64,000 bases of DNA from Lacipirellula parvula (GTDB lineage Bacteria > Planctomycetota > Planctomycetia > Pirellulales > Lacipirellulaceae). Position 1 is the first letter of the stretch; each line of letters opens with the position of its first letter. This document shows positions 1 to 64,000 of the stretch, in pieces. Under the pieces are notes generated by a model. The model ran no database searches. It saw only the letters and a program-made list of their open reading frames with translations, and had not been told where the DNA came from. The position numbers were made by a program, and so were the translations under genes. The DNA lies in contig NZ_AP021861.1 in NCBI RefSeq assembly GCF_009177095.1, forward strand, positions 5,438,501 to 5,502,500, given 5' to 3'.

Positions 1-379
1 GCGGATTCAACCGATCGGCGAGCCCGTAAACGGCCAGCCGATCGAGACTTCGCAACGCAATGTACCCCAACGCCGCCGCCAATTTGCGGGCGTAGAGATA
101 TTTCGAGTTCATCGATCGACTCGAATCGACTAGCAGATAAACCGTCGCGTCTTCTTCGAGTTCGAAGAGCTTGATCACCAGCGACTCGAAGCGGGCGAAG
201 ACCCGCCAATCGATCGCGCGATAATCGGCGCCGTGGTAATACTCCGAATAATCGGCGAACGTGATCCCGGTGCCGCGCTGCCGCGTCTTACGATCGGCCT
301 GCAACGAACCGCCCAACACCTTCCGCGCGAGCAGGTAGAGCGAATCGAGACGGCGGATGAAGGCGGGATCGGTAAGCAT
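1..379 (-). CDS. DUF58 domain protein (3'-truncated by window edge)
   Basis: Reading the minus strand from the ATG at 379 gives an uninterrupted frame to the window edge, about 126 residues. It contains the DUF58 signature: an N-terminal LARKVLGG segment, then RGTGITFADYSEY, then YRAIDWRVFARF, followed by a von Willebrand A-like start (VYLLVDSSRSMN, a MIDAS-type DxSxS). DUF58 proteins are usually encoded right after MoxR AAA ATPases and probably work with them in protein-complex assembly or cell-envelope stress functions. The MoxR gene ends 78 bp upstream on the same strand. No strong Shine-Dalgarno is visible, so the start is chosen because it precedes the conserved domain. The rest of the gene lies outside the window. 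Confidence 0.88.
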   Translation of the reverse strand, partial: MLTDPAFIRRLDSLYLLARKVLGGSLQADRKTRQRGTGITFADYSEYYHGADYRAIDWRVFARFESLVIKLFELEEDATVYLLVDSSRSMNSKYLYARKLAAALGYIALRSLDRLAVYGLADRLNP

Positions 380-457
380 CGCCTGATATGCGCAGGGAGT
401 GGGGCAGGTGGCGGCGGGGGAATCCGAAGCGAACCGGCAGAATCACACAGAAGCAAG

Positions 458-1447
458 TCAATCGACCTTCTCAATCACCTTCTCGATCAGGTCGTCCGCC
501 TTCACCCCTTCCGCCTCGCCTTCGAAGCTCAGAATCATCCGATGGCGCAACGCGGGAATCGCAACCGCGTCGACGTCTTCGCGCGAGACATGGAAGCGTC
601 CTGCTAACAGCGCTCGGCCGCGGCTCGCGGCGAGAATCGCTTGCGCGCCGCGCGGCGAAGCGCCATGCCGCACGAACTTGCGCACCTCGGCTGGAGCGTC
701 TTCGCTCTTCGGGTGCGTGCCGCGCACCACGCGAATCAAGTGGTCCTGCACCGCATCGTCGATCGGCGTCTCGCGCAACGTGCGGCCCATCGCCAAAATC
801 TCTTCGCCCGTGGCGACAGGATCGATCGTCGGCGACTTGGTTCCGCCGGTCCGCCGCAAGATTTCGGCGAACTCGTCATGCCCCGGTAATTCGACGAACA
901 ACTTGAAGAAGAACCGATCGAGCTGCGCTTCCGGCAGCGGGTAGGTTCCTTCTTGCTCGATCGGGTTCTGCGTGGCGAGCACGAAAAACGGCAAGTCGAG
1001 CCGATGCGTCTTGCCAGCGACCGTCACTGATTTTTCTTGCATCGTTTCGAGCAAGGCGGACTGCGTCTTCGGCGTCGCACGATTAATTTCATCCGCCAAC
1101 AGCACGTTGCAGAAGACCGGGCCCGGCTGGAACTCCAGCGACTTGTGCCCGCCGCGATCGACGAGCACCTGCGTCCCCACGACATCCGCCGGCAATAGAT
1201 CCGGGGTGAACTGAATCCGCTGGAACTTCAAGTGGAGCGCCTGCGCCAGCGTGTTGACGAGCGCTGTCTTCCCTAACCCCGGGACGCCTTCGAGCAGCAC
1301 GTGCCCGCCGCTCACCACCGCGAGCAGCACATGCTCGACGATGTCTTGCTGACCGACGATGAACTTGCCCATCTCGTCGCGGATCCGCCGGAACGTCGTG
1401 ACGAACTGCTCGGCCGCTTGCTCTGCTTCCACTGCTGCTGTCGTCAT
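458..1447 (-). CDS. MoxR family AAA+ ATPase
   Basis: A 329-residue protein of normal MoxR length. Walker A is GVPGLGKT at residues 54-61, Walker B VLLADE at 115-120, and sensor 1 ATQN at 158-161 followed by [18 protein letters not shown], a hallmark of MoxR proteins. MoxR ATPases act as chaperones that work with VWA/DUF58 partners. The ATG overlaps the stop of the preceding coiled-coil membrane protein by 4 bp (ATGA arrangement), implying translational coupling, and the DUF58 partner follows. The substrate is unknown; the adjacent Cys-rich membrane protein and the giant TPR protein are the natural candidates. Family call is secure, specific role is inference. Confidence 0.95.
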
Positions 1448-3147
1448 TCTGCTGCGTCTCCCTCGGCTTCGACTGCGGGGGTCGATTCCATCTGGTGGAT
1501 CAATTGAAAGTAATTCTTCACGCCGTCGCGAACTTGTGCGGGCACGTCTTCGCGTTCAACGAACGATTCAAACTGTCGCTTGAACTCGCGCTGCTTGGCC
1601 GCCGTGCGACGATTCGACACGCCGCTGCCTTCGTCGGCCGACTCGACCGTAGTCAGCGACGGCCCGGCGCCCTTCTGCCCTTGCAGCTGCGTCGTTTGAC
1701 CGTTGTCGACGAGCTCATCCGTCGCGTTGCGACGAGCGGTATTCGTCCCCGTACCCGCCTTCTTGCCGCCGGCGTTCGGGCTTTGGCACAGGCCGTTGCA
1801 CATGCTTTGGCAGTTGCTGCACTTTTCGCAGAGCTTGCACAGCTTCTTGTCGGCTTCGCGGCGAATGCCGAGCTTGCACAAGCCTTGGCACAGCTTGTTC
1901 AGTTGCTTATCAACCGAGGCCTGGCACGCTTGGCACTGGGATTGGGATTTGCTGTCGCACTTACCCGTCTCGCGCTCTTGGCGTTCGGCTTCGGCGAGCG
2001 ATTCATCGAGCTTCTGCACCGATGCAGCCAACTCTTCGAGATTCTCGCCCAGTTCGCCGCCCGACGATCCCGACGACGCGCCGCTCTCGCCTGAAGCGCC
2101 GCTGCCCCCCTTGGCGTCCTTCGCGGCGGCCGACTTTGAGTTCGATTGCTCGCCCGACTTCGATTCCTTCCCCTGCGACGCCGACTTGTTCGCCTTCGCC
2201 GCCGCGGCCATCCGCTGCGACGCGGCCTTCAGCTTCGCGAGTTGCTTGCGCTGTTCCGACAGCGGTTTGTTCGGCTCGGTCTGCATCGACGCCAGTTCGT
2301 CGGCCGCCTTATCGTACTTCTTCTGCTGGAGTTGTTCGCCGAGTTGCTTCGACTCGCGATCTTCCTGCAGCTTCTCCGCCGCCTTTTCGAGCAGCTGCTC
2401 GTCTTTCTTGCGTTGGATCGCCATCCGCGCCTTGTTCAGCTCGCGCTCCAGCTGGGCGTATTGCCGCAGCGCTTCCTTTTGGTCTTTGGTCGCTTCGAGT
2501 GATTCGACCATCTTGCGAAGCTTGTCGGGATCGACCAGTTCCTTCTCGAACGGATCCTTCACTTCCTCGCGAAGTTCCTCGACCATTTCCAGCAGTTCTT
2601 TGTTCGACGTCTCAGTCGCCTGCTGCACCGCTTGTTCTTGCTGCTGGCGCTGCACCACCTCATCACTCGGACCGCGCAGGCTCAACGGCAGCGCGACCGC
2701 CGTCAGCCCCGCGGCGAGCATCAGCCCGCGACGCGGCGCGCGGTAGGCGATCGCCTCGGGCGACAACTCGCCAACTTGCCGCTGCGTGTAGTTGGCCTGC
2801 AGTTCATAAAAACCGTCGCGACGCCCTTCCCGCGTGAAATGCAGATACGAAGCCACCGAATCCTTCAGCCCGTAGAAGCGGTCGACATACCGCGCCGCTT
2901 GTTCGTCGCTCAACCGATGCCAGAACCACGCCGCCGCTCCGCCGCACGCCGTGGCCAGCAACGTCGCAACGATCCAACCGCCCGGCACGGCGTAACCTTG
3001 CAGCACGTAGACCAAGCTCACTGCCGTTACCAAACCGGCGCCGGCCGCCGCCGTCCAAATAAGCGTCGTCCACAGCAGGTGGAGATTCACGCGACGCCGC
3101 ACGAAGGCGACGAACTGTTCAATAGGACCAGGGGCATGGGGAGACAT
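1444..3147 (-). CDS. Membrane coiled-coil protein with cysteine-rich segment
   Basis: A 567-residue protein. Two hydrophobic segments lie near the N-terminus (about residues 24-45 and 58-75), with a third shorter one near 145-160. The middle (about 180-330) is highly charged, Glu/Lys/Gln-rich and predicted coiled coil. A Ser/Gly/Lys-rich linker follows, then 11 cysteines between about residues 396 and 452, in CxxC, CxxxC and similar spacings. The C-terminal part is charged. It starts the MoxR-DUF58 set, sits 118 bp after the giant TPR gene, and overlaps MoxR by 4 bp. The layout resembles the DUF4175-like membrane proteins found with MoxR in planctomycetes, but I cannot assign a named family firmly. 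A role as membrane anchor or substrate of the MoxR module is inference. Confidence 0.85.
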   Translation of the reverse strand: MSPHAPGPIEQFVAFVRRRVNLHLLWTTLIWTAAAGAGLVTAVSLVYVLQGYAVPGGWIVATLLATACGGAAAWFWHRLSDEQAARYVDRFYGLKDSVASYLHFTREGRRDGFYELQANYTQRQVGELSPEAIAYRAPRRGLMLAAGLTAVALPLSLRGPSDEVVQRQQQEQAVQQATETSNKELLEMVEELREEVKDPFEKELVDPDKLRKMVESLEATKDQKEALRQYAQLERELNKARMAIQRKKDEQLLEKAAEKLQEDRESKQLGEQLQQKKYDKAADELASMQTEPNKPLSEQRKQLAKLKAASQRMAAAAKANKSASQGKESKSGEQSNSKSAAAKDAKGGSGASGESGASSGSSGGELGENLEELAASVQKLDESLAEAERQERETGKCDSKSQSQCQACQASVDKQLNKLCQGLCKLGIRREADKKLCKLCEKCSNCQSMCNGLCQSPNAGGKKAGTGTNTARRNATDELVDNGQTTQLQGQKGAGPSLTTVESADEGSGVSNRRTAAKQREFKRQFESFVEREDVPAQVRDGVKNYFQLIHQMESTPAVEAEGDAAE

Positions 3148-3264
3148 TCGCTTCTACTCCGTAGAAAAAGTCTTCCGGCCGGACGCCGAGTAGTAATCCG
3201 ATCGTCGCCGCAGGCCGCCGTTGCTGCACGCGCGCAGCAACGGACCTCCACCGGCGGCGTGGGC

Positions 3265-3270
3265 ATTATA
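3265..3270 (-). promoter_or_regulatory. Possible -10 box (TATAAT) ahead of the coiled-coil/MoxR/DUF58 genes
   Basis: The minus strand carries a perfect TATAAT that overlaps the TAA stop codon of the giant TPR gene, about 117 nt before the ATG at 3147. The hexamer at the -35 distance (TTCGTC-like) is poor. It could give the three downstream genes their own promoter. Chance occurrence is possible. Confidence 0.35.
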
Positions 3271-6200
3271 CTGGAACGAGAAACGGGGACGAATTGAATT
3301 TCAGACCATCTCCAGGAATTTCACCCCGCCGCCGCGGCGTGACAGCAACCATCCCAGTCGGCCCAACCCGCAAACCGGCTGTCGGCCGCGTCGGCTCCGC
3401 TGTCGGCGCCGTCTCCGCCTTTTTCTCCTCCGCCGGCTCGGCGGGCTCTTTGGCCGCTTCGCCCTTCGGCTCAGCCGCTTGACCACCCTTCTTCTTGATC
3501 AGCTCCGTCAATTTCTTCAGCCGCTCCTTCTCCGCGGGCTGCAACTCAAGCGATTCCGCTTCCTTGGCCAGCGTCTGCGCCTTCTCGACGTCGCCCGCAT
3601 TGGCCCACGCGGCGCCAGACCGCAACTTCCACGCCGCCAGACGAACCTTCCAAGACTCAGGCGCCTTCGCGACTCCTGCGTCATACAGCGCCGCCGACTC
3701 TTTATGTTTCTGGTGCGACGTCAACCATTCAGCCAACGTCACGTTCACCATGAAGGGCCGATCGGGAATCGGATCGATCTTCGTTCCATACGCAATGAGA
3801 TCGTCCCGGCTGATGAACTTCGAGTCCACGATGTGCCGATAGATCGACTTCTGATCGAAGCCGGAAAGATGATGCGGCCCTTGCTGGTGGTAGTTGAGCC
3901 ACTCCAAATCCGAGGCCACGGGGACGATGGCCTCGAGCCCCTTCAATCGCTCGGCGAGATTCTCCGGCGTCGGCTTCCCGTAGGTCTTGCTCAACGTCGC
4001 CCACAGCTGATTATCCACGCCGCGGTTCTTGACGTTGCTCTTGCAGTTATTCGACAGCTCTTTGTACCACTGCGTTAGCTCGGCCCCGTTCCCGCCGCGA
4101 CTATGCGAGATGAGCAGCAAGGCATTAAACTTGGGGAACGAATTAAAATAAATGTATTCCTGATCGTTCAGAAACGCCCGCAACGAACGGCCCAGCCGAG
4201 CATACTGCTCGGGTTTGAGCTTCTCGCCATGAGCGCCAATCGCCTCGTAGCAAAACTGCACCAGTGGATCGGCCTTCGAGCCCGCCTCGTGCGGCTGCTG
4301 CATGTCGATCGCCGCGGTCAGCTGATCGAAGGTCTTGATAAAGTCGTCGACCTCGCCCGCCGCGAACTGATTTTCGAAATGACGCTTCGCCAACTCGACG
4401 TCGAGTCTCCACCGCGTCTGGTCCTGCTGTTGGAACGATGTGGCCAGCGTCAGCTTCGCGAACTGCTCGGCAACGGCCTTCGTCAGGACGGCGTTCGCCA
4501 CGCGGCTTGAGGCAAGCAGCGTCAGCGTCCGCCCGCGTAGACCTTCGTCTCCCTTCGCGGCGGCGTCGAACTCCTCGGCCAGCTTGATCAACCGCAGATC
4601 GCGCGGCGTCGGCTCCTGCGGCTTCGCTTCCTCGGCGTCGGGCTTCTTCTTGCCCTGTTCTTCGTCCTTCGCTGCACCAGGGGGCTTCGGATCGGGAAGC
4701 GACGCGATCAGCGCCCGTGCGAACAGCTTCTCTTCTTCCCGCTGCAACTTCTCAAGCATCGCATCGACTTGCGCCGTCAGCGCATCGTCGTACGCACAGT
4801 CCGGCTGCGACGGCCACTCATTCGCAAACGTCGCCCAGTGCGATCGCAGGAACCGCGCCGCTAGTTCCGGCTTCTCGGCCTTGAGCAATAACAAGACGAC
4901 TTGCTGCGACGAAGCAAGCGCATCGTCGTACTTGCGCAACAACTGGTTGACGCGATTGTCGTCGGCGGCGGCCAGGTAGACTTTCAGAGCGTTGCAGAGC
5001 GACCCCGCGTCGCGCAAATCGTTTTGATTGTCGTAGCGGCTCGCGCCCGCAACTGTCGGCCGCAAGTAACGCTGCGCCCACGCTTCGCGCCACGCTTCAG
5101 CTTCGCTCTCCAGTTGCCCGCGTTCGAGTACGTCGAGCAGCCAGTTCGACAACGTTCGATTCTGATCGTGCATCATCGGCAAGTTCGTCTTGAGCGCCTC
5201 GGCATAGGTCGTCGCGACGAGCTTGGCCAGGTCCGGCGGCAAACGCTTCCCTTCGTGATCGACCAGCAACCGCGCCAAATGCAACCGCCAAGCCAGCGGC
5301 AAGGCGCCATCGTTGATCAGCCGCGCGTAGTGCTCGCGGTAGTACTTCACATCATCGGTCGGCGGAGCATCCGCCGAGGGATTCTTCTCCTTTTTCGCCA
5401 GCCGCTCCGCTTCCACAAGGTAGGCCGCTGCGCAGAATTCGCGCGACATTTCCTTGAACTCGCCCTCCTCGCTGTTCTTGCGAGCCCACTCGCGGAACGC
5501 CTGCAACTCCTCAGGCTTCTTCAAACGCTGCTCAAGGAATCCGCTGTACGCATCCGCGAATAGCGACCCCGGCAATTCCTTCATTGCTCGCGCCAAGTCG
5601 TCGTGAACCTGTTTGGCGGCTTCGACTGGAGTTAGCTTCTTCTTCCCTTCCGCTTGAACCAGGCTGTCGAACTTCTCGCCGAGCGTATTAGATCCGCCCG
5701 ACCACGACGTCGCCGCGTATTCGAGCTTTCCCTTCTTGTCGCCCAGCATGATCGCGGCCATCAGCGGGAAACGGTCGAACGAAGCGCGGTCCATCTGCCC
5801 CATCACGCCCATGAAGACGTAGCCGGCTGCCGTCCGGCCATCGCCGAATCCCATGTGCCACTGATTACGCTTCTGCGCATCCTCAATGAGTTCAAGCACG
5901 CGGAAGAATGCTTCCACCGCCGCCTCGCGATCAACGGCCGCCAGCGCCACGATCTGCGGCCCGATCGTCTCGGCGGTTTGGTACGTCTCAGGGCAAATCT
6001 CTTCCAGCAGCTTCGCCTTCTTCAGCTTGGCGAGCACCTGCTTCGATTGCATCTGCTTGCTCCCCCGCAACCAATCCCGAAGTGCCGCGTGCTGCTCGCT
6101 CAGTTCATCCTTGGCCAGCACGTCCTTGCCAAGCAGCGCCGCGATTGTGAGCGAAATTCGCGATTGCTGCTCTTCATCCAACTTGCGCAATTCGGGAACA

Positions 6201-9200
6201 TCGGCGGCGCAATAGTCCGCAAACTCCTTCTCCCCCTTAAAGTAAGCGTTGATCAGTCCTGTACCGAACGTCGGCTGTTTGGCGTGGAGTTCGGCGAACT
6301 TCGGAGCGAGTTCTTCCTTCCGCGCCTTGTTCTGACTGATCGTTTGCAAGAAGTGCGTCAGCCACGACGGAGCACCGCCGCGATTGCGCGCCCCGCCGAC
6401 CAGCGGATCGAACTCGTCGAGGTCGCTGATCCAAGGCGAATCCTGCAGCGTTTCCAGCAGTTTCTCCGTCGGCTGGTTGGGAAGATTCATCATCCCGCTC
6501 GACATGTAGTGTTCCACATTGTTGTAGTGGCCCATCGACGGCAGCGATTGCGCATGCAGCACCACCGTGTGCAATAGTTCCGGCCGCTGCAACAAGCTGT
6601 CGAGCATCTGCCCAAAGACGTAGATCTGCCCGCTCGCGGAGCCGAAGTTAATGCCGTTCTGCGGGTTATTCGCAGCGATAAACGCTTCGCGTTTCTCCTT
6701 CGGCCCCAGGTAAACGGCCGTCACCGCCTCCAAGGCCTCGCGCGTGGCAGCTGATCCGCGCAGCTTGTGCGTTGCTGCAATAAACTCGATCACCCCGCTA
6801 GGCGGTTGGTGGTGATTCTGCGACTTGACGAGCCGTTCCAAGCGATCGACCACCGCTGGCAGTAGGTCGACGTCAGTCAGCTTGCGATCCGCCCAGGCCG
6901 CCGCTACGACGGCGACGTCCGGCGCGTTGTCCGGCATGTTCATGTTCGGCTTGGAACGCTTCATCGTTTCGATCGCCAACGCCTTAAATTCTTCCGGCGG
7001 GCACCGGTACAGCTTCGCGTAGCGCGCCAGCTCTTCGGCGCCCCGCTTGTTGCGGCCCTTCTCCAACTCCGGCAACAATTCGTCGTCGATGAGCTTCCAA
7101 TCGGTTTCCGTCGCACGGCGGACTAGGTACTCTTCCGGCGACCGAAGCCGTACTGTCCCGGATTCGTTGTTGCTGTAGTAATTCGAATTCTGCGGCCCCA
7201 ACGGCCGCCGGCTCGCTTCCTCGCGCAGCACCTTTGCAGCGAGCTTCGTGAATTCCTCGTCATCAACCTCGTTGCGCGCCTCCTTCGCTCCCAACAGGTA
7301 GGTGAACCCGGAGCGTGCGCTGTTTTCCGTCTTCAGCATTTCACGGCAGAAGGCTTCGTGAGCCGCTCGACGGCGTTCGATCAACTTTGCAAGCTTCCCT
7401 TCCTCTTTTTTCGATTCCGCCTCCTCCGGCGACTTGTCCGCCGCTGTTTGCAGCACCGAGGGCAGATTGCGTCCCGTCCGTGTGTAAAGTTGTTGGGAGA
7501 GCATCTGCACCAAGCTCTCGCTCCACCCCGTTTGCACGTTCGGCTCGCTAGCCAACTGCTTCAAATAGATGGCGGCGAGTTCAGCGCACGCGACGCGTAT
7601 CTCAAGGTCAGACTCATAGTCTTGCATCTGATTGACGAAACTCTGGCCGATCACCATGCTGGCGGTCGGCTTCAATTGCTTCAGCTGCTCCTCGGCCAGC
7701 TTCGCGTCCTCTTTGACGAGCAGCATCGCCAACCGCATCCGCAGGGCGTCGTCCTTCGGCCGCTTTTCGAGCGCGCGTTCGTACGTGGCCCGCGCTTTCT
7801 TCGGTTCGTCGAACATTTCGCAGACGACCCCGTACTCGATCGCCTTTTGCGGGTTCGACGAATCGCCCGGATCGAGAGATTCAATCAGCTCCTTCATCAT
7901 TCCCAGCGACGAAACGCGAGTTTTGAGCTGCCGGAATTGCTGCCGCATGTAGCTCCCGTTCTGCGGATTCGCGAGCACCTGCCGCGCCTGCTGCAGAACG
8001 TCGTTTGCGAGCAGCTTGAGGGCCGCATCTCGTTTGCCGTCGTCGATCAGCTTCTTGATTCGATCCGGCGAACTCGCCTGCAGGCTCGTCGATGCATAGG
8101 CGATCGCGGCCATCGGGGCGCTCGCCGCCGGTTGCGTCGACGCCAGCTTGTCGAGCTTCTCCGCCTCGCGTTCTAGACCCAAGTTCTCCATCGCGGCGAT
8201 CAGTTCGCCGCGACGATTCGGATCTAGCCGCGACTGCCGCAACCGCAGGCAGGCCGCCTGTCCCGCTGCCAGGAGCGACTCTTCCGTATCGGCCGCAGCG
8301 CCCTCGGCGGGCTTCTCAGCCGCCGGCGTCTCTTTCAACTTGCCCTCATCCTTCGCCGCCACCACCGCCGCGACGATCGCCGCGTCGACACGCGCCCGCA
8401 TGTCGCGTTGCATCGGCAAGTAGCGAGCTTTGCTGAGCAACTCGGCGGCCCGCACATAATCCTCGTCGGCGTTCGCTTTGCCCGCAGCAAGCAGGTAGGC
8501 GTCGAGCCGCGGCTGCTTCGATGCGAGTTGTTCCTTCAGAATCTCGTCCGCCAGTTCCTCTTGCTCGAACCGATTCGCTAGCAACAGCCGCAAAATCGGG
8601 TCGCGCACCTTCTTCACGAGCGGCATCGCCTTCTCGGCGTCGAACTGCCCGGCGTCGGCGCGGGCCGTCATCGACGAGTAGGGATTGTTGTTGTCCGGCG
8701 CCTGCAAGACGACAAGCAGTTCCGAGGGAAAGTCCGTCAACTGCTGCGGCGGAAACGCAATTGGCGCCAACAGCGTCTGAGGTTGATTGCTGAACGAAAA
8801 CTGCGACGGACCTCGATTGGCCGCGCTCCCCTTTTTCCGCGAGCGAGCGAGCTCTTCCTCAAGGAACGTAATGTAGGCCGTCGGATCCTCGCCTTGCGCA
8901 AGCGCTCCGACGACGTAAATGAACGCCCAGGGACCATAGTTGCTCGACTTCTGCACCGCTGGGTACCAATCGATCAATCGTCGTGACAGCGGCTGGCGAT
9001 ATTTGTCGCGCAGCGTCGCCGCTTGCCCGTTGCCATTCTGCCCCGAGAGCGCGAGCGCCACGCTCATCACCGTCATCGCGTTCGGATTGTCGATCGACTT
9101 CGCCAGCTCAAGCACCTGATCGAAGTGGGGATTGACGGCCTCCTCCGGCTCCTTGTTGTCAGCAATCGCGTTTACCGCCAACTCTTCTTCCATCGCCAAC

Positions 9201-12200
9201 CCCGCCTGGAACGCCCCCAACAGCGCGAGCTGCGGGTAGCTCTCTTTGAATTTCTCCGCGATCTTCGGCGCAAACTGATCGAGTTGCGGATTGCGGCGAC
9301 CGAATTGGTTCAGCACCACCAGCGCTAGGGCCGTTTCGTCGTCTGGATTTTCCTCAAGCACCGTCGGCAGCTGCGCCATGAAATCGCCCTGATTCATGTC
9401 GACTTCCATGAGCAAATCGACGCCGCGCACCCCTTGCTGCTTCATGCTGCGGGCAATCTCCGCAGCCCCTTCCTCGTCCTGCAGCTTGGCGATCGTCACC
9501 AAGTGAGGGATCGCGAACGTCCGCAGCTGGTCGACCCGCGGCGGAACCTGCACCTTCATCTGCGGGCCGCCGCTCGACAGCGAGTAGGCCATCCCCATGC
9601 CGCGATTCTGCTGATGCATGTAGGCCTGGTAGCGATACTGCGTCGCCTGCAGCATTTCAACGGCGTCGCGCGGCGCAATCTTCGCCAATTCCTCGAACTG
9701 CGAGTGTTGCGAAATCAACTGCGTGTTCTTCTTGGCCACGTCCGGCAATTCTTCATAGTCGCCGAGCAGCGCCAGAAAATGCGCCGCCGCTTCCTTCTCG
9801 CGTCCCGCCTCCTCGCAGGCGACGCCTAGCAGGTATCGCAGCCGGTAGTCTCCCTGATGGTCGTTGATCCGCGTCGACAAGAAGTCGGCCGCCCGCTCCC
9901 ATTCCTGGATGCCGCACATCGCGTCGGCGATCGCCTCGAGCGTCCGCGGATCGCCCTTCTCGGCGTCGGCCAGTTCGAACAGAATCTCAAACCCGTCATC
10001 CGCATCGCCAAAGGTGAGATGCAGCTTCGCGATCCGCTCTTTCGTCCGGTTCGTCTTGTCGAGCGGCGCCGCCCGTTCGAGCGTCGCGATCGCCGCCTTC
10101 CAGTCGCCCTCTTGCTCTTCCACCCGCGCGATGTGGTGAAGCAACTCCAAATCGTCCGGTTTGATCTTCGCCGCCGCGGTGAGCGCCTGACGGCGTCCCT
10201 CGTAATTGTCGGCCGTGCGGTGAACTTCCGACAGCGCGAGCAGCGGCACAATCGACTGCCGATTGCTCTGCCGCCGCTCCTCGAACTGCTCGACTAGCTG
10301 AGTCAGCTTCCCTTGCTGATCGGCCAGCTTCGTCAGCTCCTGCGTCCAGCGCAACTTGCCAGGGACGTCTTCGGTCTCCTCGTACAGTTGCCAGTAAATC
10401 CGCTCGGCGTCGGCGAGGTGATCGGTCTGCGTGTACAGCTGAGCAAGCCGCGTGCGCAGATCCTCGGCGCCATCGAACTTCTGCACAGCCGATTTCAGCA
10501 CCGCGATCGCGTCGTCTTCCTTCCCCTGCGACATCATGAGGGTCGCTTCCATCGTCCACGGCGTCGTGCTGCCGGGCGAGAGCCGCTTCCATTCGTCGAT
10601 CCACTTCAGCGCTTCGTCGAGTTGGAAGTCGCGCTGGCACAACTCCACCAGCCGCCTCACGTAAATGCTTTTGCGACCGCCCGGCAGATCGAGCAACTTC
10701 CGCGTCGCATCAGCGGCCGCCGTCCAATCGCGGCGTTGGCTAAAGAGGCGAATTTGCTCGCTGACAGCCAGCAGATCGCCCTTCTCCGCAGCTTCCTTTA
10801 GGGCAGCGTCGGCGACGTCGCTGTCGCCCGCCGCTTCCAGCAGTTCAGCGAGCAAACACGTCTGCTGAATCGTCCGCTGCTTCATCTCCGCCAACCGCTT
10901 GGCAGAGTCCTCGATCTTGTCCGAACGATCGGCCGCCGCCACCGCCTGATCGAGCGCCGACTCAAGATCGGGCGTCGTCGCCGCCAGTTCGACGCGACGT
11001 TCCGTCCACGGTAGCGCGAGTTCCGGCTTCTTCAGCGCGAGCGCCGTCGTCGCCAATTGGCTGAAGTAGAGCGGTTCCTTGGCGAACTCTTGCTCACGAG
11101 CTTGCAGCAGCTTGAGCGCCGCCTCGTTTTCGTTACGCGTCGCGAGCGCCCGCGACACGTGCAGCAACTCGCTCAGCTCCGCGTCCGCGGCGAGTTCCTT
11201 CCAAATCGCCAGGGCTTCTTCTTTCTTCTCCGTCGCGTACAAGAAGGCTGCGTACGCTTCCTGAGCCGACGCTGAATCGGCGAACGTCTCGGCCATTTCC
11301 TTGTAAACGCCGGCCGCCGCATCTTTGCGCTCGAAGCGTTCCAACTGTCGCGCCGCGCGTAGGTAGGCGTACTCGCTCTTATCGGACGCTTTCAGGTATT
11401 CGGCAATCTGTGCGGTCGCCGCGTCGGTTTGCTTGTCTTCTTGCAGCAGCGTCGCCAGGCGAAACTTCAACTCACCGTCGGCTTTGTGCTGCTCGCACAG
11501 CGATTTTAGCTCTTCGATCGCCTTCTTCTTGTCGCCGATCTTCGCGAGCACTTCGATGTACTCTTCACGGTTGGCGCGGTTGCCGGGCGTGAGATCTAGA
11601 ATCTGCTTGTACGCCGCGATCGCCGGCTCGTTCTCGCCCAGCTGCACGAGCAACTGCGCATACCGCCGATGGAGCGCAATCCGTTTCGGGTGCTCTTTCA
11701 GCAATTCGTCGTAGTGGGTCTTCAGCTGCGCGAGGCTATCCTCGCGGCGGAACAACTGCTCGGTCTGCGCGAGAATTTCCTGCTCAAGCCAGCTCTCGTG
11801 GCCCACCTCGGCCAGCGCCGTCGAATACGCCTTGAGCGCTTCGGGCCGCTTGCCGCCGCGTTGGTGGATATCGCCCAAACGCAGCCGCCGCGTCACCGCC
11901 AGATAGGGATCCTTCGTTTTCGCCAGCAGCGTTTCATTGAGCTTCGCCGCTTGCTCGAACAACCCTTCGTCGATGTGCAGCTCAATCAAATCCTCCGCCA
12001 GCTCTTCATCCTTCGGATTCGCGGCGAGAAGTTCGTTCCACACCTTGAGCGCGTCGTCGACCTTGCGATTGCGCACCAGCAACCGGCCCAGCAGCTTGTC
12101 GACCTGCACCTGCAGCTTCGCCTCAGGCTTGAGTTCCCGCGCTTTCTGCAAGTCGGCGATGGCCGCGTCGAAATCGAGCGTCCGCGCCTCGATCACCGCC

Positions 12201-12649
12201 TTCTGGTAGTGTGCTTCGGGGCTGCCGGGGTTGGCGGCGAGCGCCGCGTTGAATTCCTCGAGCGCCTGCGCATCATCCCCCTGCTTGGCAAAGAAGAACG
12301 CGAGCAGTAACTGATCGGGCGTCGCCTTCGATTCCGCCGCCTTCGCCGTCAAGAACTGCTGCAAGTCGGCCGCGGTCGAATCGTCGAGCCACGTATTGTA
12401 AAAGCGATCGAACAAGTACCCCGGCTCAGGCCGCTTGCGCAGCACGTCAAGATACTTCACCGCCTTCGCACTAACCTTCACGCTGGCGTCCGCATCGGCG
12501 CCAGCTTCGGCGGCGTCCGCTTCAGCGGTCGCGACGGCGGTCTCCTCAACCTCCGCCCCCCAAGCACGCAACGAAGGAACAGGCGCCACAGACGCCCCCG
12601 CCAAAACCGTTAGCGCAGCAAGACGCGAGAATCGCCCCATCGCCTTCAT
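3266..12649 (-). CDS. Giant secreted tetratricopeptide-repeat protein (~3127 aa)
   Basis: One of the longest genes one would expect in such a genome: 3127 residues from the chosen ATG at 12649. The frame is open to 12724, but the residues after the Met at 12649 form a classical signal peptide (MKAMGRFSR, then a hydrophobic core, then an Ala-rich cleavage region near RAWGA); ATGs at 12640 and 12655 are equally possible. The first 1000 residues or so hold many TPR-like helices (for example AANPGSPEAHYQKAV and NGRTLRRYAQLLVQLGE-type units); further TPR-like and Ala/Leu/Glu-rich helices continue to the end, with a Lys/Glu/Pro-rich spacer near residue 2695 and another near the C-terminus. The protein is probably periplasmic. 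It precedes the MoxR/DUF58 set on the same strand and may act as its scaffold; that role is inference. Confidence 0.9.
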   Translation of the reverse strand: MKAMGRFSRLAALTVLAGASVAPVPSLRAWGAEVEETAVATAEADAAEAGADADASVKVSAKAVKYLDVLRKRPEPGYLFDRFYNTWLDDSTAADLQQFLTAKAAESKATPDQLLLAFFFAKQGDDAQALEEFNAALAANPGSPEAHYQKAVIEARTLDFDAAIADLQKARELKPEAKLQVQVDKLLGRLLVRNRKVDDALKVWNELLAANPKDEELAEDLIELHIDEGLFEQAAKLNETLLAKTKDPYLAVTRRLRLGDIHQRGGKRPEALKAYSTALAEVGHESWLEQEILAQTEQLFRREDSLAQLKTHYDELLKEHPKRIALHRRYAQLLVQLGENEPAIAAYKQILDLTPGNRANREEYIEVLAKIGDKKKAIEELKSLCEQHKADGELKFRLATLLQEDKQTDAATAQIAEYLKASDKSEYAYLRAARQLERFERKDAAAGVYKEMAETFADSASAQEAYAAFLYATEKKEEALAIWKELAADAELSELLHVSRALATRNENEAALKLLQAREQEFAKEPLYFSQLATTALALKKPELALPWTERRVELAATTPDLESALDQAVAAADRSDKIEDSAKRLAEMKQRTIQQTCLLAELLEAAGDSDVADAALKEAAEKGDLLAVSEQIRLFSQRRDWTAAADATRKLLDLPGGRKSIYVRRLVELCQRDFQLDEALKWIDEWKRLSPGSTTPWTMEATLMMSQGKEDDAIAVLKSAVQKFDGAEDLRTRLAQLYTQTDHLADAERIYWQLYEETEDVPGKLRWTQELTKLADQQGKLTQLVEQFEERRQSNRQSIVPLLALSEVHRTADNYEGRRQALTAAAKIKPDDLELLHHIARVEEQEGDWKAAIATLERAAPLDKTNRTKERIAKLHLTFGDADDGFEILFELADAEKGDPRTLEAIADAMCGIQEWERAADFLSTRINDHQGDYRLRYLLGVACEEAGREKEAAAHFLALLGDYEELPDVAKKNTQLISQHSQFEELAKIAPRDAVEMLQATQYRYQAYMHQQNRGMGMAYSLSSGGPQMKVQVPPRVDQLRTFAIPHLVTIAKLQDEEGAAEIARSMKQQGVRGVDLLMEVDMNQGDFMAQLPTVLEENPDDETALALVVLNQFGRRNPQLDQFAPKIAEKFKESYPQLALLGAFQAGLAMEEELAVNAIADNKEPEEAVNPHFDQVLELAKSIDNPNAMTVMSVALALSGQNGNGQAATLRDKYRQPLSRRLIDWYPAVQKSSNYGPWAFIYVVGALAQGEDPTAYITFLEEELARSRKKGSAANRGPSQFSFSNQPQTLLAPIAFPPQQLTDFPSELLVVLQAPDNNNPYSSMTARADAGQFDAEKAMPLVKKVRDPILRLLLANRFEQEELADEILKEQLASKQPRLDAYLLAAGKANADEDYVRAAELLSKARYLPMQRDMRARVDAAIVAAVVAAKDEGKLKETPAAEKPAEGAAADTEESLLAAGQAACLRLRQSRLDPNRRGELIAAMENLGLEREAEKLDKLASTQPAASAPMAAIAYASTSLQASSPDRIKKLIDDGKRDAALKLLANDVLQQARQVLANPQNGSYMRQQFRQLKTRVSSLGMMKELIESLDPGDSSNPQKAIEYGVVCEMFDEPKKARATYERALEKRPKDDALRMRLAMLLVKEDAKLAEEQLKQLKPTASMVIGQSFVNQMQDYESDLEIRVACAELAAIYLKQLASEPNVQTGWSESLVQMLSQQLYTRTGRNLPSVLQTAADKSPEEAESKKEEGKLAKLIERRRAAHEAFCREMLKTENSARSGFTYLLGAKEARNEVDDEEFTKLAAKVLREEASRRPLGPQNSNYYSNNESGTVRLRSPEEYLVRRATETDWKLIDDELLPELEKGRNKRGAEELARYAKLYRCPPEEFKALAIETMKRSKPNMNMPDNAPDVAVVAAAWADRKLTDVDLLPAVVDRLERLVKSQNHHQPPSGVIEFIAATHKLRGSAATREALEAVTAVYLGPKEKREAFIAANNPQNGINFGSASGQIYVFGQMLDSLLQRPELLHTVVLHAQSLPSMGHYNNVEHYMSSGMMNLPNQPTEKLLETLQDSPWISDLDEFDPLVGGARNRGGAPSWLTHFLQTISQNKARKEELAPKFAELHAKQPTFGTGLINAYFKGEKEFADYCAADVPELRKLDEEQQSRISLTIAALLGKDVLAKDELSEQHAALRDWLRGSKQMQSKQVLAKLKKAKLLEEICPETYQTAETIGPQIVALAAVDREAAVEAFFRVLELIEDAQKRNQWHMGFGDGRTAAGYVFMGVMGQMDRASFDRFPLMAAIMLGDKKGKLEYAATSWSGGSNTLGEKFDSLVQAEGKKKLTPVEAAKQVHDDLARAMKELPGSLFADAYSGFLEQRLKKPEELQAFREWARKNSEEGEFKEMSREFCAAAYLVEAERLAKKEKNPSADAPPTDDVKYYREHYARLINDGALPLAWRLHLARLLVDHEGKRLPPDLAKLVATTYAEALKTNLPMMHDQNRTLSNWLLDVLERGQLESEAEAWREAWAQRYLRPTVAGASRYDNQNDLRDAGSLCNALKVYLAAADDNRVNQLLRKYDDALASSQQVVLLLLKAEKPELAARFLRSHWATFANEWPSQPDCAYDDALTAQVDAMLEKLQREEEKLFARALIASLPDPKPPGAAKDEEQGKKKPDAEEAKPQEPTPRDLRLIKLAEEFDAAAKGDEGLRGRTLTLLASSRVANAVLTKAVAEQFAKLTLATSFQQQDQTRWRLDVELAKRHFENQFAAGEVDDFIKTFDQLTAAIDMQQPHEAGSKADPLVQFCYEAIGAHGEKLKPEQYARLGRSLRAFLNDQEYIYFNSFPKFNALLLISHSRGGNGAELTQWYKELSNNCKSNVKNRGVDNQLWATLSKTYGKPTPENLAERLKGLEAIVPVASDLEWLNYHQQGPHHLSGFDQKSIYRHIVDSKFISRDDLIAYGTKIDPIPDRPFMVNVTLAEWLTSHQKHKESAALYDAGVAKAPESWKVRLAAWKLRSGAAWANAGDVEKAQTLAKEAESLELQPAEKERLKKLTELIKKKGGQAAEPKGEAAKEPAEPAEEKKAETAPTAEPTRPTAGLRVGPTGMVAVTPRRRGEIPGDGLKFNSSPFLVPV

Positions 12650-12655
12650 CTCCAT

Positions 12656-13090
12656 CCGCATCGGTGTTCGAACAGCACGCGGCGTCAGCATACCACGGGG
12701 GCACGCCAATTGCCTGCCGACCACTTTATCCTTTTGATTCGCTCGCGGGAATCAAATCTGGTCCGTCAAATTGGAGAAACAAGAAAAGAGTTTTACGCAA
12801 CTCTTAGCTAGAGAAACGCTTCCGTCGCGCGAGCGCCTGACTGGCGCCAACCCTGAGAAGATCAGCATGCAACACGGCTCCTTCCGCCCAGCATCTAGTG
12901 ACAAATCACCAGCCCTACGGCCGTCGGCGGCAAAGTGTTCTGCGAAACTTCCAATTTCTTGTGCCAACGACCAGAAGAATAAACCGCCAAGGACGCCGAG
13001 AGCCCCAATCCCGCAGCCCGCCCGCAAAAATCTCGCACTTCTGAAAATTTCTTAGACAATCGCCCCCAAACCGTGCATCTTAAGAGACAT
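12656..13090. other. Intergenic region between divergent TPR and ECF sigma genes
   Basis: About 435 bp with no convincing gene; the open frames here have no recognisable protein character. It must hold promoters for both divergent genes. An isolated half-arm of the AACCGCCAAGGACGC repeat family lies at 12983-13005 without its partner arm, apparently a decayed copy. The 12-mer TTTCTTAGACAA lies at 13048-13059. Confidence 0.5.
13048..13059 (+). promoter_or_regulatory. Shared 12-mer TTTCTTAGACAA upstream of the ECF sigma gene
   Basis: The same 12-mer recurs at 14273-14284 ahead of the first GspF gene, and in both places a C-rich run (TC..CCCC) follows. Here it lies 31 bp before the sigma ATG. 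It could be the recognition element of the encoded ECF factor (autoregulation plus control of the secretion operon). The -35 part is not identified. Confidence 0.3.
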
Positions 13091-13657
13091 ATGGCCTTCT
13101 CGGACGACTTCTCCCAGCGTGTACGCGACTGCACCGACCGCTTAGCGGCGGCCGGCGTCGATGCGCTTGGAGCGTTGTACGATTTGACCGCCCAACGGTT
13201 GGTCCGGTTCAGCGTCACGATCACCCGCAACCAGCACGACGCCGAGGACGCCGTCCAGGCGACCCTCGTTCGCGTCGCGAACCGCCCCGCCCTGCTCGCC
13301 GGCGCCGACAGCCCCTGGGCCTATCTGCTGCAGATGGTCCGCAACGAGTCGCTGGTGATCCTGCGTCGCAAACGCCGCTCGGGCGCCATCGCCACGCTTA
13401 CCGACCTGATCACCCGCTGCCGCGTTGACGAACTCGAACAAGAAGAGACCCACCGCGCCGTATGGCGGGCCCTTCGTGCGCTCCCGCAAGAGCAAGCCGA
13501 AGTCGTCGTGCTGAAAATCTGGGAATCGCTCACCTTCGCGCAAATCTCCGAAATCCTCGAAGCCTCCCCCAACACCGTCGCCAGCCGTTACCAGTACGCC
13601 ATGAGCAAGCTCGCCTCCAAATTGACGAAGGTTGGTCAGGAGGGCCGCCATGCATAG
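13091..13657 (+). CDS. ECF-type RNA polymerase sigma factor
   Basis: A 188-residue sigma-70 family protein with region 2 (about residues 26-95, including DAEDAVQATLVRVA) and region 4 (about 130-178, with LTFAQISEILEASPNTVASR as the helix-turn-helix and the -35 recognition helix). There is no region 3, as expected for ECF factors. The open frame begins at a GTG at 13073, but the ATG at 13091 gives the usual ECF N-terminus. The last 8 bp overlap the next gene, a small membrane protein, in the typical sigma/anti-sigma arrangement. The likely targets, judged only from position and a shared 12-mer, are its own operon and the GspF-pseudopilin genes downstream. Confidence 0.93.
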   Translation: MAFSDDFSQRVRDCTDRLAAAGVDALGALYDLTAQRLVRFSVTITRNQHDAEDAVQATLVRVANRPALLAGADSPWAYLLQMVRNESLVILRRKRRSGAIATLTDLITRCRVDELEQEETHRAVWRALRALPQEQAEVVVLKIWESLTFAQISEILEASPNTVASRYQYAMSKLASKLTKVGQEGRHA

Positions 13658-14015
13658 TCTCAACGATTGGCAACAACGGTACGACGAAGTCGAGGCGATG
13701 CTCAAAGGCGCCGGCGACTACGTTCAGCCCTCCGACGACCTGCGTCCCCAAGTGATCGAAGCCGCTCGCACGATTCGCGGCGAACAACGCGGCAAACGCT
13801 GGGTCCGCCGCTTCGCTCTCGCGGCCATCATTCTCGGCGCCGCCGTCACGCTCTACATCGGCCCCGGCAACCAAAGGCTCAAAGGGGTCGATTCCGACGA
13901 CCTCCATCGCCAGGCCGCACTGAAATCCTCCGGCGCCGGCAGCCTTGGCTGGGGATTGGTCCAAGCCCTCATCGACCTCCGCGCGCAACAAGCCGAGCAG
14001 CTCAACTCCGACTGA
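13650..14015 (+). CDS. Single-span membrane protein, candidate anti-sigma factor
   Basis: A 121-residue protein whose ATG at 13650 is preceded by a perfect AGGAGG at 13639-13644 and overlaps the sigma gene by 8 bp. Residues 1-50 are soluble and charged, one hydrophobic segment spans about 53-71 (RRFALAAIILGAAVTLYIG), and about 50 residues follow. The coupling with an ECF gene and the topology (cytoplasmic N-terminus, single span) suggest an anti-sigma factor. There is no HxxxCxxC zinc motif, so it is not a ZAS-type anti-sigma. The regulatory role is inference from context. Confidence 0.8.
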   Translation: MHSLNDWQQRYDEVEAMLKGAGDYVQPSDDLRPQVIEAARTIRGEQRGKRWVRRFALAAIILGAAVTLYIGPGNQRLKGVDSDDLHRQAALKSSGAGSLGWGLVQALIDLRAQQAEQLNSD

Positions 14016-14050
14016 CGCCGCTCCACAGGCTCGCACATAAATGTAATGTG

Positions 14051-14153
14051 AGGTCCCCTCCCCTTGAGGGGGAGGGTTAGGGAGGGGTGGCTGAAGCGGG
14101 TACCAGGGTTCATCCCCCCTCCCCAGCCCTCCCCTCCAGGGGGAGGGAGCCAC
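14051..14153. repeat. Interspersed palindromic repeat, family C, copy 1
   Basis: Two arms of the type CCCCTCCCCTTGAGGGGGAG / CTCCCCCTGGAGGGGAG flank a centre containing AAGCGGGTACCAG. Each arm is itself palindromic and the arms are complementary to each other. Closely similar copies lie at 49912-50013 and, inverted, at 60810-60913. It lies in the 332-bp gap between the anti-sigma candidate and the first GspF gene; the rest of that gap shows only the 12-mer at 14273. Confidence 0.85.
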
Positions 14154-14272
14154 AACATTTCTATTAAGAAGCTTATTGTTCTGTGAGCTTCTCTCCGGGG
14201 GGTCGCGCCCCACGCCGCGCAAGCCTGCCCCCTCACTGCGGGCACTCTCCTTTCGTTCTTCTCGCGGGTCGA

Positions 14273-14284
14273 TTTCTTAGACAA
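14273..14284 (+). promoter_or_regulatory. Second copy of TTTCTTAGACAA upstream of the GspF operon
   Basis: Identical to the 12-mer at 13048-13059 upstream of the ECF sigma gene and likewise followed by a C-run. It lies 63 bp before the ATG at 14348. A TCTCGC hexamer precedes both copies but at different distances (17 and 13 nt), so a fixed two-part promoter is not shown. Confidence 0.3.
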
Positions 14285-14347
14285 ATCCCCCGGCCCGGCG
14301 CATTGACCTTTTAGTCAGTCCGCCGCGTGCCCCAAGCCAAGCCACCA

Positions 14348-15388
14348 ATGCCTTCCCCCTCGCTCGACGACTTCATGGCCTTCAACGACCAGCTCACCGC
14401 GCTGGTCCGCGCCGACGTGCCGCTTGGGCTCGGCCTCGGCACGAACGGCGACGCCGCGGCCGCCACGCTCGAAAAAGTCAACGCCGGCGTCGCGCGACGC
14501 GTCAGTCGCGGCGAGTCGCTCGCCGATGCGATTGGCGACGAACCGACGGCCCCCGCTCCCTATCGCCGCGTGATGCAAGCCGGCTGGCGCAGCGGCAACG
14601 TCCAGGCCGCGCTCGCGAGTTCCAGTCGCCTCGCCGAAGCCGCCGCCGACAACCGCTATCGCGCCCGCGCCGCCTTCTTTTACCCAGCGCTCGTGGCGAT
14701 CCTCGCCCTGCTCGGCGCCACGGCCTTCGCCCGCTTTGTCGTGCCGACGCTCATCGGCGTCTACCAAGAGTTCCGCATCGCCGACAGCCCGACGCTGCGG
14801 TTGATTGAGTCGCTCCCCACCACGCTACCTTGGATCGCGGCGATCGTGGTCGTCGCGCTGATCGCCAGCTTGCTCGTCTGGCTCATCCGTCGTCACGCCC
14901 CCGTGGCCGACGCTGCCGACAACCGCCAGCCCTCGCGAGGCGCCAATAGCAGCGGCCCCGAATTTCAGCGCCGCTTGGCCAACGGTTGCGAGCAACTCGC
15001 CGAACTTGTCGAAGCGCAGGTGCCGCTCCTTGAGAGTCTGCCCCTCGCCGCTGAGGCCTGCGGCGAACCTTCGCTCATCGCCGCGGCCGGCGCTTACGCC
15101 GTCGCCTCTGCGCAGCAAAACGCCGCCGAGCTGCAGCGGGCGATGCTCCGCTTCCCGCCGTTCCTCCGCTGGGCGCTCTGGCAGCCCGACGAGTCGATCG
15201 ATCGCGTCGCCGCGCTCCGCATTGCCGCGCAAGTCTACCGCGATGCGGCCGACCGTCACGTCGAGCGGACGCGCCTCGCCCTGCCGATGATCGCCTGCAT
15301 CGTGCTCGGCGGCGGAGCGACGCTCCTCTACGGCCTGCTTCTCTTCCTCCCCATCACGAATTTGATGCAATCGCTCGCCGCCGAGTAA
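14348..15388 (+). CDS. GspF/PilC-family inner membrane protein 1
   Basis: A 346-residue protein of the type II secretion/type IV pilus platform family. It has two GspF domains: the first (about residues 10-110) has the conserved pattern GESLADAIG then MQAGWRSGNVQAAL then ARAAFFYPALVAIL; the second (about 205-300) is weaker and followed by a last membrane span ending in FLPITNLMQSL. Three hydrophobic spans are visible (about 115-140, 160-182, 312-335). The frame is open from a GTG at 14327, but the ATG at 14348 is preferred. It is the first of three GspF-like genes in a row. GspF is the membrane platform that a GspE ATPase drives; none is encoded nearby. Confidence 0.88.
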   Translation: MPSPSLDDFMAFNDQLTALVRADVPLGLGLGTNGDAAAATLEKVNAGVARRVSRGESLADAIGDEPTAPAPYRRVMQAGWRSGNVQAALASSSRLAEAAADNRYRARAAFFYPALVAILALLGATAFARFVVPTLIGVYQEFRIADSPTLRLIESLPTTLPWIAAIVVVALIASLLVWLIRRHAPVADAADNRQPSRGANSSGPEFQRRLANGCEQLAELVEAQVPLLESLPLAAEACGEPSLIAAAGAYAVASAQQNAAELQRAMLRFPPFLRWALWQPDESIDRVAALRIAAQVYRDAADRHVERTRLALPMIACIVLGGGATLLYGLLLFLPITNLMQSLAAE

Positions 15389-15418
15389 CTCGGCCGCCCA
15401 ACGACCACGCACCGCGCC

Positions 15419-16630
15419 ATGCCCCGCTTTTATTACCAAGCTCACAGCGCCGACCAGCAACTCGTCGACGGCGAGATCGACGCCGAATCGGTCGTCGCGG
15501 CGATTGCGCAGCTAGAAGAAATGGGCTTGGCAGTCGAAGCGATCGGCTTCGCGACGTCCGACACCGCCGCCCGACTCGCCGGCCGCAAACCGTCGGCGCC
15601 TTCGCAACCGCTGCCGCTGCTTGAGATCGTCGACTTCTCTCCCAACGACGACGCCATCTTGCTCGCGCAACTTAAAAAAACGCTCGCTCGCTCGCAGCCG
15701 TTAACGCCGATGCTGCGCGCCTACGCGGAAGAGATTCCATCCTCGCAGCGCCGCCGCAAGCTAAGCGACATCTGCCACATCATCGAGCGCGGCGACGCCG
15801 ACGCCGCGCTCGCTTCGCTTCCCGAAGCGCCTGAATTCTGGATCCCGCTCATCGGCAGCGCCGCTCGTTCCGGCGATCTGCCGGAAGTCATTCGCAACTT
15901 CATCACCGAATCGCACCGCGCCGACGGCTCGCGACGCCGTTGGTGGCTGCTGCTTGCCTACCCCGCGTTCTTGATCGGGTTCGCATTTGCCGTGCTTGTC
16001 GCTTTCGCCGTGCTCGTGGTGCCGACGTTCCGCTCGATTTTCGATGATTTCGACTTGGGGCTGCCGAAGCTGACGATGGCGACGCTCGAAGTCTCCGCGT
16101 GGCTGACCAGCCTGCGAGGGTGGTTGGAAATCTTCGGCGTGGTCGCCGTTGTCGGCGCCATCCTGTGGGCGCTCCGCAACAAGCTCGCCGGCTGGTGGAC
16201 GTTTTTCTTCGGCCGCTCCCCCTCAATTTCGCGCTTCGCTGGATTTACGGCCGAACTCCACCGCGCCGGCCTCACGCTCCCCGACGCGCTCCGCATCGCG
16301 GGTCGCACGTCGCACGATTGGCTCGCTCGCGCTAGCCGATCGCTCGCCCGCCGACTCGATATCAATCAACTCGACAATCTACAGCCGCTCGCCAGCCGGC
16401 TCACGGCGACTTTTCTCTTCGCCGTGACGACCCCCGCGTCGACGCCGACGCGCATTCGCTTGCTCGAAACCATCGCCGAGTGCCACGCCGATCGCGCCCG
16501 TAACCGACTTTCCTGGACGCAAGGGCTCCTCGGCCCCGTCGCGATCTTCGTCGTCGGCTTCGTGGTCGCCTTCATCGCCTTCTCACTCTTCATCCCGCTC
16601 GTTGATTTGATCAACAATTTGTCAGGTTGA
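15419..16630 (+). CDS. GspF/PilC-family inner membrane protein 2
   Basis: 403 residues, ATG at 15419, 30 bp after the first GspF gene. The N-terminal 60 residues (MPRFYYQAHSADQQLVDGEI and on) resemble the N-terminal extension of GspF, which typically begins with a similar Y-x-A-x-D pattern. GspF domains follow (PEAPEFWIPLIGSAARSGDL, with membrane span about 180-205; then SISRFAGFTAELHRAGLTL with a span about 370-395). The C-terminus FSLFIPLVDLINNLSG matches the canonical GspF ending, with the conserved proline. This is the most canonical of the three copies. Its stop overlaps a possible TTG start of the next gene. Confidence 0.92.
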   Translation: MPRFYYQAHSADQQLVDGEIDAESVVAAIAQLEEMGLAVEAIGFATSDTAARLAGRKPSAPSQPLPLLEIVDFSPNDDAILLAQLKKTLARSQPLTPMLRAYAEEIPSSQRRRKLSDICHIIERGDADAALASLPEAPEFWIPLIGSAARSGDLPEVIRNFITESHRADGSRRRWWLLLAYPAFLIGFAFAVLVAFAVLVVPTFRSIFDDFDLGLPKLTMATLEVSAWLTSLRGWLEIFGVVAVVGAILWALRNKLAGWWTFFFGRSPSISRFAGFTAELHRAGLTLPDALRIAGRTSHDWLARASRSLARRLDINQLDNLQPLASRLTATFLFAVTTPASTPTRIRLLETIAECHADRARNRLSWTQGLLGPVAIFVVGFVVAFIAFSLFIPLVDLINNLSG

Positions 16631-16641
16631 ACCTGTTGGCT

Positions 16642-17724
16642 ATGCCCCGAAGCACGCTCCTACAAACGCCGATCCGCATCCCAGGCCCGCGAGCCTGGCT
16701 GCGCCGCTTGTGGCCCTGGCGCACGACGGCCACGCAGCAGCTCACCCTGCTGCGGATGATCGCGCTCGGCGCCGAGCAGCAACTCCCGCTGGCCCCGCTG
16801 CTTGCCGCGTGGTCGGAAGACGAGCGCGGCGTCCAGCGCCGCCGCGTTCGCCGCATCGCCCAGCTCATAAATACAGGCGCCGCGCTACCCGTTGCCGTCG
16901 AAGAAGTCAGCGGCGCCCTCCGCGACGCCGACGTTCTCGCGATCCGCTTCGGCGCTCAGTCGGGAACCTTGCGGGCGTCGCTCGACGATGCCATCCACGA
17001 CTATCGCCCCGCCAGTCCCTGGGGCAAGGGAACCTTCGGCTATTTGGCAATCGTCTCGCTCCTGTTCTTCGTGCTCAGCCTATTCATCTACGTCAAACTT
17101 GTGCCGAGCATGCGCTACATCCTGGAAGAGTACGACCTCGATGCAACACGCTCCTTGCAGTGGTCGATGGCCTTCGCCCGCTTCGTCGAACAGTTTTGGT
17201 GGTTCTTCGTCCTGCTGATTTCGACCGCTCTTTACGCCACATTCTCCGCCCGGCCGGGACGCATGCTCCGCCAATCGTTCGTGGGGCGGCTCTTCCGCCC
17301 GCTCTGGACGCTCGGCACGGCCGACATTTTGCAAAAGCTCAGCGTCGCCGCCGCCGCCGGACGGCCCGTCGCCGGTTCGATTTCGACGCTCGCCCGGTAC
17401 CACTTCGACCCCGCTGTTCGCCGCAAGTTGCTCTTCGTGCGCAACGAAATCGAACAAGGCGCCAGCCCCTGGCACAGCCTAGCCGCCGTCGGCATTCTCA
17501 CCTCTGCCGACGAGGCCCTCCTCGCCTCGGCCGATCGCGTCGGCAATCGACCCTGGGCGCTCGAACAACTCGCCGCCGCGAAGAAGCGCCGCACCTGGCG
17601 CCGACTCGAGCGCGCCGGCGAACTCATTCTGCCGCTAATGGTTGTGCTGCTCGGGCTGTTCGTGTTGCTGCAGGGCCTCGCCATCATGACGCCCCTCATC
17701 TACATCACCATGAGGCTCATTTGA
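16642..17724 (+). CDS. GspF/PilC-family inner membrane protein 3
   Basis: 360 residues from the ATG at 16642; a TTG at 16627, overlapping the previous stop, would add five residues and is a possible coupled start. The first GspF domain is seen as LRDADVLAIRFGAQSGTLRA, then a span at about 140-160, another span near 190-210, and a second domain with VAAAAGRPVAGSISTLAR. It ends in a span and PLIYITMRLI. Its TGA stop overlaps the ATG of the pseudopilin gene (TGATG). Functionally it should act in the membrane platform with the other two copies, possibly as heteromeric parts; that is inference. Confidence 0.88.
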   Translation: MPRSTLLQTPIRIPGPRAWLRRLWPWRTTATQQLTLLRMIALGAEQQLPLAPLLAAWSEDERGVQRRRVRRIAQLINTGAALPVAVEEVSGALRDADVLAIRFGAQSGTLRASLDDAIHDYRPASPWGKGTFGYLAIVSLLFFVLSLFIYVKLVPSMRYILEEYDLDATRSLQWSMAFARFVEQFWWFFVLLISTALYATFSARPGRMLRQSFVGRLFRPLWTLGTADILQKLSVAAAAGRPVAGSISTLARYHFDPAVRRKLLFVRNEIEQGASPWHSLAAVGILTSADEALLASADRVGNRPWALEQLAAAKKRRTWRRLERAGELILPLMVVLLGLFVLLQGLAIMTPLIYITMRLI

Positions 17725-18155
17725 TGTTGAAGCCGCACGCCATCCGCCGCCTTGGGACAACGCTCATCGAGTTGCTCGTCGCGTTCACGCTGCTAACGGC
17801 CCTGCTCGGCGCCGCGCTGCCGCTGATCGTCCGTCACCAGCAACTCCTCGCCTCCGCGAGAACGTACCGCCTTGCGCTCGACGAACTTTCCAACCAATTG
17901 GAAACGCTCACCGCGCTCGACGCCGCACAACTCCCCGTCGCTCTCGAATCGCTCGCCCCCTCCCCCTTCGCCGCTGAACGCCTTCCCGGCGCCAAGCTAG
18001 CCGCCGCGCTCGATACCGACGGCGATCAACCACGACTCACCCTCTCGCTCACCTGGGACGAACCGGGCCGCCGCGACAAACCGCTGACGCTCGTCGCTTG
18101 GCTCGATCCATCGGCGGAACGACTGGAGAAACAGCCGCAGGAGGAGCAGCCATGA
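17724..18155 (+). CDS. Type II secretion pseudopilin-like protein (GspI/GspH-like)
   Basis: 143 residues, start ATG at 17724 overlapping the previous stop. The N-terminus is a class III prepilin signal: RRLGTTLIELLVAFTLL, with cleavage expected after Gly and Glu at +5 of the mature protein, followed by a hydrophobic helix. The remainder is a small soluble domain with two likely beta-strands (RLTLSLTWDE, KPLTLVAWLD). Minor pseudopilins such as GspI and GspH have this size. The next gene overlaps it by 4 bp. Confidence 0.85.
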   Translation: MLKPHAIRRLGTTLIELLVAFTLLTALLGAALPLIVRHQQLLASARTYRLALDELSNQLETLTALDAAQLPVALESLAPSPFAAERLPGAKLAAALDTDGDQPRLTLSLTWDEPGRRDKPLTLVAWLDPSAERLEKQPQEEQP

Positions 18156-18706
18156 GACGCCGCCAGGCAATGACGCTCATCGAACTCCTCGCCGTCATCT
18201 CGGCTTGCAGCGTGGTCCTCGGCTTAGCCGCATCGCTGCTGCTGACGACGATGCGCTCTGTCAACGACACTCAACGCTTCTTCACCGGCGAACGGAACGC
18301 GTTGCGTCTCGCCCGCCAGTTTCGCGCCGACATGCACCAGGCCGATGGCGCAAAAATTGAACTCGCCGCGGAGGACGGCGTCGAAACGCTGCGGCTCCAG
18401 TTCCCGGACGGCCAAACTGTCGATTACCGGCAGAACAACGACCGCGTGCTGCGCCTCGCGTCGCTTCCTGACGATCTCACCGCACGCGAAGAATTTATTC
18501 TCGGCGACCAGCTGCAAGTTGAGTTCAAGGAACTCGACGCCCCGCGGCGTTGGGTGCTCCGTGCCACCGCGAATCCGTTGCCCACGGCGACCGACTCCAC
18601 GCCAGGCCCACGCAACGTTCGCAAAACTCCCCTCCGTCTCGCCATCGAAGCGATCCCCGGCCGCGACCAGCGCTACGCCACCGCCGCCACGGAGGAGTCG
18701 CCATGA
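18152..18706 (+). CDS. Pseudopilin-like protein (GspJ-like)
   Basis: 184 residues, ATG at 18152 with GGAGGAG upstream, overlapping the preceding stop (ATGA). The prepilin signal is RRRQAMTLIELLAVISACSVV: the residue before the cleavage point is Ala rather than Gly, with Glu at +5 retained. The longer globular part and its place after a GspI-like gene suggest a GspJ-type minor pseudopilin. Sequence similarity beyond the N-terminal helix cannot be judged by eye. Confidence 0.83.
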   Translation: MRRRQAMTLIELLAVISACSVVLGLAASLLLTTMRSVNDTQRFFTGERNALRLARQFRADMHQADGAKIELAAEDGVETLRLQFPDGQTVDYRQNNDRVLRLASLPDDLTAREEFILGDQLQVEFKELDAPRRWVLRATANPLPTATDSTPGPRNVRKTPLRLAIEAIPGRDQRYATAATEESP

Positions 18707-19137
18707 ACCGCCGCCGCTCAAAATCCAATCAGTCGCGACAAGGAGCCCTGCTGATCGCCGCACTCGCCTGCATGGCCGTCGCCATCGCGATTATTGGCGT
18801 ATTGTTCAGTAGTTCGCTCCGCACCCGTCGGCAGCTGCACGCTGAACGCGATCTCCGTCAGGTCGAACTCTTGGTCGACGCCGGCCTCCGACGCGCCGCC
18901 GCCAAACTTTCGGCAGACGAATCGTACGACGGCGAAACGTGGCGCATCCCCGCCGACCAACTCCTGCAAAACGGCGCCGCCGAAGTAACGATCGCCGTTG
19001 CCCCCAGCCAGAAAGCAGAAGATTCCAGCGAAGACGACGACACGGTCGATGTCACCATCGCCGCTCGCTACCCGCTCAACATTCCCCGCACCGTGCAGCG
19101 AACCCGCACGTTTACCATTCACCCCGCCGCCAACTAA
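18703..19137 (+). CDS. PilX/GspK-N-terminal-like membrane protein
   Basis: 144 residues, ATG at 18703 with GGAGG upstream and a 4-bp overlap with the previous gene. The N-terminus has basic residues, then RQGALLIAALACMAVAIAII, a pilin-like helix without the Glu at +5, as in GspK and PilX proteins. It is far shorter than GspK (about 300 residues), so the large GspK domain is absent. It may cap the pseudopilus tip together with the two preceding gene products; that is inference from gene order. Confidence 0.8.
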   Translation: MNRRRSKSNQSRQGALLIAALACMAVAIAIIGVLFSSSLRTRRQLHAERDLRQVELLVDAGLRRAAAKLSADESYDGETWRIPADQLLQNGAAEVTIAVAPSQKAEDSSEDDDTVDVTIAARYPLNIPRTVQRTRTFTIHPAAN

Positions 19138-19156
19138 TTTCGTGAGGGCCAAGCCC

Positions 19157-20086
19157 ATGACTATTTCAACTTCCATGCGAAACAAACGCACCGCCTCTTC
19201 TGGCTTCACGCTCGTCGAACTCCTCGTCGTCATCGCCATCATCGGCGTGCTGGTGAGCCTGCTGCTCCCCGCGGTGCAGGCGTCGCGCGAGGCCGCCCGC
19301 CGCTGCAGTTGCATCAATAACGTGATGCAGCTCAATCTCGCGTTGCAGAACTACGAGTTCGCCCACGAATCGTTCCCTGCGGGTTCGATCAACCCCACCG
19401 GCCCCATCCGCAATATCCCCGAAGGCCAAGACGTCGGCTGGATCGTGCAAACGCTCCCCTACCTCGAACAAAACGCCATGTGGCGGAGCTTCGACCAAGC
19501 GGCCGGCGCCTTCGCCGAGGTGAACGAACCGGTGAGTTCGCATCCTTTAGAGGTGCTCATCTGCCCCTCGTATCCCGGCAACCGCACTAACCCCGAGAGC
19601 ACAGTCGCCTACTCGACCTACTCCGGTTGCTACAACGACGCCGAGCAACCAATCGACGTGAAGAACACCGGCGTCCTCTTCCTCAACAGCGCGATCCGCT
19701 TCGGCGACATCTACGACGGCAGCTCGAACACGCTGCTGCTGAGCGAATCGATTCCCGATGAAGAGTCCGAGCTCGGCTGGGTCTCCGGCACGCGCGCGAC
19801 GCTGCGCAATACAAGCGTATTCGAACGTCCCTACTCGCAGCCACGTTTAGCGCCAGCCAACGTCGTGAACGACGGCGAGATGCCGGTCGAAGGCGAAGAG
19901 ACGTCGGCGGAAGAGCCTGAAGGCAACGACCTCTTCGTCGGCGGCTTCGGCAGCTTCCACAGCGGCGACATGATCAACGCCGGCATGGCCGATGGATCGG
20001 TGCGACCAATCGCTCCCTCGATCGATCCTGCAATACTTCGCCAACTCGGCAACCGCGCGGACAAAACAATTCCAGGAGATTTCTAA
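19157..20086 (+). CDS. DUF1559 domain prepilin-like secreted protein
   Basis: 309 residues from the ATG at 19157 (GAGGG about 8 bp upstream; an ATG at 19175 is a possible alternative). The N-terminus is a textbook DUF1559 start: GFTLVELLVVIAIIGVLVSL followed by LLPAVQASREAARR. The conserved NNVMQLNLALQNYE motif and the C-terminal FGSFHSGDMINAGMADGSVR are present. DUF1559 proteins are expanded by the dozen in planctomycetes and probably form or decorate surface fibres. This copy follows the GspF/pseudopilin genes by 19 bp and may be the major substrate of that machine. Confidence 0.94.
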   Translation: MTISTSMRNKRTASSGFTLVELLVVIAIIGVLVSLLLPAVQASREAARRCSCINNVMQLNLALQNYEFAHESFPAGSINPTGPIRNIPEGQDVGWIVQTLPYLEQNAMWRSFDQAAGAFAEVNEPVSSHPLEVLICPSYPGNRTNPESTVAYSTYSGCYNDAEQPIDVKNTGVLFLNSAIRFGDIYDGSSNTLLLSESIPDEESELGWVSGTRATLRNTSVFERPYSQPRLAPANVVNDGEMPVEGEETSAEEPEGNDLFVGGFGSFHSGDMINAGMADGSVRPIAPSIDPAILRQLGNRADKTIPGDF

Positions 20087-20110
20087 CGCAACGCAACGCC
20101 GCCGCATTCC

Positions 20111-20140
20111 CCGCCCGGGCTCCGCCCGGGGGTCGCTAGC
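20111..20140. repeat. Short GC palindrome with CTAG (family E, copy 1)
   Basis: Core CCCGGGCTCCGCCCGGGGG followed by TCGCTAGC. Lies 25 bp after the DUF1559 stop. The rest of the 128-bp gap to the next gene holds a GCTGACCGCTAAAAGCTGAT-type direct repeat (about 20182-20215) also seen near 26958. Confidence 0.75.
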
Positions 20141-20214
20141 CATACCGAGCGAGCGCAACCGCGGAGAGCGGTCCCCGTATTGCTGACCGCTAAAAGCTGA
20201 TCGCTGATTGCTAT

Positions 20215-20646
20215 CTACTGAATCGGCGCCGATGGCGTCGAAGTCCCCGTCGAGTAGCTCGGCGGATCGCTCGCAGGGAACGATTCCATCGCCGCTTCGT
20301 CGACGGGATCAACCGCGTCGTCGCAGCAATCGGTCATGTCGGCGGGCTGCTCGTAGACGGCGCCGCTCGCGCTCGAATTACAGCAGCCGCTTTGACCTTG
20401 GTAGCGCTGAACCATGTCGTTCAACGCCGAGCTGGCATTCGTCAGCTTGTCGCCAATAGGGCACTTACCGGTGCTGCCGCGGTAAACGAGGTACCCGCCC
20501 ACCGCCATCGCCGCGAGCGACCGCAGCGAAATCCGCGAGAGGCCGTAACCAACCAAACAAGCGCCAGCCGCGGCGGAGAACCAACGCTCCTCGGGGCCGA
20601 TGGCATCGCTTCCAAGCTTTTCCGAAAACGGCAAGTTACCAGCCAT
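20215..20646 (-). CDS. Small membrane protein, DUF2892-like, with ESFPASDPPS tail
   Basis: 143 residues; the ATG at 20646 follows GGGAGGAGAG, a strong ribosome-binding site, and so is preferred over the open frame upstream. Residues 20-55 hold two short hydrophobic helices with the pattern RWFSAAAGACLVGYGLSR and LAAMAVGGYLVYRGSTGKCP, resembling the DUF2892 (YgaP-like) inner membrane module. The C-terminal DEAAMESFPASDPPSYS matches a short motif found at the ends of many small bacterial proteins of unknown function. Function is not known. Confidence 0.8.
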   Translation of the reverse strand: MAGNLPFSEKLGSDAIGPEERWFSAAAGACLVGYGLSRISLRSLAAMAVGGYLVYRGSTGKCPIGDKLTNASSALNDMVQRYQGQSGCCNSSASGAVYEQPADMTDCCDDAVDPVDEAAMESFPASDPPSYSTGTSTPSAPIQ

Positions 20647-20886
20647 GATCTCTCCTCCCACGCCAAGCTGTCACGGTGCGGTTGCTGCTGAACTCTCGCG
20701 AAGCCAATGCTTCGGAATGTGGCGAAGCTAACGGCTTCGGCAAGTATAGGCTAGGCAAACAGCGTGCCGACTGCCGCAGGCGAAATGTGGCGGAAAACCG
20801 CCCGCCAGCGCCATTTCCCCCGGTTCCGGCCGCTCCAACCGGATCGCCAAACCGTCACCGCCGGCGCCTTTTGCATTAAGAAAGGC

Positions 20887-21036
20887 AACCGCCAAGGACG
20901 CTAAGAGCGCCAAGGAAATACGGGGAGAGTGGAACCGCGAATGGACGCAGATAAAAACATTTGCGTTCATCTGCGTTTATCGGCGGTTCCAAACAAGCAT
21001 TTGTATTCCTTGGCGCTCTTGGCGTCCTTGGCGGTT
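20887..21036. repeat. 150-bp nested inverted repeat, family A, copy 1
   Basis: Outer arms AACCGCCAAGGACGCTAAG... at the left and the reverse complement at the right (about 33 bp each), and inner arms around GGAACCGC.../...GCGGTTCC. The second copy, at 21879-22028, has the same length and lies in reverse orientation. The preceding 240 bp (20647-20886) shows no gene. Confidence 0.9.
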
Positions 21037-21054
21037 CAATTCTTCTGCATTTGA

Positions 21055-21855
21055 TCAACGCTCATCACAAGTGAGCAGCAGTTCATCGACGCGCACGAAC
21101 TCATACCCCCGCCCCGTCAGCTCCTCGCACAGCTTCCCCAACTGCGAATGAAACGGATCGCGCCGCCCGGAGCCGAGATGGAGCAGCAGCACAAATCCAT
21201 TCAGCCCGTGCGGATCCTTTTCCTCATACGCCAGAATGTCATCGAGAATCTTCTGCGACGGCACGAACACGCGATCCCCCTCGCGAGCATAGTCGCGATT
21301 CGACCCGCTCCCCGGCGTGAAGTTGATCAGCCCGACGCCCAGCTTGCCGCTCCACGCCGTCTGCTCGGCGTTGTACCACTCGTACGGTGGCACAAACAGT
21401 ACCGGCGCCCCCGCGGCCAGGGCGCCCGCCTCGCGCAGCCCGTCGATGTTCTTCTGCAAATCGTCTTTGAAGAAGTCGGCCGTCACGAGACTTCGCCGCC
21501 GATCGTCCCACGGTGCATACAGCGGATGCGAGTCGGAGTGCGGCCCCACATAGTGCCCCTCCTCCACCATCCGTTTCACCAGCGGCCGCAGCGCCTTGTC
21601 GCGCACAAAGTTGCCGGTCAGAAAGAACCCGCCGCTCACCCCGCGCTCGCGCAGCGTCTCGAGAATCGGCTCCGCACTCTCGCCAAACTCATCGCCCGTG
21701 AAAATCAGCGACAGCCGCTTCGCCTTCACATCCCCCCGAATGACGCCACCCTCGCTATCGCGCACCACATACGCCGCGAACGGAACCTCCGCCCGCGCGT
21801 GAGCCGCCCAAACCGCAACGAGCAACAAACAAACAATTCGAATCATCAACTTCAC
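21055..21855 (-). CDS. Secreted polysaccharide deacetylase family protein
   Basis: 266 residues with a signal peptide (MKLMIRIVCLLLVAVWAAHA, cleavage near ARA-E). The NodB-type metal site is seen as TGDE (Asp55) and HSDSH (His106, His110), giving the Asp-His-His triad; GGFFLTGNFV precedes it. The second half includes FVPPYEWYN and VLLLHLGSG, matching later motifs of carbohydrate esterase family 4. Such enzymes remove N-acetyl groups from chitin-like or peptidoglycan polymers. A GH9 glycosidase lies upstream on the same strand, so the two may act on one glycan. The gene sits exactly between two inverted copies of a 150-bp repeat, as if it were a cassette. Confidence 0.9.
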   Translation of the reverse strand: MKLMIRIVCLLLVAVWAAHARAEVPFAAYVVRDSEGGVIRGDVKAKRLSLIFTGDEFGESAEPILETLRERGVSGGFFLTGNFVRDKALRPLVKRMVEEGHYVGPHSDSHPLYAPWDDRRRSLVTADFFKDDLQKNIDGLREAGALAAGAPVLFVPPYEWYNAEQTAWSGKLGVGLINFTPGSGSNRDYAREGDRVFVPSQKILDDILAYEEKDPHGLNGFVLLLHLGSGRRDPFHSQLGKLCEELTGRGYEFVRVDELLLTCDER

Positions 21856-21878
21856 TGAGCTCGTTAATTCAAAAAACT

Positions 21879-22028
21879 AACCGCCAAGGACGCCAAGTGC
21901 GCCAAGGGAACACAAATACTTTTGAAACCGCCGATAAACGCAGATCAAAAATCATTTGCGTTCATCTGCGTCCATCCGCGGTTCCACTCTCCCCGCATTC
22001 CTTGGCGCTCTTGGCGTCCTTGGCGGTT
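21879..22028. repeat. 150-bp nested inverted repeat, family A, copy 2 (inverted)
   Basis: Same nested arms as copy 1; its centre aligns with the reverse complement of copy 1 (shared CCGCCGATAAACGCAGAT and CCGCGGTTCCACTCTCCCC type blocks). It begins 23 bp before the deacetylase ATG (gene orientation minus) and ends 25 bp from the stop of the GH9 gene. Confidence 0.9.
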
Positions 22029-22053
22029 CAATTCTTCCCGTTTAGGTAGCGCA

Positions 22054-23694
22054 CTACTTCCAAACATCAATCAACAGCAGCAGCGACACCGTCCCGTCAA
22101 TAATCGGCTCGTTCGTCGAAAAGTCCGCGAACAAGTCGTGGTACACCGCCACGTCCGATTGGAACCGCGCGAACTCGTCGTTATCAAACGAGTTGCCGAA
22201 CTTCAGCCCGTCGTTGATGTCCTTGTATACCGGCCCGTCGACCACCCCGCCAACCGGCAGGTACTTCTTAATCTTCCAGAACAAATGGTGCGGCCGGCTC
22301 GACGCGCGGCCGTGCTCCGGCACGCCGATCACGAACGACACGCCCCACGGGTTCCGCCCGAAGAGCCAATCCCGCGCCTCGGCGCCCAGTTCGCGATACG
22401 TCTTGTCGCCCGTCATCTGCTCGTAGAGCGCCGCCTGCGTCGCCAGCGCCGTCACGTCGTTCGTCGAACACCACACCAGCGGCGTCCCTAGCCGATACGG
22501 ATTCTTGATCGCCCGCAGCCGAATCCGCTCCAGCCCTTCGCGATAATACTCCGCGATCTTCGCCTGATCCTCCGCCCCCACATGCGGGTAAAGCCGCCAG
22601 TGAGCGAGATTCACATACGGAAAAAACTCGTAGTGCCCGTGGCGATCCTCGCCCATCCACGGATTGCCCTGCGCCTGATGAGCAAACGCAATCGCATCGT
22701 CGAGATACTGCTTGTCCTTCGTCGCGATGTACAGCTCGATCGCTCCCCACTCCATGTCGTCGAAGTAGCTGCTCTCGCCGTAGTAGTACTGCGACCGCAC
22801 CGGCACCGACATCGCAACGCCCGGCTTCGCCTTGCCAAGTGCGTACAGCGACTTCGCCGTTTCAATGTCGCCCGCTAGCGCCATCGCCGCCGCGCAGCGG
22901 CCCGCGAGGTTCGCGACGCCGGTCGACTTGTTCTTAAACTTCGGCCCCTCGGGCGCCCCGGTCGCCGGCCACGCCGATCGCGGTCCGCCCGGTCCACGGC
23001 CGTAGTCCGACTGGTCGTCATGCCACAACGTCTCCGGCGGCAGGTGATCGCGATCGTCGCCGATCTGCACGTAGATCGTGTCGGGGTTCGGATGAATCTT
23101 CTTGATGAGCGGCGCCCCATGTCGCGCCTCTTCTTCAGCATCAGCGAGGAACAACGCCGCCACGCAGTACGAGGTCGTGATCATGTGCTTTAGCCGATCG
23201 CCCGCGTCGTGCCACCCGCCGCTTACGTCGACCATCTCGCCCGTCACCGTGTCGAACCCATCCTCCTGATGGCACTTGCCGGTGAGCGGATTGTCGCCGC
23301 ACCGCTGCAGTTGCATGAACTCCAGCAACTTCCCCGGCACGGCCGCGTACGCATCGGCGCCAATCGCAAACTCCGGCGACTCGACCTCCGCGAACTTCAC
23401 GCGGTACCTCCCCGCATCCGCGAGCTTCGTAAAGTCGAGCCGATAGTTATGCGGGAACGGCCCCCAAGACCCCTGGTCGTCGCCGATCGCCGCCTTGAAG
23501 TCGCCAACCGAGAACTCGCCGCTCAGCGGTTCATCACTCGACAGCACTGCGATCTTCGGATCGCCCGGCAAATAACCGACCTGATTGACCCGAATCCACG
23601 CCTCGGCCGAGGCTCCTTGCGCACCGAGGCACGCCGCCGCAACGACCAACCACTGCACGCCCCGCGTCCAACGCCGCTGCTGCGCTCCACCCAT
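22054..23694 (-). CDS. Secreted glycoside hydrolase family 9 protein
   Basis: 546 residues from the ATG at 23694, chosen because it opens a signal peptide (RRWTRGVQWLVVAAACLGAQ, ASA-EA cleavage near 30); the frame stays open for 71 more codons without protein character. An N-terminal Ig-like domain begins WIRVNQVGYLPGDPK (residues 33-115). The catalytic (alpha/alpha)6 domain carries DAGD at 163-166, the FGRNPWGVSFVIG motif and STNEPIIDG with the probable acid Glu529. GH9 enzymes are mostly endoglucanases, but the Ig-GH9 form also includes exo-glucosaminidases and cellobiosidases, so the substrate is open. It lies downstream of four other minus-strand genes. Confidence 0.92.
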   Translation of the reverse strand: MGGAQQRRWTRGVQWLVVAAACLGAQGASAEAWIRVNQVGYLPGDPKIAVLSSDEPLSGEFSVGDFKAAIGDDQGSWGPFPHNYRLDFTKLADAGRYRVKFAEVESPEFAIGADAYAAVPGKLLEFMQLQRCGDNPLTGKCHQEDGFDTVTGEMVDVSGGWHDAGDRLKHMITTSYCVAALFLADAEEEARHGAPLIKKIHPNPDTIYVQIGDDRDHLPPETLWHDDQSDYGRGPGGPRSAWPATGAPEGPKFKNKSTGVANLAGRCAAAMALAGDIETAKSLYALGKAKPGVAMSVPVRSQYYYGESSYFDDMEWGAIELYIATKDKQYLDDAIAFAHQAQGNPWMGEDRHGHYEFFPYVNLAHWRLYPHVGAEDQAKIAEYYREGLERIRLRAIKNPYRLGTPLVWCSTNDVTALATQAALYEQMTGDKTYRELGAEARDWLFGRNPWGVSFVIGVPEHGRASSRPHHLFWKIKKYLPVGGVVDGPVYKDINDGLKFGNSFDNDEFARFQSDVAVYHDLFADFSTNEPIIDGTVSLLLLIDVWK

Positions 23695-23797
23695 TCGATC
23701 CGCTGCCCCGCTACCTGGTGACGATCCGCGCGGACGCCACTCGCCCCGCGCAGCCTCCAGCATACTCGAACCAGCCGACGCGCGGACCGACTTCCAC

Positions 23798-24322
23798 TCA
23801 CAACGCACGCCGGCCGCGTTCGCGCCGCCAGCGCCACACGATGACCGCGGCCAGAATCGCTCCGTAAAACGCCGCTTCAATCGCAAAGACGCGAGCGTTG
23901 TGCGCACTAACGAGCGGCTTCAATTGCATCACCGTGAACCACGGCAGCGGCAACGAGACGCGCGCCTCGCTCATCGGCCAGAACATCGCCAGCCCGCGGC
24001 GACCAAAGTAAAACGTGTCGAGCAACAAGTGGCTAAGCCAAGCCGCCGCGCCGCCGACAATCAATCGCCAAGAGAAGTATCGCGTTTGCCGCAACCACGT
24101 CGTTGCGATCGCCGCCACAACAGTAATCGCCCCCAGCGTCACAAAAATGCTGTGGCTAATGTCGTAGCGATCATGCCCCCACCCCGGCAACGGCCAGTCG
24201 GGCGCGTTCGCCAGCGCAACGAACGCGGCCAGCGCCACGATCTTCGCCCGCCGCGAAAACTCAGCGGGCACGGCAATCCAACCGATCGCAAGCCCCATCA
24301 AACTATGTCCAACCGGCGTCAT
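23798..24322 (-). CDS. YdjM/DUF457-type membrane-bound metal-dependent hydrolase
   Basis: 174 residues, four or five hydrophobic helices. The conserved histidines and acids of this family appear as MTPVGHSLMG, PDWPLPGWGHDRYDISHS and SHLLLDTFYFG. The family is annotated as membrane-bound metal-dependent hydrolase and its physiological role is not established. It starts 16 bp after the stop of the unrecognised gene at 24339-25031 and is followed by the GH9 gene after 103 bp. Confidence 0.88.
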   Translation of the reverse strand: MTPVGHSLMGLAIGWIAVPAEFSRRAKIVALAAFVALANAPDWPLPGWGHDRYDISHSIFVTLGAITVVAAIATTWLRQTRYFSWRLIVGGAAAWLSHLLLDTFYFGRRGLAMFWPMSEARVSLPLPWFTVMQLKPLVSAHNARVFAIEAAFYGAILAAVIVWRWRRERGRRAL

Positions 24323-24338
24323 GGGGGCTCACGGCGAC

Positions 24339-25031
24339 TCAGTAACAGTCAATCATCCACGAAACGTCGGCTAGGTCTTCTTCAATTCGCGATGCGTCTC
24401 TTCGCAAACGCTCTTTCACATCCGATTGCAGCCAAGCAACGACCGCTTCCGACTCAGGACTCTCGAAAGCAGAGCTAAGTCGCGGGCGACTCTTACGCAA
24501 CGCATCGTAGTTGAAATGCAAAAAAATGCAGAGACGATCCAGCGCAGCTTGCGAATCATCTTGAATCCACTGGTCAAGGAACGGCTGAATCTTGATCCCC
24601 GTGCGAGCGATCGCGCACAGGACCAAGCCGGCAATTTCGTCGAATTGATACTGTCGAGGCTGAGCCAACGTTGCCGTCCACCAGTGCGAAAGATAGCTCT
24701 CGATGGCTTGCCTCTCGCGAGCCGACCAATACTCCCACCCCGCCAGTTTAAGTTTGCCGAACAGAGATTCCAACCAAGTCATTTCCAACGGATCGATGTA
24801 AGCGAGCTCTAACAATCGCGGCAGAAAATGCTTGAAGTCCTGCTCCGTTCCCCAAGTCGTCATCGCTTTTAGCGAGAACAGGCTTAGCTGCTCCTCCGTC
24901 AATTGACGAAGCGGCGTCGCGATGAGTTCGTCGGACATCCCAGCAATTAGGCAATGCTCGCACCCATCGATAGCGGTTCCCAGACGATAGGGCCTGAACG
25001 CGTCATACAGCTTTTCGATGAAATCGGCCAA
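24339..25031 (-). CDS. Conserved protein of unrecognised family (possible TTG start)
   Basis: About 230 residues from a TTG at 25031, which lies 11 bp after the PhyH stop with TAAGG overlapping that stop as a plausible ribosome-binding site; no ATG precedes the conserved-looking part. The N-terminus (EKLYDAFRPYRLG), CEHC, and AMTTWGTEQDFKHFLPRLLE give a soluble, mostly helical protein rich in Leu, Trp and Asp. A CxxC pair sits near residue 25. I have seen related sequences in actinobacteria and planctomycetes as hypothetical proteins, but know no function. It is tightly packed between the PhyH and DUF457 genes. Confidence 0.75.
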   Translation of the reverse strand: MADFIEKLYDAFRPYRLGTAIDGCEHCLIAGMSDELIATPLRQLTEEQLSLFSLKAMTTWGTEQDFKHFLPRLLELAYIDPLEMTWLESLFGKLKLAGWEYWSARERQAIESYLSHWWTATLAQPRQYQFDEIAGLVLCAIARTGIKIQPFLDQWIQDDSQAALDRLCIFLHFNYDALRKSRPRLSSAFESPESEAVVAWLQSDVKERLRRDASRIEEDLADVSWMIDCY

Positions 25032-25042
25032 TGCAACCAGCC

Positions 25043-25720
25043 TTAAAATGAATCGAACCACGCCAACCCATGCGGCAGCTCCCAACCAGCATACTCGATG
25101 TGCAACACCCGCCGCGGCCGCTCGCTGGTCGATCGCCCCGAAGCATGCAACAGCAATGGCCGCATGAGCAAAGCATCGCCGGCCCGCGCCGTACAAATCG
25201 TCTCCGCGCGTTCGCAGCGCACCGCTTCGATCTGCCCCGCATCGAGTCGCCCGGCAAGATGCGTCCCGGGGATGACGCGCAGCGCTCCATTCTCCGCATC
25301 GGCGTCGTCGAGATGCACGCGCACTGTCAGCATCCGCTCCAACACCTCCGCCGGCGGCTGCACATGCGGCACGCCCTCTTTCACCGACCACCCGCCAAAG
25401 CCGGGCGCCTCCACGCGCTCGCGCACGGCAATCGCCAAATCCTGGTGCCACGCGACGAGCCAGTTCGCCTCGGGCGACTTGTTAAACCAAATCGCCCGCG
25501 CCGCCCGCGGCTCGCCCCCCGTGTGCGACCGCACGAGCTCAACCAACCCGCGCGAGTGAGCAAACGCCGCCACCGCCGCAATCGCGAGCATATTCCGCCG
25601 CCCAGCAGCATCAACGTCGCCAACCGCCTCGATCAGCCCACGCCGCTCCTCCGAGCCGACAAGCCCAGCAACTACCTCGAATCCATCTTCCGCAACACAA
25701 AAAGAATCCACGCCGTCCAA
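25043..25720 (-). CDS. Phytanoyl-CoA dioxygenase (PhyH) family protein
   Basis: 225 residues from a TTG at 25720, preceded by GAGGTAAG as ribosome-binding site. The Fe(II)/2-oxoglutarate site is visible: WHQDLAI gives HxD near the middle, and LLLHASGRS gives the distal His, with an Arg-containing RRVLHIEY strand for 2-oxoglutarate. GALRVIPGTHLAGRL is the typical conserved loop of the family. It hydroxylates an unknown small molecule or modifies a metabolite. It follows the methyltransferase gene by 74 bp (where a repeat half-arm sits) and overlaps nothing downstream. Confidence 0.92.
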   Translation of the reverse strand: MDGVDSFCVAEDGFEVVAGLVGSEERRGLIEAVGDVDAAGRRNMLAIAAVAAFAHSRGLVELVRSHTGGEPRAARAIWFNKSPEANWLVAWHQDLAIAVRERVEAPGFGGWSVKEGVPHVQPPAEVLERMLTVRVHLDDADAENGALRVIPGTHLAGRLDAGQIEAVRCERAETICTARAGDALLMRPLLLHASGRSTSERPRRVLHIEYAGWELPHGLAWFDSF

Positions 25721-25740
25721 CTTACCTCATCTTATTATTC

Positions 25741-25778
25741 TTTGCGCATTCCTTTGCGCCTCTGCGCCTTTGCGAGAG
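25741..25778. repeat. Half-arm of the family F repeat
   Basis: TTTGCGCCTCTGCGCCTTTG and flanks resemble the right arm of the inverted repeat at 41630-41705; no left arm is found here. It lies just upstream of the PhyH start, after the methyltransferase stop. Confidence 0.6.
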
Positions 25779-25794
25779 ACTTCTCTTCCGCCCA

Positions 25795-26439
25795 CTAAGC
25801 CGGGGCGAGTCGAAACAAAAACGCCGCCAATCGCGGCGGCCGTCCCGCATCGTCGCCATGCCATCGCTCGTCGAACCGCGCGAGCGAGAACCCATTCTCC
25901 GCCGCCCCGCCCAGGAACTCCGAAATGTGATGCGTAAACGCCGCGATCGCCGTCGTCTCGCCTTGGCGGGCAAAGTTCGCGACCGTGCCTTCATACTGTC
26001 GGAACGGGTGCAACTCGCACAGAAAGAACTCGCCGCCGGCAGCGAGCACGCGAGCCGCTTCGCTGAAGACGAAACGGAGATCGGCGACGTGCTCGAGCAC
26101 GAGATTGCAGACGATGAGATCAAACTGTCCGTCCGCCAGCGGCCACGGTTGCGTCACGTCGACGATCGCGAAACTGGCCCGATCGGCAAAGCCTCGCTCG
26201 TCGGCCTTCGCGGCCGCCTGCCCAAGCATCCCCGGCGAGAAGTCGACCGCGGTGACGCGATCGGCGATCGTCGCCAGAAACTCGGTGTTCTTCCCAGTGC
26301 CGCAACCGATTTCGAGGATGGCGCCAAACCGCCGCCCGCCGAGCCACTGGCGCGTAACGATCGCGTCGAGATCACGCGTGCGGTTGGGATCGCTGTCGTA
26401 AGTTTCGGACCACTTGGTATACGCCGCTTCGACTGACAT
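25795..26439 (-). CDS. Class I SAM-dependent methyltransferase
   Basis: 214 residues from the ATG at 26439. Motif I is LEIGCGTGKNTEFLA, motif II carries VTAVDFSPGML, motif III DGQFDLIVCNLVLEHV and motif IV ARVLAAGGEFFLCELHP. The N-terminal AYTKWSETYDSDPN is characteristic of small-molecule or polyketide-type methyltransferases related to UbiE/BioC. A sequence open upstream to 26568 lacks these features. The product is probably a small metabolite; the PhyH dioxygenase downstream suggests a shared pathway, which is inference. Confidence 0.9.
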   Translation of the reverse strand: MSVEAAYTKWSETYDSDPNRTRDLDAIVTRQWLGGRRFGAILEIGCGTGKNTEFLATIADRVTAVDFSPGMLGQAAAKADERGFADRASFAIVDVTQPWPLADGQFDLIVCNLVLEHVADLRFVFSEAARVLAAGGEFFLCELHPFRQYEGTVANFARQGETTAIAAFTHHISEFLGGAAENGFSLARFDERWHGDDAGRPPRLAAFLFRLAPA

Positions 26440-26991
26440 CACTCTTCGTCCTTTCACCCCCGCAGACCCGCGCACGGCGCCGCAGGTTCGCCCGAGAACC
26501 CCTCGCGCAGGGGGTGGCCGGAAATCACCCGCAGACGCCGCCGCGGCGATCCAAGATAATGACGCCATGAACCCGCGTCACTGAAAGCATCGAGAGATGG
26601 CAACGTTCGCGCTGCGCGTCAGTGAGGCAACAGTCGACGCGTTGCGTTGAGAAATATGTGGGAGGGGTCTCTGCCCCCGAGGCCGCTTCAAGCCACCGCA
26701 ACGGCAGGAAGTGGTCACCAGAATCGGCGTCGGAGACGCCTCCACAAAAGTCGCCGAGACATGCGTCCCCGCGAGTTTAATGTCGCCTCAAATACGACAT
26801 CAAAACACGACATTAAGCCGCAAACCGATTCACAGCAACCACTTACAACCGTCACTTAATGTCGCCAAAAATCGCATTCCACCCGTGAACGCAGTGCGAC
26901 ACGACACGAAGGGCCACTCACCGCGGCCAGCAAATCATCGCCTCGAGGCTAAATGCTCTGCTGACCGCTGAACGCTGATGGCTGACCGCTC
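26440..26991. other. Gene-free region with decayed repeats
   Basis: 552 bp upstream of the methyltransferase and downstream of the pgsW-like gene, both minus. No gene is supported. It holds ATGTCGCC-type short repeats (around 26780-26880), the string GTGCGACACGACACGAAGG at 26897-26915 that recurs near 48164, and a CTGACCGCTGAACGCTGAT-type repeat at 26958-26990. Confidence 0.5.
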
Positions 26992-28221
26992 TTAGACCAT
27001 CGGCTCCGGATGCATTTCCCGCTTGCTCGCCCCCTTGGACGTACGCAGGATGCGGAACCCGATGTCGGTCCGAATGAAGCCGTAGAGACACATCAAAATA
27101 AATGCCAGCACGCCAATCACCAGGGGTTTTGAGTAAGCAATGCCCACGAATACGCCTCCCTCGCCCAGCGGCGGGGCGACGACCGGTTCCAACGGCAAAC
27201 CAAAATTGTTGGCCAACGTGTTGATGCGAATCATATGAATGACCGGCACGCCGTCATTGCTGAACCGCGCCATCACGCCGTCGATTTCGCGGACGTCGCG
27301 CGGCGGCCGCATGTTAAGACCCGACTTGAACATCTTCTTACCGACGTCTTTGCCGACCGACACGGTGCCGCCGCCGACGTTGATGTAGGCCGCGATCGGC
27401 CGGCCCTTGGCCTTGTCGCGGTACTTGTCCATCCGCAACTCGATGTTCGCCTGCATCTCGGCTTGAGCACGCTCGACCGGCGGCAGATTCTTCGCGCTCT
27501 CCGGCAACTCAACTTGCAGCGGGGTCAACCCATTGCGCTCGATGGAGGCTTGGACGAGCTTCAGCCCCTCTTCGGTCAACCCTTCGCCTTGGTCGTCGTT
27601 GCCGCCGATCGAGCAAGCGATCGACTTAATGTTGAACAGCGGCGGCAGCTCTTTGCCATCCTCGCCGACGCGCTTCTGTCGCAACAGCAAGTGTTCCATG
27701 TCGGGCCACATCAACTGTGGCACGTTGGCGCCCCATTGCGACGCGCTGGCGCTCGAAATCACCAGCGGCTTCGCGCCGAGCGATTCGAGAGCGGCATACG
27801 TGCAAATGTTGAGCGCAGGAAAGGAACCCGAGACGCCGACCGCGACCACGTCGCCCTGCTCCACCCCAGCCTCTTTGAGCATCTCGACCAGCACCGCGGC
27901 GAAGTTCGGGTTCGTCGACGTCTGCTTCGCCGAGAGATGCCCCAGCACCGAGGTGACCGGCGACATCGCGAGTCCAATGATCCCCGTATCAGCCGGGTCG
28001 TTCACCTGATCGATCGGCGGGCCCAGCTTCACGCGCTCGGCTCGCACCACCTCGAAGGCGTCCGCGGCGAGATTGGCCGCTTTGATCTTCTCTTCGAAGT
28101 AAGGCTGATCTTGGTTGACCTTCCACTTTTCGACCATCAACAGGCCGGCAATCGAAATGATCGCAATCAGCAGGAGGGCCGGTCGGGAAACGGCTCGCGG
28201 CCGCCAATAGATTTTTTTCAT
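26992..28221 (-). CDS. pgsW: Poly-gamma-glutamate system protein (PgsW-like)
   Basis: 409 residues. A single hydrophobic segment near the N-terminus (about residues 15-31, ALLLIAIISIAGLLMV), a large extracytoplasmic domain, and a second hydrophobic segment near the C-terminus (about 370-388). GVSGSFPALNICTYAALESLG, SASQWGANVPQLMW and INVGGGTVSVG are features of the poly-gamma-glutamate system family often encoded after pgsB and pgsC. It lies 81 bp downstream of pgsC. It probably takes part in polymer synthesis or export at the membrane. The family call depends on recognition plus context. Confidence 0.82.
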   Translation of the reverse strand: MKKIYWRPRAVSRPALLLIAIISIAGLLMVEKWKVNQDQPYFEEKIKAANLAADAFEVVRAERVKLGPPIDQVNDPADTGIIGLAMSPVTSVLGHLSAKQTSTNPNFAAVLVEMLKEAGVEQGDVVAVGVSGSFPALNICTYAALESLGAKPLVISSASASQWGANVPQLMWPDMEHLLLRQKRVGEDGKELPPLFNIKSIACSIGGNDDQGEGLTEEGLKLVQASIERNGLTPLQVELPESAKNLPPVERAQAEMQANIELRMDKYRDKAKGRPIAAYINVGGGTVSVGKDVGKKMFKSGLNMRPPRDVREIDGVMARFSNDGVPVIHMIRINTLANNFGLPLEPVVAPPLGEGGVFVGIAYSKPLVIGVLAFILMCLYGFIRTDIGFRILRTSKGASKREMHPEPMV

Positions 28222-28302
28222 ATCTGTAACGTGTATCGCAAAGTTTATCGATGAACGCTGATGCGCCGCCTAACTCGAATGCCCGCCGTCGCAGTTGGAC
28301 GC

Positions 28303-28797
28303 CTAGGCGCCCAGGTTCTGCAGTTCCATCCCGAACACGAGCATGAGCGCCAACCGCACCACGACCGCAGAAGTGACCAGGGCAGAGAGCGTCTCCACCA
28401 CCCCTTGGCGATCCATCCAAATGGCGATCAGGCCGGGAATGACGTAGCCGATTGGCTCCCACTCAGCGGGAATCGGGCTCAGCGTGCTGAGCTGGTACAG
28501 CGACTCGGAGGCGTAAAACGGAATCTGCGTCATCGCCCCGCGGACCAGGTAGCCGACGATGATCATCAACACCGTCCGCCGCTTGCCGTAGATGATGATG
28601 AACGTCGACAGCGAGTGCACCACCAAGTAGGTGACGAACGACGCCGCCAGCGTCAATGCGATGTCGATCGGCCGATTGAGGTACAACGCGATGTACCCCG
28701 GCACGACCATGCCGCCGGCCGCGAGGCCGAACATTTCGGAGAACATCAGGCTCACGGCGAGGCCGATGCCGATCGAAGCGGTGAGAATATCAATCAT
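28303..28797 (-). CDS. pgsC: Poly-gamma-glutamate biosynthesis protein PgsC/CapC
   Basis: 164 residues, almost entirely hydrophobic, four to five spans. MIDILTASIGIGLAVSLMFS followed by GLAAGGMVVPGYIALYLNRP is the typical CapC/PgsC start. It forms the membrane part of the poly-gamma-glutamate synthase together with PgsB. The gene follows pgsB by 107 bp and precedes the PgsW-like gene. Confidence 0.93.
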   Translation of the reverse strand: MIDILTASIGIGLAVSLMFSEMFGLAAGGMVVPGYIALYLNRPIDIALTLAASFVTYLVVHSLSTFIIIYGKRRTVLMIIVGYLVRGAMTQIPFYASESLYQLSTLSPIPAEWEPIGYVIPGLIAIWMDRQGVVETLSALVTSAVVVRLALMLVFGMELQNLGA

Positions 28798-28904
28798 CTA
28801 AGTGATGCGTGTGTTTGTAGGTTAGTAAGTATTTAAGTGAGTAAGTACTGTGACTGCGTATGGCGAGCGAGCGGCTGCACGTCGGCAGCTTGATTGGCCC
28901 TTCG

Positions 28905-30101
28905 CTATTTAAACGTTCGCACCGTACTACGGTTGGCGAAGTAGCGGACGACCTCGAGGCCGACGCCGCCGATGTTCGCCATGCCCATCGCCAGCGAACG
29001 GCGACCGGTGAGTTCGACGATGCTTTCGAAAATATCCTCAGCGGGATGATCTTCGGCGAAGACCATCTTCTGCGGATCAAGCCCTGCCTTCACGGCATAC
29101 TTGGCGAAGATGTACGTTCCCGAACCAATGAGCAGATAATGATCGGCCGCAGGCCATTGCGCGACGACCGTTCCGAGCTGCCGCGAGCGATCGGGGCGAT
29201 CAGATCGGCAATTGAACACGGCGATTCGCTTCTCGACGTCGGCGTAGCGTTCGAGCGCGAGCCGCCAGATACGCTCGGTCGACTGCGGATCGTTCGCCGC
29301 GAAGCCGTTGACGAAGTTGATCTGTCGACCGAAGAAGTCCATCTCATGGGCGGTCATGGCGCCCGGATCGGGAAGCGCCCGCCACATGCCGGGGAGCGCC
29401 GCGCCCTTTTCGACGCCGACCGCTTGGCACACCTTCAGCGCCAGCGCGACGTTCTCCGCATGCTCAACGTAGGAAAACCCAGCCAAATCGAGCGGTGTGA
29501 TCGCGGCTACTTCGGCGTCGCCGACGGCGATCAGTTCGCACTTCCGATCGCGGCACACTTTCTCGAAGACGTCGAGGTACACCTGCTCGGCCGTGTACAG
29601 CTTGCCGCCGACCGGCACCATGCCCGCGAGCGCCTTCGCCACGTCGCGGCCGCCAGGGCCCATGACGTCCAGATGATCCTCGCGGGCGTTGGTGATCACC
29701 GCGTGGGTCGCGCGAACCAGCTTGTCTTCACACAGCCACTGCAGGGAAGGAATCAGCGCCATGCATTCGAGCACCAGCGCGTCGGCGTCGATCTCCGCCG
29801 TGGCCGCGACGATGCGGATTTGTTCGATGACGTTCGCCTTCGCCGGGCGAAACACCGGGTACTCCGAACCGTCCGGCATGATCATTCGCGGAAGCGTGCC
29901 GGTTGTTTTGCAGCAGGTGCGCTTGCCGGCATTACGCAAGCCAGCGGCGATCAGCCGCGCGACGCTCGACTTGCCGCGAGTGCCGTTCACATGGATGCGA
30001 ACGGGAATTTGGTACAGCTTGCGGCGATGGGCTGCTAGCTCCGCGACGCCGCCGCCGATAAGGAGACCGGTCGTGGCGGCAAGGGCGGCAAAAGCGCTCA
30101 T
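28905..30101 (-). CDS. pgsB: Poly-gamma-glutamate synthase PgsB/CapB (Mur ligase fold)
   Basis: 398 residues. A short hydrophobic N-terminus (about 1-20) anchors it; the ATP-binding loop of the Mur ligase fold is VNGTRGKSS at 38-46. Later motifs include VLECMALIPSLQ, ITNAREDHLDVMGP (the H-D-MG signature) and VNGFAANDPQST. The enzyme activates the gamma-carboxyl of glutamate by phosphorylation and extends the chain. The glutamate-polymer genes run pgsB-pgsC-pgsW; no capA/pgsA gene lies beside them. Divergent from glnS across a 342-bp gap. Confidence 0.94.
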   Translation of the reverse strand: MSAFAALAATTGLLIGGGVAELAAHRRKLYQIPVRIHVNGTRGKSSVARLIAAGLRNAGKRTCCKTTGTLPRMIMPDGSEYPVFRPAKANVIEQIRIVAATAEIDADALVLECMALIPSLQWLCEDKLVRATHAVITNAREDHLDVMGPGGRDVAKALAGMVPVGGKLYTAEQVYLDVFEKVCRDRKCELIAVGDAEVAAITPLDLAGFSYVEHAENVALALKVCQAVGVEKGAALPGMWRALPDPGAMTAHEMDFFGRQINFVNGFAANDPQSTERIWRLALERYADVEKRIAVFNCRSDRPDRSRQLGTVVAQWPAADHYLLIGSGTYIFAKYAVKAGLDPQKMVFAEDHPAEDIFESIVELTGRRSLAMGMANIGGVGLEVVRYFANRSTVRTFK

Positions 30102-30443
30102 AAACGAATCCGAAGTGAGTCAGCCTTTCAGTCCAACGGCCGCCACGAGGCGCGCCGCCAACTGAAAGCCAGCCAGGCAAGCATGCCTGACCGACGGGGA
30201 AGCAAGGCAACCTGTCTTGCCAACATTCCCCGCAGTGCCGGAGGCGCATAGATTATAGAAACGATTAATTTTGCCAAGCCCATCTGGGGAATTGGCAGAC
30301 TGGGTAATGCTAGCACTCGAGCCTTCAGCGCCTGCGTCGCAGCGATCGCTCTGCTGTCTAGTGAGACACTTTGCTAGACTACCGCACTCAACCTGCCCCG
30401 CCCCGCTCGCCCAAACCCGCTCGCCGTATCACGGAATCTCGCC
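30102..30443. other. Divergent promoter region pgsB / glnS
   Basis: 342 bp without a gene. It holds a possible minus-strand TATAAT at about 30252-30257, about 150 bp ahead of pgsB, in an AT-rich island; a small inverted repeat around GCAAGCATGC and GGCAAGACAGG (about 30173-30222); and GTCTAG...CTAGAC (30356-30379) in front of glnS, which could be an operator. None is certain. Confidence 0.4.
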
Positions 30444-32195
30444 ATGTCGCCCGACGCCCCCGCTGGCAACGATAAGACCGCCTCGCGCAACTTCATTCAG
30501 CAGATCATCGACGCCGACCGCGCCGCCGGAAAGAACGCCGGCCGCGTCCACACGCGCTTCCCGCCCGAGCCGAACGGCTACCTCCACATCGGCCACGCGA
30601 AAAGCATCTGCTTGAACTTCGGCCTCGCGAAGGAATTCGGCGGCAAGTTCAACTTGCGGTTCGACGACACGAACCCGGCGAAAGAGGAACAGGAGTATGT
30701 CGATTCGATCGTCGACGATGTGAACTGGTTGATCGCTGGGTTCGGGGAAACGGAAGGGTTCAGGGTTCAGGGTTCAGCAAAGACATCTTCAACTGAACCC
30801 TCTCTCCTGAACCCTGAACCCTTTTTTGCGTCCGACTACTTCGATCAGCTCTATGCCTGGGCGGTCCAGTTGATCAAAGACGGCAAGGCGTACGTTTGCG
30901 ATCTCACCGCCGAGCAAATGCGCGAGTACCGCGGCTCGCTCACCGCGCCGGGCAAAGACAGCCCCAACCGCAATCGTACCGTTGCGGAGAATCTCGATCT
31001 GTTCGAGCAGATGCGGGCTGGCAAGTTCGCAGACGCCAGTCGCACGCTTCGCGCGAAGATCGACATGGCGTCGCCGAACATCAACATGCGCGACCCGGTG
31101 CTCTACCGCATCAAGCGGGCCCACCACCATCGCACGGGCGACAAGTGGTGCATCTACCCGTCGTACGACTACACCCACGGCCAAAGCGATTCGATCGAAG
31201 GGATCACCCATTCGATCTGCACGCTTGAATTCGAAAACCATCGCCCGCTGTACGATTGGTTCTGCCGCGAGCTCGGCATCCACCATCCGCAGCAGATTGA
31301 ATTCGCCCGCCTCAACCTCACCTACGCGGTGATGAGCAAGCGGAAGCTGCTGCAACTGGTCCAAGAGAAGCACGTCACCGGCTGGGACGACCCGCGGATG
31401 CTCACCATCCGCGGCCTGCGCCGCCGCGGCTATACCCCGGAGGCGATGCGGGCGTTCTGCGAACGGATCGGCGTCGCGAAGTTCAACAGCACGATCGACA
31501 TGGCGTGGCTTGAGGACGCCATCCGCGAAGACCTCAACGAACGCGCCCCGCGGGCGATGGGCGTGTTGCGGCCGCTGAAGGTCGTGCTCACCAACTTGAA
31601 GGAAGGCGAAACGATCGAACTCGATGCGCCGAACCATCCGCAAAAGCCGGAGATGGGCTCGCGCAAGATCCCGCTGACCCGCGAGATCTATATCGAGCAG
31701 GAAGACTTCATGGAAGAAGCCCCCAAGAAGTTCTTCCGTTTGAAGCCCGAAGGCGAAGTCCGCCTCCGCTGCGCCGGCATCATCAAGTGCGACGAAGTAG
31801 TAAAAGACGCCGCGGGCAAAGTGACCGAGCTCCGCTGCACATTCGATCCTGATCACTCCCGCAAGGTGAAGGGAACGATCCACTGGGTCTCGGCGCCCAA
31901 TGCGCTCACCGCCGAGGTCCGACTGTACGATCACCTATTCGGCGTCGAGAACCCAGACAACGCCCCCGAGGGGAAGACGTTCCTCGACAACCTCAATCCG
32001 AACTCGCTGGAGATTCTCAAGGACGCGAAGCTCGAGCCATCGTTGAAAAAGGCGAAGCCGGGCACAAGCTTCCAGTTCGAACGGACGGGATACTTCTACG
32101 TCGACCCCGTCGATTCGAAGCCGGGGCAACCAGTCTTTAATCGCACCTCGACGCTACGAGACAGTTGGACCAAAGAACAAGGAACCCCGGCGTAG
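30444..32195 (+). CDS. glnS: Glutaminyl-tRNA synthetase with in-frame repeat insertion
   Basis: 583 residues. The class I signature HIGH is at 48-51 ([14 protein letters not shown]) and KMSKS is represented by VMSKRKL near residue 297. The catalytic core, anticodon-binding beta-barrels and C-terminal end (RTSTLRDSW) are complete, so the enzyme should charge tRNA-Gln. The oddity is an extra stretch at about 104-127 (including [20 protein letters not shown]), encoded by a palindromic repeat at 30754-30823. In other GlnRS only some seven residues separate the preceding GF from the SSDYF-like motif, here ASDYF at about 129-133. The insert keeps frame and adds about 20 residues. The normal motifs resume directly after. 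Confidence 0.97.
30754..30823. repeat. GGGTTCAG/CTGAACCC palindromic repeat inside glnS
   Basis: Arms AAGGGTTCAGGGTTCAG at 30754-30770 and its exact reverse complement at 30807-30823 (17 bp each), with inner GGTTCAG (30771-30777) matching CTGAACC (30793-30799) around a 15-nt loop. It is in frame with glnS. Confidence 0.92.
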
Positions 32196-32210
32196 ACCGC
32201 TTAAGCGGTC
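32195..32210. repeat. Perfect 16-bp palindrome after glnS
   Basis: GACCGCTTAAGCGGTC begins at the last base of the glnS stop codon; no T-run follows, so it is not a classical Rho-independent terminator. The 28-bp gap separates glnS from the convergent transposase gene. Confidence 0.7.
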
Positions 32211-32223
32211 CACGCCCCCACGT

Positions 32224-32814
32224 TCACTTAGGCTTCTTCAAATAACGCTTATAAGGAACCTCTTCCATAAACGCCTTGAGTTGATGTGAGCGCCGAATCG
32301 CCAGCTCCAACTCAACGTTCACGCGCGTATGCGCATACTCGCGCCAATCCTGCGCCACCCCATGCCGCACCGCTTGCGTCAGCGTGTAGCGATACGCCCG
32401 CCGCGCCTGCAGCTCGTCGCGAATGCACCCATCGGAGTACTCCTTGTACTTCACGTCGCGCCAAAACTCCGCGCGACGTGCCGGCAGCAAATCGTTCACG
32501 AGCTTCGCCACCGATCCATGCACGCGCTGCATCATCTTCGATAGCTGCGACCCCTCGCGCAGATACCCCAACGTGTGATAGTGGTTATCGAGTAGCGAAG
32601 TCACCCACGGCGTGAAACCGCACTCCGCTGTGTAGTGCGCGAACCGATCCCAAAAGATCTCCTTCGCACGCTCGCTGGCAATCGCGGGAAACTGATCGCG
32701 ACAGCGGGCCGTGATGAAGTAGACCTGATTGTCGACCAGCCAGTGCTCATACCGATGCTCGCCGTGATGAACGGGATTCTCGCTGCGAGAGATCTTTTTG
32801 ATCGGCTTCCCCAT
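32224..32814 (-). CDS. REP-associated tyrosine transposase (RAYT, Y1 family)
   Basis: 196 residues from the ATG at 32814 (an ATG at 32826 is also in frame; neither has a clear ribosome-binding site). The HUH-type metal site appears as NHYHTLG (His78, His80, with Tyr in place of the usual Val/Ile), and the catalytic Tyr is one of those in RAYRYTLTQAVRHG (Tyr141 or Tyr143). Overall length and layout match RAYT proteins related to IS200/IS605 transposases, which are linked with bacterial REP palindromes. It stands alone without a typical IS boundary. It might mobilise one of the palindromic repeats of this window, which is inference. Confidence 0.9.
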   Translation of the reverse strand: MGKPIKKISRSENPVHHGEHRYEHWLVDNQVYFITARCRDQFPAIASERAKEIFWDRFAHYTAECGFTPWVTSLLDNHYHTLGYLREGSQLSKMMQRVHGSVAKLVNDLLPARRAEFWRDVKYKEYSDGCIRDELQARRAYRYTLTQAVRHGVAQDWREYAHTRVNVELELAIRRSHQLKAFMEEVPYKRYLKKPK

Positions 32815-32962
32815 GCGAAGCAGCATAACACAACAATTAACTAGACATTTCACAGGAAAGCGCCTGGCCGGAAAAATTCCTTGCTTTTCGGCTCTCAATA
32901 GAGGACGATGTCGTCGGCTCAAACGAACGCCCATTCAACCTCCTCGCGAAGCGTTTCCAAAC

Positions 32963-34285
32963 ATGTCTCCTCTCCGCGCATTCCCGACGTTTCATCTCTC
33001 GCTCTGCCTGACGCTGGCTCTTTCGACGGCGTTCGCCCCGTCGCTCGGCATCGCTCAAGAGGCCGCCGCACGCCCCGCTGCGTCAGCCTCTGAGAGCTCC
33101 GCAAATTTGGAGTACGTCATCCCGAGCGCCGTCGTGGTGCTGATCGCGAAGCCTGAGCAGATTCTCAAGTCTTCCGCGGCGGAATTATTCCCCATCGAGA
33201 TCTTGCAAGCAGCGTCGATCCAAGAAACCGGTCTCGATCCGCTTGAAGCCAGCGAAGTGGTGCTCTCCGTTTCGCCGCCGATCGCGGGACCGCCGAGCTA
33301 CTCGTTGCTAGCGACGTTTAACGACGACGCCACCCTCAAGGCTAGCGCGATCGCGCGGCACACGGAGCAGACGACGCTCGCCGACAAGATCGTCGAAATC
33401 TACAATGGCGTGCGGGAGGCGCTTTCCGACAAGATCGCTGAACAGGCTCGCCAAGCGCTCGCCAGCGACGATCCCATCCAACAAGCTGCCGGACGCTACT
33501 CGCAACGTATGCAGAAGAAGTGGGACGCCGTGCCGGGCCTCGTGCAGGAAGGCGACCGCATCGTTCTGTTTCGAGCCGATCTGACCAAGTCTGAAGGCAA
33601 CCAACTCGTCTACGTCGCCACGGTCGGAACTCTCGTCGGCTTGCTACTGCCGGCGGTCCAAGCGGCGCGCGAAGCCGCCCGGCGAAACCAAGCGATGAAC
33701 AACATGAAGCAAATCGTGCTCGGCATGTACAACTACGAGTCCGCAAAGGCGGCGTTTCCGACCGATGTGAAACTCGACGCGGACGGCAAGCCGCTCCTCA
33801 GCTGGCGCGTCCTCATCCTTCCGTACATCGAAGAGTATGAGCTTTACAAGCAGTTCCACCTGGACGAGCCGTGGGATAGCCCGCACAACAAGACGCTGAT
33901 TTCCAAGATGCCGCCGGTTTTTTTGGATCCCAGCTCCAAGCTGACGCCGGCTGACGGCAAAACGTCGTACCTCGGCGTGAAAGGGGATGCCTACTTTTTC
34001 AATGGTTCGGCCAAAGGCCGCAGCTTCTCGAGCGTGCGCGACGGCACCTCCAACACGATTGCCTTCGTGCAAGTCGACGACGAAGCAGCCGTCACCTGGA
34101 CGAAGCCGCAAGATTGGACGCCGAGCGAATCCGATTTGCTGAAGCCGTTCGACGGCCCGCACCCTGGCGGGTTCTTCGCCGGCTTCTGCGACGGTCACAT
34201 TAGCTTTATCAGTTCGTCGATTGACCCAACGATGCTGCGTGCACTGCTGACGGCTAACGGCGGAGAAGTTATCGAATCGCGGTGA
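32963..34285 (+). CDS. Secreted protein with an internal DUF1559-like domain
   Basis: 440 residues from the ATG at 32963, which opens a signal peptide (RAFPTFHLSLCLTLALSTAF, then ASLGIAQ-E). Residues about 45-225 form a unique N-terminal region with a helical, Gln/Ala-rich end. A DUF1559-like block then begins at about 228: VGTLVGLLLPAVQAAREAAR and NNMKQIVLGMYNYESAK, and continues to SSVRDGTSNTIAFVQ and GFCDGHISFISSSIDPTMLR. The hydrophobic prepilin helix has been reduced and sits mid-protein, so processing by a prepilin peptidase is unlikely. It is therefore a variant rather than a pilin-like DUF1559 protein. Function unknown. Confidence 0.88.
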   Translation: MSPLRAFPTFHLSLCLTLALSTAFAPSLGIAQEAAARPAASASESSANLEYVIPSAVVVLIAKPEQILKSSAAELFPIEILQAASIQETGLDPLEASEVVLSVSPPIAGPPSYSLLATFNDDATLKASAIARHTEQTTLADKIVEIYNGVREALSDKIAEQARQALASDDPIQQAAGRYSQRMQKKWDAVPGLVQEGDRIVLFRADLTKSEGNQLVYVATVGTLVGLLLPAVQAAREAARRNQAMNNMKQIVLGMYNYESAKAAFPTDVKLDADGKPLLSWRVLILPYIEEYELYKQFHLDEPWDSPHNKTLISKMPPVFLDPSSKLTPADGKTSYLGVKGDAYFFNGSAKGRSFSSVRDGTSNTIAFVQVDDEAAVTWTKPQDWTPSESDLLKPFDGPHPGGFFAGFCDGHISFISSSIDPTMLRALLTANGGEVIESR

Positions 34286-34521
34286 TACTCGAACACGCAG
34301 CCGCCGCCAGATTGTTTAGGCGATCTCGGCGGCAGCGTTCCCGCGGGCAGCGTCGCGGATATCCGCGCAGTGCGGTGAGTGGCTAACCTGCACAAAGTCA
34401 CAAACTCCGCCCAATCCAGCGACGCGTAGTTCCTCCGCGCTCCCTTCTCCCGTACGATGTACCGGCCGGGCGGCGACGCCCCGCGCGTCGCCCTGCCCCG
34501 CACACCCCGCCTGGGTCCTCC

Positions 34522-35856
34522 GTGGAAACGACGGCCGAACTGGTCACCATTCTCGTCCTGGTTCTGTTGAACGGATTTTTCGCCGGCGCCGAAATCGCCG
34601 TGCTCACCGCCCGCCGCAATCGGTTGCAGCAAGCCGCCGGTCAGGGGAGCAAAGGCGCCAAGGCGGCGATGTATCTCCTCGGCGATACGAATCGCTTCCT
34701 GTCGACTGTGCAGGTCGGCATCACCGGCGTCGGCACGCTCGCGGCGGCCTACGGCGGCGTGAGCCTGGTCAATCAGCTCTCCGAATACCTCAACACGCTG
34801 CCGACGCAGGCGATCGCCTCGAACAGCCGCGGGATCTCGCTCGCCGTGGTCACTGGCGGCATCGCGTTCACCTCGCTCATTCTCGGCGAGTTGGTTCCTA
34901 AGCGGGCCGCGCTCGCCTACGCCGAACGTCTGGCCACGGTCGTCGCGCCGCCGATGGCGCTGCTCAGCATCGTCGCCCGGCCGTTCGTCGCGGTGCTCGG
35001 CTTTGTGACGGCGCTCGTGTTGCGCATCTTGCGAGTCGATCCGCAAGCCGAGTCGTCCGTCAGCGTCGAAGACATCGAGCACCTCATCGAATCGGGCCGC
35101 GAGCAAGGGATCCTGCAGGAGACCGAACACGAAGTCGCGCTCGAAGCCCTGCAGCTCCGCAACCGCCGGGTGCGCGACATCATGCGAGCGCGGATCGACA
35201 TCGACGCGGTCGACATCGAAACGCCGACCGAAGAAATCGTCGGCGTCATGGCGATGTCGGGCTTCTCGCGTCTGCCGGTGTACGAAGACAGCCTCGATCA
35301 CATCATCGGCTTCCTCTACAACAAAGACGTCTTCCAGCAGTTCTACTTGCGTAAGGATGTTGAGCTCCGCAAGCTGCTGCGGGCGCCGCTGTTCGTCCCC
35401 GAATCGCTCTCGCTCGACCGGCTTCTCGTTTCGCTGCGTGAGAAGCATACGCAACTCGCGATCGTCCTCGACGAATTCGGCGGCACCCGCGGCATGGTCA
35501 CGCTCGAAGACGTGCTGGAGGAACTCGTCGGTGAAATTTACGACGAGACGCAGCGCGTGGAGGCCGACATGATCGTCGCCCGCGACGGCGGCGGCTGGCT
35601 CGTCGACGGACAACTGCCGATGCACGACCTGATGGAACATTTGCCGTCCGGCGTGAACCTCAGCACCGATTCATTCGACTTCAGCACCGTCAGCGGCCTC
35701 GTCCTCGCCGTGCTGGAGCGACTGCCGACGGTCGGCGAGATCGTCCCCTGCGGCGACATTTCGATCGAGGTGGTCGACATGGACGGCAACCGCATCGATC
35801 GGCTGCTGATCACGCTGACGAAAGCGGCCGCGCCGAACGACGCCTCGCCCACGTAA
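34522..35856 (+). CDS. CNNM/HlyC-CorC family transporter (DUF21-CBS-CorC_HlyC)
   Basis: 444 residues, GTG start at 34522 directly before the first membrane helix. DUF21 (about 5-185) begins VTILVLVLLNGFFAGAEIAV and has the GAEIAV and LGELVPKRAAL motifs. Two CBS domains follow (about 210-330; VRDIMRARIDIDAV and SRLPVYEDSLDHIIGFLYN), then a CorC/HlyC accessory domain (about 355-435) starting from GTRGMVTLEDVLEELVGEI. The family mediates magnesium or cobalt efflux/resistance in other bacteria. The preceding 236 bp (34286-34521) shows no gene; it contains a GCCGCCG...CGGCGGC stem soon after the previous stop. Confidence 0.94.
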   Translation: METTAELVTILVLVLLNGFFAGAEIAVLTARRNRLQQAAGQGSKGAKAAMYLLGDTNRFLSTVQVGITGVGTLAAAYGGVSLVNQLSEYLNTLPTQAIASNSRGISLAVVTGGIAFTSLILGELVPKRAALAYAERLATVVAPPMALLSIVARPFVAVLGFVTALVLRILRVDPQAESSVSVEDIEHLIESGREQGILQETEHEVALEALQLRNRRVRDIMRARIDIDAVDIETPTEEIVGVMAMSGFSRLPVYEDSLDHIIGFLYNKDVFQQFYLRKDVELRKLLRAPLFVPESLSLDRLLVSLREKHTQLAIVLDEFGGTRGMVTLEDVLEELVGEIYDETQRVEADMIVARDGGGWLVDGQLPMHDLMEHLPSGVNLSTDSFDFSTVSGLVLAVLERLPTVGEIVPCGDISIEVVDMDGNRIDRLLITLTKAAAPNDASPT

Positions 35857-35896
35857 CCATCCACTAAACTTCGCTCATCGCCTGGCGGCGGCTTCT

Positions 35897-37360
35897 ATGA
35901 ATATCTCGAAACTCACACTCCTCGCACTCCTTGGCATCCTCAGCCAGCAGGCGTCGCTCCACGCCGCTGATCGCCCGCCGAACTTCGTCTTCATCCTCGT
36001 CGACGACCTCGGCCAGCGTGATCTCGGCTGTTACGGCAGCACATTTTACGAAACGCCCCGCATCGACGCTCTCGCCAAGAGCGGCCTGCGCTTCACCAGC
36101 GCCTACTCGGCCTGCCCCGTTTGCTCGCCGACGCGAGCGAGCATTCAATCGGGCAAGTACCCTGGTCGCCTCCACACGACCGACTACTTCGGCGGGCCAA
36201 CGTACGATAAGGCGCTCCATGACGAGCGTTACGTCAGTCGCCCCGTGCTGCCGCCGAACTATCTCGAACGTCTGCCGCTCGAAGAACAGACCATCGCCGA
36301 GTCGCTCGCCGCGGCGGGCTATGCGACTTTTTACACCGGCAAGTGGCACCTCGGTCCGAAGGGCTATTGGCCCGAAGACCAAGGCTATCAAACGAACGTC
36401 GGCGGCAACCGCGCGAGTACGAACAAGAACCGCAAGTTTTTCTCGCCCTACAACAATCCCGATCTCCCCGACGGTCCTGATGGCGAGCAGCTCGACGAAC
36501 GGCTCGCGAACGAAGCGGCCAACTTCATTCGCGATCACCGCGAGCAGCCGTTCCTCGTCTTCTTCGCGCAGTTCGACGTCCACGTGCCGCTGAACACGAA
36601 GCCCGAGCTGCGAAAGAAGTACCGCCAGAAGAAGGACGCGCTCGGTAACAATCAACCGGAGTTCGGCAAAGAGGGCGAGCGCGACGTCCGCCACGTGCAA
36701 AACCACCCCGTCTATAGCGGCATGGTCGAGTCGATGGATACGGCGGTCGGCATCGTGCTCGATGCGCTCGGAGAAGCGGGCGTCGAAGATGAAACGATCG
36801 TCATCTTCACCTCCGACAACGGCGGCCTTAGCACGGCCGAGGGTTCGCCGACGAGCAACCTGCCGCTTCGCGCCGGCAAAGGCTGGTACTACGAAGGAGG
36901 CGTCCGCGTACCACTGATCATCCGCTGGCCCGGCAAGACAAAGGCGGGCGCCACGACCGATAGCTACGTCATCAGCACCGACTACTATCCGACGATCCTC
37001 GAGATGGCGGGCCTCAAACTAAAGCCTGAGCAACACGTCGACGGCCGCAGCTTCGCCCCGCTGCTCAAAGGCGAATCGCAACCGGCCCGCGGGCCGATCT
37101 ACTGGCACTACCCCCACTATGGCAATCAGGGGGGCCGCCCCTTCTCCGCGATTCGCGACGGCGATTGGAAGCTAATCGAATTCCTCGAAGATGGTCGCAC
37201 CGAGCTGTACGACGTCGCGCACGACGAATCGGAGACGAAAAATCTTGCGGCGGCCGAGCCAGAGCGCACGGCTATGATGCAGAAACAACTTCACCTATGG
37301 CGGCAAGAAGCCAAGGTGCAAATGCCTCAGCGGAACCCGAAACTTAGCCCGCCCAAATAG
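35897..37360 (+). CDS. Secreted sulfatase (formylglycine type)
   Basis: 487 residues with signal peptide (MNISKLTLLALLGILSQQAS, HAA-D cleavage near 24). The metal site starts at VDDLGQRD (Asp36, Asp37), and the formylglycine precursor is Cys76 in CSPTR (C-x-P-x-R), followed by SIQSGKYPGR. GKWHLG and a later TSDNGGLSTAEGSPTSN supply further conserved residues. Such arylsulfatase-like enzymes are abundant in planctomycetes and desulfate algal polysaccharides. It needs a formylglycine-generating enzyme or anSME, not in the window. The kinase gene follows by 127 bp. Confidence 0.96.
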   Translation: MNISKLTLLALLGILSQQASLHAADRPPNFVFILVDDLGQRDLGCYGSTFYETPRIDALAKSGLRFTSAYSACPVCSPTRASIQSGKYPGRLHTTDYFGGPTYDKALHDERYVSRPVLPPNYLERLPLEEQTIAESLAAAGYATFYTGKWHLGPKGYWPEDQGYQTNVGGNRASTNKNRKFFSPYNNPDLPDGPDGEQLDERLANEAANFIRDHREQPFLVFFAQFDVHVPLNTKPELRKKYRQKKDALGNNQPEFGKEGERDVRHVQNHPVYSGMVESMDTAVGIVLDALGEAGVEDETIVIFTSDNGGLSTAEGSPTSNLPLRAGKGWYYEGGVRVPLIIRWPGKTKAGATTDSYVISTDYYPTILEMAGLKLKPEQHVDGRSFAPLLKGESQPARGPIYWHYPHYGNQGGRPFSAIRDGDWKLIEFLEDGRTELYDVAHDESETKNLAAAEPERTAMMQKQLHLWRQEAKVQMPQRNPKLSPPK

Positions 37361-37487
37361 CGCAATCGCCCATCTCGGCCGGATAATCGGGCGAGCGTTA
37401 CGAGGAAGTCATCCAATTGCCCTAGATTGGCCCCGCGCGAACAATCCCCTGCCCCCGTGCGTCCTGACGTAATATGATATTAGCCTG

Positions 37488-39248
37488 ATGCAAAAGGCTG
37501 CCTGGCGCATCTGGATGCCGGCAGCGAATTCGCAAGAATGCGGAGCCCTCCCCGTGGCCGATAGCAATCCCACCTTGGCCAACGCCCTCACCGTCGAGGC
37601 GCCCCGATCGGCGCTCAGTTCGGACGGCGCGTCGACGGCCCAATTAGAACTCTCCGCCCGCCGCCGCGTCGCGCTCGTCGAGGGCAGCACCCCTCACATG
37701 AGCAGTGAGACGCGCAGCTTGCTGCGGCGTCGCCTGCGAACCGTCGCGGTGCTGCTGTTCATCGGCTTTGGTTCGTTTCTGCTCTGGTCGCTCGTCCGTT
37801 GGAAGATGACCGAGCATCTGCAGGCCGAGTATCGCTGGGTCTTCTTCTCGCACGTGGCCGTTACCAGTTTGATGGGGCTCGCCGCGTGGAAGCTCTGCGC
37901 CAAGTGCGATCTCTCGCTTACGAAACTCCGCATCGGCGAAGCGGTCGTCTTTGGCGCGCCGTCGATCTTGTTCATCACGCTTACCTATCACAAGTTGCAA
38001 TATTGCGCGGCCCTCGACGAAGGGCACGCCCACGTGGCGAGCTTCACCGCCGCATGGCTGCTGTTGATCTTCACCTACGCGATCTTCGTCCCGAACACCT
38101 GGAAGCGCGCCGCTTGGGTCATCGGCGCCATGGCGCTCGCGCCGCTCGTGGTGATGCTCGTCGCGTATCTGACGATCGATCAGTTCGCGGCCCTGCTGCG
38201 GACCGACGACTTCGACGACATGCCGGTCGAACAGGCGATGATGCTCGCGCTCGCGGCGATGACTGCGATCGTCGGCGTCCACACGATCAACACGTTGCGG
38301 CACGAAGCGTTCGTCGCCAAGCAGCTCGGCCAGTACCGCCTGAAGCGACTCCTCGGCGCCGGCGGCATGGGCGAGGTTTATTTGGCCGAGCATCAAATGA
38401 TGAAGCGCCCCTGCGCCGTGAAAGTGATTCGCCCCGAGAAGGCGGGCGATCCGCAGGTGCTCGCCCGCTTCGAGCGCGAAGTCCGCGCCACGGCGAAGCT
38501 CTCGCATTGGAATTCGATCGACATCTACGACTACGGCCGCACCCCCGACGGCACGTTCTACTATGTGATGGAATTCCTTCCTGGGCATAACCTGGGCGAG
38601 TTGGTCCGCGAGCATGGCACGCTCCCCGCTTCGCGGATTTTGTACCTCATGCGACAAGTCTGCGATGCGCTCGCCGAAGCCCACAGCCACGGCTTGGTCC
38701 ATCGCGACATCAAGCCGGCGAACATCTACTGCGCGTACCGCGGTGGCGTGTTCGACGTATCGAAGCTGCTGGACTTCGGTCTGGCGAAGCCGCTGACCGA
38801 CACGAACGACTCGGGCCTGACGCAGGAAGGGTCGATCACCGGATCGCCGCTCTTCATGTCGCCCGAGCAAGCCGGCAGCGAAGAGGTTGACGGCCGCAGC
38901 GATATCTACTCGCTCGGCGCCGTGATGTACTTCATGGCGACCGGCAAGGCGCCGTTCGAATACGCCAGCCCGCTGAAGGTGATGATCGCCCACGCGAGCG
39001 AAGACCCGGAGCCGCCGCGCTATCTCAACGGCGAGATTCCGTCGGAACTCGAAGAAGTGATCCTCCGCTCGCTCGAGAAGCGGCCAGAAGACCGATTCCA
39101 AACGGTGGCCGAACTTCGCGAGGCCCTCGACCGCGTCCCGGTCGACACCGAGTGGACGGCCCGGATGGCCGCCGATTGGTGGAACAACTACGGCTGCCCG
39201 CAGCGAAAAGCGATGGCCGCCGAGGCCGTCGAACTAGCCGCAATCTGA
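37488..39248 (+). CDS. Membrane Ser/Thr protein kinase with N-terminal membrane domain
   Basis: 586 residues from the ATG at 37488 (start uncertain; GTG at about 37554 or an ATG at 37698 are possible). Residues about 85-275 contain five to six hydrophobic helices, and the protein kinase domain occupies 280-550: GAGGMGEVYLAEH (glycine loop), AVKVIRPEK, HRDIKPAN (His405-Asp407) and DFGLAKPL, then GSPLFMSPEQAGSEEVDGRSD. The order membrane part first, kinase second, is the reverse of the common PASTA/PknB layout. The membrane part may sense a signal. Substrates are unknown. Confidence 0.94.
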   Translation: MQKAAWRIWMPAANSQECGALPVADSNPTLANALTVEAPRSALSSDGASTAQLELSARRRVALVEGSTPHMSSETRSLLRRRLRTVAVLLFIGFGSFLLWSLVRWKMTEHLQAEYRWVFFSHVAVTSLMGLAAWKLCAKCDLSLTKLRIGEAVVFGAPSILFITLTYHKLQYCAALDEGHAHVASFTAAWLLLIFTYAIFVPNTWKRAAWVIGAMALAPLVVMLVAYLTIDQFAALLRTDDFDDMPVEQAMMLALAAMTAIVGVHTINTLRHEAFVAKQLGQYRLKRLLGAGGMGEVYLAEHQMMKRPCAVKVIRPEKAGDPQVLARFEREVRATAKLSHWNSIDIYDYGRTPDGTFYYVMEFLPGHNLGELVREHGTLPASRILYLMRQVCDALAEAHSHGLVHRDIKPANIYCAYRGGVFDVSKLLDFGLAKPLTDTNDSGLTQEGSITGSPLFMSPEQAGSEEVDGRSDIYSLGAVMYFMATGKAPFEYASPLKVMIAHASEDPEPPRYLNGEIPSELEEVILRSLEKRPEDRFQTVAELREALDRVPVDTEWTARMAADWWNNYGCPQRKAMAAEAVELAAI

Positions 39249-39348
39249 ACCAGCGGCTGTTTTGCCGTGTCTTTCCGGCGTCTTCCGCAGAACCTCTGCG
39301 CCGCCTAAAATGAGGAGTTCGCCCCCGCATCTGGGGCCGAACCGTACT

Positions 39349-39374
39349 CTAGCCCCTGGCTCCGCCAGAGGGTC
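39349..39374. repeat. Short GC palindrome with CTAG (family E, copy 2)
   Basis: CTAGCCCCTGGCTCCGCCAG and a following AGGGTC; a diverged member. It lies 100 bp after the kinase stop and 43 bp before leuC. Confidence 0.65.
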
Positions 39375-39416
39375 GCGTCCCATACCGCTAGATAGCTATT
39401 CGATCGAGGCCAGTCG

Positions 39417-40832
39417 ATGAGCGCCGCCGCCAAACCCCGCACGTTGTTTGAGAAAATCTGGGACGCCCACGTCGTCCACGCTGAAGAGGGTCGGCAATCG
39501 ATTCTGTACATCGACCTGCAACTGGTGCACGAGGTGACGAGCGCTCAGGCGTTCGAAGGCCTCCGCCTTGCCGGCCGCAAGGTCCGCCGCCCCGAGCAGA
39601 CGATCGCCACGGCCGATCACAACGTCCCGACGACCGATCGCAGCCTGCCAATCGCCGACCCGATCTCGAAGCAGCAGATCGACACGCTCCGCAATAACTG
39701 CAAAGAGTTCGGCATCACCCATTACGACATGGGCGACGTCCGTCAGGGGATCGTCCACGTTATCGGCCCGGAGCTCGGCTACACGCAGCCCGGCATGACG
39801 ATCGTCTGCGGCGATAGCCACACCTCGACGCACGGCGCGTTTGGCGCCCTCGCCTTCGGCATCGGCACCAGCGAAGTCGAGCACGTCCTCGCCACGCAAA
39901 CGCTGCTGCAATACAAACCGAAGACGCTCGAGCTTCGCACCAATGGCACGCTCGGCCGCGGCGTCACGGCGAAGGACCTCGTCCTCTACCTCATCGGCCA
40001 GCTCACCACCGACGGCGGCACCGGCTACTGCCTGGAATTCACCGGCGAAGCCCTCAAGGGCCTCACGATGGAAAACCGGATGACGATCTGCAACATGTCG
40101 ATTGAGGCTGGCGCCCGCGCCGGCATGATCGCCCCCGACCAGACGACGTTCGACTACCTCAAGGGACGCCCCTTCGCCCCGGCCGGCGAAGCGTGGGACA
40201 AGGCCGTCGCTTATTGGAAGACGCTGCCGAGCGACCCCGGCGCCAAGTACGACAAGTCGCTTGTCTTCGAGGCGGCCAACATCGCCCCGCAAGTCACCTG
40301 GGGCACCAACCCCGGCCAGGTCGCGGCGATCACCGCCAACATCCCCCGTCCCGGCGACTTCAGCGATCCGACCGACCAGAAGACGACCGCCCAGTCGCTC
40401 GAATACATGGGCCTCACGGGCGGCGAACCGATCACCGATCTGAAGCTCGACCGCGTCTTCATCGGCTCGTGCACGAACGCCCGCATCGAAGACCTCCGCG
40501 CCGCCGCCGAAGTGGCGAAGGGCAAGAAGGTCTCAGGCCACGTCCAGGCAATGGTCGTCCCCGGCAGCGGCCAGGTGAAGGTGCAAGCCGAGTCGGAAGG
40601 CCTCGACAAAATCTTCAAGGAAGCGGGCTTCGACTGGCGTGAAGCCGGCTGCAGCATGTGCCTCGCGATGAACCCCGACAAGCTCGCCCCCGGCGAGCGG
40701 TGTGCCTCGACGAGCAACCGCAACTTCGAAGGCCGCCAAGGCAAGGGCGGCCGGACGCACCTTGTGAGCCCCGCGATGGCCGCAGCCGCTGCGGTAGCAG
40801 GGCACTTTGTCGACGTTCGTGATTGGAAGTAA
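39417..40832 (+). CDS. leuC: 3-isopropylmalate dehydratase large subunit
   Basis: 471 residues of standard length for the LeuC family of aconitase-like enzymes. The [4Fe-4S] cysteines are visible: one in [12 protein letters not shown] and two in [10 protein letters not shown]. The N-terminal [10 protein letters not shown] and conserved [20 protein letters not shown] fit LeuC. With LeuD it isomerises 2- to 3-isopropylmalate in leucine synthesis. leuD follows after 177 bp occupied by a palindromic repeat, an unusual gap for this gene pair. Confidence 0.98.
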
Positions 40833-40841
40833 AGGAATTGA

Positions 40842-40976
40842 ACCACGACGACACAACGAGCACGACGGAAAGAATAGCGACTGTAAATCGCCTCCATCCC
40901 TCTTCCATTCGTCATTCGGATTTCGTCATTCGCCATTAATCATTTCCCCACGTCGTGCCTGTTGTGCCGTCGTGGT
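40842..40976. repeat. Palindromic repeat (family B) between leuC and leuD
   Basis: Left arm ACCACGACGACACAACGAGC... (40842-40867) and right arm complementary at 40951-40976, about 23 of 26 positions matching. A related copy lies at 56818-56910 between glcD and glcF. Inner sequence contains a TTCGTCATTCG-type tandem. Starts 9 bp after the leuC stop. Confidence 0.85.
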
Positions 40977-41009
40977 AAATCAAATCAATTAGGCTGATTA
41001 ACGAATCAC

Positions 41010-41606
41010 ATGAAGCCCTTCACCACCCTCACTGGCACGACTGTCGCGATCGATCGCGCCAACATCGACACCGACCAAATCATCCCCAAGCAGTTCCTCA
41101 AGCGGATTGAACGCTCGGGCTTCGGCGAGTTCCTGTTCTGGGACTGGATGCGGCACGACGACGGCACGGTCAACGAAGAGTTCGAACTGAACAAGCCGTA
41201 CGCCAAGGGGGCGAGCATCTTGCTGGCTCGCCGCAACTTCGGCAGCGGTTCGAGCCGCGAGCATGCTCCGTGGGCGCTCGAGGACTTCGGCTTCCTGGTC
41301 GTCGTCGCCCCCAGCTTCGCCGACATCTTCTACAACAACTGCTTCAAGAACGGCATGCTGCCGATCAAGCTGAGCGAAGAGCAAGTCGAAGAGCTGTTCC
41401 AGCGCGAGGCAAAGCACCGACCCTACCAACTGACGGCCGATCTCAACACGTGCACGCTTAGCGATGGTCACGGCTTCTCGGCGAAGTTCGAGGTCGAGCC
41501 GTTCCGCCGCCACTGCTTGCTGAACGGCCTGGACGATATCGGTCTCACGCTCGAACACGAAGCGAAGATCACAGCCTACGAAACGAGCCACGGCATCGGC
41601 GTGTAG
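41010..41606 (+). CDS. leuD: 3-isopropylmalate dehydratase small subunit
   Basis: 198 residues, typical LeuD length. Conserved [19 protein letters not shown], the [17 protein letters not shown] segment that completes the active site, and KNGMLPIKL are all present. It provides the swivelling domain to LeuC. No promoter is visible in the preceding gap apart from the repeat, so the pair may be read as one transcript through it. Separated from leuC by the family B palindrome. Confidence 0.97.
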
Positions 41607-41629
41607 CGTTGGCTTTCCGCCGGAAGATT

Positions 41630-41705
41630 TCACGCAAAGGCGCGAAGGCGCAAAGGAAATGGATGAACATCCGCGTATTCTTTGCGCCTTCGCGCCTTTG
41701 CGTGA
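41630..41705. repeat. 26-bp perfect inverted repeat (family F) that encodes the start of the next gene
   Basis: Arms of 26 bp (41630-41655 and 41680-41705; core ACGCAAAGGCGCGAAGGCGC) enclose a 24-bp loop. The left arm end and loop hold AAAGGAAATGG and the ATG at 41663; the right arm is read as part of the coding sequence. A half copy lies at 25741-25778. Confidence 0.93.
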
Positions 41706-42850
41706 GATTTGTCTTGGTTGGGGTTTTCGTCTGGGCTCAGACGCTGCTGCTTCGCGCTGCCGAAGTAGAGAAACCGGCTGAAGCCAAGCCGAGCGATCCC
41801 GCCGCCGCGGCGCCCTATGCCGAGCCGGGCGACGAGTCGGACCAGTATCAGGTCGAAACGCTGCTCTCCGGCCTCGACAACCCGTGTGCGGTCGTCGTGC
41901 GGCCCGAAGCTCGCGACGGGCAGCCGTACGAGATTTACGTCTCCGAGAGTGGCGCCGGGCAGGTGCTGCGAGTCACCAGCGACAAACCGAGCGAATCGAC
42001 GCCGATCATCACCGGCTTCCCGGTCGACAGCTACGGCGACGCGAAGAAGGCCGAGTCCGAGTACCGCATCGGACCGCTAGGGCTCGCATTCATCACGCCA
42101 AAGAAGCTCGCCGTCGGCGGCGCCGGCTTGGAGCAGGGCGAAGACTTGGTGACCGTCTACTCGCTGCCGGAAGATGGCTCGGCGCTCGAGTACAAGCAGC
42201 AAGATCACGCCGTCGGCCCGATTCCCAAAGGAAAGAAGACGACCACCGGCGAAGGAAACTTCTACGGCCTCGCCAAGTCGGACGACGCGTTGTTCGTCAC
42301 CTCGAACGGCGATGACGACGAAGCGTGGGTGCTGAAGGCCGACCTGAAAGCGAACAAGCTCCGCGACCTGCAGCCGTTCATTGCCACGAAGCGGCTCGTC
42401 GGCACAACCGGCCCGACGGGGGCGGTGGTGAACCCCAAGCAGAACGCCAACTATCTAGTGATCAGCCAGATGTCCGACTTCGAAACCGATCGCGACAGCC
42501 TTATCACGTTCTACAGTCCGCGCAGCGGCAAGGTCGCGCTCAATCAGCAGACGGGGCTCTACGACATCGCCGGACTTGCTTACAGCCCGACCGATAACTT
42601 GTACGCCGTCGACGTCGTGCGGGCCGATGCGAAACTCGGCGGCGTTTACCGCCTTGATTCAGCAGAGAAGGACGGTAAGCAAACGTGCCGCGCGGTAAAG
42701 ATCGCCGGCGCCGAACGGCCGACGGCGCTCGCGTTTGGTCCAGACGGCGCGATGTACGTCACGGCCATCGGCCCGCGGCAAGCGCCGGGCACGCCGTCGA
42801 CCGGCGTGCTGCTCAAGATCACCCCCAAGACCGACGCCGCCAAGTTCTAG
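41663..42850 (+). CDS. Secreted propeller-like protein of unknown function
   Basis: 395 residues from the ATG at 41663, which has AAAGGA six bases ahead. The frame is open from 41609, but upstream it lies in the repeat arm without protein character. The signal peptide would be MNIRVFFAPSRLCVRFVLVG and on, with the APSRLCVR part encoded by the repeat. The mature part (VETLLSGLDNPCAVVVRP, LGLAFITPKKLAVGG, TGPTGAVVNPKQNANYLV, PTALAFGPDGAMYVTA) has recurrent beta-strand blocks like those of NHL or SMP-30-type propellers. Function is not assigned. The signal peptide's h-region follows the repeat-derived part. Confidence 0.8.
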   Translation: MNIRVFFAPSRLCVRFVLVGVFVWAQTLLLRAAEVEKPAEAKPSDPAAAAPYAEPGDESDQYQVETLLSGLDNPCAVVVRPEARDGQPYEIYVSESGAGQVLRVTSDKPSESTPIITGFPVDSYGDAKKAESEYRIGPLGLAFITPKKLAVGGAGLEQGEDLVTVYSLPEDGSALEYKQQDHAVGPIPKGKKTTTGEGNFYGLAKSDDALFVTSNGDDDEAWVLKADLKANKLRDLQPFIATKRLVGTTGPTGAVVNPKQNANYLVISQMSDFETDRDSLITFYSPRSGKVALNQQTGLYDIAGLAYSPTDNLYAVDVVRADAKLGGVYRLDSAEKDGKQTCRAVKIAGAERPTALAFGPDGAMYVTAIGPRQAPGTPSTGVLLKITPKTDAAKF

Positions 42851-42870
42851 AAGCAAAGCAGGGTTACCGC

Positions 42871-43191
42871 ATGTCGCGCCGCGAAAAAATCGAAGCGATG
42901 CTCGTCGACGAACCGGGCGACACGTTCCTCCGCTATAGCCTGGCGATGGAACTGGAGAAGGAAGGCGCCAACGACGCCAGCCTCGCGAAGTTCAACGAGC
43001 TCACCCGCGACGAGCCGCCCTATGTGCCGGCGTTTTTCATGGCGGCGCAACAATTGGCGAAGCTCGATCGCGTGAACGAAGCCCGTGCGTACCTGCGCGA
43101 CGGCATCGAAGCGGCCCGCACGCAAGGCAACGCCCACGCCGCCGGTGAGATGAGCGAGTTTCTGTCGTCGCTCGGCGCGGCGGGCGAGTAG
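42871..43191 (+). CDS. Small tetratricopeptide-type protein
   Basis: 106 residues, ATG at 42871 with an AGGG upstream. It starts SRREKIEAMLVDEPGDTFLRYSLAMELEKEG, then a helix-turn-helix pair (SLAKFNELTRDEPPYVPAFFMAAQQLAKLDRVNEARAY), typical of TPR proteins in planctomycetes. No signal peptide, so likely cytoplasmic. It follows the propeller gene by 20 bp and faces the convergent PSP1-like gene across a family E palindrome pair that starts 5 bp after its stop. Confidence 0.82.
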   Translation: MSRREKIEAMLVDEPGDTFLRYSLAMELEKEGANDASLAKFNELTRDEPPYVPAFFMAAQQLAKLDRVNEARAYLRDGIEAARTQGNAHAAGEMSEFLSSLGAAGE

Positions 43192-43195
43192 CCCT

Positions 43196-43281
43196 CTAGC
43201 CCCGGGCTCCGCCCGGGGGTCACTCACCACGCCGAGACGCATTGCAGCGCAAACCGACCCCCGGGCGGAGCCCGGGGCTAG
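43196..43281. repeat. Inverted pair of family E palindromes between convergent genes
   Basis: Two copies of the palindrome, 43196-43221 (left) and 43256-43281 (right), are exact reverse complements over about 26 bp. The left starts 5 bp after the stop of the TPR gene; the right contains the TAG stop codon of the PSP1-like gene (43278-43280). It could act as a bidirectional terminator, although no T-runs follow. Confidence 0.9.
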
Positions 43282-43844
43282 GAAGCGGAACGCTTCTTCT
43301 TCGTCCCGCAGGCGCTGGCGACGGCACAGCCGGTACAGCTCGCACAGCCGCCCTGCCCTTTGGCTTCGTCGGTCCCGCAGCCTGGCCCGCAACCTTCGCT
43401 CAGCGTGTCGGCGAAGCGGCGGAACTCGACGGCCGCTTCGTACGTTTCGGCCAGTCGGCGGGTGATGTCGGCCGCCTGCTGCGGCGGGTCGCCCATGAAG
43501 TAGAAGAAGAGCCCCTCGCCGTCGAACAGGTGCTCGACGTCGACGAGCGCCGCGGGCACCTCCGCCTCCGTGAGCAGCCGCTGGCAGGCGTCGAACGCCT
43601 CGTGCCGCTTCTGCTGCAGCCGGGCCTCGAGCAGGTCGTCCTGGACGCTCATCCGGCGGAGGATCGCCCCGTCGGGCTGGTGGACGCCGAGCGAATCGTC
43701 GGCCTCGGCCACCACTTCGCCCACCTCCAAGCCACGGGGGCTCCGCACCACGACGCGGCTGCGGCGAGGGTAACGAGCGGCGTCGGCGGCTGAAAAGCTG
43801 CCAACGTGGCCCAGCAGGCCGTAGCGGACTAGGTGAAAACCCAT
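43278..43844 (-). CDS. PSP1-domain protein (YaaT-like) with cysteine-rich tail
   Basis: 188 residues from the ATG at 43844 (upstream codons have no protein character). It begins MGFHLVRYGLLGHVGSF, then a PSP1-type segment with RVVVRSPRGLEVGEVVAE, QKRHEAFDACQRLL and GLFFYFMGDPPQQAADITRRL. The C-terminus holds six cysteines in CGPGCG and CASCTGCAVASAC, unlike short bacterial YaaT tails, and may bind metal. Its TAG stop lies in the family E palindrome. Family call from pattern; role in planctomycetes unknown. Confidence 0.82.
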   Translation of the reverse strand: MGFHLVRYGLLGHVGSFSAADAARYPRRSRVVVRSPRGLEVGEVVAEADDSLGVHQPDGAILRRMSVQDDLLEARLQQKRHEAFDACQRLLTEAEVPAALVDVEHLFDGEGLFFYFMGDPPQQAADITRRLAETYEAAVEFRRFADTLSEGCGPGCGTDEAKGQGGCASCTGCAVASACGTKKKRSAS

Positions 43845-44045
43845 GCGGAAAGGCTCGACGAGGAAGGTCCTGGAATCACCAATTGTTACCCAGCGGCGCC
43901 GGCATGCCAAGTTCGACCCACCCAAGAGCCGTTAAACCTTGCCAAGGCCCGGCGAGTGGCGATACTCAAGGGTTCCAAATTCCTTCGAAATCAGCCCGCC
44001 GGCGGACCTGCCGGCCTGGCCGCGCCTCAGCCCGATCGACCTGAT

Positions 44046-45080
44046 ATGCCCACTGCCGTTGCCCCTTCGACAACCAACTGGAACGAACTCGCCGACCGCG
44101 TGCTCGACGGCTATCAGCTCACCGCGGAAGAGGCGGTGGCGATCCTGCGATCGCCCGACGAGGAACTGCTCGACCTGCTGGCCGCGGCCTATCGCGTGCG
44201 GCGGCATTACTTCGGGAAGACGGTGCAGCTTTACTTCCTGATGAACGCCAAGAGCGGCCTTTGCCCGGAAGATTGCAGCTACTGCTCGCAGTCGAAGGTC
44301 TCCGACGCCGAGATCCCGCGCTACAACCTGCTGAACCGCGAGAAGCTGATGGCGGGCGCCGCCGCGGCGGCCGAGCGGCAGGCGAAGACCTACTGCATCG
44401 TTATCTCGGCCCGCGGCCCGAGCGAGCGCGAGATCAAGGCGATCGAGACGATCGTTCCCGAGATCAAGCAGAAGTACGGCCTGCAAATCTGCGCGTGCCT
44501 GGGGCTGCTCACCCCCGATCAGGCCGATCGCCTCGCGGCGTGCGGCGTCAACAAGGTAAACCACAACCTCAACACGAGCGCCGAGCAATACGGCAACATC
44601 TGCTCGACGCACACCTACCAGGATCGCGTCGACACGCTGAAGGCCGTGCGCACTGCTGGCATGGAACTGTGCAGCGGCGGCATCGTCGGCATGGGCGAGC
44701 AGCCGCGCGACGTCGTCTCGATGGCAATCGAGCTGCGCGACCTCGGCGTCGAGTCGATCCCGGTCAACTTCTTCAACCCGATCGAAGGAACGCCGCTCGC
44801 CGGCCCGACGGAACTGACGCCGAACTACTGCCTCAAGGTGCTAGCAATGTTCCGGCTGGTGAACCCCGACCGCGAACTGCGGATCGCCGGCGGTCGCGAG
44901 ATGCACCTGCGTAGCTTGCAGCCGCTGGGCCTCTACGCGGCGAACTCGGTTTTCGTCGGCGACTACCTCACGACGAAGGGCCAGCTGCCGGAGTCGGACT
45001 ACGCGATGCTCCGCGATATGGGTTTTGAGGTGACCACTTCGGTGGAAGCCGAGACGGCTCGCGCTGCGGCGAATGCTTAA
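44046..45080 (+). CDS. bioB: Biotin synthase
   Basis: 344 residues from the ATG at 44046, chosen because the upstream open stretch lacks conservation. The radical SAM cysteines are C73, C77 and C80 in CPEDCSYC. NLNTSAEQYGNICSTHTYQDRV and SIPVNFFNPIEGTPL are typical BioB, and the [2Fe-2S] ligand region is intact. It inserts sulfur in dethiobiotin. The neighbouring genes show no other biotin functions. Its TAA stop is the first part of a palindromic repeat. Confidence 0.96.
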   Translation: MPTAVAPSTTNWNELADRVLDGYQLTAEEAVAILRSPDEELLDLLAAAYRVRRHYFGKTVQLYFLMNAKSGLCPEDCSYCSQSKVSDAEIPRYNLLNREKLMAGAAAAAERQAKTYCIVISARGPSEREIKAIETIVPEIKQKYGLQICACLGLLTPDQADRLAACGVNKVNHNLNTSAEQYGNICSTHTYQDRVDTLKAVRTAGMELCSGGIVGMGEQPRDVVSMAIELRDLGVESIPVNFFNPIEGTPLAGPTELTPNYCLKVLAMFRLVNPDRELRIAGGREMHLRSLQPLGLYAANSVFVGDYLTTKGQLPESDYAMLRDMGFEVTTSVEAETARAAANA

Positions 45081-45218
45081 CCACGAAGACTAGAAAGCAC
45101 GAAGGGATTCGTGAGTAAGTGAAAGGCTAGCCGCTCGCGCAGTTGCTAGCACGTTCATTGCTCAGCTTTTTCTTACTTCCTTTCCTCCTCTTCGTGACCT
45201 CCTTCGCGGCTTCGTGGT
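45080..45218. repeat. Palindromic repeat after bioB (family B variant)
   Basis: Left arm ACCACGAAGACTAG...CACGAAG starts at the last base of the bioB stop; right arm ...CTTCGTGACC...CTTCGTGGT ends at 45218. Imperfect; related in layout to the leuC/leuD element but with GAAG instead of GACG. The rest of the 283-bp gap holds no gene. Confidence 0.75.
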
Positions 45219-45363
45219 GAACAGACCACGCACAGCCTGCAAACCACGCAGTCGATTTTACCGGAATTCTTTTCGGGATCGATTCATTTCTCGCAACGCG
45301 CATTGCCGATCACTCTGCATTAGGGGAGGGCGTACCGTCGTTGAATCGTGCAGGGATGCCATC

Positions 45364-47943
45364 ATGATGCGTGGATTGATCATTGCCGCGGCTGTTTTCA
45401 GCCTGACCGCGGATAATTTGCTCGCACAGCAGCCGGCGCCGAACCGTTACGTGCAACGTAACGCGCAAGTGCCGCAGCCCGCTGCGGCTGCCGCTCCCGC
45501 CGCCGCGCCCCGCATGCACGTCGATCCCATGGTGCAGCAAACGGCCGTCGCGAACACCAACTCGCGTTCGCCGCGGAACGGCGCCAAGCCGCAACAAACC
45601 ACGGCGAAGAAGTCGGGCGTCTCGTCCTTCTTCTCGCGGTTCAAGCTGCCGAGCCTCAGCGGCGATGGCGGCGAAGAACAAGAACAAGCCACTTACGGCG
45701 ATTCGGGTTCGAACCCGCCGCTGCCGTACGATCCGTCCGAGCTGCAGCAAGAGTCGGGCTCCATCGCCCGCCGTCAGCCGCAACGGGCCGGCTCGGCTTC
45801 GGCGCCCGCCGCTTCAGCCCCGGCCGCCGCGCCGCGTACGGCGACCGCCGCTCCGAATCGTCCCACCGCGACTCGTCCCACGACGCAAGCCGCCGCGCCG
45901 GCTGCTCCGGCCGTGAAGCGCAGCTCGCCGACGCCGAGCCATCGCCGCAACGAATTGGCCGAAGCTCTGTCGGACTTGGCTCCGTCGACTTCCGCTGTTG
46001 AAGCTCAAGCTGAAGAAGTCGTTGAGGAATACGTCGACGCCGAGATCGCCGCTCCGACCGCCGTCGATGGCGCCGATCTGCCGAGCTACCTGCAAGAGTC
46101 GGCCCCGGCCGCTCGCCCCGTGGCGAAGAAGTCGGCGTCGCTCGACGTCGGCGCCGCGTTGCAAGCCGAAGCTCCGCGTCGTCCGGCCGCGCGTCCGACG
46201 CCGCAACCGGCTACGGTCTACGCGGAAGACGAGCTCGCTCCGATGCCGTCGACCACTGCGAACGCTCCGACGCCGACCCCTGCCGCTCGTCCGTCGGTGG
46301 CGAAACGTGACATTGCCGATGCGTTCCGTCCGGCTCCCGCTGCGATTCCGCCGGCGCCGATCGCCGACGACGAGTACGCTGCCGCGCCGACGCCGGCCGC
46401 TCCGGTCGCTGCTCCAGTGGTCGCCCCCAAATCGAACAACAGCATGCGTTCGAACAGCGTCGCCGCCGAAGCTCCGGCGAACGGCGTGCTGTTCACCTCG
46501 CAACAACCGTCAATCTCGTCCTTCATCGAAGGTCCGCAGCGGATCGTCGTTGGCCGTCCGGCTGAATACCGCGTCGTCGTCGAGAACAAGGGGAACGTCG
46601 CCGCTCGCGAAGTGACCGGCACGATTGCCGCTCCGGCTGGGGCTGAACTGGTCGACACCTCGGCTTCGAACGGCGTCGTCGAACGGGCTCCGATCGTTGA
46701 AGGCCAACAGCCGTCGAATGAGATTAAGTGGCAACTGTACGAACTGCCGGCTGGCGCCAAGCAGACGCTCACCATGCAAGTGATTCCGCGCGGCGGACGC
46801 GAGATGCAACTCGGCGTCCAGTGGAACCATGCTCCGGTCGGCGGCCAGGCGGTCGTCGAGATCCAAGAGCCGAAGCTGCAGATGGAAATCAGTGGCCCGG
46901 CCGAGGTGATGTTCGGCAAGTCGCAGCGGTACGCTCTGACGCTGAGCAACCCGGGCAACGGCTCGGCCGAAGAGGTGACGATCGAACTGACCCCGCCTGG
47001 CGCCGACAAGACGGGCGTCGTGAAGCACAAGGTCGGGACGCTCGCCGCCGGTGAAACGAAGAAGATCGAACTCGAACTGACCGCTCGCGAAGCGGGCGAA
47101 CTGAAGATCCTGGCCGCTGCTTCGGCACTCGGCGATCTGCACACCGAAACCTCGAAGGCCGTCCTCTGCCGGAAGGCGGAACTGCAAGTCGATTGGCGTG
47201 GTCCGGAGAAGAACTTCGCCGGGTCGGTCGCTACGTACTACCTTCGCGTTCGCAACCCGGGTACGGCCGTTGCCGAGCAGGTATCGGTCGAGCTGAACCT
47301 GCCGGCTGGCGCCGAGTTGGTCGAAGCGAGCGAAGGTCATGCGTGGGACGAAGCAGGCCAAAAGGTCGTCTGGAGCGGCACCTCGCTCAACCCGGGCGAA
47401 GAACGGTTCATGGAAGTCCAATGCCGTATGTCGCAACCGGGCGTCAACAAGCTGGAACTGACCGCGGCGACGGCTGCGGGCGACCTGCGGGACGCGAAGT
47501 CGGCGCCGGTGAACGTCGAAGGTCTGGCTGATCTCAAACTCGAAGTGACCGATCCGCAAGGGGTCGTACCCGTCGGCGAGATGGCCGTCTACGAAGTCCA
47601 CATCAAGAACAACGGCCTCACCGCCGCGAAGGGGGTGAACGTTGTCGCGATGTTCTCCGAAGGGGTCGAACCTTCGCACGTCGAAGGTGGTCAGCACACG
47701 ATCGCCGACGGCCGAGTGTCGTTCCGGACGCTCGACAACGTCGCCCCGGGCAGCGAGACGATCTTCAAGATCCATGCGAAGGCGACCAAGTCGGGTACTC
47801 ACAAGTTCCGCGCGGAAGTCGTCTGCCAGGAACTCGAAGTGAACCTCGCCGCCGAAGAAACGACTCGTTTCTTCACGGGCGAAGATCGCTGGGCCGATGC
47901 TTCGAAGGCCTATGCCGAGGAAGGCGACACCGCGACTCGGTAA
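45364..47943 (+). CDS. Large secreted DUF11-repeat protein
   Basis: 859 residues from the ATG at 45364 (another at 45367), with signal peptide MMRGLIIAAAVFSLTADNLL then AQQ. Residues about 25-375 are Ala/Pro-rich with low complexity and several acidic blocks. From about 385 there are four to five related beta-domain units, each with an N-P-G or N-x-G loop: GRPAEYRVVVENKGNVAAREVTG, FGKSQRYALTLSNPGNGSAEEV, GSVATYYLRVRNPGTAVAEQV and VGEMAVYEVHIKNNGLTAAKG. These match DUF11/CARDB-like repeats. It is probably a cell-surface or periplasmic adhesive or structural protein. It is followed by a terminator. Confidence 0.92.
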   Translation: MMRGLIIAAAVFSLTADNLLAQQPAPNRYVQRNAQVPQPAAAAAPAAAPRMHVDPMVQQTAVANTNSRSPRNGAKPQQTTAKKSGVSSFFSRFKLPSLSGDGGEEQEQATYGDSGSNPPLPYDPSELQQESGSIARRQPQRAGSASAPAASAPAAAPRTATAAPNRPTATRPTTQAAAPAAPAVKRSSPTPSHRRNELAEALSDLAPSTSAVEAQAEEVVEEYVDAEIAAPTAVDGADLPSYLQESAPAARPVAKKSASLDVGAALQAEAPRRPAARPTPQPATVYAEDELAPMPSTTANAPTPTPAARPSVAKRDIADAFRPAPAAIPPAPIADDEYAAAPTPAAPVAAPVVAPKSNNSMRSNSVAAEAPANGVLFTSQQPSISSFIEGPQRIVVGRPAEYRVVVENKGNVAAREVTGTIAAPAGAELVDTSASNGVVERAPIVEGQQPSNEIKWQLYELPAGAKQTLTMQVIPRGGREMQLGVQWNHAPVGGQAVVEIQEPKLQMEISGPAEVMFGKSQRYALTLSNPGNGSAEEVTIELTPPGADKTGVVKHKVGTLAAGETKKIELELTAREAGELKILAAASALGDLHTETSKAVLCRKAELQVDWRGPEKNFAGSVATYYLRVRNPGTAVAEQVSVELNLPAGAELVEASEGHAWDEAGQKVVWSGTSLNPGEERFMEVQCRMSQPGVNKLELTAATAAGDLRDAKSAPVNVEGLADLKLEVTDPQGVVPVGEMAVYEVHIKNNGLTAAKGVNVVAMFSEGVEPSHVEGGQHTIADGRVSFRTLDNVAPGSETIFKIHAKATKSGTHKFRAEVVCQELEVNLAAEETTRFFTGEDRWADASKAYAEEGDTATR

Positions 47944-47974
47944 TGCGATTGGCCTAACGGCTTACGAATTTGGG

Positions 47975-48011
47975 AGCCCATCGGACCGGGTTCGGTGGGC
48001 TTCCTTTCTTT
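47975..48011 (+). terminator. Rho-independent terminator after the DUF11 gene
   Basis: Stem AGCCCATCG...CGGTGGGCT with a GACCGGGTT loop, followed by TTCCTTTCTTT. One G-U pair in the stem. It lies 31 bp after the TAA stop. Confidence 0.7.
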
Positions 48012-48036
48012 GAGGCGACGCCAGCGGAGCGTGGTG

Positions 48037-48058
48037 ACTGGTCGCTAAAGCGACCAGT
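48037..48058. repeat. Short palindrome downstream of the terminator
   Basis: ACTGGTCGCT-AA-AGCGACCAGT, 10-bp perfect arms around a 2-base centre. The related GACCGCTTAAGCGGTC sits after glnS. Confidence 0.6.
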
Positions 48059-48059
48059 C

Positions 48060-48511
48060 CGACGGGCCAGATCGGCGAAGTGCATTTTAGGCGACACTAA
48101 GCTTTCGCCGCATGTGTTTGGTTGAGAACAGGTTGCGATGATGCCGGCGAATGTTGTGTCGCATGCGACACGACACGAGAGGCGACATGGACGTGGTCGC
48201 CGCTTTTGCCCGGCAGTGAAAAATGACGTCAGCGGTCGCTTGAAAAAGCGCAGCTGGCGTGTGATTGAATTTTCAAGGAGTGGGAGCGATTGGGACTCGT
48301 AACGCGGTGGCGGATGCGCGGCGATGGCGCATCCGCCGCGCGTTGCGGGCGGAATCAGTCGCATGGTTCACGGTAGCGGATCGCGTGGCGGATTGCAGCT
48401 ACCGATTTTCTGCCACCTGCCTTGATTGGTCGCGTCCCAGCGGGACGACGGACAATAGCCCAGCACTTCGTACGAATTTGCCTCAGCTGCGGCGTGAGTC
48501 GTTGACGGCAC
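48060..48511. other. Gene-free region with short repeat remnants
   Basis: No gene supported. It holds GGCGACAC...GTCGCATGCGACACGACACGA repeats (about 48090-48190) like those near 26890, and no other recognised structure to 48511. Confidence 0.5.
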
Positions 48512-48715
48512 TGGCCCCGGAGGGGCCAAGTCATGTAGCCAGGGGCGCAAGCCCCTGGTCGCTGGGTGGAATATTTTGACCAGCCGCGTGAGGGGCGACA
48601 TTGCTCGTCACAGCGATCGGGAACTCTGTCGCCCCTCACGGGGCTCTTGATCATCGCGGCGTTCCAAACCAGGGGCTAACGCCCCTGGCCACATCATGCC
48701 GCCCCTGCGGGGCTG
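48512..48715. repeat. Palindromic repeat, family D, copy 1
   Basis: Nested palindromes: GGCCCCGGAGGGGCC, then AGGGGCGCAAGCCCCT, then CCCCTCACGGGG, and a final AGGGGCTAACGCCCCT. The related copy at 58250-58456 has the same layout. Confidence 0.85.
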
Positions 48716-48802
48716 ACGAAGTGTAGGCGCTTCGGCGCCTCACTTGAGTTACTACCGCGGGACACAGACAGATCGCACTCTTTTAGATAGCGCACGCGGC
48801 GC

Positions 48803-48826
48803 CTCCCGGGCGGAGCTCGGGGCTAG
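48803..48826. repeat. Family E palindrome at the 3' end of the sugar kinase gene
   Basis: CTCCCGGGCGGAGCTCGGGG then CTAG, whose complement TAG is the stop codon (48823-48825) of the kinase gene. Confidence 0.85.
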
Positions 48827-49776
48827 AGATAGCGTTGCGCTAAACGCAGGCAGCCGGCGACGGGGTTGGGGACGCGCTTCACGGGGTCGGGCGCGATGTC
48901 GCGTTGGGCCAGGGCGGCGAGGAGTTCGTTGTAGAGCAGGTCGCTGCCGCAGATGACGCCGCCGGCGAGGGCGAGCGGGAACTTGGGGCCGAGTTCGAGT
49001 CGCGTCGCGAGGGTCGCCGTCATCAGGGCGAGTTCGCGTGCGCCTTCGCGGACGATGCGGAGCGCGGCGACGTCCCCTTCGCGGGCCGCTTGCTCGACGA
49101 CAACCGCCAGGCGGGCGATCGCACCGCGGACGTTGCCGGTCTTCTCCAGAGCGCCAAGGATCGAGCGGGGTTCGTCGACTTCGAGCTTCGCCATCAGCAG
49201 CGCGACGAGCATCGTCGGAGCGCTGCGGCCGTCGGCGGAGCGGGCGACTTCAACGAGCGCCTCGCGGCCGATCCAGTAGGCGCTCCCTTCGTCGCCGTAG
49301 TGGTAGCCCCACCCGCCGACGACGTGCTTCTTGCCTTGGACGTCGGCGCCGATGGCGGCCGAACCGGTGCCGACGATCAGCGCGATCCCCTGCCCTGCGG
49401 GCGTTCCCTCGGCGAGAACTGGTTCGGCGTCGTGCTCGAAGCGGATTTCGTCGGCGATGCCTTGCGTGCGGGCCCACGCGCCGATCTCTTCGCGAACGGC
49501 GGCGTGGCCGGCGCCCGACATCGCGAGAACGGCGACGCGGACGGCACGCTTGGGCTGCTTGGCGTCGGCCCAGGCGAGGTTGATCGCTTCGCCGAGATTG
49601 GCGAGGGCGGTTTCCATGCCGACGGCGCGGGGATTGGAGGAGGCTGCCAAGCCGCGGCCGAGGATGGCGGGCGGAGTGGCGCCGTCGAGTTGCGCGAGCC
49701 AGACTTCGGTTTTCGTGCCGCCGCCGTCGACGCCGATGGCGAGAGGGGCGTCGGTTGAGGTGGGCGGAGTTGGCAT
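48823..49776 (-). CDS. BadF/BadG-family N-acetyl sugar kinase (MurNAc/GlcNAc kinase candidate)
   Basis: 317 residues, ATG at 49776. The ASKHA/hexokinase-type phosphate loop is IGVDGGGTKTEVWLA at 13-27; SGAGHAAVREEIGAW, GQGIALIVGTGSAAIGAD, GGWGYHYGDEGSAYWIGREAL and LAGGVICGSDLL form the remaining sites. This is the family that includes human-type GlcNAc kinase and bacterial MurK. It lies 347 bp downstream of murQ on the same strand and across from a secreted NamZ gene, so phosphorylation of MurNAc or GlcNAc at position 6 is the natural role. Which sugar it prefers cannot be read from sequence. Its TAG stop lies in a family E palindrome. Confidence 0.92.
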   Translation of the reverse strand: MPTPPTSTDAPLAIGVDGGGTKTEVWLAQLDGATPPAILGRGLAASSNPRAVGMETALANLGEAINLAWADAKQPKRAVRVAVLAMSGAGHAAVREEIGAWARTQGIADEIRFEHDAEPVLAEGTPAGQGIALIVGTGSAAIGADVQGKKHVVGGWGYHYGDEGSAYWIGREALVEVARSADGRSAPTMLVALLMAKLEVDEPRSILGALEKTGNVRGAIARLAVVVEQAAREGDVAALRIVREGARELALMTATLATRLELGPKFPLALAGGVICGSDLLYNELLAALAQRDIAPDPVKRVPNPVAGCLRLAQRYL

Positions 49777-49911
49777 CGAGGAAGGCGAGCTAAGCGGGAA
49801 TTGGGGGCGAGTAAGCGCTCGGTTTATTGTGAACCGCGAGGAGGCGTGGTGCTACGGCTGTTAAGGGCAATGTGGCTCGCTCAAAACAAAGCACCAAACA
49901 AGCTCAACCCT

Positions 49912-50013
49912 GAGGTCCCCTCCCCTTGAGGGGGAGGGTTAGGGAGGGGTGATTGAAGCGGGTACCAGCGTTCCCCCCCTCCCCAGCCCTCCCCTCAAGG
50001 GGGAGGGAGCCAG
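49912..50013. repeat. Interspersed palindromic repeat, family C, copy 2
   Basis: Same arms as copy 1 at 14051; the centre GGGTACCAG is shared. Lies in the 347-bp gap between the kinase and murQ genes, which otherwise shows no gene. Confidence 0.85.
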
Positions 50014-50102
50014 AACATTTTCATGTTGGCAGAAGTTGCTCTGGTACGACCTTGAACATACGCACCGAGTGCGCGGGATTAACCGCGCCGGAATGGAGAA
50101 CC

Positions 50103-50127
50103 ACCCCCGGGCGGAGCCCGGGGCTAG
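50103..50127. repeat. Family E palindrome at the 3' end of murQ
   Basis: CCCCCGGGCGGAGCCCGGGG then CTAG, with the complement TAG (50124-50126) serving as the murQ stop codon. Confidence 0.85.
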
Positions 50128-51101
50128 TGGCTGCCGTTCGACGAATGACCGTTGCTGGCGTGACCGTTGACGGTCGTGTGGCCGTTCGCGGCGTGGCCGT
50201 TGAGGCGGCCCATCGATTCGAGGGCGGCGCGCAGGTGGCCGTTGGTGGCGTGGAGGATGACGCGGGCCTCTTCGGCGGTGACGCCGAGGCGGTGGGAAGT
50301 GATCGCGGTCTTCACTTCGCCCTGGCAGGCGGCGAGAAGCTTGGCGGCTTCCTCAGAAGCGAGTTCCGTGAGTGCCGAGACAATCCGCTTGGCCCGTTCG
50401 AGCAATTTCACGTTGCTCGCGTTCATGTCGACCATCAGGTTGCCGTACGTTTTGCCCATCTGCACCATGGCGCCGGTGGTGAGCATATTCAGCACCATCT
50501 TGGTGGCGGTGCCGGCCTTCATGCGGGTGGACCCGCTGAGGACTTCGGGCCCGACGACGGGGATAATGCTGATGTCGGCCCGCGACTTGAGCAGCGATTC
50601 GCGGTTGCAGGCGAGGCCAATGGTGTAGGCGCCGACGCTGCGAGCGTAGTCCATGCCGCCGATGACGTAGGGCGTGCGGCCGCTGGTGGCGATGCCGACC
50701 AGGACGTCGCTGTTGCTGAGATTGAGCTTTTGGAGATCTTCAGCAGCCAACGTCGTCGAATCTTCAGCTCCTTCGACGGCCTTCAGCATGGCCGACGGGC
50801 CGCCGGCGATGATGCCGACGACCTGCGACGGATCCGAACGGAAGGTGGGCGGACATTCCGCAGCATCCAGCAAACCGAGGCGCCCCGAAGTTCCGGCCCC
50901 GATGTAGATCAACCGTCCCCCGTGGGAGAGACGGTGTGCGATCACCTCGATTGCTTTCGCGATATGCTCGGCCTCATCAGCGACCGCTTCGGTGCACTTG
51001 GCATCCTCCTCGTTGATCAGGCGAACCAACTCCAGGGGAGTCAGGCTGTCGAGGTGTTCAGACGCGGGGTTCCGCGCTTCGGTGGTCAGATGTTCGAGCA
51101 T
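50124..51101 (-). CDS. murQ: N-acetylmuramic acid 6-phosphate etherase
   Basis: 325 residues. The SIS domain sugar-phosphate site is GAGTSGRLG at 68-76; Glu82 (DAAECPPTF) and Glu113 (GAEDS) correspond to E. coli MurQ catalytic residues 83 and 114. It cleaves the lactyl ether of MurNAc-6-P to GlcNAc-6-P and lactate. The C-terminal 25 residues form a low-complexity HGNG-type repeat (NGHAANGH, NGHASNGH), absent from E. coli MurQ. Divergent from the symporter gene over a 225-bp gap. Stop codon supplied by a palindrome. Confidence 0.97.
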   Translation of the reverse strand: MLEHLTTEARNPASEHLDSLTPLELVRLINEEDAKCTEAVADEAEHIAKAIEVIAHRLSHGGRLIYIGAGTSGRLGLLDAAECPPTFRSDPSQVVGIIAGGPSAMLKAVEGAEDSTTLAAEDLQKLNLSNSDVLVGIATSGRTPYVIGGMDYARSVGAYTIGLACNRESLLKSRADISIIPVVGPEVLSGSTRMKAGTATKMVLNMLTTGAMVQMGKTYGNLMVDMNASNVKLLERAKRIVSALTELASEEAAKLLAACQGEVKTAITSHRLGVTAEEARVILHATNGHLRAALESMGRLNGHAANGHTTVNGHASNGHSSNGSH

Positions 51102-51199
51102 GCTTCGATTCTAGTAACGGTCTCGGACGTAAGACAGATTCGGTGCGCGAAACAGAGTAAAATCTGCGCTGGTCTGTCCTGCGTTTGGGGGGTGGCAGT

Positions 51200-51205
51200 T
51201 ATACT
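51200..51205 (+). promoter_or_regulatory. Possible -10 box (TATACT) in the murQ/symporter gap
   Basis: TATACT lies 121 bp before the symporter ATG; no convincing -35 hexamer is seen at 16-19 bp. The gap (51102-51326) must hold promoters in both directions. Confidence 0.3.
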
Positions 51206-51326
51206 GTGAGTCTAGCGCGAACTGGTTGCGTAAAAGTAAGAATGCGCCGGGCGGCTCTTTGTTACAACCAGCCCATTTCCCACCCAAGTATTGAATTTCC
51301 CGCCACGCTGTGGGATTTGCAGGCCC

Positions 51327-52829
51327 ATGCTAGTATTCGCCGAGTCGTCGTCGTTCTGGGAACTCCCGATCTCAGGTTTCGACGCGGCGATTGTGGCGAT
51401 TTATCTCCTGGCGATGCTAGCGCTAGGGATTTGGGTCGGGCTCGGTCAAAAGACGACCGTCGACTACTTTCTCGGCGGCCGCTCGATGCCCGGTTGGGCC
51501 GTGCTGTTGTCGATTGTTTCGACCGAGACGAGTGCGGTCACGTTTCTCAGTATCCCCGGCATGGCCTTCGCTGCTGGCGGTGATTTACGGTTTTTACAGA
51601 TCACCTTTGGATATATCGTCGGCCGGTTGATCGTCGTTTGGTTACTGCTGCCGATTTATTTCCGCGGCGAGCCATTTACCGCCTACGAAGTGCTGGAACG
51701 GCGATTTGGGAAGTCTTCGCGGCGAATTACCTCGCTGCTATTCCTGGTGACGCGGAATATCGCCGATGCGCTGCGGCTCTATCTGGCCGCCTTGGTCCTG
51801 AAAGAGGCGATGGACCTCGAAATGCAACTCTGCATTTGGGCGGTCGGGGCGGTGACGATCGCCTACACCTATCTAGGGGGCGTCAAATCGGTCGTTTGGA
51901 ACGACTGCGTCCAATTTGCGATCTACATCCTCGGCGCCGGGGTGATTTTGTACAAAATCTTCGCGTTGCTTCCGGGCGGGGTGGAAGAATACTGGAGCTA
52001 TGCGGTCGAGAATGACAAGTTGCGAGTGTTCGATTTTACGCCTTCGCTGACCGCGACGAATACTTTCTGGGGCGGCCTCATCGGCGGCATGTTCTTGACC
52101 GCGGCGACGCACGGCACCGACCAATTGACAGTCCAACGCCTGCTTGCGGCGAAGAGCCAACGGACGGCCGGTTGGGCCTTAGCGGCGAGTGGGTTTATCG
52201 TTTGTTTTCAGTTCGCATTGTTCCTGCTGATCGGCGTTGGCTTGGCGGCGTTTTACAGCCAGACGGAAGTTTCGTTCGGCTCGACCGGTAACGATCGCGT
52301 CGTCGCTCACTTCATTATCAACCATCTCGATCCGGGCATCATCGGGCTGACGCTGGCGGCGGTGTTCGCGGCGGCGTTCTCCAGTTCGCTCAACTCGCTG
52401 TCGACGGCGCTGGTGAGCGATATTGTGCTGCCGCTGTCGGGCAACACGCTTACCCGCGAAACGCAAATGCGGTGGGCGAAGTGGTCGACCTTGGCGTTTG
52501 GCCTGCTGCAGATCGGCATCGCGGTGGTTGCTTACCGGATGAGTGCGAGCCAGAGCATAGTCAACGAAGTGCTGACGATTGCAGCCTTCACGAGCGGACC
52601 GATGTTAGGGCTCTATTTGATCGGCGTGTTGGCGCCGAACGTTTCGGAGAAGCCGGCGTTGGGCGGGTTCTTGTGCGGGTTGATTGTGATTTCCTTAGTG
52701 ACGTTCTTGCCGAGGTTTACCGACATGCCGGTCATCTGGTGGCCGTGGTACGCGACGATTGGTTCAGCCGCGACGTTTGCGTCGGGCTGGATGCTAAGTA
52801 AGACGCCGCTTGGGGCGAAACACGTTTAA
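51327..52829 (+). CDS. Sodium:solute symporter (SSS family), candidate MurNAc/GlcNAc importer
   Basis: 500 residues from the ATG at 51327, chosen because it is just before the first membrane helix (residues about 15-35). About 13 hydrophobic spans follow. The conserved SSS segments are visible: DYFLGGRSMPGWAVLLSIVSTETSAVTFLSIPG in the N-terminal part and IGLTLAAVFAAAFSSSLNSLST in the sodium-binding region. The gene lies 36 bp upstream of the NamZ fusion gene and is divergent from murQ. Uptake of free MurNAc or a related amino sugar is the role suggested by context, but the substrate cannot be read from the sequence. Confidence 0.93.
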   Translation: MLVFAESSSFWELPISGFDAAIVAIYLLAMLALGIWVGLGQKTTVDYFLGGRSMPGWAVLLSIVSTETSAVTFLSIPGMAFAAGGDLRFLQITFGYIVGRLIVVWLLLPIYFRGEPFTAYEVLERRFGKSSRRITSLLFLVTRNIADALRLYLAALVLKEAMDLEMQLCIWAVGAVTIAYTYLGGVKSVVWNDCVQFAIYILGAGVILYKIFALLPGGVEEYWSYAVENDKLRVFDFTPSLTATNTFWGGLIGGMFLTAATHGTDQLTVQRLLAAKSQRTAGWALAASGFIVCFQFALFLLIGVGLAAFYSQTEVSFGSTGNDRVVAHFIINHLDPGIIGLTLAAVFAAAFSSSLNSLSTALVSDIVLPLSGNTLTRETQMRWAKWSTLAFGLLQIGIAVVAYRMSASQSIVNEVLTIAAFTSGPMLGLYLIGVLAPNVSEKPALGGFLCGLIVISLVTFLPRFTDMPVIWWPWYATIGSAATFASGWMLSKTPLGAKHV

Positions 52830-52865
52830 GAAAAACTGATTTCCTCTGAAATTAGGATCGCAACG

Positions 52866-55337
52866 ATGAGATACACGCTTTCTTTGATTGGGGCCTGCGC
52901 GTTGAGCCTGCTGTTGGCCGTGGATGCCGCCCAGGCGGAGATTCCGGTCGTGCCGGCGGCGTCGCTTGGGCTGAACCAGGCGCAGCTTGATCGGATCGAT
53001 GCACTCGTCAAAGAAGAGATCGAAGCGAAGCGGTTGCCGGGCTGCGTCGTGGCGATTGGCCGCACGGGGGGGATTGGTTTCTTGAAGGCGTACGGCGATC
53101 GTCGTGTCGAACCCTCGCAGGAAGAGATGACCGTCGACACGGTGTTCGACATGGCGTCGCTCACCAAGCCGATCGCGACCGCGACGAGCGTGATGATTCT
53201 CGTCGAGCAAGGCAAGGTGCGGCTGCGTAATCCAGTGGCGGAATATATCCCGGAATTTGCTCAGAACGGCAAAGAGAACATCACCGTCGAGGATTTGCTC
53301 GTCCACCGCGGCGGGTTGATTCCCGACAACGCGCTGAGCGATTACGAGGATGGCGAGGAGAAGGCGTGGGAGCGGTTGTTCGCCCTGCCGACCGATCGCC
53401 CTGGTAAGCAGTTTATTTACTCCGACGTTGGCTTTCTGACGCTCGGCAAGATCGTCGAGCGGGCGAGCGGCAAGAATGTCGCGGAGTTTGCGGCGGAGAA
53501 CATCTTCAAGCCGCTGGGCATGAAGGACTCGGGCTACACGCCGTCGAAGGAGTTGTCGCAGCGGGCCGCGACGACCGAAAAGCGCGACGACGAGTGGATG
53601 CGGGGCGAAGTGCACGATCCGCGGGCGTACTTGCTGAACGGCGTCGCCGGGCATGCGGGGCTGTTCTCGACGGCGGCGGATCTGGCGATTTACTGCGATG
53701 CGTTTTTGCGGGGGGCCTCGAACAAATCGTCGCAAGAGTTGGCTCGCGGTGACGACGGCAAGTCCGCCGCTCACGCGGTTCCGCCGTTCGTGATGAGCCG
53801 GGCAACGCTGGCCGAGATGTTGCGGCCGCGCGACGTGGCGGGCAACTCGCGGGCGCTCGGCTGGGACAACAAGAGCGCCTACTCGACCAATCGCGGCGAG
53901 CTGCTCAGCAGCCGCGCCGTGGGTCATGGCGGGTTCACGGGCACGGCGATGTGGATCGATCCGGAACTCGATTTGTTCGTGATCTTCTTGTCAAACCGCG
54001 TCCATCCAAAGGGCGATGGGTTGGTGAATCCACTCGCGGGGCGGATTGGCTCGGTAGCGGCGGCGGCGATTGACGGACCGAATCCGACGAGCGTGGCCGT
54101 GGCAGCGAAGACTGCGGTGGAAGAGAAGGCGGAAGGCGCTGGCGACGTGCGGCCGGCGCTGCATGCCGTTGAAGCCACCAAGGTCTCAAAGGCCAAGCGG
54201 CCGCAAGTGCTGACGGGCATCGATGTGCTCGCTCGCGACGGGTTCAAGCAACTCGCCGGCCGCAAGGTGGGCCTGATCACCAATCACACCGGCCTCGATC
54301 GCGACGGTCGCCGCACGATCGACCTGCTGGCGAACGCCCCGGGCGTGAAGCTGGTGGCGATCTTCAGCCCCGAGCATGGCATTGCGGGGAAGCTCGATCA
54401 CGATGGCATCACCGACGCCCGCGACGAAGCGACGGGGCTGAAGATTCATAGCCTCTACGGCGAGACCCGCAAGCCGACGGCTGAGCAGCTGAAGGGGATC
54501 GACACGATTGTGTTCGATATTCAGGACATTGGCTGCCGGTTTTACACCTACGAATCGACGATGACCTGGGCGATGGAAGCGGCGGGCGAGCATGGACTAA
54601 AGTACGTGGTGCTCGATCGGCCGAATCCGATCGGCGGCGTCGCGATGGAAGGTCCGCTGGCCGATGGCGGCCGCGAGTCGTTCGTCGGCTGCCACACGGT
54701 GCCGCTGCGGCATGGCCTGACGGTCGGCGAGTTGGCGACGATGTACCGCGCGGAACGCGAGATCGAGGTCGATCTCGAAGTGATCAAGGCCGAGAACTGG
54801 CGCCGCGGCGACTACTGGGACGCGACCGGCCTGACGTGGGTCAACCAATCGCCGAACATGCGGAGCCTGACCGAGGCGATCCTCTACCCCGGCATGGGCG
54901 TGTGGGAGACCACTAACGTGTCGGTCGGTCGCGGGACGGATACGCCATTCGAACTGATCGGGGCCCCGTGGATCGATGGGCAAAAACTGGCCGCGGAACT
55001 GAACGGCGCCGGCCTGCCGGGCGTGCGGTTCACGCCGATCGAGTTCACGCCCAGCGACAGCAAGTTCAAAGAGCAGAAGTGCGGCGGCGTGAACGTGGCG
55101 ATTACCAATCAGGCGGAGTTTAACGCCGTGGCCGTGGGGCTGGAGCTGGCCGCGACGCTGCGGCGGCTCTACCCGCTCGACTGGCAGGTGAAGGCGGCCG
55201 ACCGGCTGCTGATCAACGACGAGGTTTACCAGGCGATCGTCGCCGGGGCCGATCGGGCGGAGTTGGAGGCACTGTTCGCGGACGATCTGAAAGAATTCGG
55301 GAAGCGTCGCCAAAAGTTTCTGCTCTACGGCGAGTGA
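52866..55337 (+). CDS. namZ: Secreted fusion: beta-lactamase-like serine hydrolase + NamZ (DUF1343) MurNAc hydrolase
   Basis: 823 residues with signal peptide (MRYTLSLIGACALSLLLAVD, AQA-E cleavage near 24). The first domain (about 40-400) is class C beta-lactamase/penicillin-binding-like: SLTK (Ser98, Lys101) and IYSDVGFL (Tyr-Ser-Asp near 184) give the catalytic site. The second domain begins at about 448 (LTGIDVLARDGFKQLAGRKV) and follows DUF1343: LITNHTG, AIFSPEHGI, SLYGETRKP, YTYESTMTWAM and DRPNPIGG. NamZ is known to release MurNAc from the non-reducing end of peptidoglycan chains. The two-domain fusion implies that peptide-trimming or a related esterase function acts on the same chain ends. 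It lies with symporter, MurQ and a sugar kinase. Confidence 0.93.
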   Translation: MRYTLSLIGACALSLLLAVDAAQAEIPVVPAASLGLNQAQLDRIDALVKEEIEAKRLPGCVVAIGRTGGIGFLKAYGDRRVEPSQEEMTVDTVFDMASLTKPIATATSVMILVEQGKVRLRNPVAEYIPEFAQNGKENITVEDLLVHRGGLIPDNALSDYEDGEEKAWERLFALPTDRPGKQFIYSDVGFLTLGKIVERASGKNVAEFAAENIFKPLGMKDSGYTPSKELSQRAATTEKRDDEWMRGEVHDPRAYLLNGVAGHAGLFSTAADLAIYCDAFLRGASNKSSQELARGDDGKSAAHAVPPFVMSRATLAEMLRPRDVAGNSRALGWDNKSAYSTNRGELLSSRAVGHGGFTGTAMWIDPELDLFVIFLSNRVHPKGDGLVNPLAGRIGSVAAAAIDGPNPTSVAVAAKTAVEEKAEGAGDVRPALHAVEATKVSKAKRPQVLTGIDVLARDGFKQLAGRKVGLITNHTGLDRDGRRTIDLLANAPGVKLVAIFSPEHGIAGKLDHDGITDARDEATGLKIHSLYGETRKPTAEQLKGIDTIVFDIQDIGCRFYTYESTMTWAMEAAGEHGLKYVVLDRPNPIGGVAMEGPLADGGRESFVGCHTVPLRHGLTVGELATMYRAEREIEVDLEVIKAENWRRGDYWDATGLTWVNQSPNMRSLTEAILYPGMGVWETTNVSVGRGTDTPFELIGAPWIDGQKLAAELNGAGLPGVRFTPIEFTPSDSKFKEQKCGGVNVAITNQAEFNAVAVGLELAATLRRLYPLDWQVKAADRLLINDEVYQAIVAGADRAELEALFADDLKEFGKRRQKFLLYGE

Positions 55338-55353
55338 AAACGCAGCGAGCCGC

Positions 55354-55383
55354 CTGAAAACGGCGGGGGTGTTTGTTTATACT
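55354..55383 (+). promoter_or_regulatory. Possible sigma-70-type promoter of glcD
   Basis: CTGAAA at 55354-55359, an 18-bp spacer, and TATACT at 55378-55383, 41 bp ahead of the ATG. Confidence 0.4.
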
Positions 55384-55423
55384 GGCGGTTTGTCGTTCGC
55401 TCACCGCCATTGAACTAGCCCCC

Positions 55424-56809
55424 ATGTCGCAGACGGTCGTTTCGCTTGCCGAGGAACTTGCCCAGGAACTCGGCGTCGATCGGGTGCTGACGGCGGCCGA
55501 GGATCTGGCGGTTTACGCCTACGACGGCACCGCGGCGTTGCGGCAGAACCCTGCGTGCGTCGTTTTTCCGCTGACGACGGCCGAGGTGGCGTTCTGCGTG
55601 CAGACGGCGCGGCGGCATCGGGCGCCGATCGTGACGCGCGGTTCGGGCACCGGTCTGAGCGGCGGCAGCGTGCCGATGGAGGGGGCGCTGGTCGTCTGCC
55701 TCAATCGGATGGACCGGATCATCGAACTCGATCCGCGAAACCTCACGATCGAAGTCGAGGCGGGCTGCATCACGCAGACGATCGACGAGACGGCCGGCAA
55801 GCATGGGCTGTTCTATCCGCCTGATCCGGGGTCGCGGAAGATTTCGACGATCGGCGGCAACGTCGCGGAAAATTCGGGCGGCCTGCGCGGCCTGAAGTAC
55901 GGCGTCACCCGCGACTATGTGATGGGCCTCGAAGCGGTGCTCGCCAGCGGCGAGGTTGTGTGGCTGGGCAACAAGTGCGTCAAAGACGTCGCGGGATACA
56001 ACCTGCGTGACTTGTTCGTCGGCTCCGAGGGAACGCTCGGCATCGTCACGCGGGTGCTGCTGAAGCTCGTGCCGCTGCCGCAAGCTCGCAAGACGATGCT
56101 CGCGTCGTACACGACGCTCGAAGCGGCAGGCGAAACGGTTTCCAACATCATCGCGGCGAAGATCATTCCGTGCACGCTCGAGTTTCTCGATCAGCAGACG
56201 ATTCGCTGCGTTGAGGACTTCGCTCATGTCGGCTTGCCGACCGAAGCGGCGGCGGTGCTGATTATGGAGACCGACGGCCATCCGCACGTCGTCGCCGAAG
56301 AAGCGGCGGCGATGGCGGCGATCGCCTCGGCCTGCGGCGCGATTTCGGTGCGCACCGCAGCCGACGACGCGGAAGCGAACAAGTTGCTTTCCGCGCGGCG
56401 GGCGGCGTTTTCGGCCCTCGCTCGCGTACGGCCGACGACGATTCTCGAAGACGTCACCGTGCCGCGAAGCGAACTTGCGGGGATGGTGGCGTTCATCGCC
56501 GCGTCGGCCGCGAAGCATGGGCTGCAGATCGGCACCTTCGGCCACATGGGCGACGGCAACCTGCACCCGACGTACCTCACCGACGAACGGAACGCCGACG
56601 AGATGCACCGCGTCGAGCTGTCGCTGGCCGAGATCGTCGACCGCACGCTCGCCGTCGGCGGCACGATCACCGGCGAACATGGCGTGGGGCTGGCGAAGAA
56701 GCCGTACTTGAAGCAACAACTGGGCGACAACAGTTATCAGTTGTTGAAGCTGGTGAAAGGCGCGCTCGACCCCGACGGGCTGCTCAATCCCGGCAAGATA
56801 TTTGAATAA
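55424..56809 (+). CDS. glcD: Glycolate oxidase subunit GlcD (FAD-linked oxidase)
   Basis: 461 residues from the ATG at 55424. The FAD-binding PCMH-type domain has RGSGTGLSGGSVP and IGGNVAENSGGLRGLKYG; the C-terminal domain carries HMGDGNLHPTYL and TGEHGVGLAKK, with the two conserved His motifs of the vanillyl-alcohol oxidase-type family. It oxidises glycolate or a related 2-hydroxy acid and passes electrons to GlcF. No glcE gene is present. A palindromic repeat lies between glcD and glcF. Confidence 0.95.
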   Translation: MSQTVVSLAEELAQELGVDRVLTAAEDLAVYAYDGTAALRQNPACVVFPLTTAEVAFCVQTARRHRAPIVTRGSGTGLSGGSVPMEGALVVCLNRMDRIIELDPRNLTIEVEAGCITQTIDETAGKHGLFYPPDPGSRKISTIGGNVAENSGGLRGLKYGVTRDYVMGLEAVLASGEVVWLGNKCVKDVAGYNLRDLFVGSEGTLGIVTRVLLKLVPLPQARKTMLASYTTLEAAGETVSNIIAAKIIPCTLEFLDQQTIRCVEDFAHVGLPTEAAAVLIMETDGHPHVVAEEAAAMAAIASACGAISVRTAADDAEANKLLSARRAAFSALARVRPTTILEDVTVPRSELAGMVAFIAASAAKHGLQIGTFGHMGDGNLHPTYLTDERNADEMHRVELSLAEIVDRTLAVGGTITGEHGVGLAKKPYLKQQLGDNSYQLLKLVKGALDPDGLLNPGKIFE

Positions 56810-56817
56810 GAAGACTC

Positions 56818-56910
56818 ACCACGACGACACAACGGACACGACGAGAAGAACGGAGTTGGCAACGATCAATCCGACTTGTATTTCCGTCATGATCGTCGTG
56901 CCGTCGTGGT
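56818..56910. repeat. Palindromic repeat (family B) between glcD and glcF
   Basis: Left arm ACCACGACGACACAACGGAC at 56818-56843, right arm shorter, ...CGTCGTGCCGTCGTGGT at 56894-56910. Homologous to the element between leuC and leuD, with a 9-base deletion in the right arm. Confidence 0.85.
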
Positions 56911-56939
56911 TCAATCGCATTTCTGAAGCGACCTAAACC

Positions 56940-58271
56940 TTGTCCGAACTGAACCTCCTCAAATCGCTCGACTACTCCGTGCTGCAGCAATGCATGCATT
57001 GCGGCATGTGCTTGCCGACGTGTCCGACGTATGACGAGACGAAGTTCGAGCGGAGCAGCCCGCGAGGGCGGATTCGGTTGATGCGCGAGGTAGCCGATGG
57101 GCGACTCGACGTCACCGAGACGTTTGCCGAGGAGATGTCGTACTGCCTTGGCTGCCTGGCGTGCACGACGGCGTGCCCGGCCGGGGTCGACTACGGCACG
57201 CTGCTGGAGAATGCCCGCGGCGAGGTGGAACGGCGCGGCGTCATCGGCGGGCCCGCGCGGCGGCTGTTTCGCTGGGCGAATCTCTCGGTGTTGTTCCGGC
57301 ATCCGCGGCTAATGCGAGCGGTGGGCCGTTCGCTGTGGCTCTACCAAAAGCTGGGCGTGCAGTCGGCGCTGCGGAAGCTCGGCGTGATGAAGCTCCTGCC
57401 GCAACAATTGCGAGTGATGGAAGCGGCGACGCCGACGGTGGTGGCGCCCTTCTCGAACGCCCGCATCAAGCGGATTGAAATGCCGGCCGCCCCGGCCAAG
57501 TATCGCGTGGCGCTCCTCACGGGCTGCGTGCAAGATTTGTTGTTCAGCCCCATTAATCGCGCCACGGCCGACGTGCTGCTGGCGAACGGCTGCGAAGTGG
57601 TGACGCCGCGGCTACAGTATTGCTGCGGTTCGCTGCACGCCCACAACGGCGAGTTGGAATTGGCTCGTGATCTCGCGCGGAAGAATCTTGATCTGTACGA
57701 CGTCGAGAAGTTCGATGCGATCATTAGCAACGCGGGCGGCTGCGGCTCGCATTTGAAAAAGTATGCGGAGCTGTTGCATCACGATTCGCAGTATCACGCG
57801 CGGGCGGTCGCTTGGGATCGCAAGGTTCGGGATGTGAGCGAGTGGTTGGTGGAGATTGGGTGTCGCGCGCCGCAAAGTGCTGCGGGTGGCGTCAGAGTGA
57901 CATACGACGCTTCTTGCCACTTGCTGCATGGGCAAAAGATTGCCGCGCAGCCGCTCGCGCTGTTGAAGTTGCTGCCAGGCGTCGATCTCGTGCCGCTGGC
58001 GGAGTCCGATTGGTGCTGCGGCAGCGCGGGGGTCTATAGCATCACGCAGCCGGAGCAATCGGCGAAGCTGCTCGGTCGCAAGCTGGAACATATCGCCGCG
58101 ACCGGGGCGTCGGTGCTCGCGAGCGGCAACCCAGGGTGCTTGATGCAGATCGAGAACGGCATGCGCCGCGACCCGCGGCTGGCCCATGTACGGGCGTGCC
58201 ATCCGGTGGAGTTGTTGGCGGAAGCGTATCGGCGCGAAGCGAGTCGCATTGGCCCCGGAGGGGCCGAGTGA
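56940..58271 (+). CDS. glcF: Glycolate oxidase iron-sulfur subunit GlcF
   Basis: 443 residues from a TTG at 56940 (no ATG precedes the first iron-sulfur motif). Two [4Fe-4S] clusters: Cys18, 21, 24 and 28 (CMHCGMCLPTCP) and Cys69, 72, 75 and 79 (CLGCLACTTACP). Two CCG domains follow, YCCGSLHAHNGE and WCCGSAGVYS. It carries electrons from GlcD to the respiratory chain. Its last codons (GPGGAE then TGA) are encoded by the first palindrome of a family D repeat, so the C-terminus may have been set by the insertion. Confidence 0.94.
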   Translation: MSELNLLKSLDYSVLQQCMHCGMCLPTCPTYDETKFERSSPRGRIRLMREVADGRLDVTETFAEEMSYCLGCLACTTACPAGVDYGTLLENARGEVERRGVIGGPARRLFRWANLSVLFRHPRLMRAVGRSLWLYQKLGVQSALRKLGVMKLLPQQLRVMEAATPTVVAPFSNARIKRIEMPAAPAKYRVALLTGCVQDLLFSPINRATADVLLANGCEVVTPRLQYCCGSLHAHNGELELARDLARKNLDLYDVEKFDAIISNAGGCGSHLKKYAELLHHDSQYHARAVAWDRKVRDVSEWLVEIGCRAPQSAAGGVRVTYDASCHLLHGQKIAAQPLALLKLLPGVDLVPLAESDWCCGSAGVYSITQPEQSAKLLGRKLEHIAATGASVLASGNPGCLMQIENGMRRDPRLAHVRACHPVELLAEAYRREASRIGPGGAE

Positions 58272-58456
58272 TGTAGCCAGGGGCGCAAGCCCCTGGTATC
58301 CGTGGCAACAAGAGACTCTCAGCCCCGTGAGGGGCGGCAGAGGTCCCGATGTCCGCAAAGAATAGTGTCGCCCCTCCGGGGCTCAAACTCTTGACGACGC
58401 TGCTAACCAGGGGCTGACGCCCCTGGCTACACCATATCGCCCCCTCCGGGGGCTAA
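58250..58456. repeat. Palindromic repeat, family D, copy 2
   Basis: GGCCCCGGAGGGGCC overlaps the last codons of glcF; then AGGGGCGCAAGCCCCT, AGCCCCGTGAGGGGCGG, AGGGGCTGACGCCCCT and CCCCTCCGGGGG. Same order as in copy 1 at 48512. Confidence 0.88.
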
Positions 58457-58488
58457 GCGCGACTTCGCTCTACCGGAATGGATGCCGC

Positions 58489-58513
58489 CCCCCCGGGCGG
58501 AGCCCGGGGCTAG
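58489..58513. repeat. Family E palindrome beside the MBL gene
   Basis: CCCCCGGGCGGAGCCCGGGG then CTAG, ending 3 bp beyond the stop of the minus-strand MBL gene (58517). Confidence 0.85.
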
Positions 58514-58516
58514 GGT

Positions 58517-59173
58517 CTACGTCAAAAACGGATTCGTGCGGCGCTCCTCGCCCACCGTCGTTGGCGGGCCGTGGCCGGGGAGCACGACGGCGCTATCAGG
58601 CAGCGTCAGCAGCTTCGTGCGGATCGATTCGATGAGCGTCTCGTGGTCGCCGTCGGGGAAGTCGCTGCGGCCGATGCTGCCGGCGAACAGCACGTCGCCG
58701 CCGAGGACGATCATTGGCGAGAGCTCCTTCGCGACGAAGATGACGTGGCCCGCGCTGTGGCCGGGGGTGTCGTAGACTGTCCAGCGGATGCCGGCGAACT
58801 CAACGACCTCGCCCTCGTCGACCGTTTGATCAGCAACAGGGCTGATGATCGGCATTCCGAACCCGGCCGAGAGATTCCCCTTCGCATCGGTCAGCTTCCA
58901 GGCGTCGCCGGCGCCGATCACTAGCGGTGCGTCGGGCCAGCGTTCTTTTAGATAGCCGTTGCCGGCGATGTGGTCGGCGTGGCCGTGGGTGTTGAGGATC
59001 GCCACCGGGTGGAGTCCGGCCGCTTCGAGCTCGTCGACGATCCGATCAGGCTCAAGCCCGGGGTCGACGACGATGCAGGCGCCCCCCTCGGCAAGCGAGA
59101 GAAGATAGGCGTTTTCTTCAAATAAGGCGGAGGTCACCACGCGGACAAACGGGGAAGTTTCCTTATTCTGCAC
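58517..59173 (-). CDS. MBL-fold metallo-hydrolase (glyoxalase II-like)
   Basis: 218 residues. The metal motif is HGHADH (His63, His65, Asp67, His68), preceded by ILNTHG. Further conserved segments are DTPGHSAGHVIFV (His near 139), FAGSIGRSDFPDGD and VLPGHGPPTTVG. This size and pattern suit a hydroxyacylglutathione hydrolase-like or general thioesterase. Substrate unknown. Separated from the glycolate genes by two palindromic repeats and convergent with them. Confidence 0.93.
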   Translation of the reverse strand: MQNKETSPFVRVVTSALFEENAYLLSLAEGGACIVVDPGLEPDRIVDELEAAGLHPVAILNTHGHADHIAGNGYLKERWPDAPLVIGAGDAWKLTDAKGNLSAGFGMPIISPVADQTVDEGEVVEFAGIRWTVYDTPGHSAGHVIFVAKELSPMIVLGGDVLFAGSIGRSDFPDGDHETLIESIRTKLLTLPDSAVVLPGHGPPTTVGEERRTNPFLT

Positions 59174-59547
59174 AGTTTAACCTTTTCGATGTCGTAACAC
59201 TCGGATACGATTCCCCGCCTTGGGGGTATCGGCTGAAACGGTTAGGCTGACTCCCGGTCCAGGTTACGACGATTGTAATTGTTTCGCCCAGTGCGAACGA
59301 TAGTTAGGAAGCGGCAAGAGGGATCGTCCGCGCCTAGCGACCTTCCGATTGGTCAAACCTTAACGCTGAACTCCTTAGCCCGCTTGGGATTTCCGCGTTG
59401 CCGACCGCCTGGCCAACGACGCAAGCACGCCCCCGCCACGCATCGCCGACAGGGTGAGGAACGACGTTTGCTCCCCTGTCCCCGCCTAGAAAATACAAAC
59501 GCCCTGCCAATCACGCGGCCGGAGGCCGCCATAGGAGAGCGCCCAGA
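59174..59547. other. Divergent gap between MBL and DUF1571 genes
   Basis: 374 bp. The 3' end holds AGGAGAG as the ribosome-binding site of the DUF1571 gene. A CCCCGCCTTGGGGGT stem lies near 59213-59227. No gene, tRNA fold or other element recognised. Confidence 0.5.
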
Positions 59548-60489
59548 ATGAGCTGTCAATTACGTCTTCGCGTGTTACGCCAATGTACGCCTGCACTAGC
59601 CCTGGCAGTTTCGCTGCTGGCGGGTCGCGGCGCGCAGGCTCAGGCGCCGGCAGGCACCGTTGAACCGGTCCACCGCGTCGCCAACGCCGCTGCCGCGCAA
59701 GCGCAACAGCCGACGCAAGTCGCCGCTCGCATTGCCGAGCCTGCCGCTGGCGCGCCGTTCGACCTGGAACAGAAGCCGGGCGAACACCCGCTGATGCCCG
59801 CGCTTCGCGTCGCCCAAGAAGGCGTGCAGCACATCGACGCCGACATCAAAGATTACTCGGCGATCATGTACAAGCAGGAGCGGATCGACGGCGAACTGCA
59901 AGAGCAGGAAGTCGCCTTCGTGAAGGTGCGGCACCAACCGTTCAGCGTCCACATGTTCTTCCTGTCGCCCAACAAGGGTCGCGAGTGCTTGTACGTCGCC
60001 GGCCCGAACGGCGAGAAGGGCGTGCTGCATGCCCGCGACTCGGGGTTCCGCAAGAAGCTCGGCGTGTTTGAACTTGATCCGGATGGCCGCCTCGCGATGG
60101 CTGGCCAGAAGTACCCGATCAGCAAGCTCGGCATCCGCAACCTGACGACCGAACTGATCGACGTCGCTTCGAAGGACATCAACTTCGGCGAGTGCGAAGT
60201 TCGCACGCTGCAAACGACGATTGGCACCGCGACCGACAAGCGTCCTGTGACGGTGATCGAAGTCGTTCACCCCACGCCGCGGAAGAACTTCCGCTTCCAC
60301 AAAGCGCAAGTCTTCATCGACAACGAGCTCCGCGTGCCGATTCGCTACGCGGCGTACCTCTGGCCGCAGAACCCGGGCGAAGAACCGCCGCTGGAAGAAG
60401 CCTACACTTACCTGAACCTGAAGGTGAACAACGGCTTCACCGACGCGGACTTCGACCGCACGAAGAACGTTGAGCTGTTCAAGAACTAA
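59548..60489 (+). CDS. DUF1571 domain secreted protein
   Basis: 313 residues, ATG at 59548 after AGGAGAG. The signal peptide contains CTPALALAVSLLAGRGAQAQ. An Ala/Gln-rich linker leads to the DUF1571 domain (about 70-310): IDADIKDYSAIMYKQERIDG, VFIDNELRVPIRYAAYLWP and EEAYTYLNLKVNNGFTDADF. DUF1571 proteins are found mostly in planctomycetes and their function is unknown; the fold resembles lipoprotein-carrier-like beta-sheet proteins. It is followed by a terminator at 60637. Confidence 0.93.
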   Translation: MSCQLRLRVLRQCTPALALAVSLLAGRGAQAQAPAGTVEPVHRVANAAAAQAQQPTQVAARIAEPAAGAPFDLEQKPGEHPLMPALRVAQEGVQHIDADIKDYSAIMYKQERIDGELQEQEVAFVKVRHQPFSVHMFFLSPNKGRECLYVAGPNGEKGVLHARDSGFRKKLGVFELDPDGRLAMAGQKYPISKLGIRNLTTELIDVASKDINFGECEVRTLQTTIGTATDKRPVTVIEVVHPTPRKNFRFHKAQVFIDNELRVPIRYAAYLWPQNPGEEPPLEEAYTYLNLKVNNGFTDADFDRTKNVELFKN

Positions 60490-60510
60490 CGCCGTGCTGC
60501 TGGGCGGTGC

Positions 60511-60714
60511 TCACGCGGCTTGCCGGTGAGTGGCGTCCGTCGCGGCCGCTGACGAGGGATTCGAGTTCCGTTGGAATTCGACAAGCGCCTCGGCCAGCGA
60601 GTGGCGATAAACGGTTCGACAGCGATCACACAACGAGCGGACGCCGAGTAATGTCGGCGTCCGCTTTGTTTTTTGGTCGGCGGAACGGCAGAGGTCGCAG
60701 CGCGTTGTTGGCAT
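60511..60714 (-). CDS. Small double-CxxC protein, candidate zinc ribbon
   Basis: 67 residues, ATG at 60714. CDLC near the N-terminus (residues 6-9) and CDRC at 29-32 form a likely four-cysteine zinc site, followed by a short helix and a polar tail. No ribosome-binding site is seen. A terminator for the opposite strand lies inside this frame (60637-60676). It could be a true gene or a chance frame; the paired CxxC spacing argues for a gene. Function unknown. Confidence 0.5.
   Translation of the reverse strand: MPTTRCDLCRSADQKTKRTPTLLGVRSLCDRCRTVYRHSLAEALVEFQRNSNPSSAAATDATHRQAA
60637..60676 (+). terminator. Strong Rho-independent terminator on the plus strand
   Basis: GCGGACGCCGA and its exact complement around GTAATG (11-bp stem), then TTTGTTTTTT. 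It lies 148 bp after the DUF1571 stop. Confidence 0.75.
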
Positions 60715-60779
60715 GCGTGGAGCATACCGTGCTGCTCAAGCGGCGCGTGCCTGGCAGATTTGGCCGGGTTGACGCGAGA

Positions 60780-60913
60780 CTAGCCCCCGGCTCCGCCGCA
60801 ACGAATGCTGTGGCTCCCTCCCCCTTGAGGGGAGGGCTGGGGAGGGGGTGGAACCCTGGTACACGCTGCTGCCCCCCTCCCTAACCCTCCCCTCGAGGGG
60901 GAGGGGACCTCAG
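60780..60913. repeat. Family E remnant and family C copy 3 (inverted)
   Basis: 60780-60798 holds a short CTAGCCCCCGGCTCCGCC remnant. 60810-60913 is family C in inverse orientation to copies at 14051 and 49912, with GGTACACGC in the centre instead of GGTACCAG. No gene lies in 60715-61006. Confidence 0.82.
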
Positions 60914-61006
60914 GGTTTTGTTTCCTAAGCTTCGACTACTCGCTGCTGAGCAGTATGTCTGCCAGAGAGATAACTGCGTTTCACGCTAGCGTTGCCCAAC
61001 GCCACG

Positions 61007-61032
61007 CTACCCCCGGGCGGAGCCCGGGGGTA
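61007..61032. repeat. Family E palindrome overlapping the RND gene's end
   Basis: CTACCCCCGGGCGGAGCCCG then GGGGTA; the whole palindrome is read as the last codons of the RND gene. Confidence 0.9.
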
Positions 61033-64000
61033 AAAGTTCATCCGCCGCATGCTCGCCCTGCTCCGCAGCCTTTCGGCCGAAGAGCCAGAAGAGGGCGGGA
61101 TGGACGAAGAAGTCGAGGAGCGTTGAGCTAATCAAGCCGCCGAAGATCACGGTGGCGACGGGGTAGAGAATCTCTTTGCCCGGTTCGCCCGCGGCAAGGA
61201 CGAGCGGGATGAGCGCGATGCCGGCGGTGAGGGCGGTCATTAGCATCGGCGCTAGTCGTTCTTTGCCGGCGCGTTCGATCATTTCGAGCGAGAAGCTTTC
61301 GCCTTCATGCCGCACGAGGTGGAGGTAGTGGGCGATCAGCAAAATGCCGTTGCGCGACGCGATGCCGGCGAGCGAAATGAAGCCGACCATGCTCGCCACC
61401 GTGAGCGATTGGCCCGTGATGAGCAGCGCGGTGACGGCGCCAATCGCCGCCATCGGCAGAGCGGCGAGCACTTGCAGCGCGAGGTTTACTGAGCGGAAGA
61501 GCGTGTAAAGGGCGAGGAACATGCACGCCAGCGAGGCGAGGCTAAGCAGCCCGATCATTTGCGTCGCCGATTGTTGGCTTTCGAACTGGCCGCCGTACTG
61601 GATGAAGTAGCCGGTCGGCAGCGACGCTTGGATCGGCGCCAAGCGATTCTGGATGTCGCCGACGACGCTCGCGAGATCGCGGCCCGTCGTGTTGCACGAG
61701 ACGACGATGCGGCGGCGGACGTTTTCGCGGTTGATCGTGTTGGGACCGCGAGATTCGACCACGTCGGCGACGGCGCTGAGCGGCACCCCGCCGCCGGTGG
61801 GAAGGTTGATGCGCAGGCGTTTCAGATACTCGATGTCTTCGCGATACGGTTCGTCGAGGCGGACGACGAGGTCGAAGTTGCGTTGGCCGCGGAGGACTTC
61901 CGAAACCTTGCGGCCGTTCATCGCGGTTTCGATGAATTCGTTGACGTCGTCGACCGAGAGGCCGTTGCGGGCGAGTTCGTCGCGGCGGGTTTGGATCTGC
62001 AGTTGCGGGATGAGCGTCTGCTGCTCGACCATCAGGTCGGTGACCCCGGGAACGCCGGTGATCGCTTGCTTCATTTGGGCTGCGGTGCGACGGAGGACTG
62101 TGAGATCGTCGCCGTAGAGTTTGATCGCCACCTGGGCCTGCACGCCGGAAAGCATGTGCGAAATCAGATGCTGGAGCGGCTGTTCGGCGGCGATGACTGT
62201 GCCAGGGACGTCGGCGAGTTGATGGCGGATGTCGTCGAGAATCTGCTCGCGCGTGCGGCCTGAACCTGGATCAATCGTCACGATGATCTCCGAGACGTTG
62301 ACGCCCATCGCATGTTCGTCGAGTTCGGCACGGCCAGTGCGGCGGGCGATCGTCACCACGCCGGGGACTTGCAGCAGCCGTTCGTCGACGATGGCGCCAA
62401 TGCGGTTCGAGGCTTCGAGCGAGGTGCCGGGCTGCACGAGGACGTTGACCTGCACCGTCCCCTCGTCGAACGGCGGCAGGAAGTCGCGGCCCATTTGCGT
62501 CACGGCGACGCCGCTGGCGCCGACGGCAACGAGGACGGCGATAAGAATCGGCCACGGATGCAGCACGCTGAAGCGGATGACGACGCCGCCGATCGACTTG
62601 AGCCAACGGAGCAAGAGGCCGTCCTTTTCCTCGGCCATGAACTTGGCGTTCGGCAGCAGCCAGTACGACAGCACGGGCGTTACCGTGAGCGACACGACGA
62701 GCGAGGCGATGATCGAGACGATGTAGGCGACGCCGAGCGGCACGAAGAGCCGCCCTTCCATGCCGCCGAGGGCGAACAGCGGGACGAACACGAGCACCAC
62801 CAAGATCGTGCTGAAGACGATCGAGTTGCGAACTTCGCTGCTCGCCTCGTAGATCACCTGCAGTGCAGGCTTCTGGACGGCGGCATGGCGGTTCTCTCGC
62901 AAACGGCGGAAGATGTTTTCGACGTCGACGATCGCGTCGTCGACCAGTTCGCCGACCGCGACGGCGAGGCCGCCAAGCGTCATCGTGTTGATCGACATGC
63001 CGAACCACTTGAAGACGAGGCCGGCGGAGACGATCGAGAGCGGGATCGCGGTGAGCGTGATAAACGTCGTGCGGAAGTTGAGTAGGAAGATGAACAGGAT
63101 GATGACGACGAGGATGCCGCCGTCACGCAGGGCTTCGATAACGTTGTGAATGCTGAGATCGATGAAGACCCGCTGCTGGTAGATGTTCGGATCGATGCGG
63201 ACGTCTTTCGGCAGCGAGCTTTGCAGATCGTTCACCGCACGGACGACGCGGTCGGTAAGGTCGCGGGTGTCGGCGCCAGGTTGCTTGGTGACGATCAGCA
63301 ACACCGCAGGCGAACCGTCGACGGCGGCTTCGCCCCGTTTGATTTGGTCGCCTTCGACGACCTTCGCGACCTGGCCGAGCAGGACGGGTCGCTCGCGGTC
63401 GGCCTTCACGACGACCGATTCAAGATCGGCGAGGCTCTCGACGCGGCCGATCGCGCGGACGAGGAGTTCGTTTTCGCCGACGTTGAGATAGCCGCCGGTG
63501 GCGTTGTTGTTCGACTTGGCGAGGGCCTCTTCGACGTTCTGCAGCGAGACGTCGTACTTCACCAGCGATTCAGGGTTCACGAGGACCTGGAACTGCAGCC
63601 GGCCGCCGCCCATCGTCACGATTTGCGCGACGCCGGGAATGGTGAGCAGCCGCTGACGGACGACCCAATCGGCGAGCGTGCGGACCTCGGTCGGCGACGT
63701 GGCGCCTGTTTCGCTCACCATGCCGATCATCATGATCTGGCCCATGATCGATGACACGGGGGCGAGTTGCGGGTGAACGCCGCTCGGCATGCGATCGGCG
63801 GCGAGCGCGATCTTCTCGGTGACGATTTGCCGCGCGAGGTAGATGTCGGTCCCCCATTTGAATTCGACGTAGATCACCGACAGGCCGACGTCGGAAGTGC
63901 TGCGGACCGCCTCGACGCCGGTGGCGCCGTTGAGGACCGACTCGAGCGGGAACGAGACAAGCGTTTCGACTTCTTCCGGCGCGAGGCCGTGGGCCTCGGT
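61007..64000 (-). CDS. Heavy-metal RND efflux permease, CzcA/CusA family (5'-truncated by window edge)
   Basis: About 997 residues to the window edge; translation of 63878-64000 continues the same frame (EVETLVSFPLESVLNGATGVEAVRS), so the gene is longer. DVGLSVIYVEFKWGTDIYLAR is the N-terminal porter-domain start of CusA/CzcA proteins; GELVDDAIVDVENIFRRL is the charged TM4 motif for proton coupling, and GIASRNGILLI in the C-terminal half is typical. These are inner-membrane exporters of Cu/Ag or Co/Zn/Cd and work with a membrane-fusion protein and an outer-membrane channel. The partner genes would lie beyond 64000. The last residues (LPPGSARG) are encoded by a family E palindrome whose far end provides the TAG stop. 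Confidence 0.95.
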   Translation of the reverse strand, partial: TEAHGLAPEEVETLVSFPLESVLNGATGVEAVRSTSDVGLSVIYVEFKWGTDIYLARQIVTEKIALAADRMPSGVHPQLAPVSSIMGQIMMIGMVSETGATSPTEVRTLADWVVRQRLLTIPGVAQIVTMGGGRLQFQVLVNPESLVKYDVSLQNVEEALAKSNNNATGGYLNVGENELLVRAIGRVESLADLESVVVKADRERPVLLGQVAKVVEGDQIKRGEAAVDGSPAVLLIVTKQPGADTRDLTDRVVRAVNDLQSSLPKDVRIDPNIYQQRVFIDLSIHNVIEALRDGGILVVIILFIFLLNFRTTFITLTAIPLSIVSAGLVFKWFGMSINTMTLGGLAVAVGELVDDAIVDVENIFRRLRENRHAAVQKPALQVIYEASSEVRNSIVFSTILVVLVFVPLFALGGMEGRLFVPLGVAYIVSIIASLVVSLTVTPVLSYWLLPNAKFMAEEKDGLLLRWLKSIGGVVIRFSVLHPWPILIAVLVAVGASGVAVTQMGRDFLPPFDEGTVQVNVLVQPGTSLEASNRIGAIVDERLLQVPGVVTIARRTGRAELDEHAMGVNVSEIIVTIDPGSGRTREQILDDIRHQLADVPGTVIAAEQPLQHLISHMLSGVQAQVAIKLYGDDLTVLRRTAAQMKQAITGVPGVTDLMVEQQTLIPQLQIQTRRDELARNGLSVDDVNEFIETAMNGRKVSEVLRGQRNFDLVVRLDEPYREDIEYLKRLRINLPTGGGVPLSAVADVVESRGPNTINRENVRRRIVVSCNTTGRDLASVVGDIQNRLAPIQASLPTGYFIQYGGQFESQQSATQMIGLLSLASLACMFLALYTLFRSVNLALQVLAALPMAAIGAVTALLITGQSLTVASMVGFISLAGIASRNGILLIAHYLHLVRHEGESFSLEMIERAGKERLAPMLMTALTAGIALIPLVLAAGEPGKEILYPVATVIFGGLISSTLLDFFVHPALFWLFGRKAAEQGEHAADELLPPGSARG

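Follow-up and report, generated by a model that had tools for sequence, protein, structure and literature searches.

An in-frame inverted heptad array in glnS of Lacipirellula parvula, probably one of a dispersed family whose 7-nt word differs between genomes

The window, the 64,000-nt stretch of DNA that was analysed, covers positions 5438501-5502500 of the one-contig, 6,922,258-bp (6.92 Mb) genome of Lacipirellula parvula (G000; other G numbers denote the compared genomes). On its forward strand an ORF at 30444..32195 encodes glutaminyl-tRNA synthetase (GlnRS, gene glnS, 583 aa), as shown by its score against TIGR00440 (724.8 bits, cut-off 425.8) and by matches to GlnRS entries in the PDB; the modelled fold also matches GlnRS structures and is otherwise ordinary. 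Directly 3' of glnS, in convergent orientation (32224-32934, reverse strand), lies a gene resembling those for REP-associated tyrosine transposases (RAYT). It matches NF047646 at 65.3 bits, which is below the cut-off of 80, and a Pfam scan of its protein gave no match.

glnS is host to an inverted array of 7-nt units (heptads) at 30754..30823, recognised on the forward strand from a repeat search, the reading frame and the RNA fold. The left arm (30754..30777, forward strand) consists of AA, three copies of GGGTTCA and a G; it is G-rich on the coding strand and its three frames are open. The right arm, CCTGAACCCTGAACCCTT (30806..30823, forward strand), was found by the repeat search to be 100% complementary to 30754-30771, giving two arms of 18 bp each with a spacer of 34 nt. 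A third 7-mer prolongs the left arm as far as 30777 and, in the predicted fold, pairs with an inner right copy, CTGAACCCT (30793..30801, forward strand). The initial annotation had described a palindromic element with perfect 17-bp arms: the inverted repeat is real and its pairing is perfect, the arms are 18 bp long, and what they form is an array of heptads, not a palindrome of fixed sequence. A 17-mer of the arm, searched with up to three mismatches, matched three times in the window, each time within the glnS element (0.05 matches expected from shuffles). The 70-nt RNA of the element has a predicted folding energy of -39.8 kcal/mol (z -7.0), equalled by 0 of 200 shuffles.

No stop interrupts the 583-aa frame across the element, which would encode GFRVQGS...LNPEP, and the right arm stops just before the in-frame TGA of a full third repeat. 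The palindromic repeat had been said to lie in frame within glnS and to add about 20 residues; the uninterrupted ORF and its TIGR00440 score bear out the former, and the insert lengthens the protein by a net 22 residues (66 bp). In the GlnRS model, which is of moderate confidence (mean pLDDT 77.5, several further low segments), the insert (residues 107-130) has pLDDT below 50 and is placed in a loop between helices 83-98 and 133-145, which fits the suggestion that a surface loop tolerates it.

The glnS site was compared in 30 retrieved loci; a GluRS-like one (L060) was excluded and a fragment (L058) was unreadable, leaving 28, the locus from L. parvula included. RFDDTNP and SDYF are 62 residues apart in G000 as against 39-40 in 25 of these 28 loci, and the other two carriers of an insert are G003 (68 residues; +28, 84 bp) and G016 (64 residues; +24, 72 bp). 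Absence of the segment from relatives had been predicted, and the insert is indeed the minority state at glnS among them. A query with the loop region matched 35 of 43 family genomes (G000 included) and only G000, G003 and G016 aligned across the insert. G001 and G005, which have the same genus code, contain glnS without the insert; glnS was not found in several of the genomes searched, e.g. G002 and G004, also of that genus code. The closest named GlnRS match, among the best 80 listed from the contig scan, was from Aeoliella straminimaris (73%), whose genus is placed in the family Lacipirellulaceae in the title of PMC7717034. Tandem repeats and hairpins can be assembled wrongly, and a decaying gene is a further conceivable reading. 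The two further genomes with inserts at the same position make an assembly error very unlikely (shared contamination aside), the 583-aa frame is intact and the remaining enzyme is well conserved, so that the chance of either is negligible.

In a GlnRS tree (35 rows, loop removed, quick method, SH-aLRT support only) G016 stood apart from G000 and G003, and the well-supported branches need at least two changes, which tells against a single vertical origin of the insert. The motif NWLIAxFGET just upstream of the arm is common to G016, G000 and G003, with diverged synonymous sites. As the tree separates G016 and yet the motif is shared, old transfer of the segment, independent insertion or several losses may each account for the pattern. 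Third positions of shared residues are identical between G000 and G016 at 10/11 codons in the arms against 226/408 elsewhere (p=0.016, in a test on 12 codons chosen after the data had been seen). The arms thus appear to keep their DNA spelling between the two genes, and the loops to vary far more than the arms. G016 glnS contains a second in-frame inverted heptad array with the word GGTCGAG (L036 ~3015-3125), which adds 29 alignment columns between the residues matching query 507 and 508.

A search of the whole genome with GGGTTCAGGGTTCA, allowing at most one mismatch, gave 97 occurrences, and the reversed control gave none. These GGGTTCA-type hits group into 55 clusters, three of them further in-frame cases, so the element does occur elsewhere in the genome, as the initial annotation had supposed. 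The usual arm, seen at many sites, is AGGGTTC AGGtgtt GGGGTTC AGGGTTC AGG, in which the second heptad is a variant, and in clusters with both arms the arms converge. The glnS segment very likely belongs to a family of heptad arrays scattered over the genome, whose arms repeat a 7-nt word some 2-4 times in tandem and frequently form an inverted pair around a variable loop, a judgement made jointly with that on translation and spread below.

Tandem runs were counted by period in 400-kb samples of G000 and G003, the latter sample being non-random since it was picked near G000 sites. In the intergenic part of the G000 sample, periods 7, 14 and 21 gave 14, 14 and 16 runs, other periods 0-4 and shuffled sequence 0-1; for G003 the figures were 16, 18 and 11, 0-8 and 0-3 respectively. 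As period 7 and its multiples dominate the intergenic runs in both sampled genomes, it is the length of the unit, and not its spelling, that is constant. A scan for inverted arrays in G003 gave 24 with period 7, 12 with period 8 and 14 with period 9, a mild specificity for period 7 in counts that may be inflated by a masked stretch; the corresponding numbers in the window were 1, 1 and 2.

Placed against gene calls, 78 arms were found. Nine of them, at six loci, lie within called ORFs, and two of these loci are overlaps at gene ends. The calls were home-made by codon scoring and the distances to gene ends are therefore approximate. For the remaining arms, the nearest gene end is a median 24 bp away from the outer side (within 50 bp for 42/68) and from the inner side 103.5 bp (8/68); the outer side is the closer of the two in 51/67 arms (p=2e-5). 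On the sense strand, C-rich arms are found just 5' of starts and G-rich arms just 3' of stop codons. This polarity, together with the strong predicted hairpins, is what might be expected of a functional regulatory element, be it an RNA hairpin, a G-quadruplex or a protein-binding array, whose copy in glnS would be kept for its function, for example in slowing translation. Rehm et al. (PMC4692102), in the text available, report this polarity too, and also that four G-tracts are preferred. However, words poor in G-tracts, such as GAATGAC, share the architecture, the glnS array is absent in most relatives, and G004 (placed by mnmG alone) lacks an mnmG array that its nearest kin possess. The idea of a regulatory element is therefore considered unlikely, and quadruplexes in particular are insufficient as a general reason because GAATGAC-type arrays have the same layout.

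Four clusters lie in frame within ORFs, namely in glnS, mnmG, gcvPB and an RNase HII-like gene, in agreement with the early proposal of a repeat family that inserts while keeping the frame. The arrays are EGSEVGVQGSGNTDSSSLNPEP in mnmG, whose product was confirmed as MnmG (816.2 bits, cut-off 524.85), and EGSGFSGQGSGNASTLNPEP in gcvPB, likewise confirmed (679.5 bits, cut-off 441). The fourth gene carries the C-rich arm only, and its name is based on a weak match over 25 residues (27.2 bits, Pfam cut-off 25.8), with an NCBIfam score under the cut-off. The coding part of an even sample of G000 contained 3 period-7 runs in 284 kb against 0-2 for other periods, none of them array-like. Thus there is no clear excess of period 7 in coding DNA and in-frame arrays must be rare.

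How such arrays fit into genes can be reasoned from the repeat unit. As 7 and 3 have no common factor (7 x 3 = 21 nt), a tandem 7-mer encodes one 7-residue cycle in every frame. By its sequence the G-rich arm reads GFRVQGS and is free of stops in all frames. Perfect repeats of TGAACCC, on the other strand, read LNPEP and then TGA, with one TGA per 21 nt, so that a C-rich arm within a gene has to be short or to contain variants such as CGAACCC. In gcvPB several heptads are indeed CGAACCC, eliminating TGA. It also follows that the total length of an intragenic array must be a multiple of three.

The alignments of the gcvPB and mnmG sites comprised the best 30 loci per gene, drawn from 39 (gcvPB) and 42 (mnmG) matching genomes among 43. 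In both genes many relatives have a period-7 array in a loop at one position, and the words differ by genome: for gcvPB they are GGGTTCA (G000, G005), GGAGTCA (G003), GAGTTGC (G001, G002), GGTCGAG (G016), GTTGAGT (G044) and others, and for mnmG GGGTTCA, GAATGAC and others. The gcvPB loop ranges from 12 residues (G053, G039, G009, G045, G019) to 44. Loops shorter than 60 bp are found in 10/30 gcvPB and 13/30 mnmG loci. Among those of at least 60 bp, the self-match at lag 7 was significant against codon shuffles (p<=0.01) in 16/20 for gcvPB and 10/17 for mnmG, the remaining 4/20 and 7/17 lacking significant period 7; the mean lag-7 match was 0.451 and 0.434 respectively, as against 0.24-0.32 at the other lags from 4 to 12. 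In 12/20 and 6/17 of the same loops the inverted repeat was better than in at least 99/100 base shuffles. It was not exceptional in the mnmG loop of G003, where 27/100 shuffles were as good; some loops are one-armed (G007, G021), and in G010 the left and right words differ.

The GAATGAC arrays in the mnmG loops of G002, G022, G040 and G057 (L312, L331, L327, L324) encode peptides such as NDEARMTND...RHS. Peptides of this type may occur in database proteins as repeat-encoded stretches.

Direct comparison of G000 with G003 showed different words in gcvPB, at one intergenic site and twice within the RNase HII-like gene, and the same word in glnS, in mnmG and at some intergenic sites. At two intergenic sites compared (L209, L210) G003 had no such array. 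Length differences of one heptad at sites that are otherwise similar point to slippage. One coding site is thus spelled with different 7-mer words in different genomes, and its position and layout can persist when the word does not. Close to where the RNase HII-like gene begins, AAGCCAG/AGGTCAG heptads are present in G000 and GGGTTCA in G003 (L231 ~725-860, L276 ~9300-9430); both arrays run on into a common sequence, GCGAGCCGGGG..., which is present at further sites.

The distribution of four words was determined as counts of exact 14-mer pairs in 39 genomes, that of L. parvula included. GGAGTCA gave 22 pairs in G003, at 14 places of which three are sites compared above, and none in G000, and was present in 4/39 genomes. 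GGTCGAG gave 36 pairs in G016 (~25 places) and none in G000; of the 38 genomes besides G016, 5 had it, with 11 pairs between them. This word had been picked from the gcvPB loop of G016 before counting, and its reversed control gave 5 overall and 0 in G016. GAATGAC was found in 17/39 genomes and GGGTTCA in 11/39. Two of the four words, GGAGTCA and GGTCGAG, are therefore concentrated in their carrier genome, and GAATGAC and GGGTTCA are spread more broadly.

Two other occurrences of GGGTTCA were recorded. G027, a distant member of the same order, contains 793 exact pairs in long tandem runs (reversed control 2). In G016, GGGTTCA arrays lie between genes at L245 and L249 and occupy the space 5' of a start; judging by their ends, the flanking genes may be ribosomal-protein genes (rplF, rpsK, rpsD).

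The possibility that the arrays are transposase-dependent palindromic elements of REP/MITE type, mobilised for instance by the RAYT-like protein encoded next to glnS, is suggested by the NF047646 match of that neighbour, although this is below the cut-off, and by the presence of five RAYT-like matches in the genome. Their numbers do not, however, run in parallel in other genomes: G028 has 31 GGGTTCA pairs and no RAYT, and G017 has 12 RAYT and no GGGTTCA pairs. Heptad runs were seen at only 2 of the 12 RAYT loci examined (from 12 of 35 matching genomes, G000 not among them) and were of other words, and there are none at 31900-33300 of the window. The alignments of G000 with G003 show no obvious target duplication, clean empty sites being few. 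GGGTTCA copies, the copies counted here, were neither linked to RAYT genes nor found to follow them in number, as members of a REP/RAYT system would be. With copy numbers unrelated and RAYT flanks poor in heptads, mobilisation by RAYT was dropped as the leading idea; transposase dependence is judged very unlikely, and the adjacent gene does not look linked to the array.

The preferred explanation is instead that arms would be copied between sites by template switching during replication or by gene conversion, which would spread and homogenise the words, with 7-nt slippage acting on top of this copying; no dedicated transposase was identified for such a process. The array in glnS would be translated as a disordered surface loop and would probably be near-neutral for the enzyme. 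A local origin, in which 7-nt slippage and the correction of quasi-palindromes build each array where it stands with no copying between sites, would account for the arrays that differ by one heptad between G000 and G003, for loops that are much more variable than arms and for a common property that is period 7 and not the word. It does not explain why dozens of unlinked sites in a genome have one word, often with the same variant second heptad, or why certain words are largely restricted to a single genome. Local processes alone are thus insufficient and their sole action is quite unlikely; one spelling across dozens of sites calls for copying between sites and so favours template switching or conversion. 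Taken as a whole, the explanation by a dispersed heptad family, word turnover, frame logic, a translated loop and inter-site copying is assigned a probability of about 0.82.

A far bolder extension of the copying explanation can be put forward only tentatively and is, in our estimation, improbable. Related planctomycetes may keep a conserved set of sites, some of them in essential genes, at which the inverted arrays of heptads are respelled from time to time with a new word specific to the lineage by a trans-acting, architecture-dependent and largely sequence-indifferent copying process; glnS would be one such site, and the proteins would be forced to tolerate a changing peptide.

The finding of different words in one coding loop across genera makes it possible to map the spread and replacement of words on a tree and to test them. 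The frame-independent cycle of 7 x 3 = 21 nt provides a simple reason for the entry of arrays into genes in any frame, and hypervariable loops of conserved enzymes may reflect turnover of DNA repeats and not protein adaptation.

Several of the individual features are already known from the available parts of the literature: heptamer repeats, inverted pairs and gene-end polarity in Xanthomonas and Nostoc, replacement of repeat classes in the Nostoc trnL stem, and in-frame palindromes in Rickettsia. A limited literature search found neither these features in combination nor word replacement at orthologous coding sites, and neither in-frame heptad arrays nor heptanucleotide repeats in planctomycetes; the available text of PMC6749651 mentions heptamer-derived satellites just generally.

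The likeness to Rickettsia palindromic elements drawn by the initial annotation holds for behaviour and not for kinship. According to the available part of a review (PMC10969869) these are palindromes inserted in frame into unrelated metabolic genes, as is seen here. They are, however, ~150 bp long and encode a conserved peptide, whereas the glnS inserts of the three genomes are heptad-periodic and amount to 66-84 bp net, and the peptide at gcvPB and mnmG varies with the word. The TAACTGA repeats of Beggiatoaceae (MacGregor 2015, PMC4679880) are similar in that, as described in the text available, 7-nt repeats lie just 5' of starts, some are in ORFs and stops restrict the coding orientation, as here. 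Unlike the present arrays they have one word and are nearly all direct (169 sets, one indirect), and their intragenic cases concern mainly protein ends or hypothetical proteins. A precedent for word replacement is provided by the P6b stem of the trnL group I intron of Nostoc, in which, in the available text of Kaasalainen et al. (2015, PMC4476775), Class II 7-nt repeats have repeatedly been replaced by Class I at one site. That is a single untranslated intron locus, whereas many sites genome-wide, several of them coding, are involved here.

The closest kind are the GGGNATC heptamers of Xanthomonas and Nostoc (Rehm et al. 2015, PMC4692102), which in the part of that paper available are, like the present arrays, G-rich tandem 7-nt units that are dispersed, mostly intergenic and arranged in convergent inverted pairs; their role and mechanism are stated there not to be known. 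Their polarity, with the G-rich strand sense after stops and antisense before starts, corresponds to that found here for the 51/67 arms with the closer outer side and the 42/68 within 50 bp. In Xanthomonas 7-11% of the repeats are given as intragenic, at least partly overlapping ORFs. The word itself is different, those found here being GGGTTCA, GGAGTCA, GAATGAC, GGTCGAG and others. Compared with the GGGNATC repeats, as far as the available text describes them, several words coexist in the present case, some of them poor in G-tracts, the words differ between relatives at orthologous sites, and the arrays lie in frame within conserved housekeeping genes.
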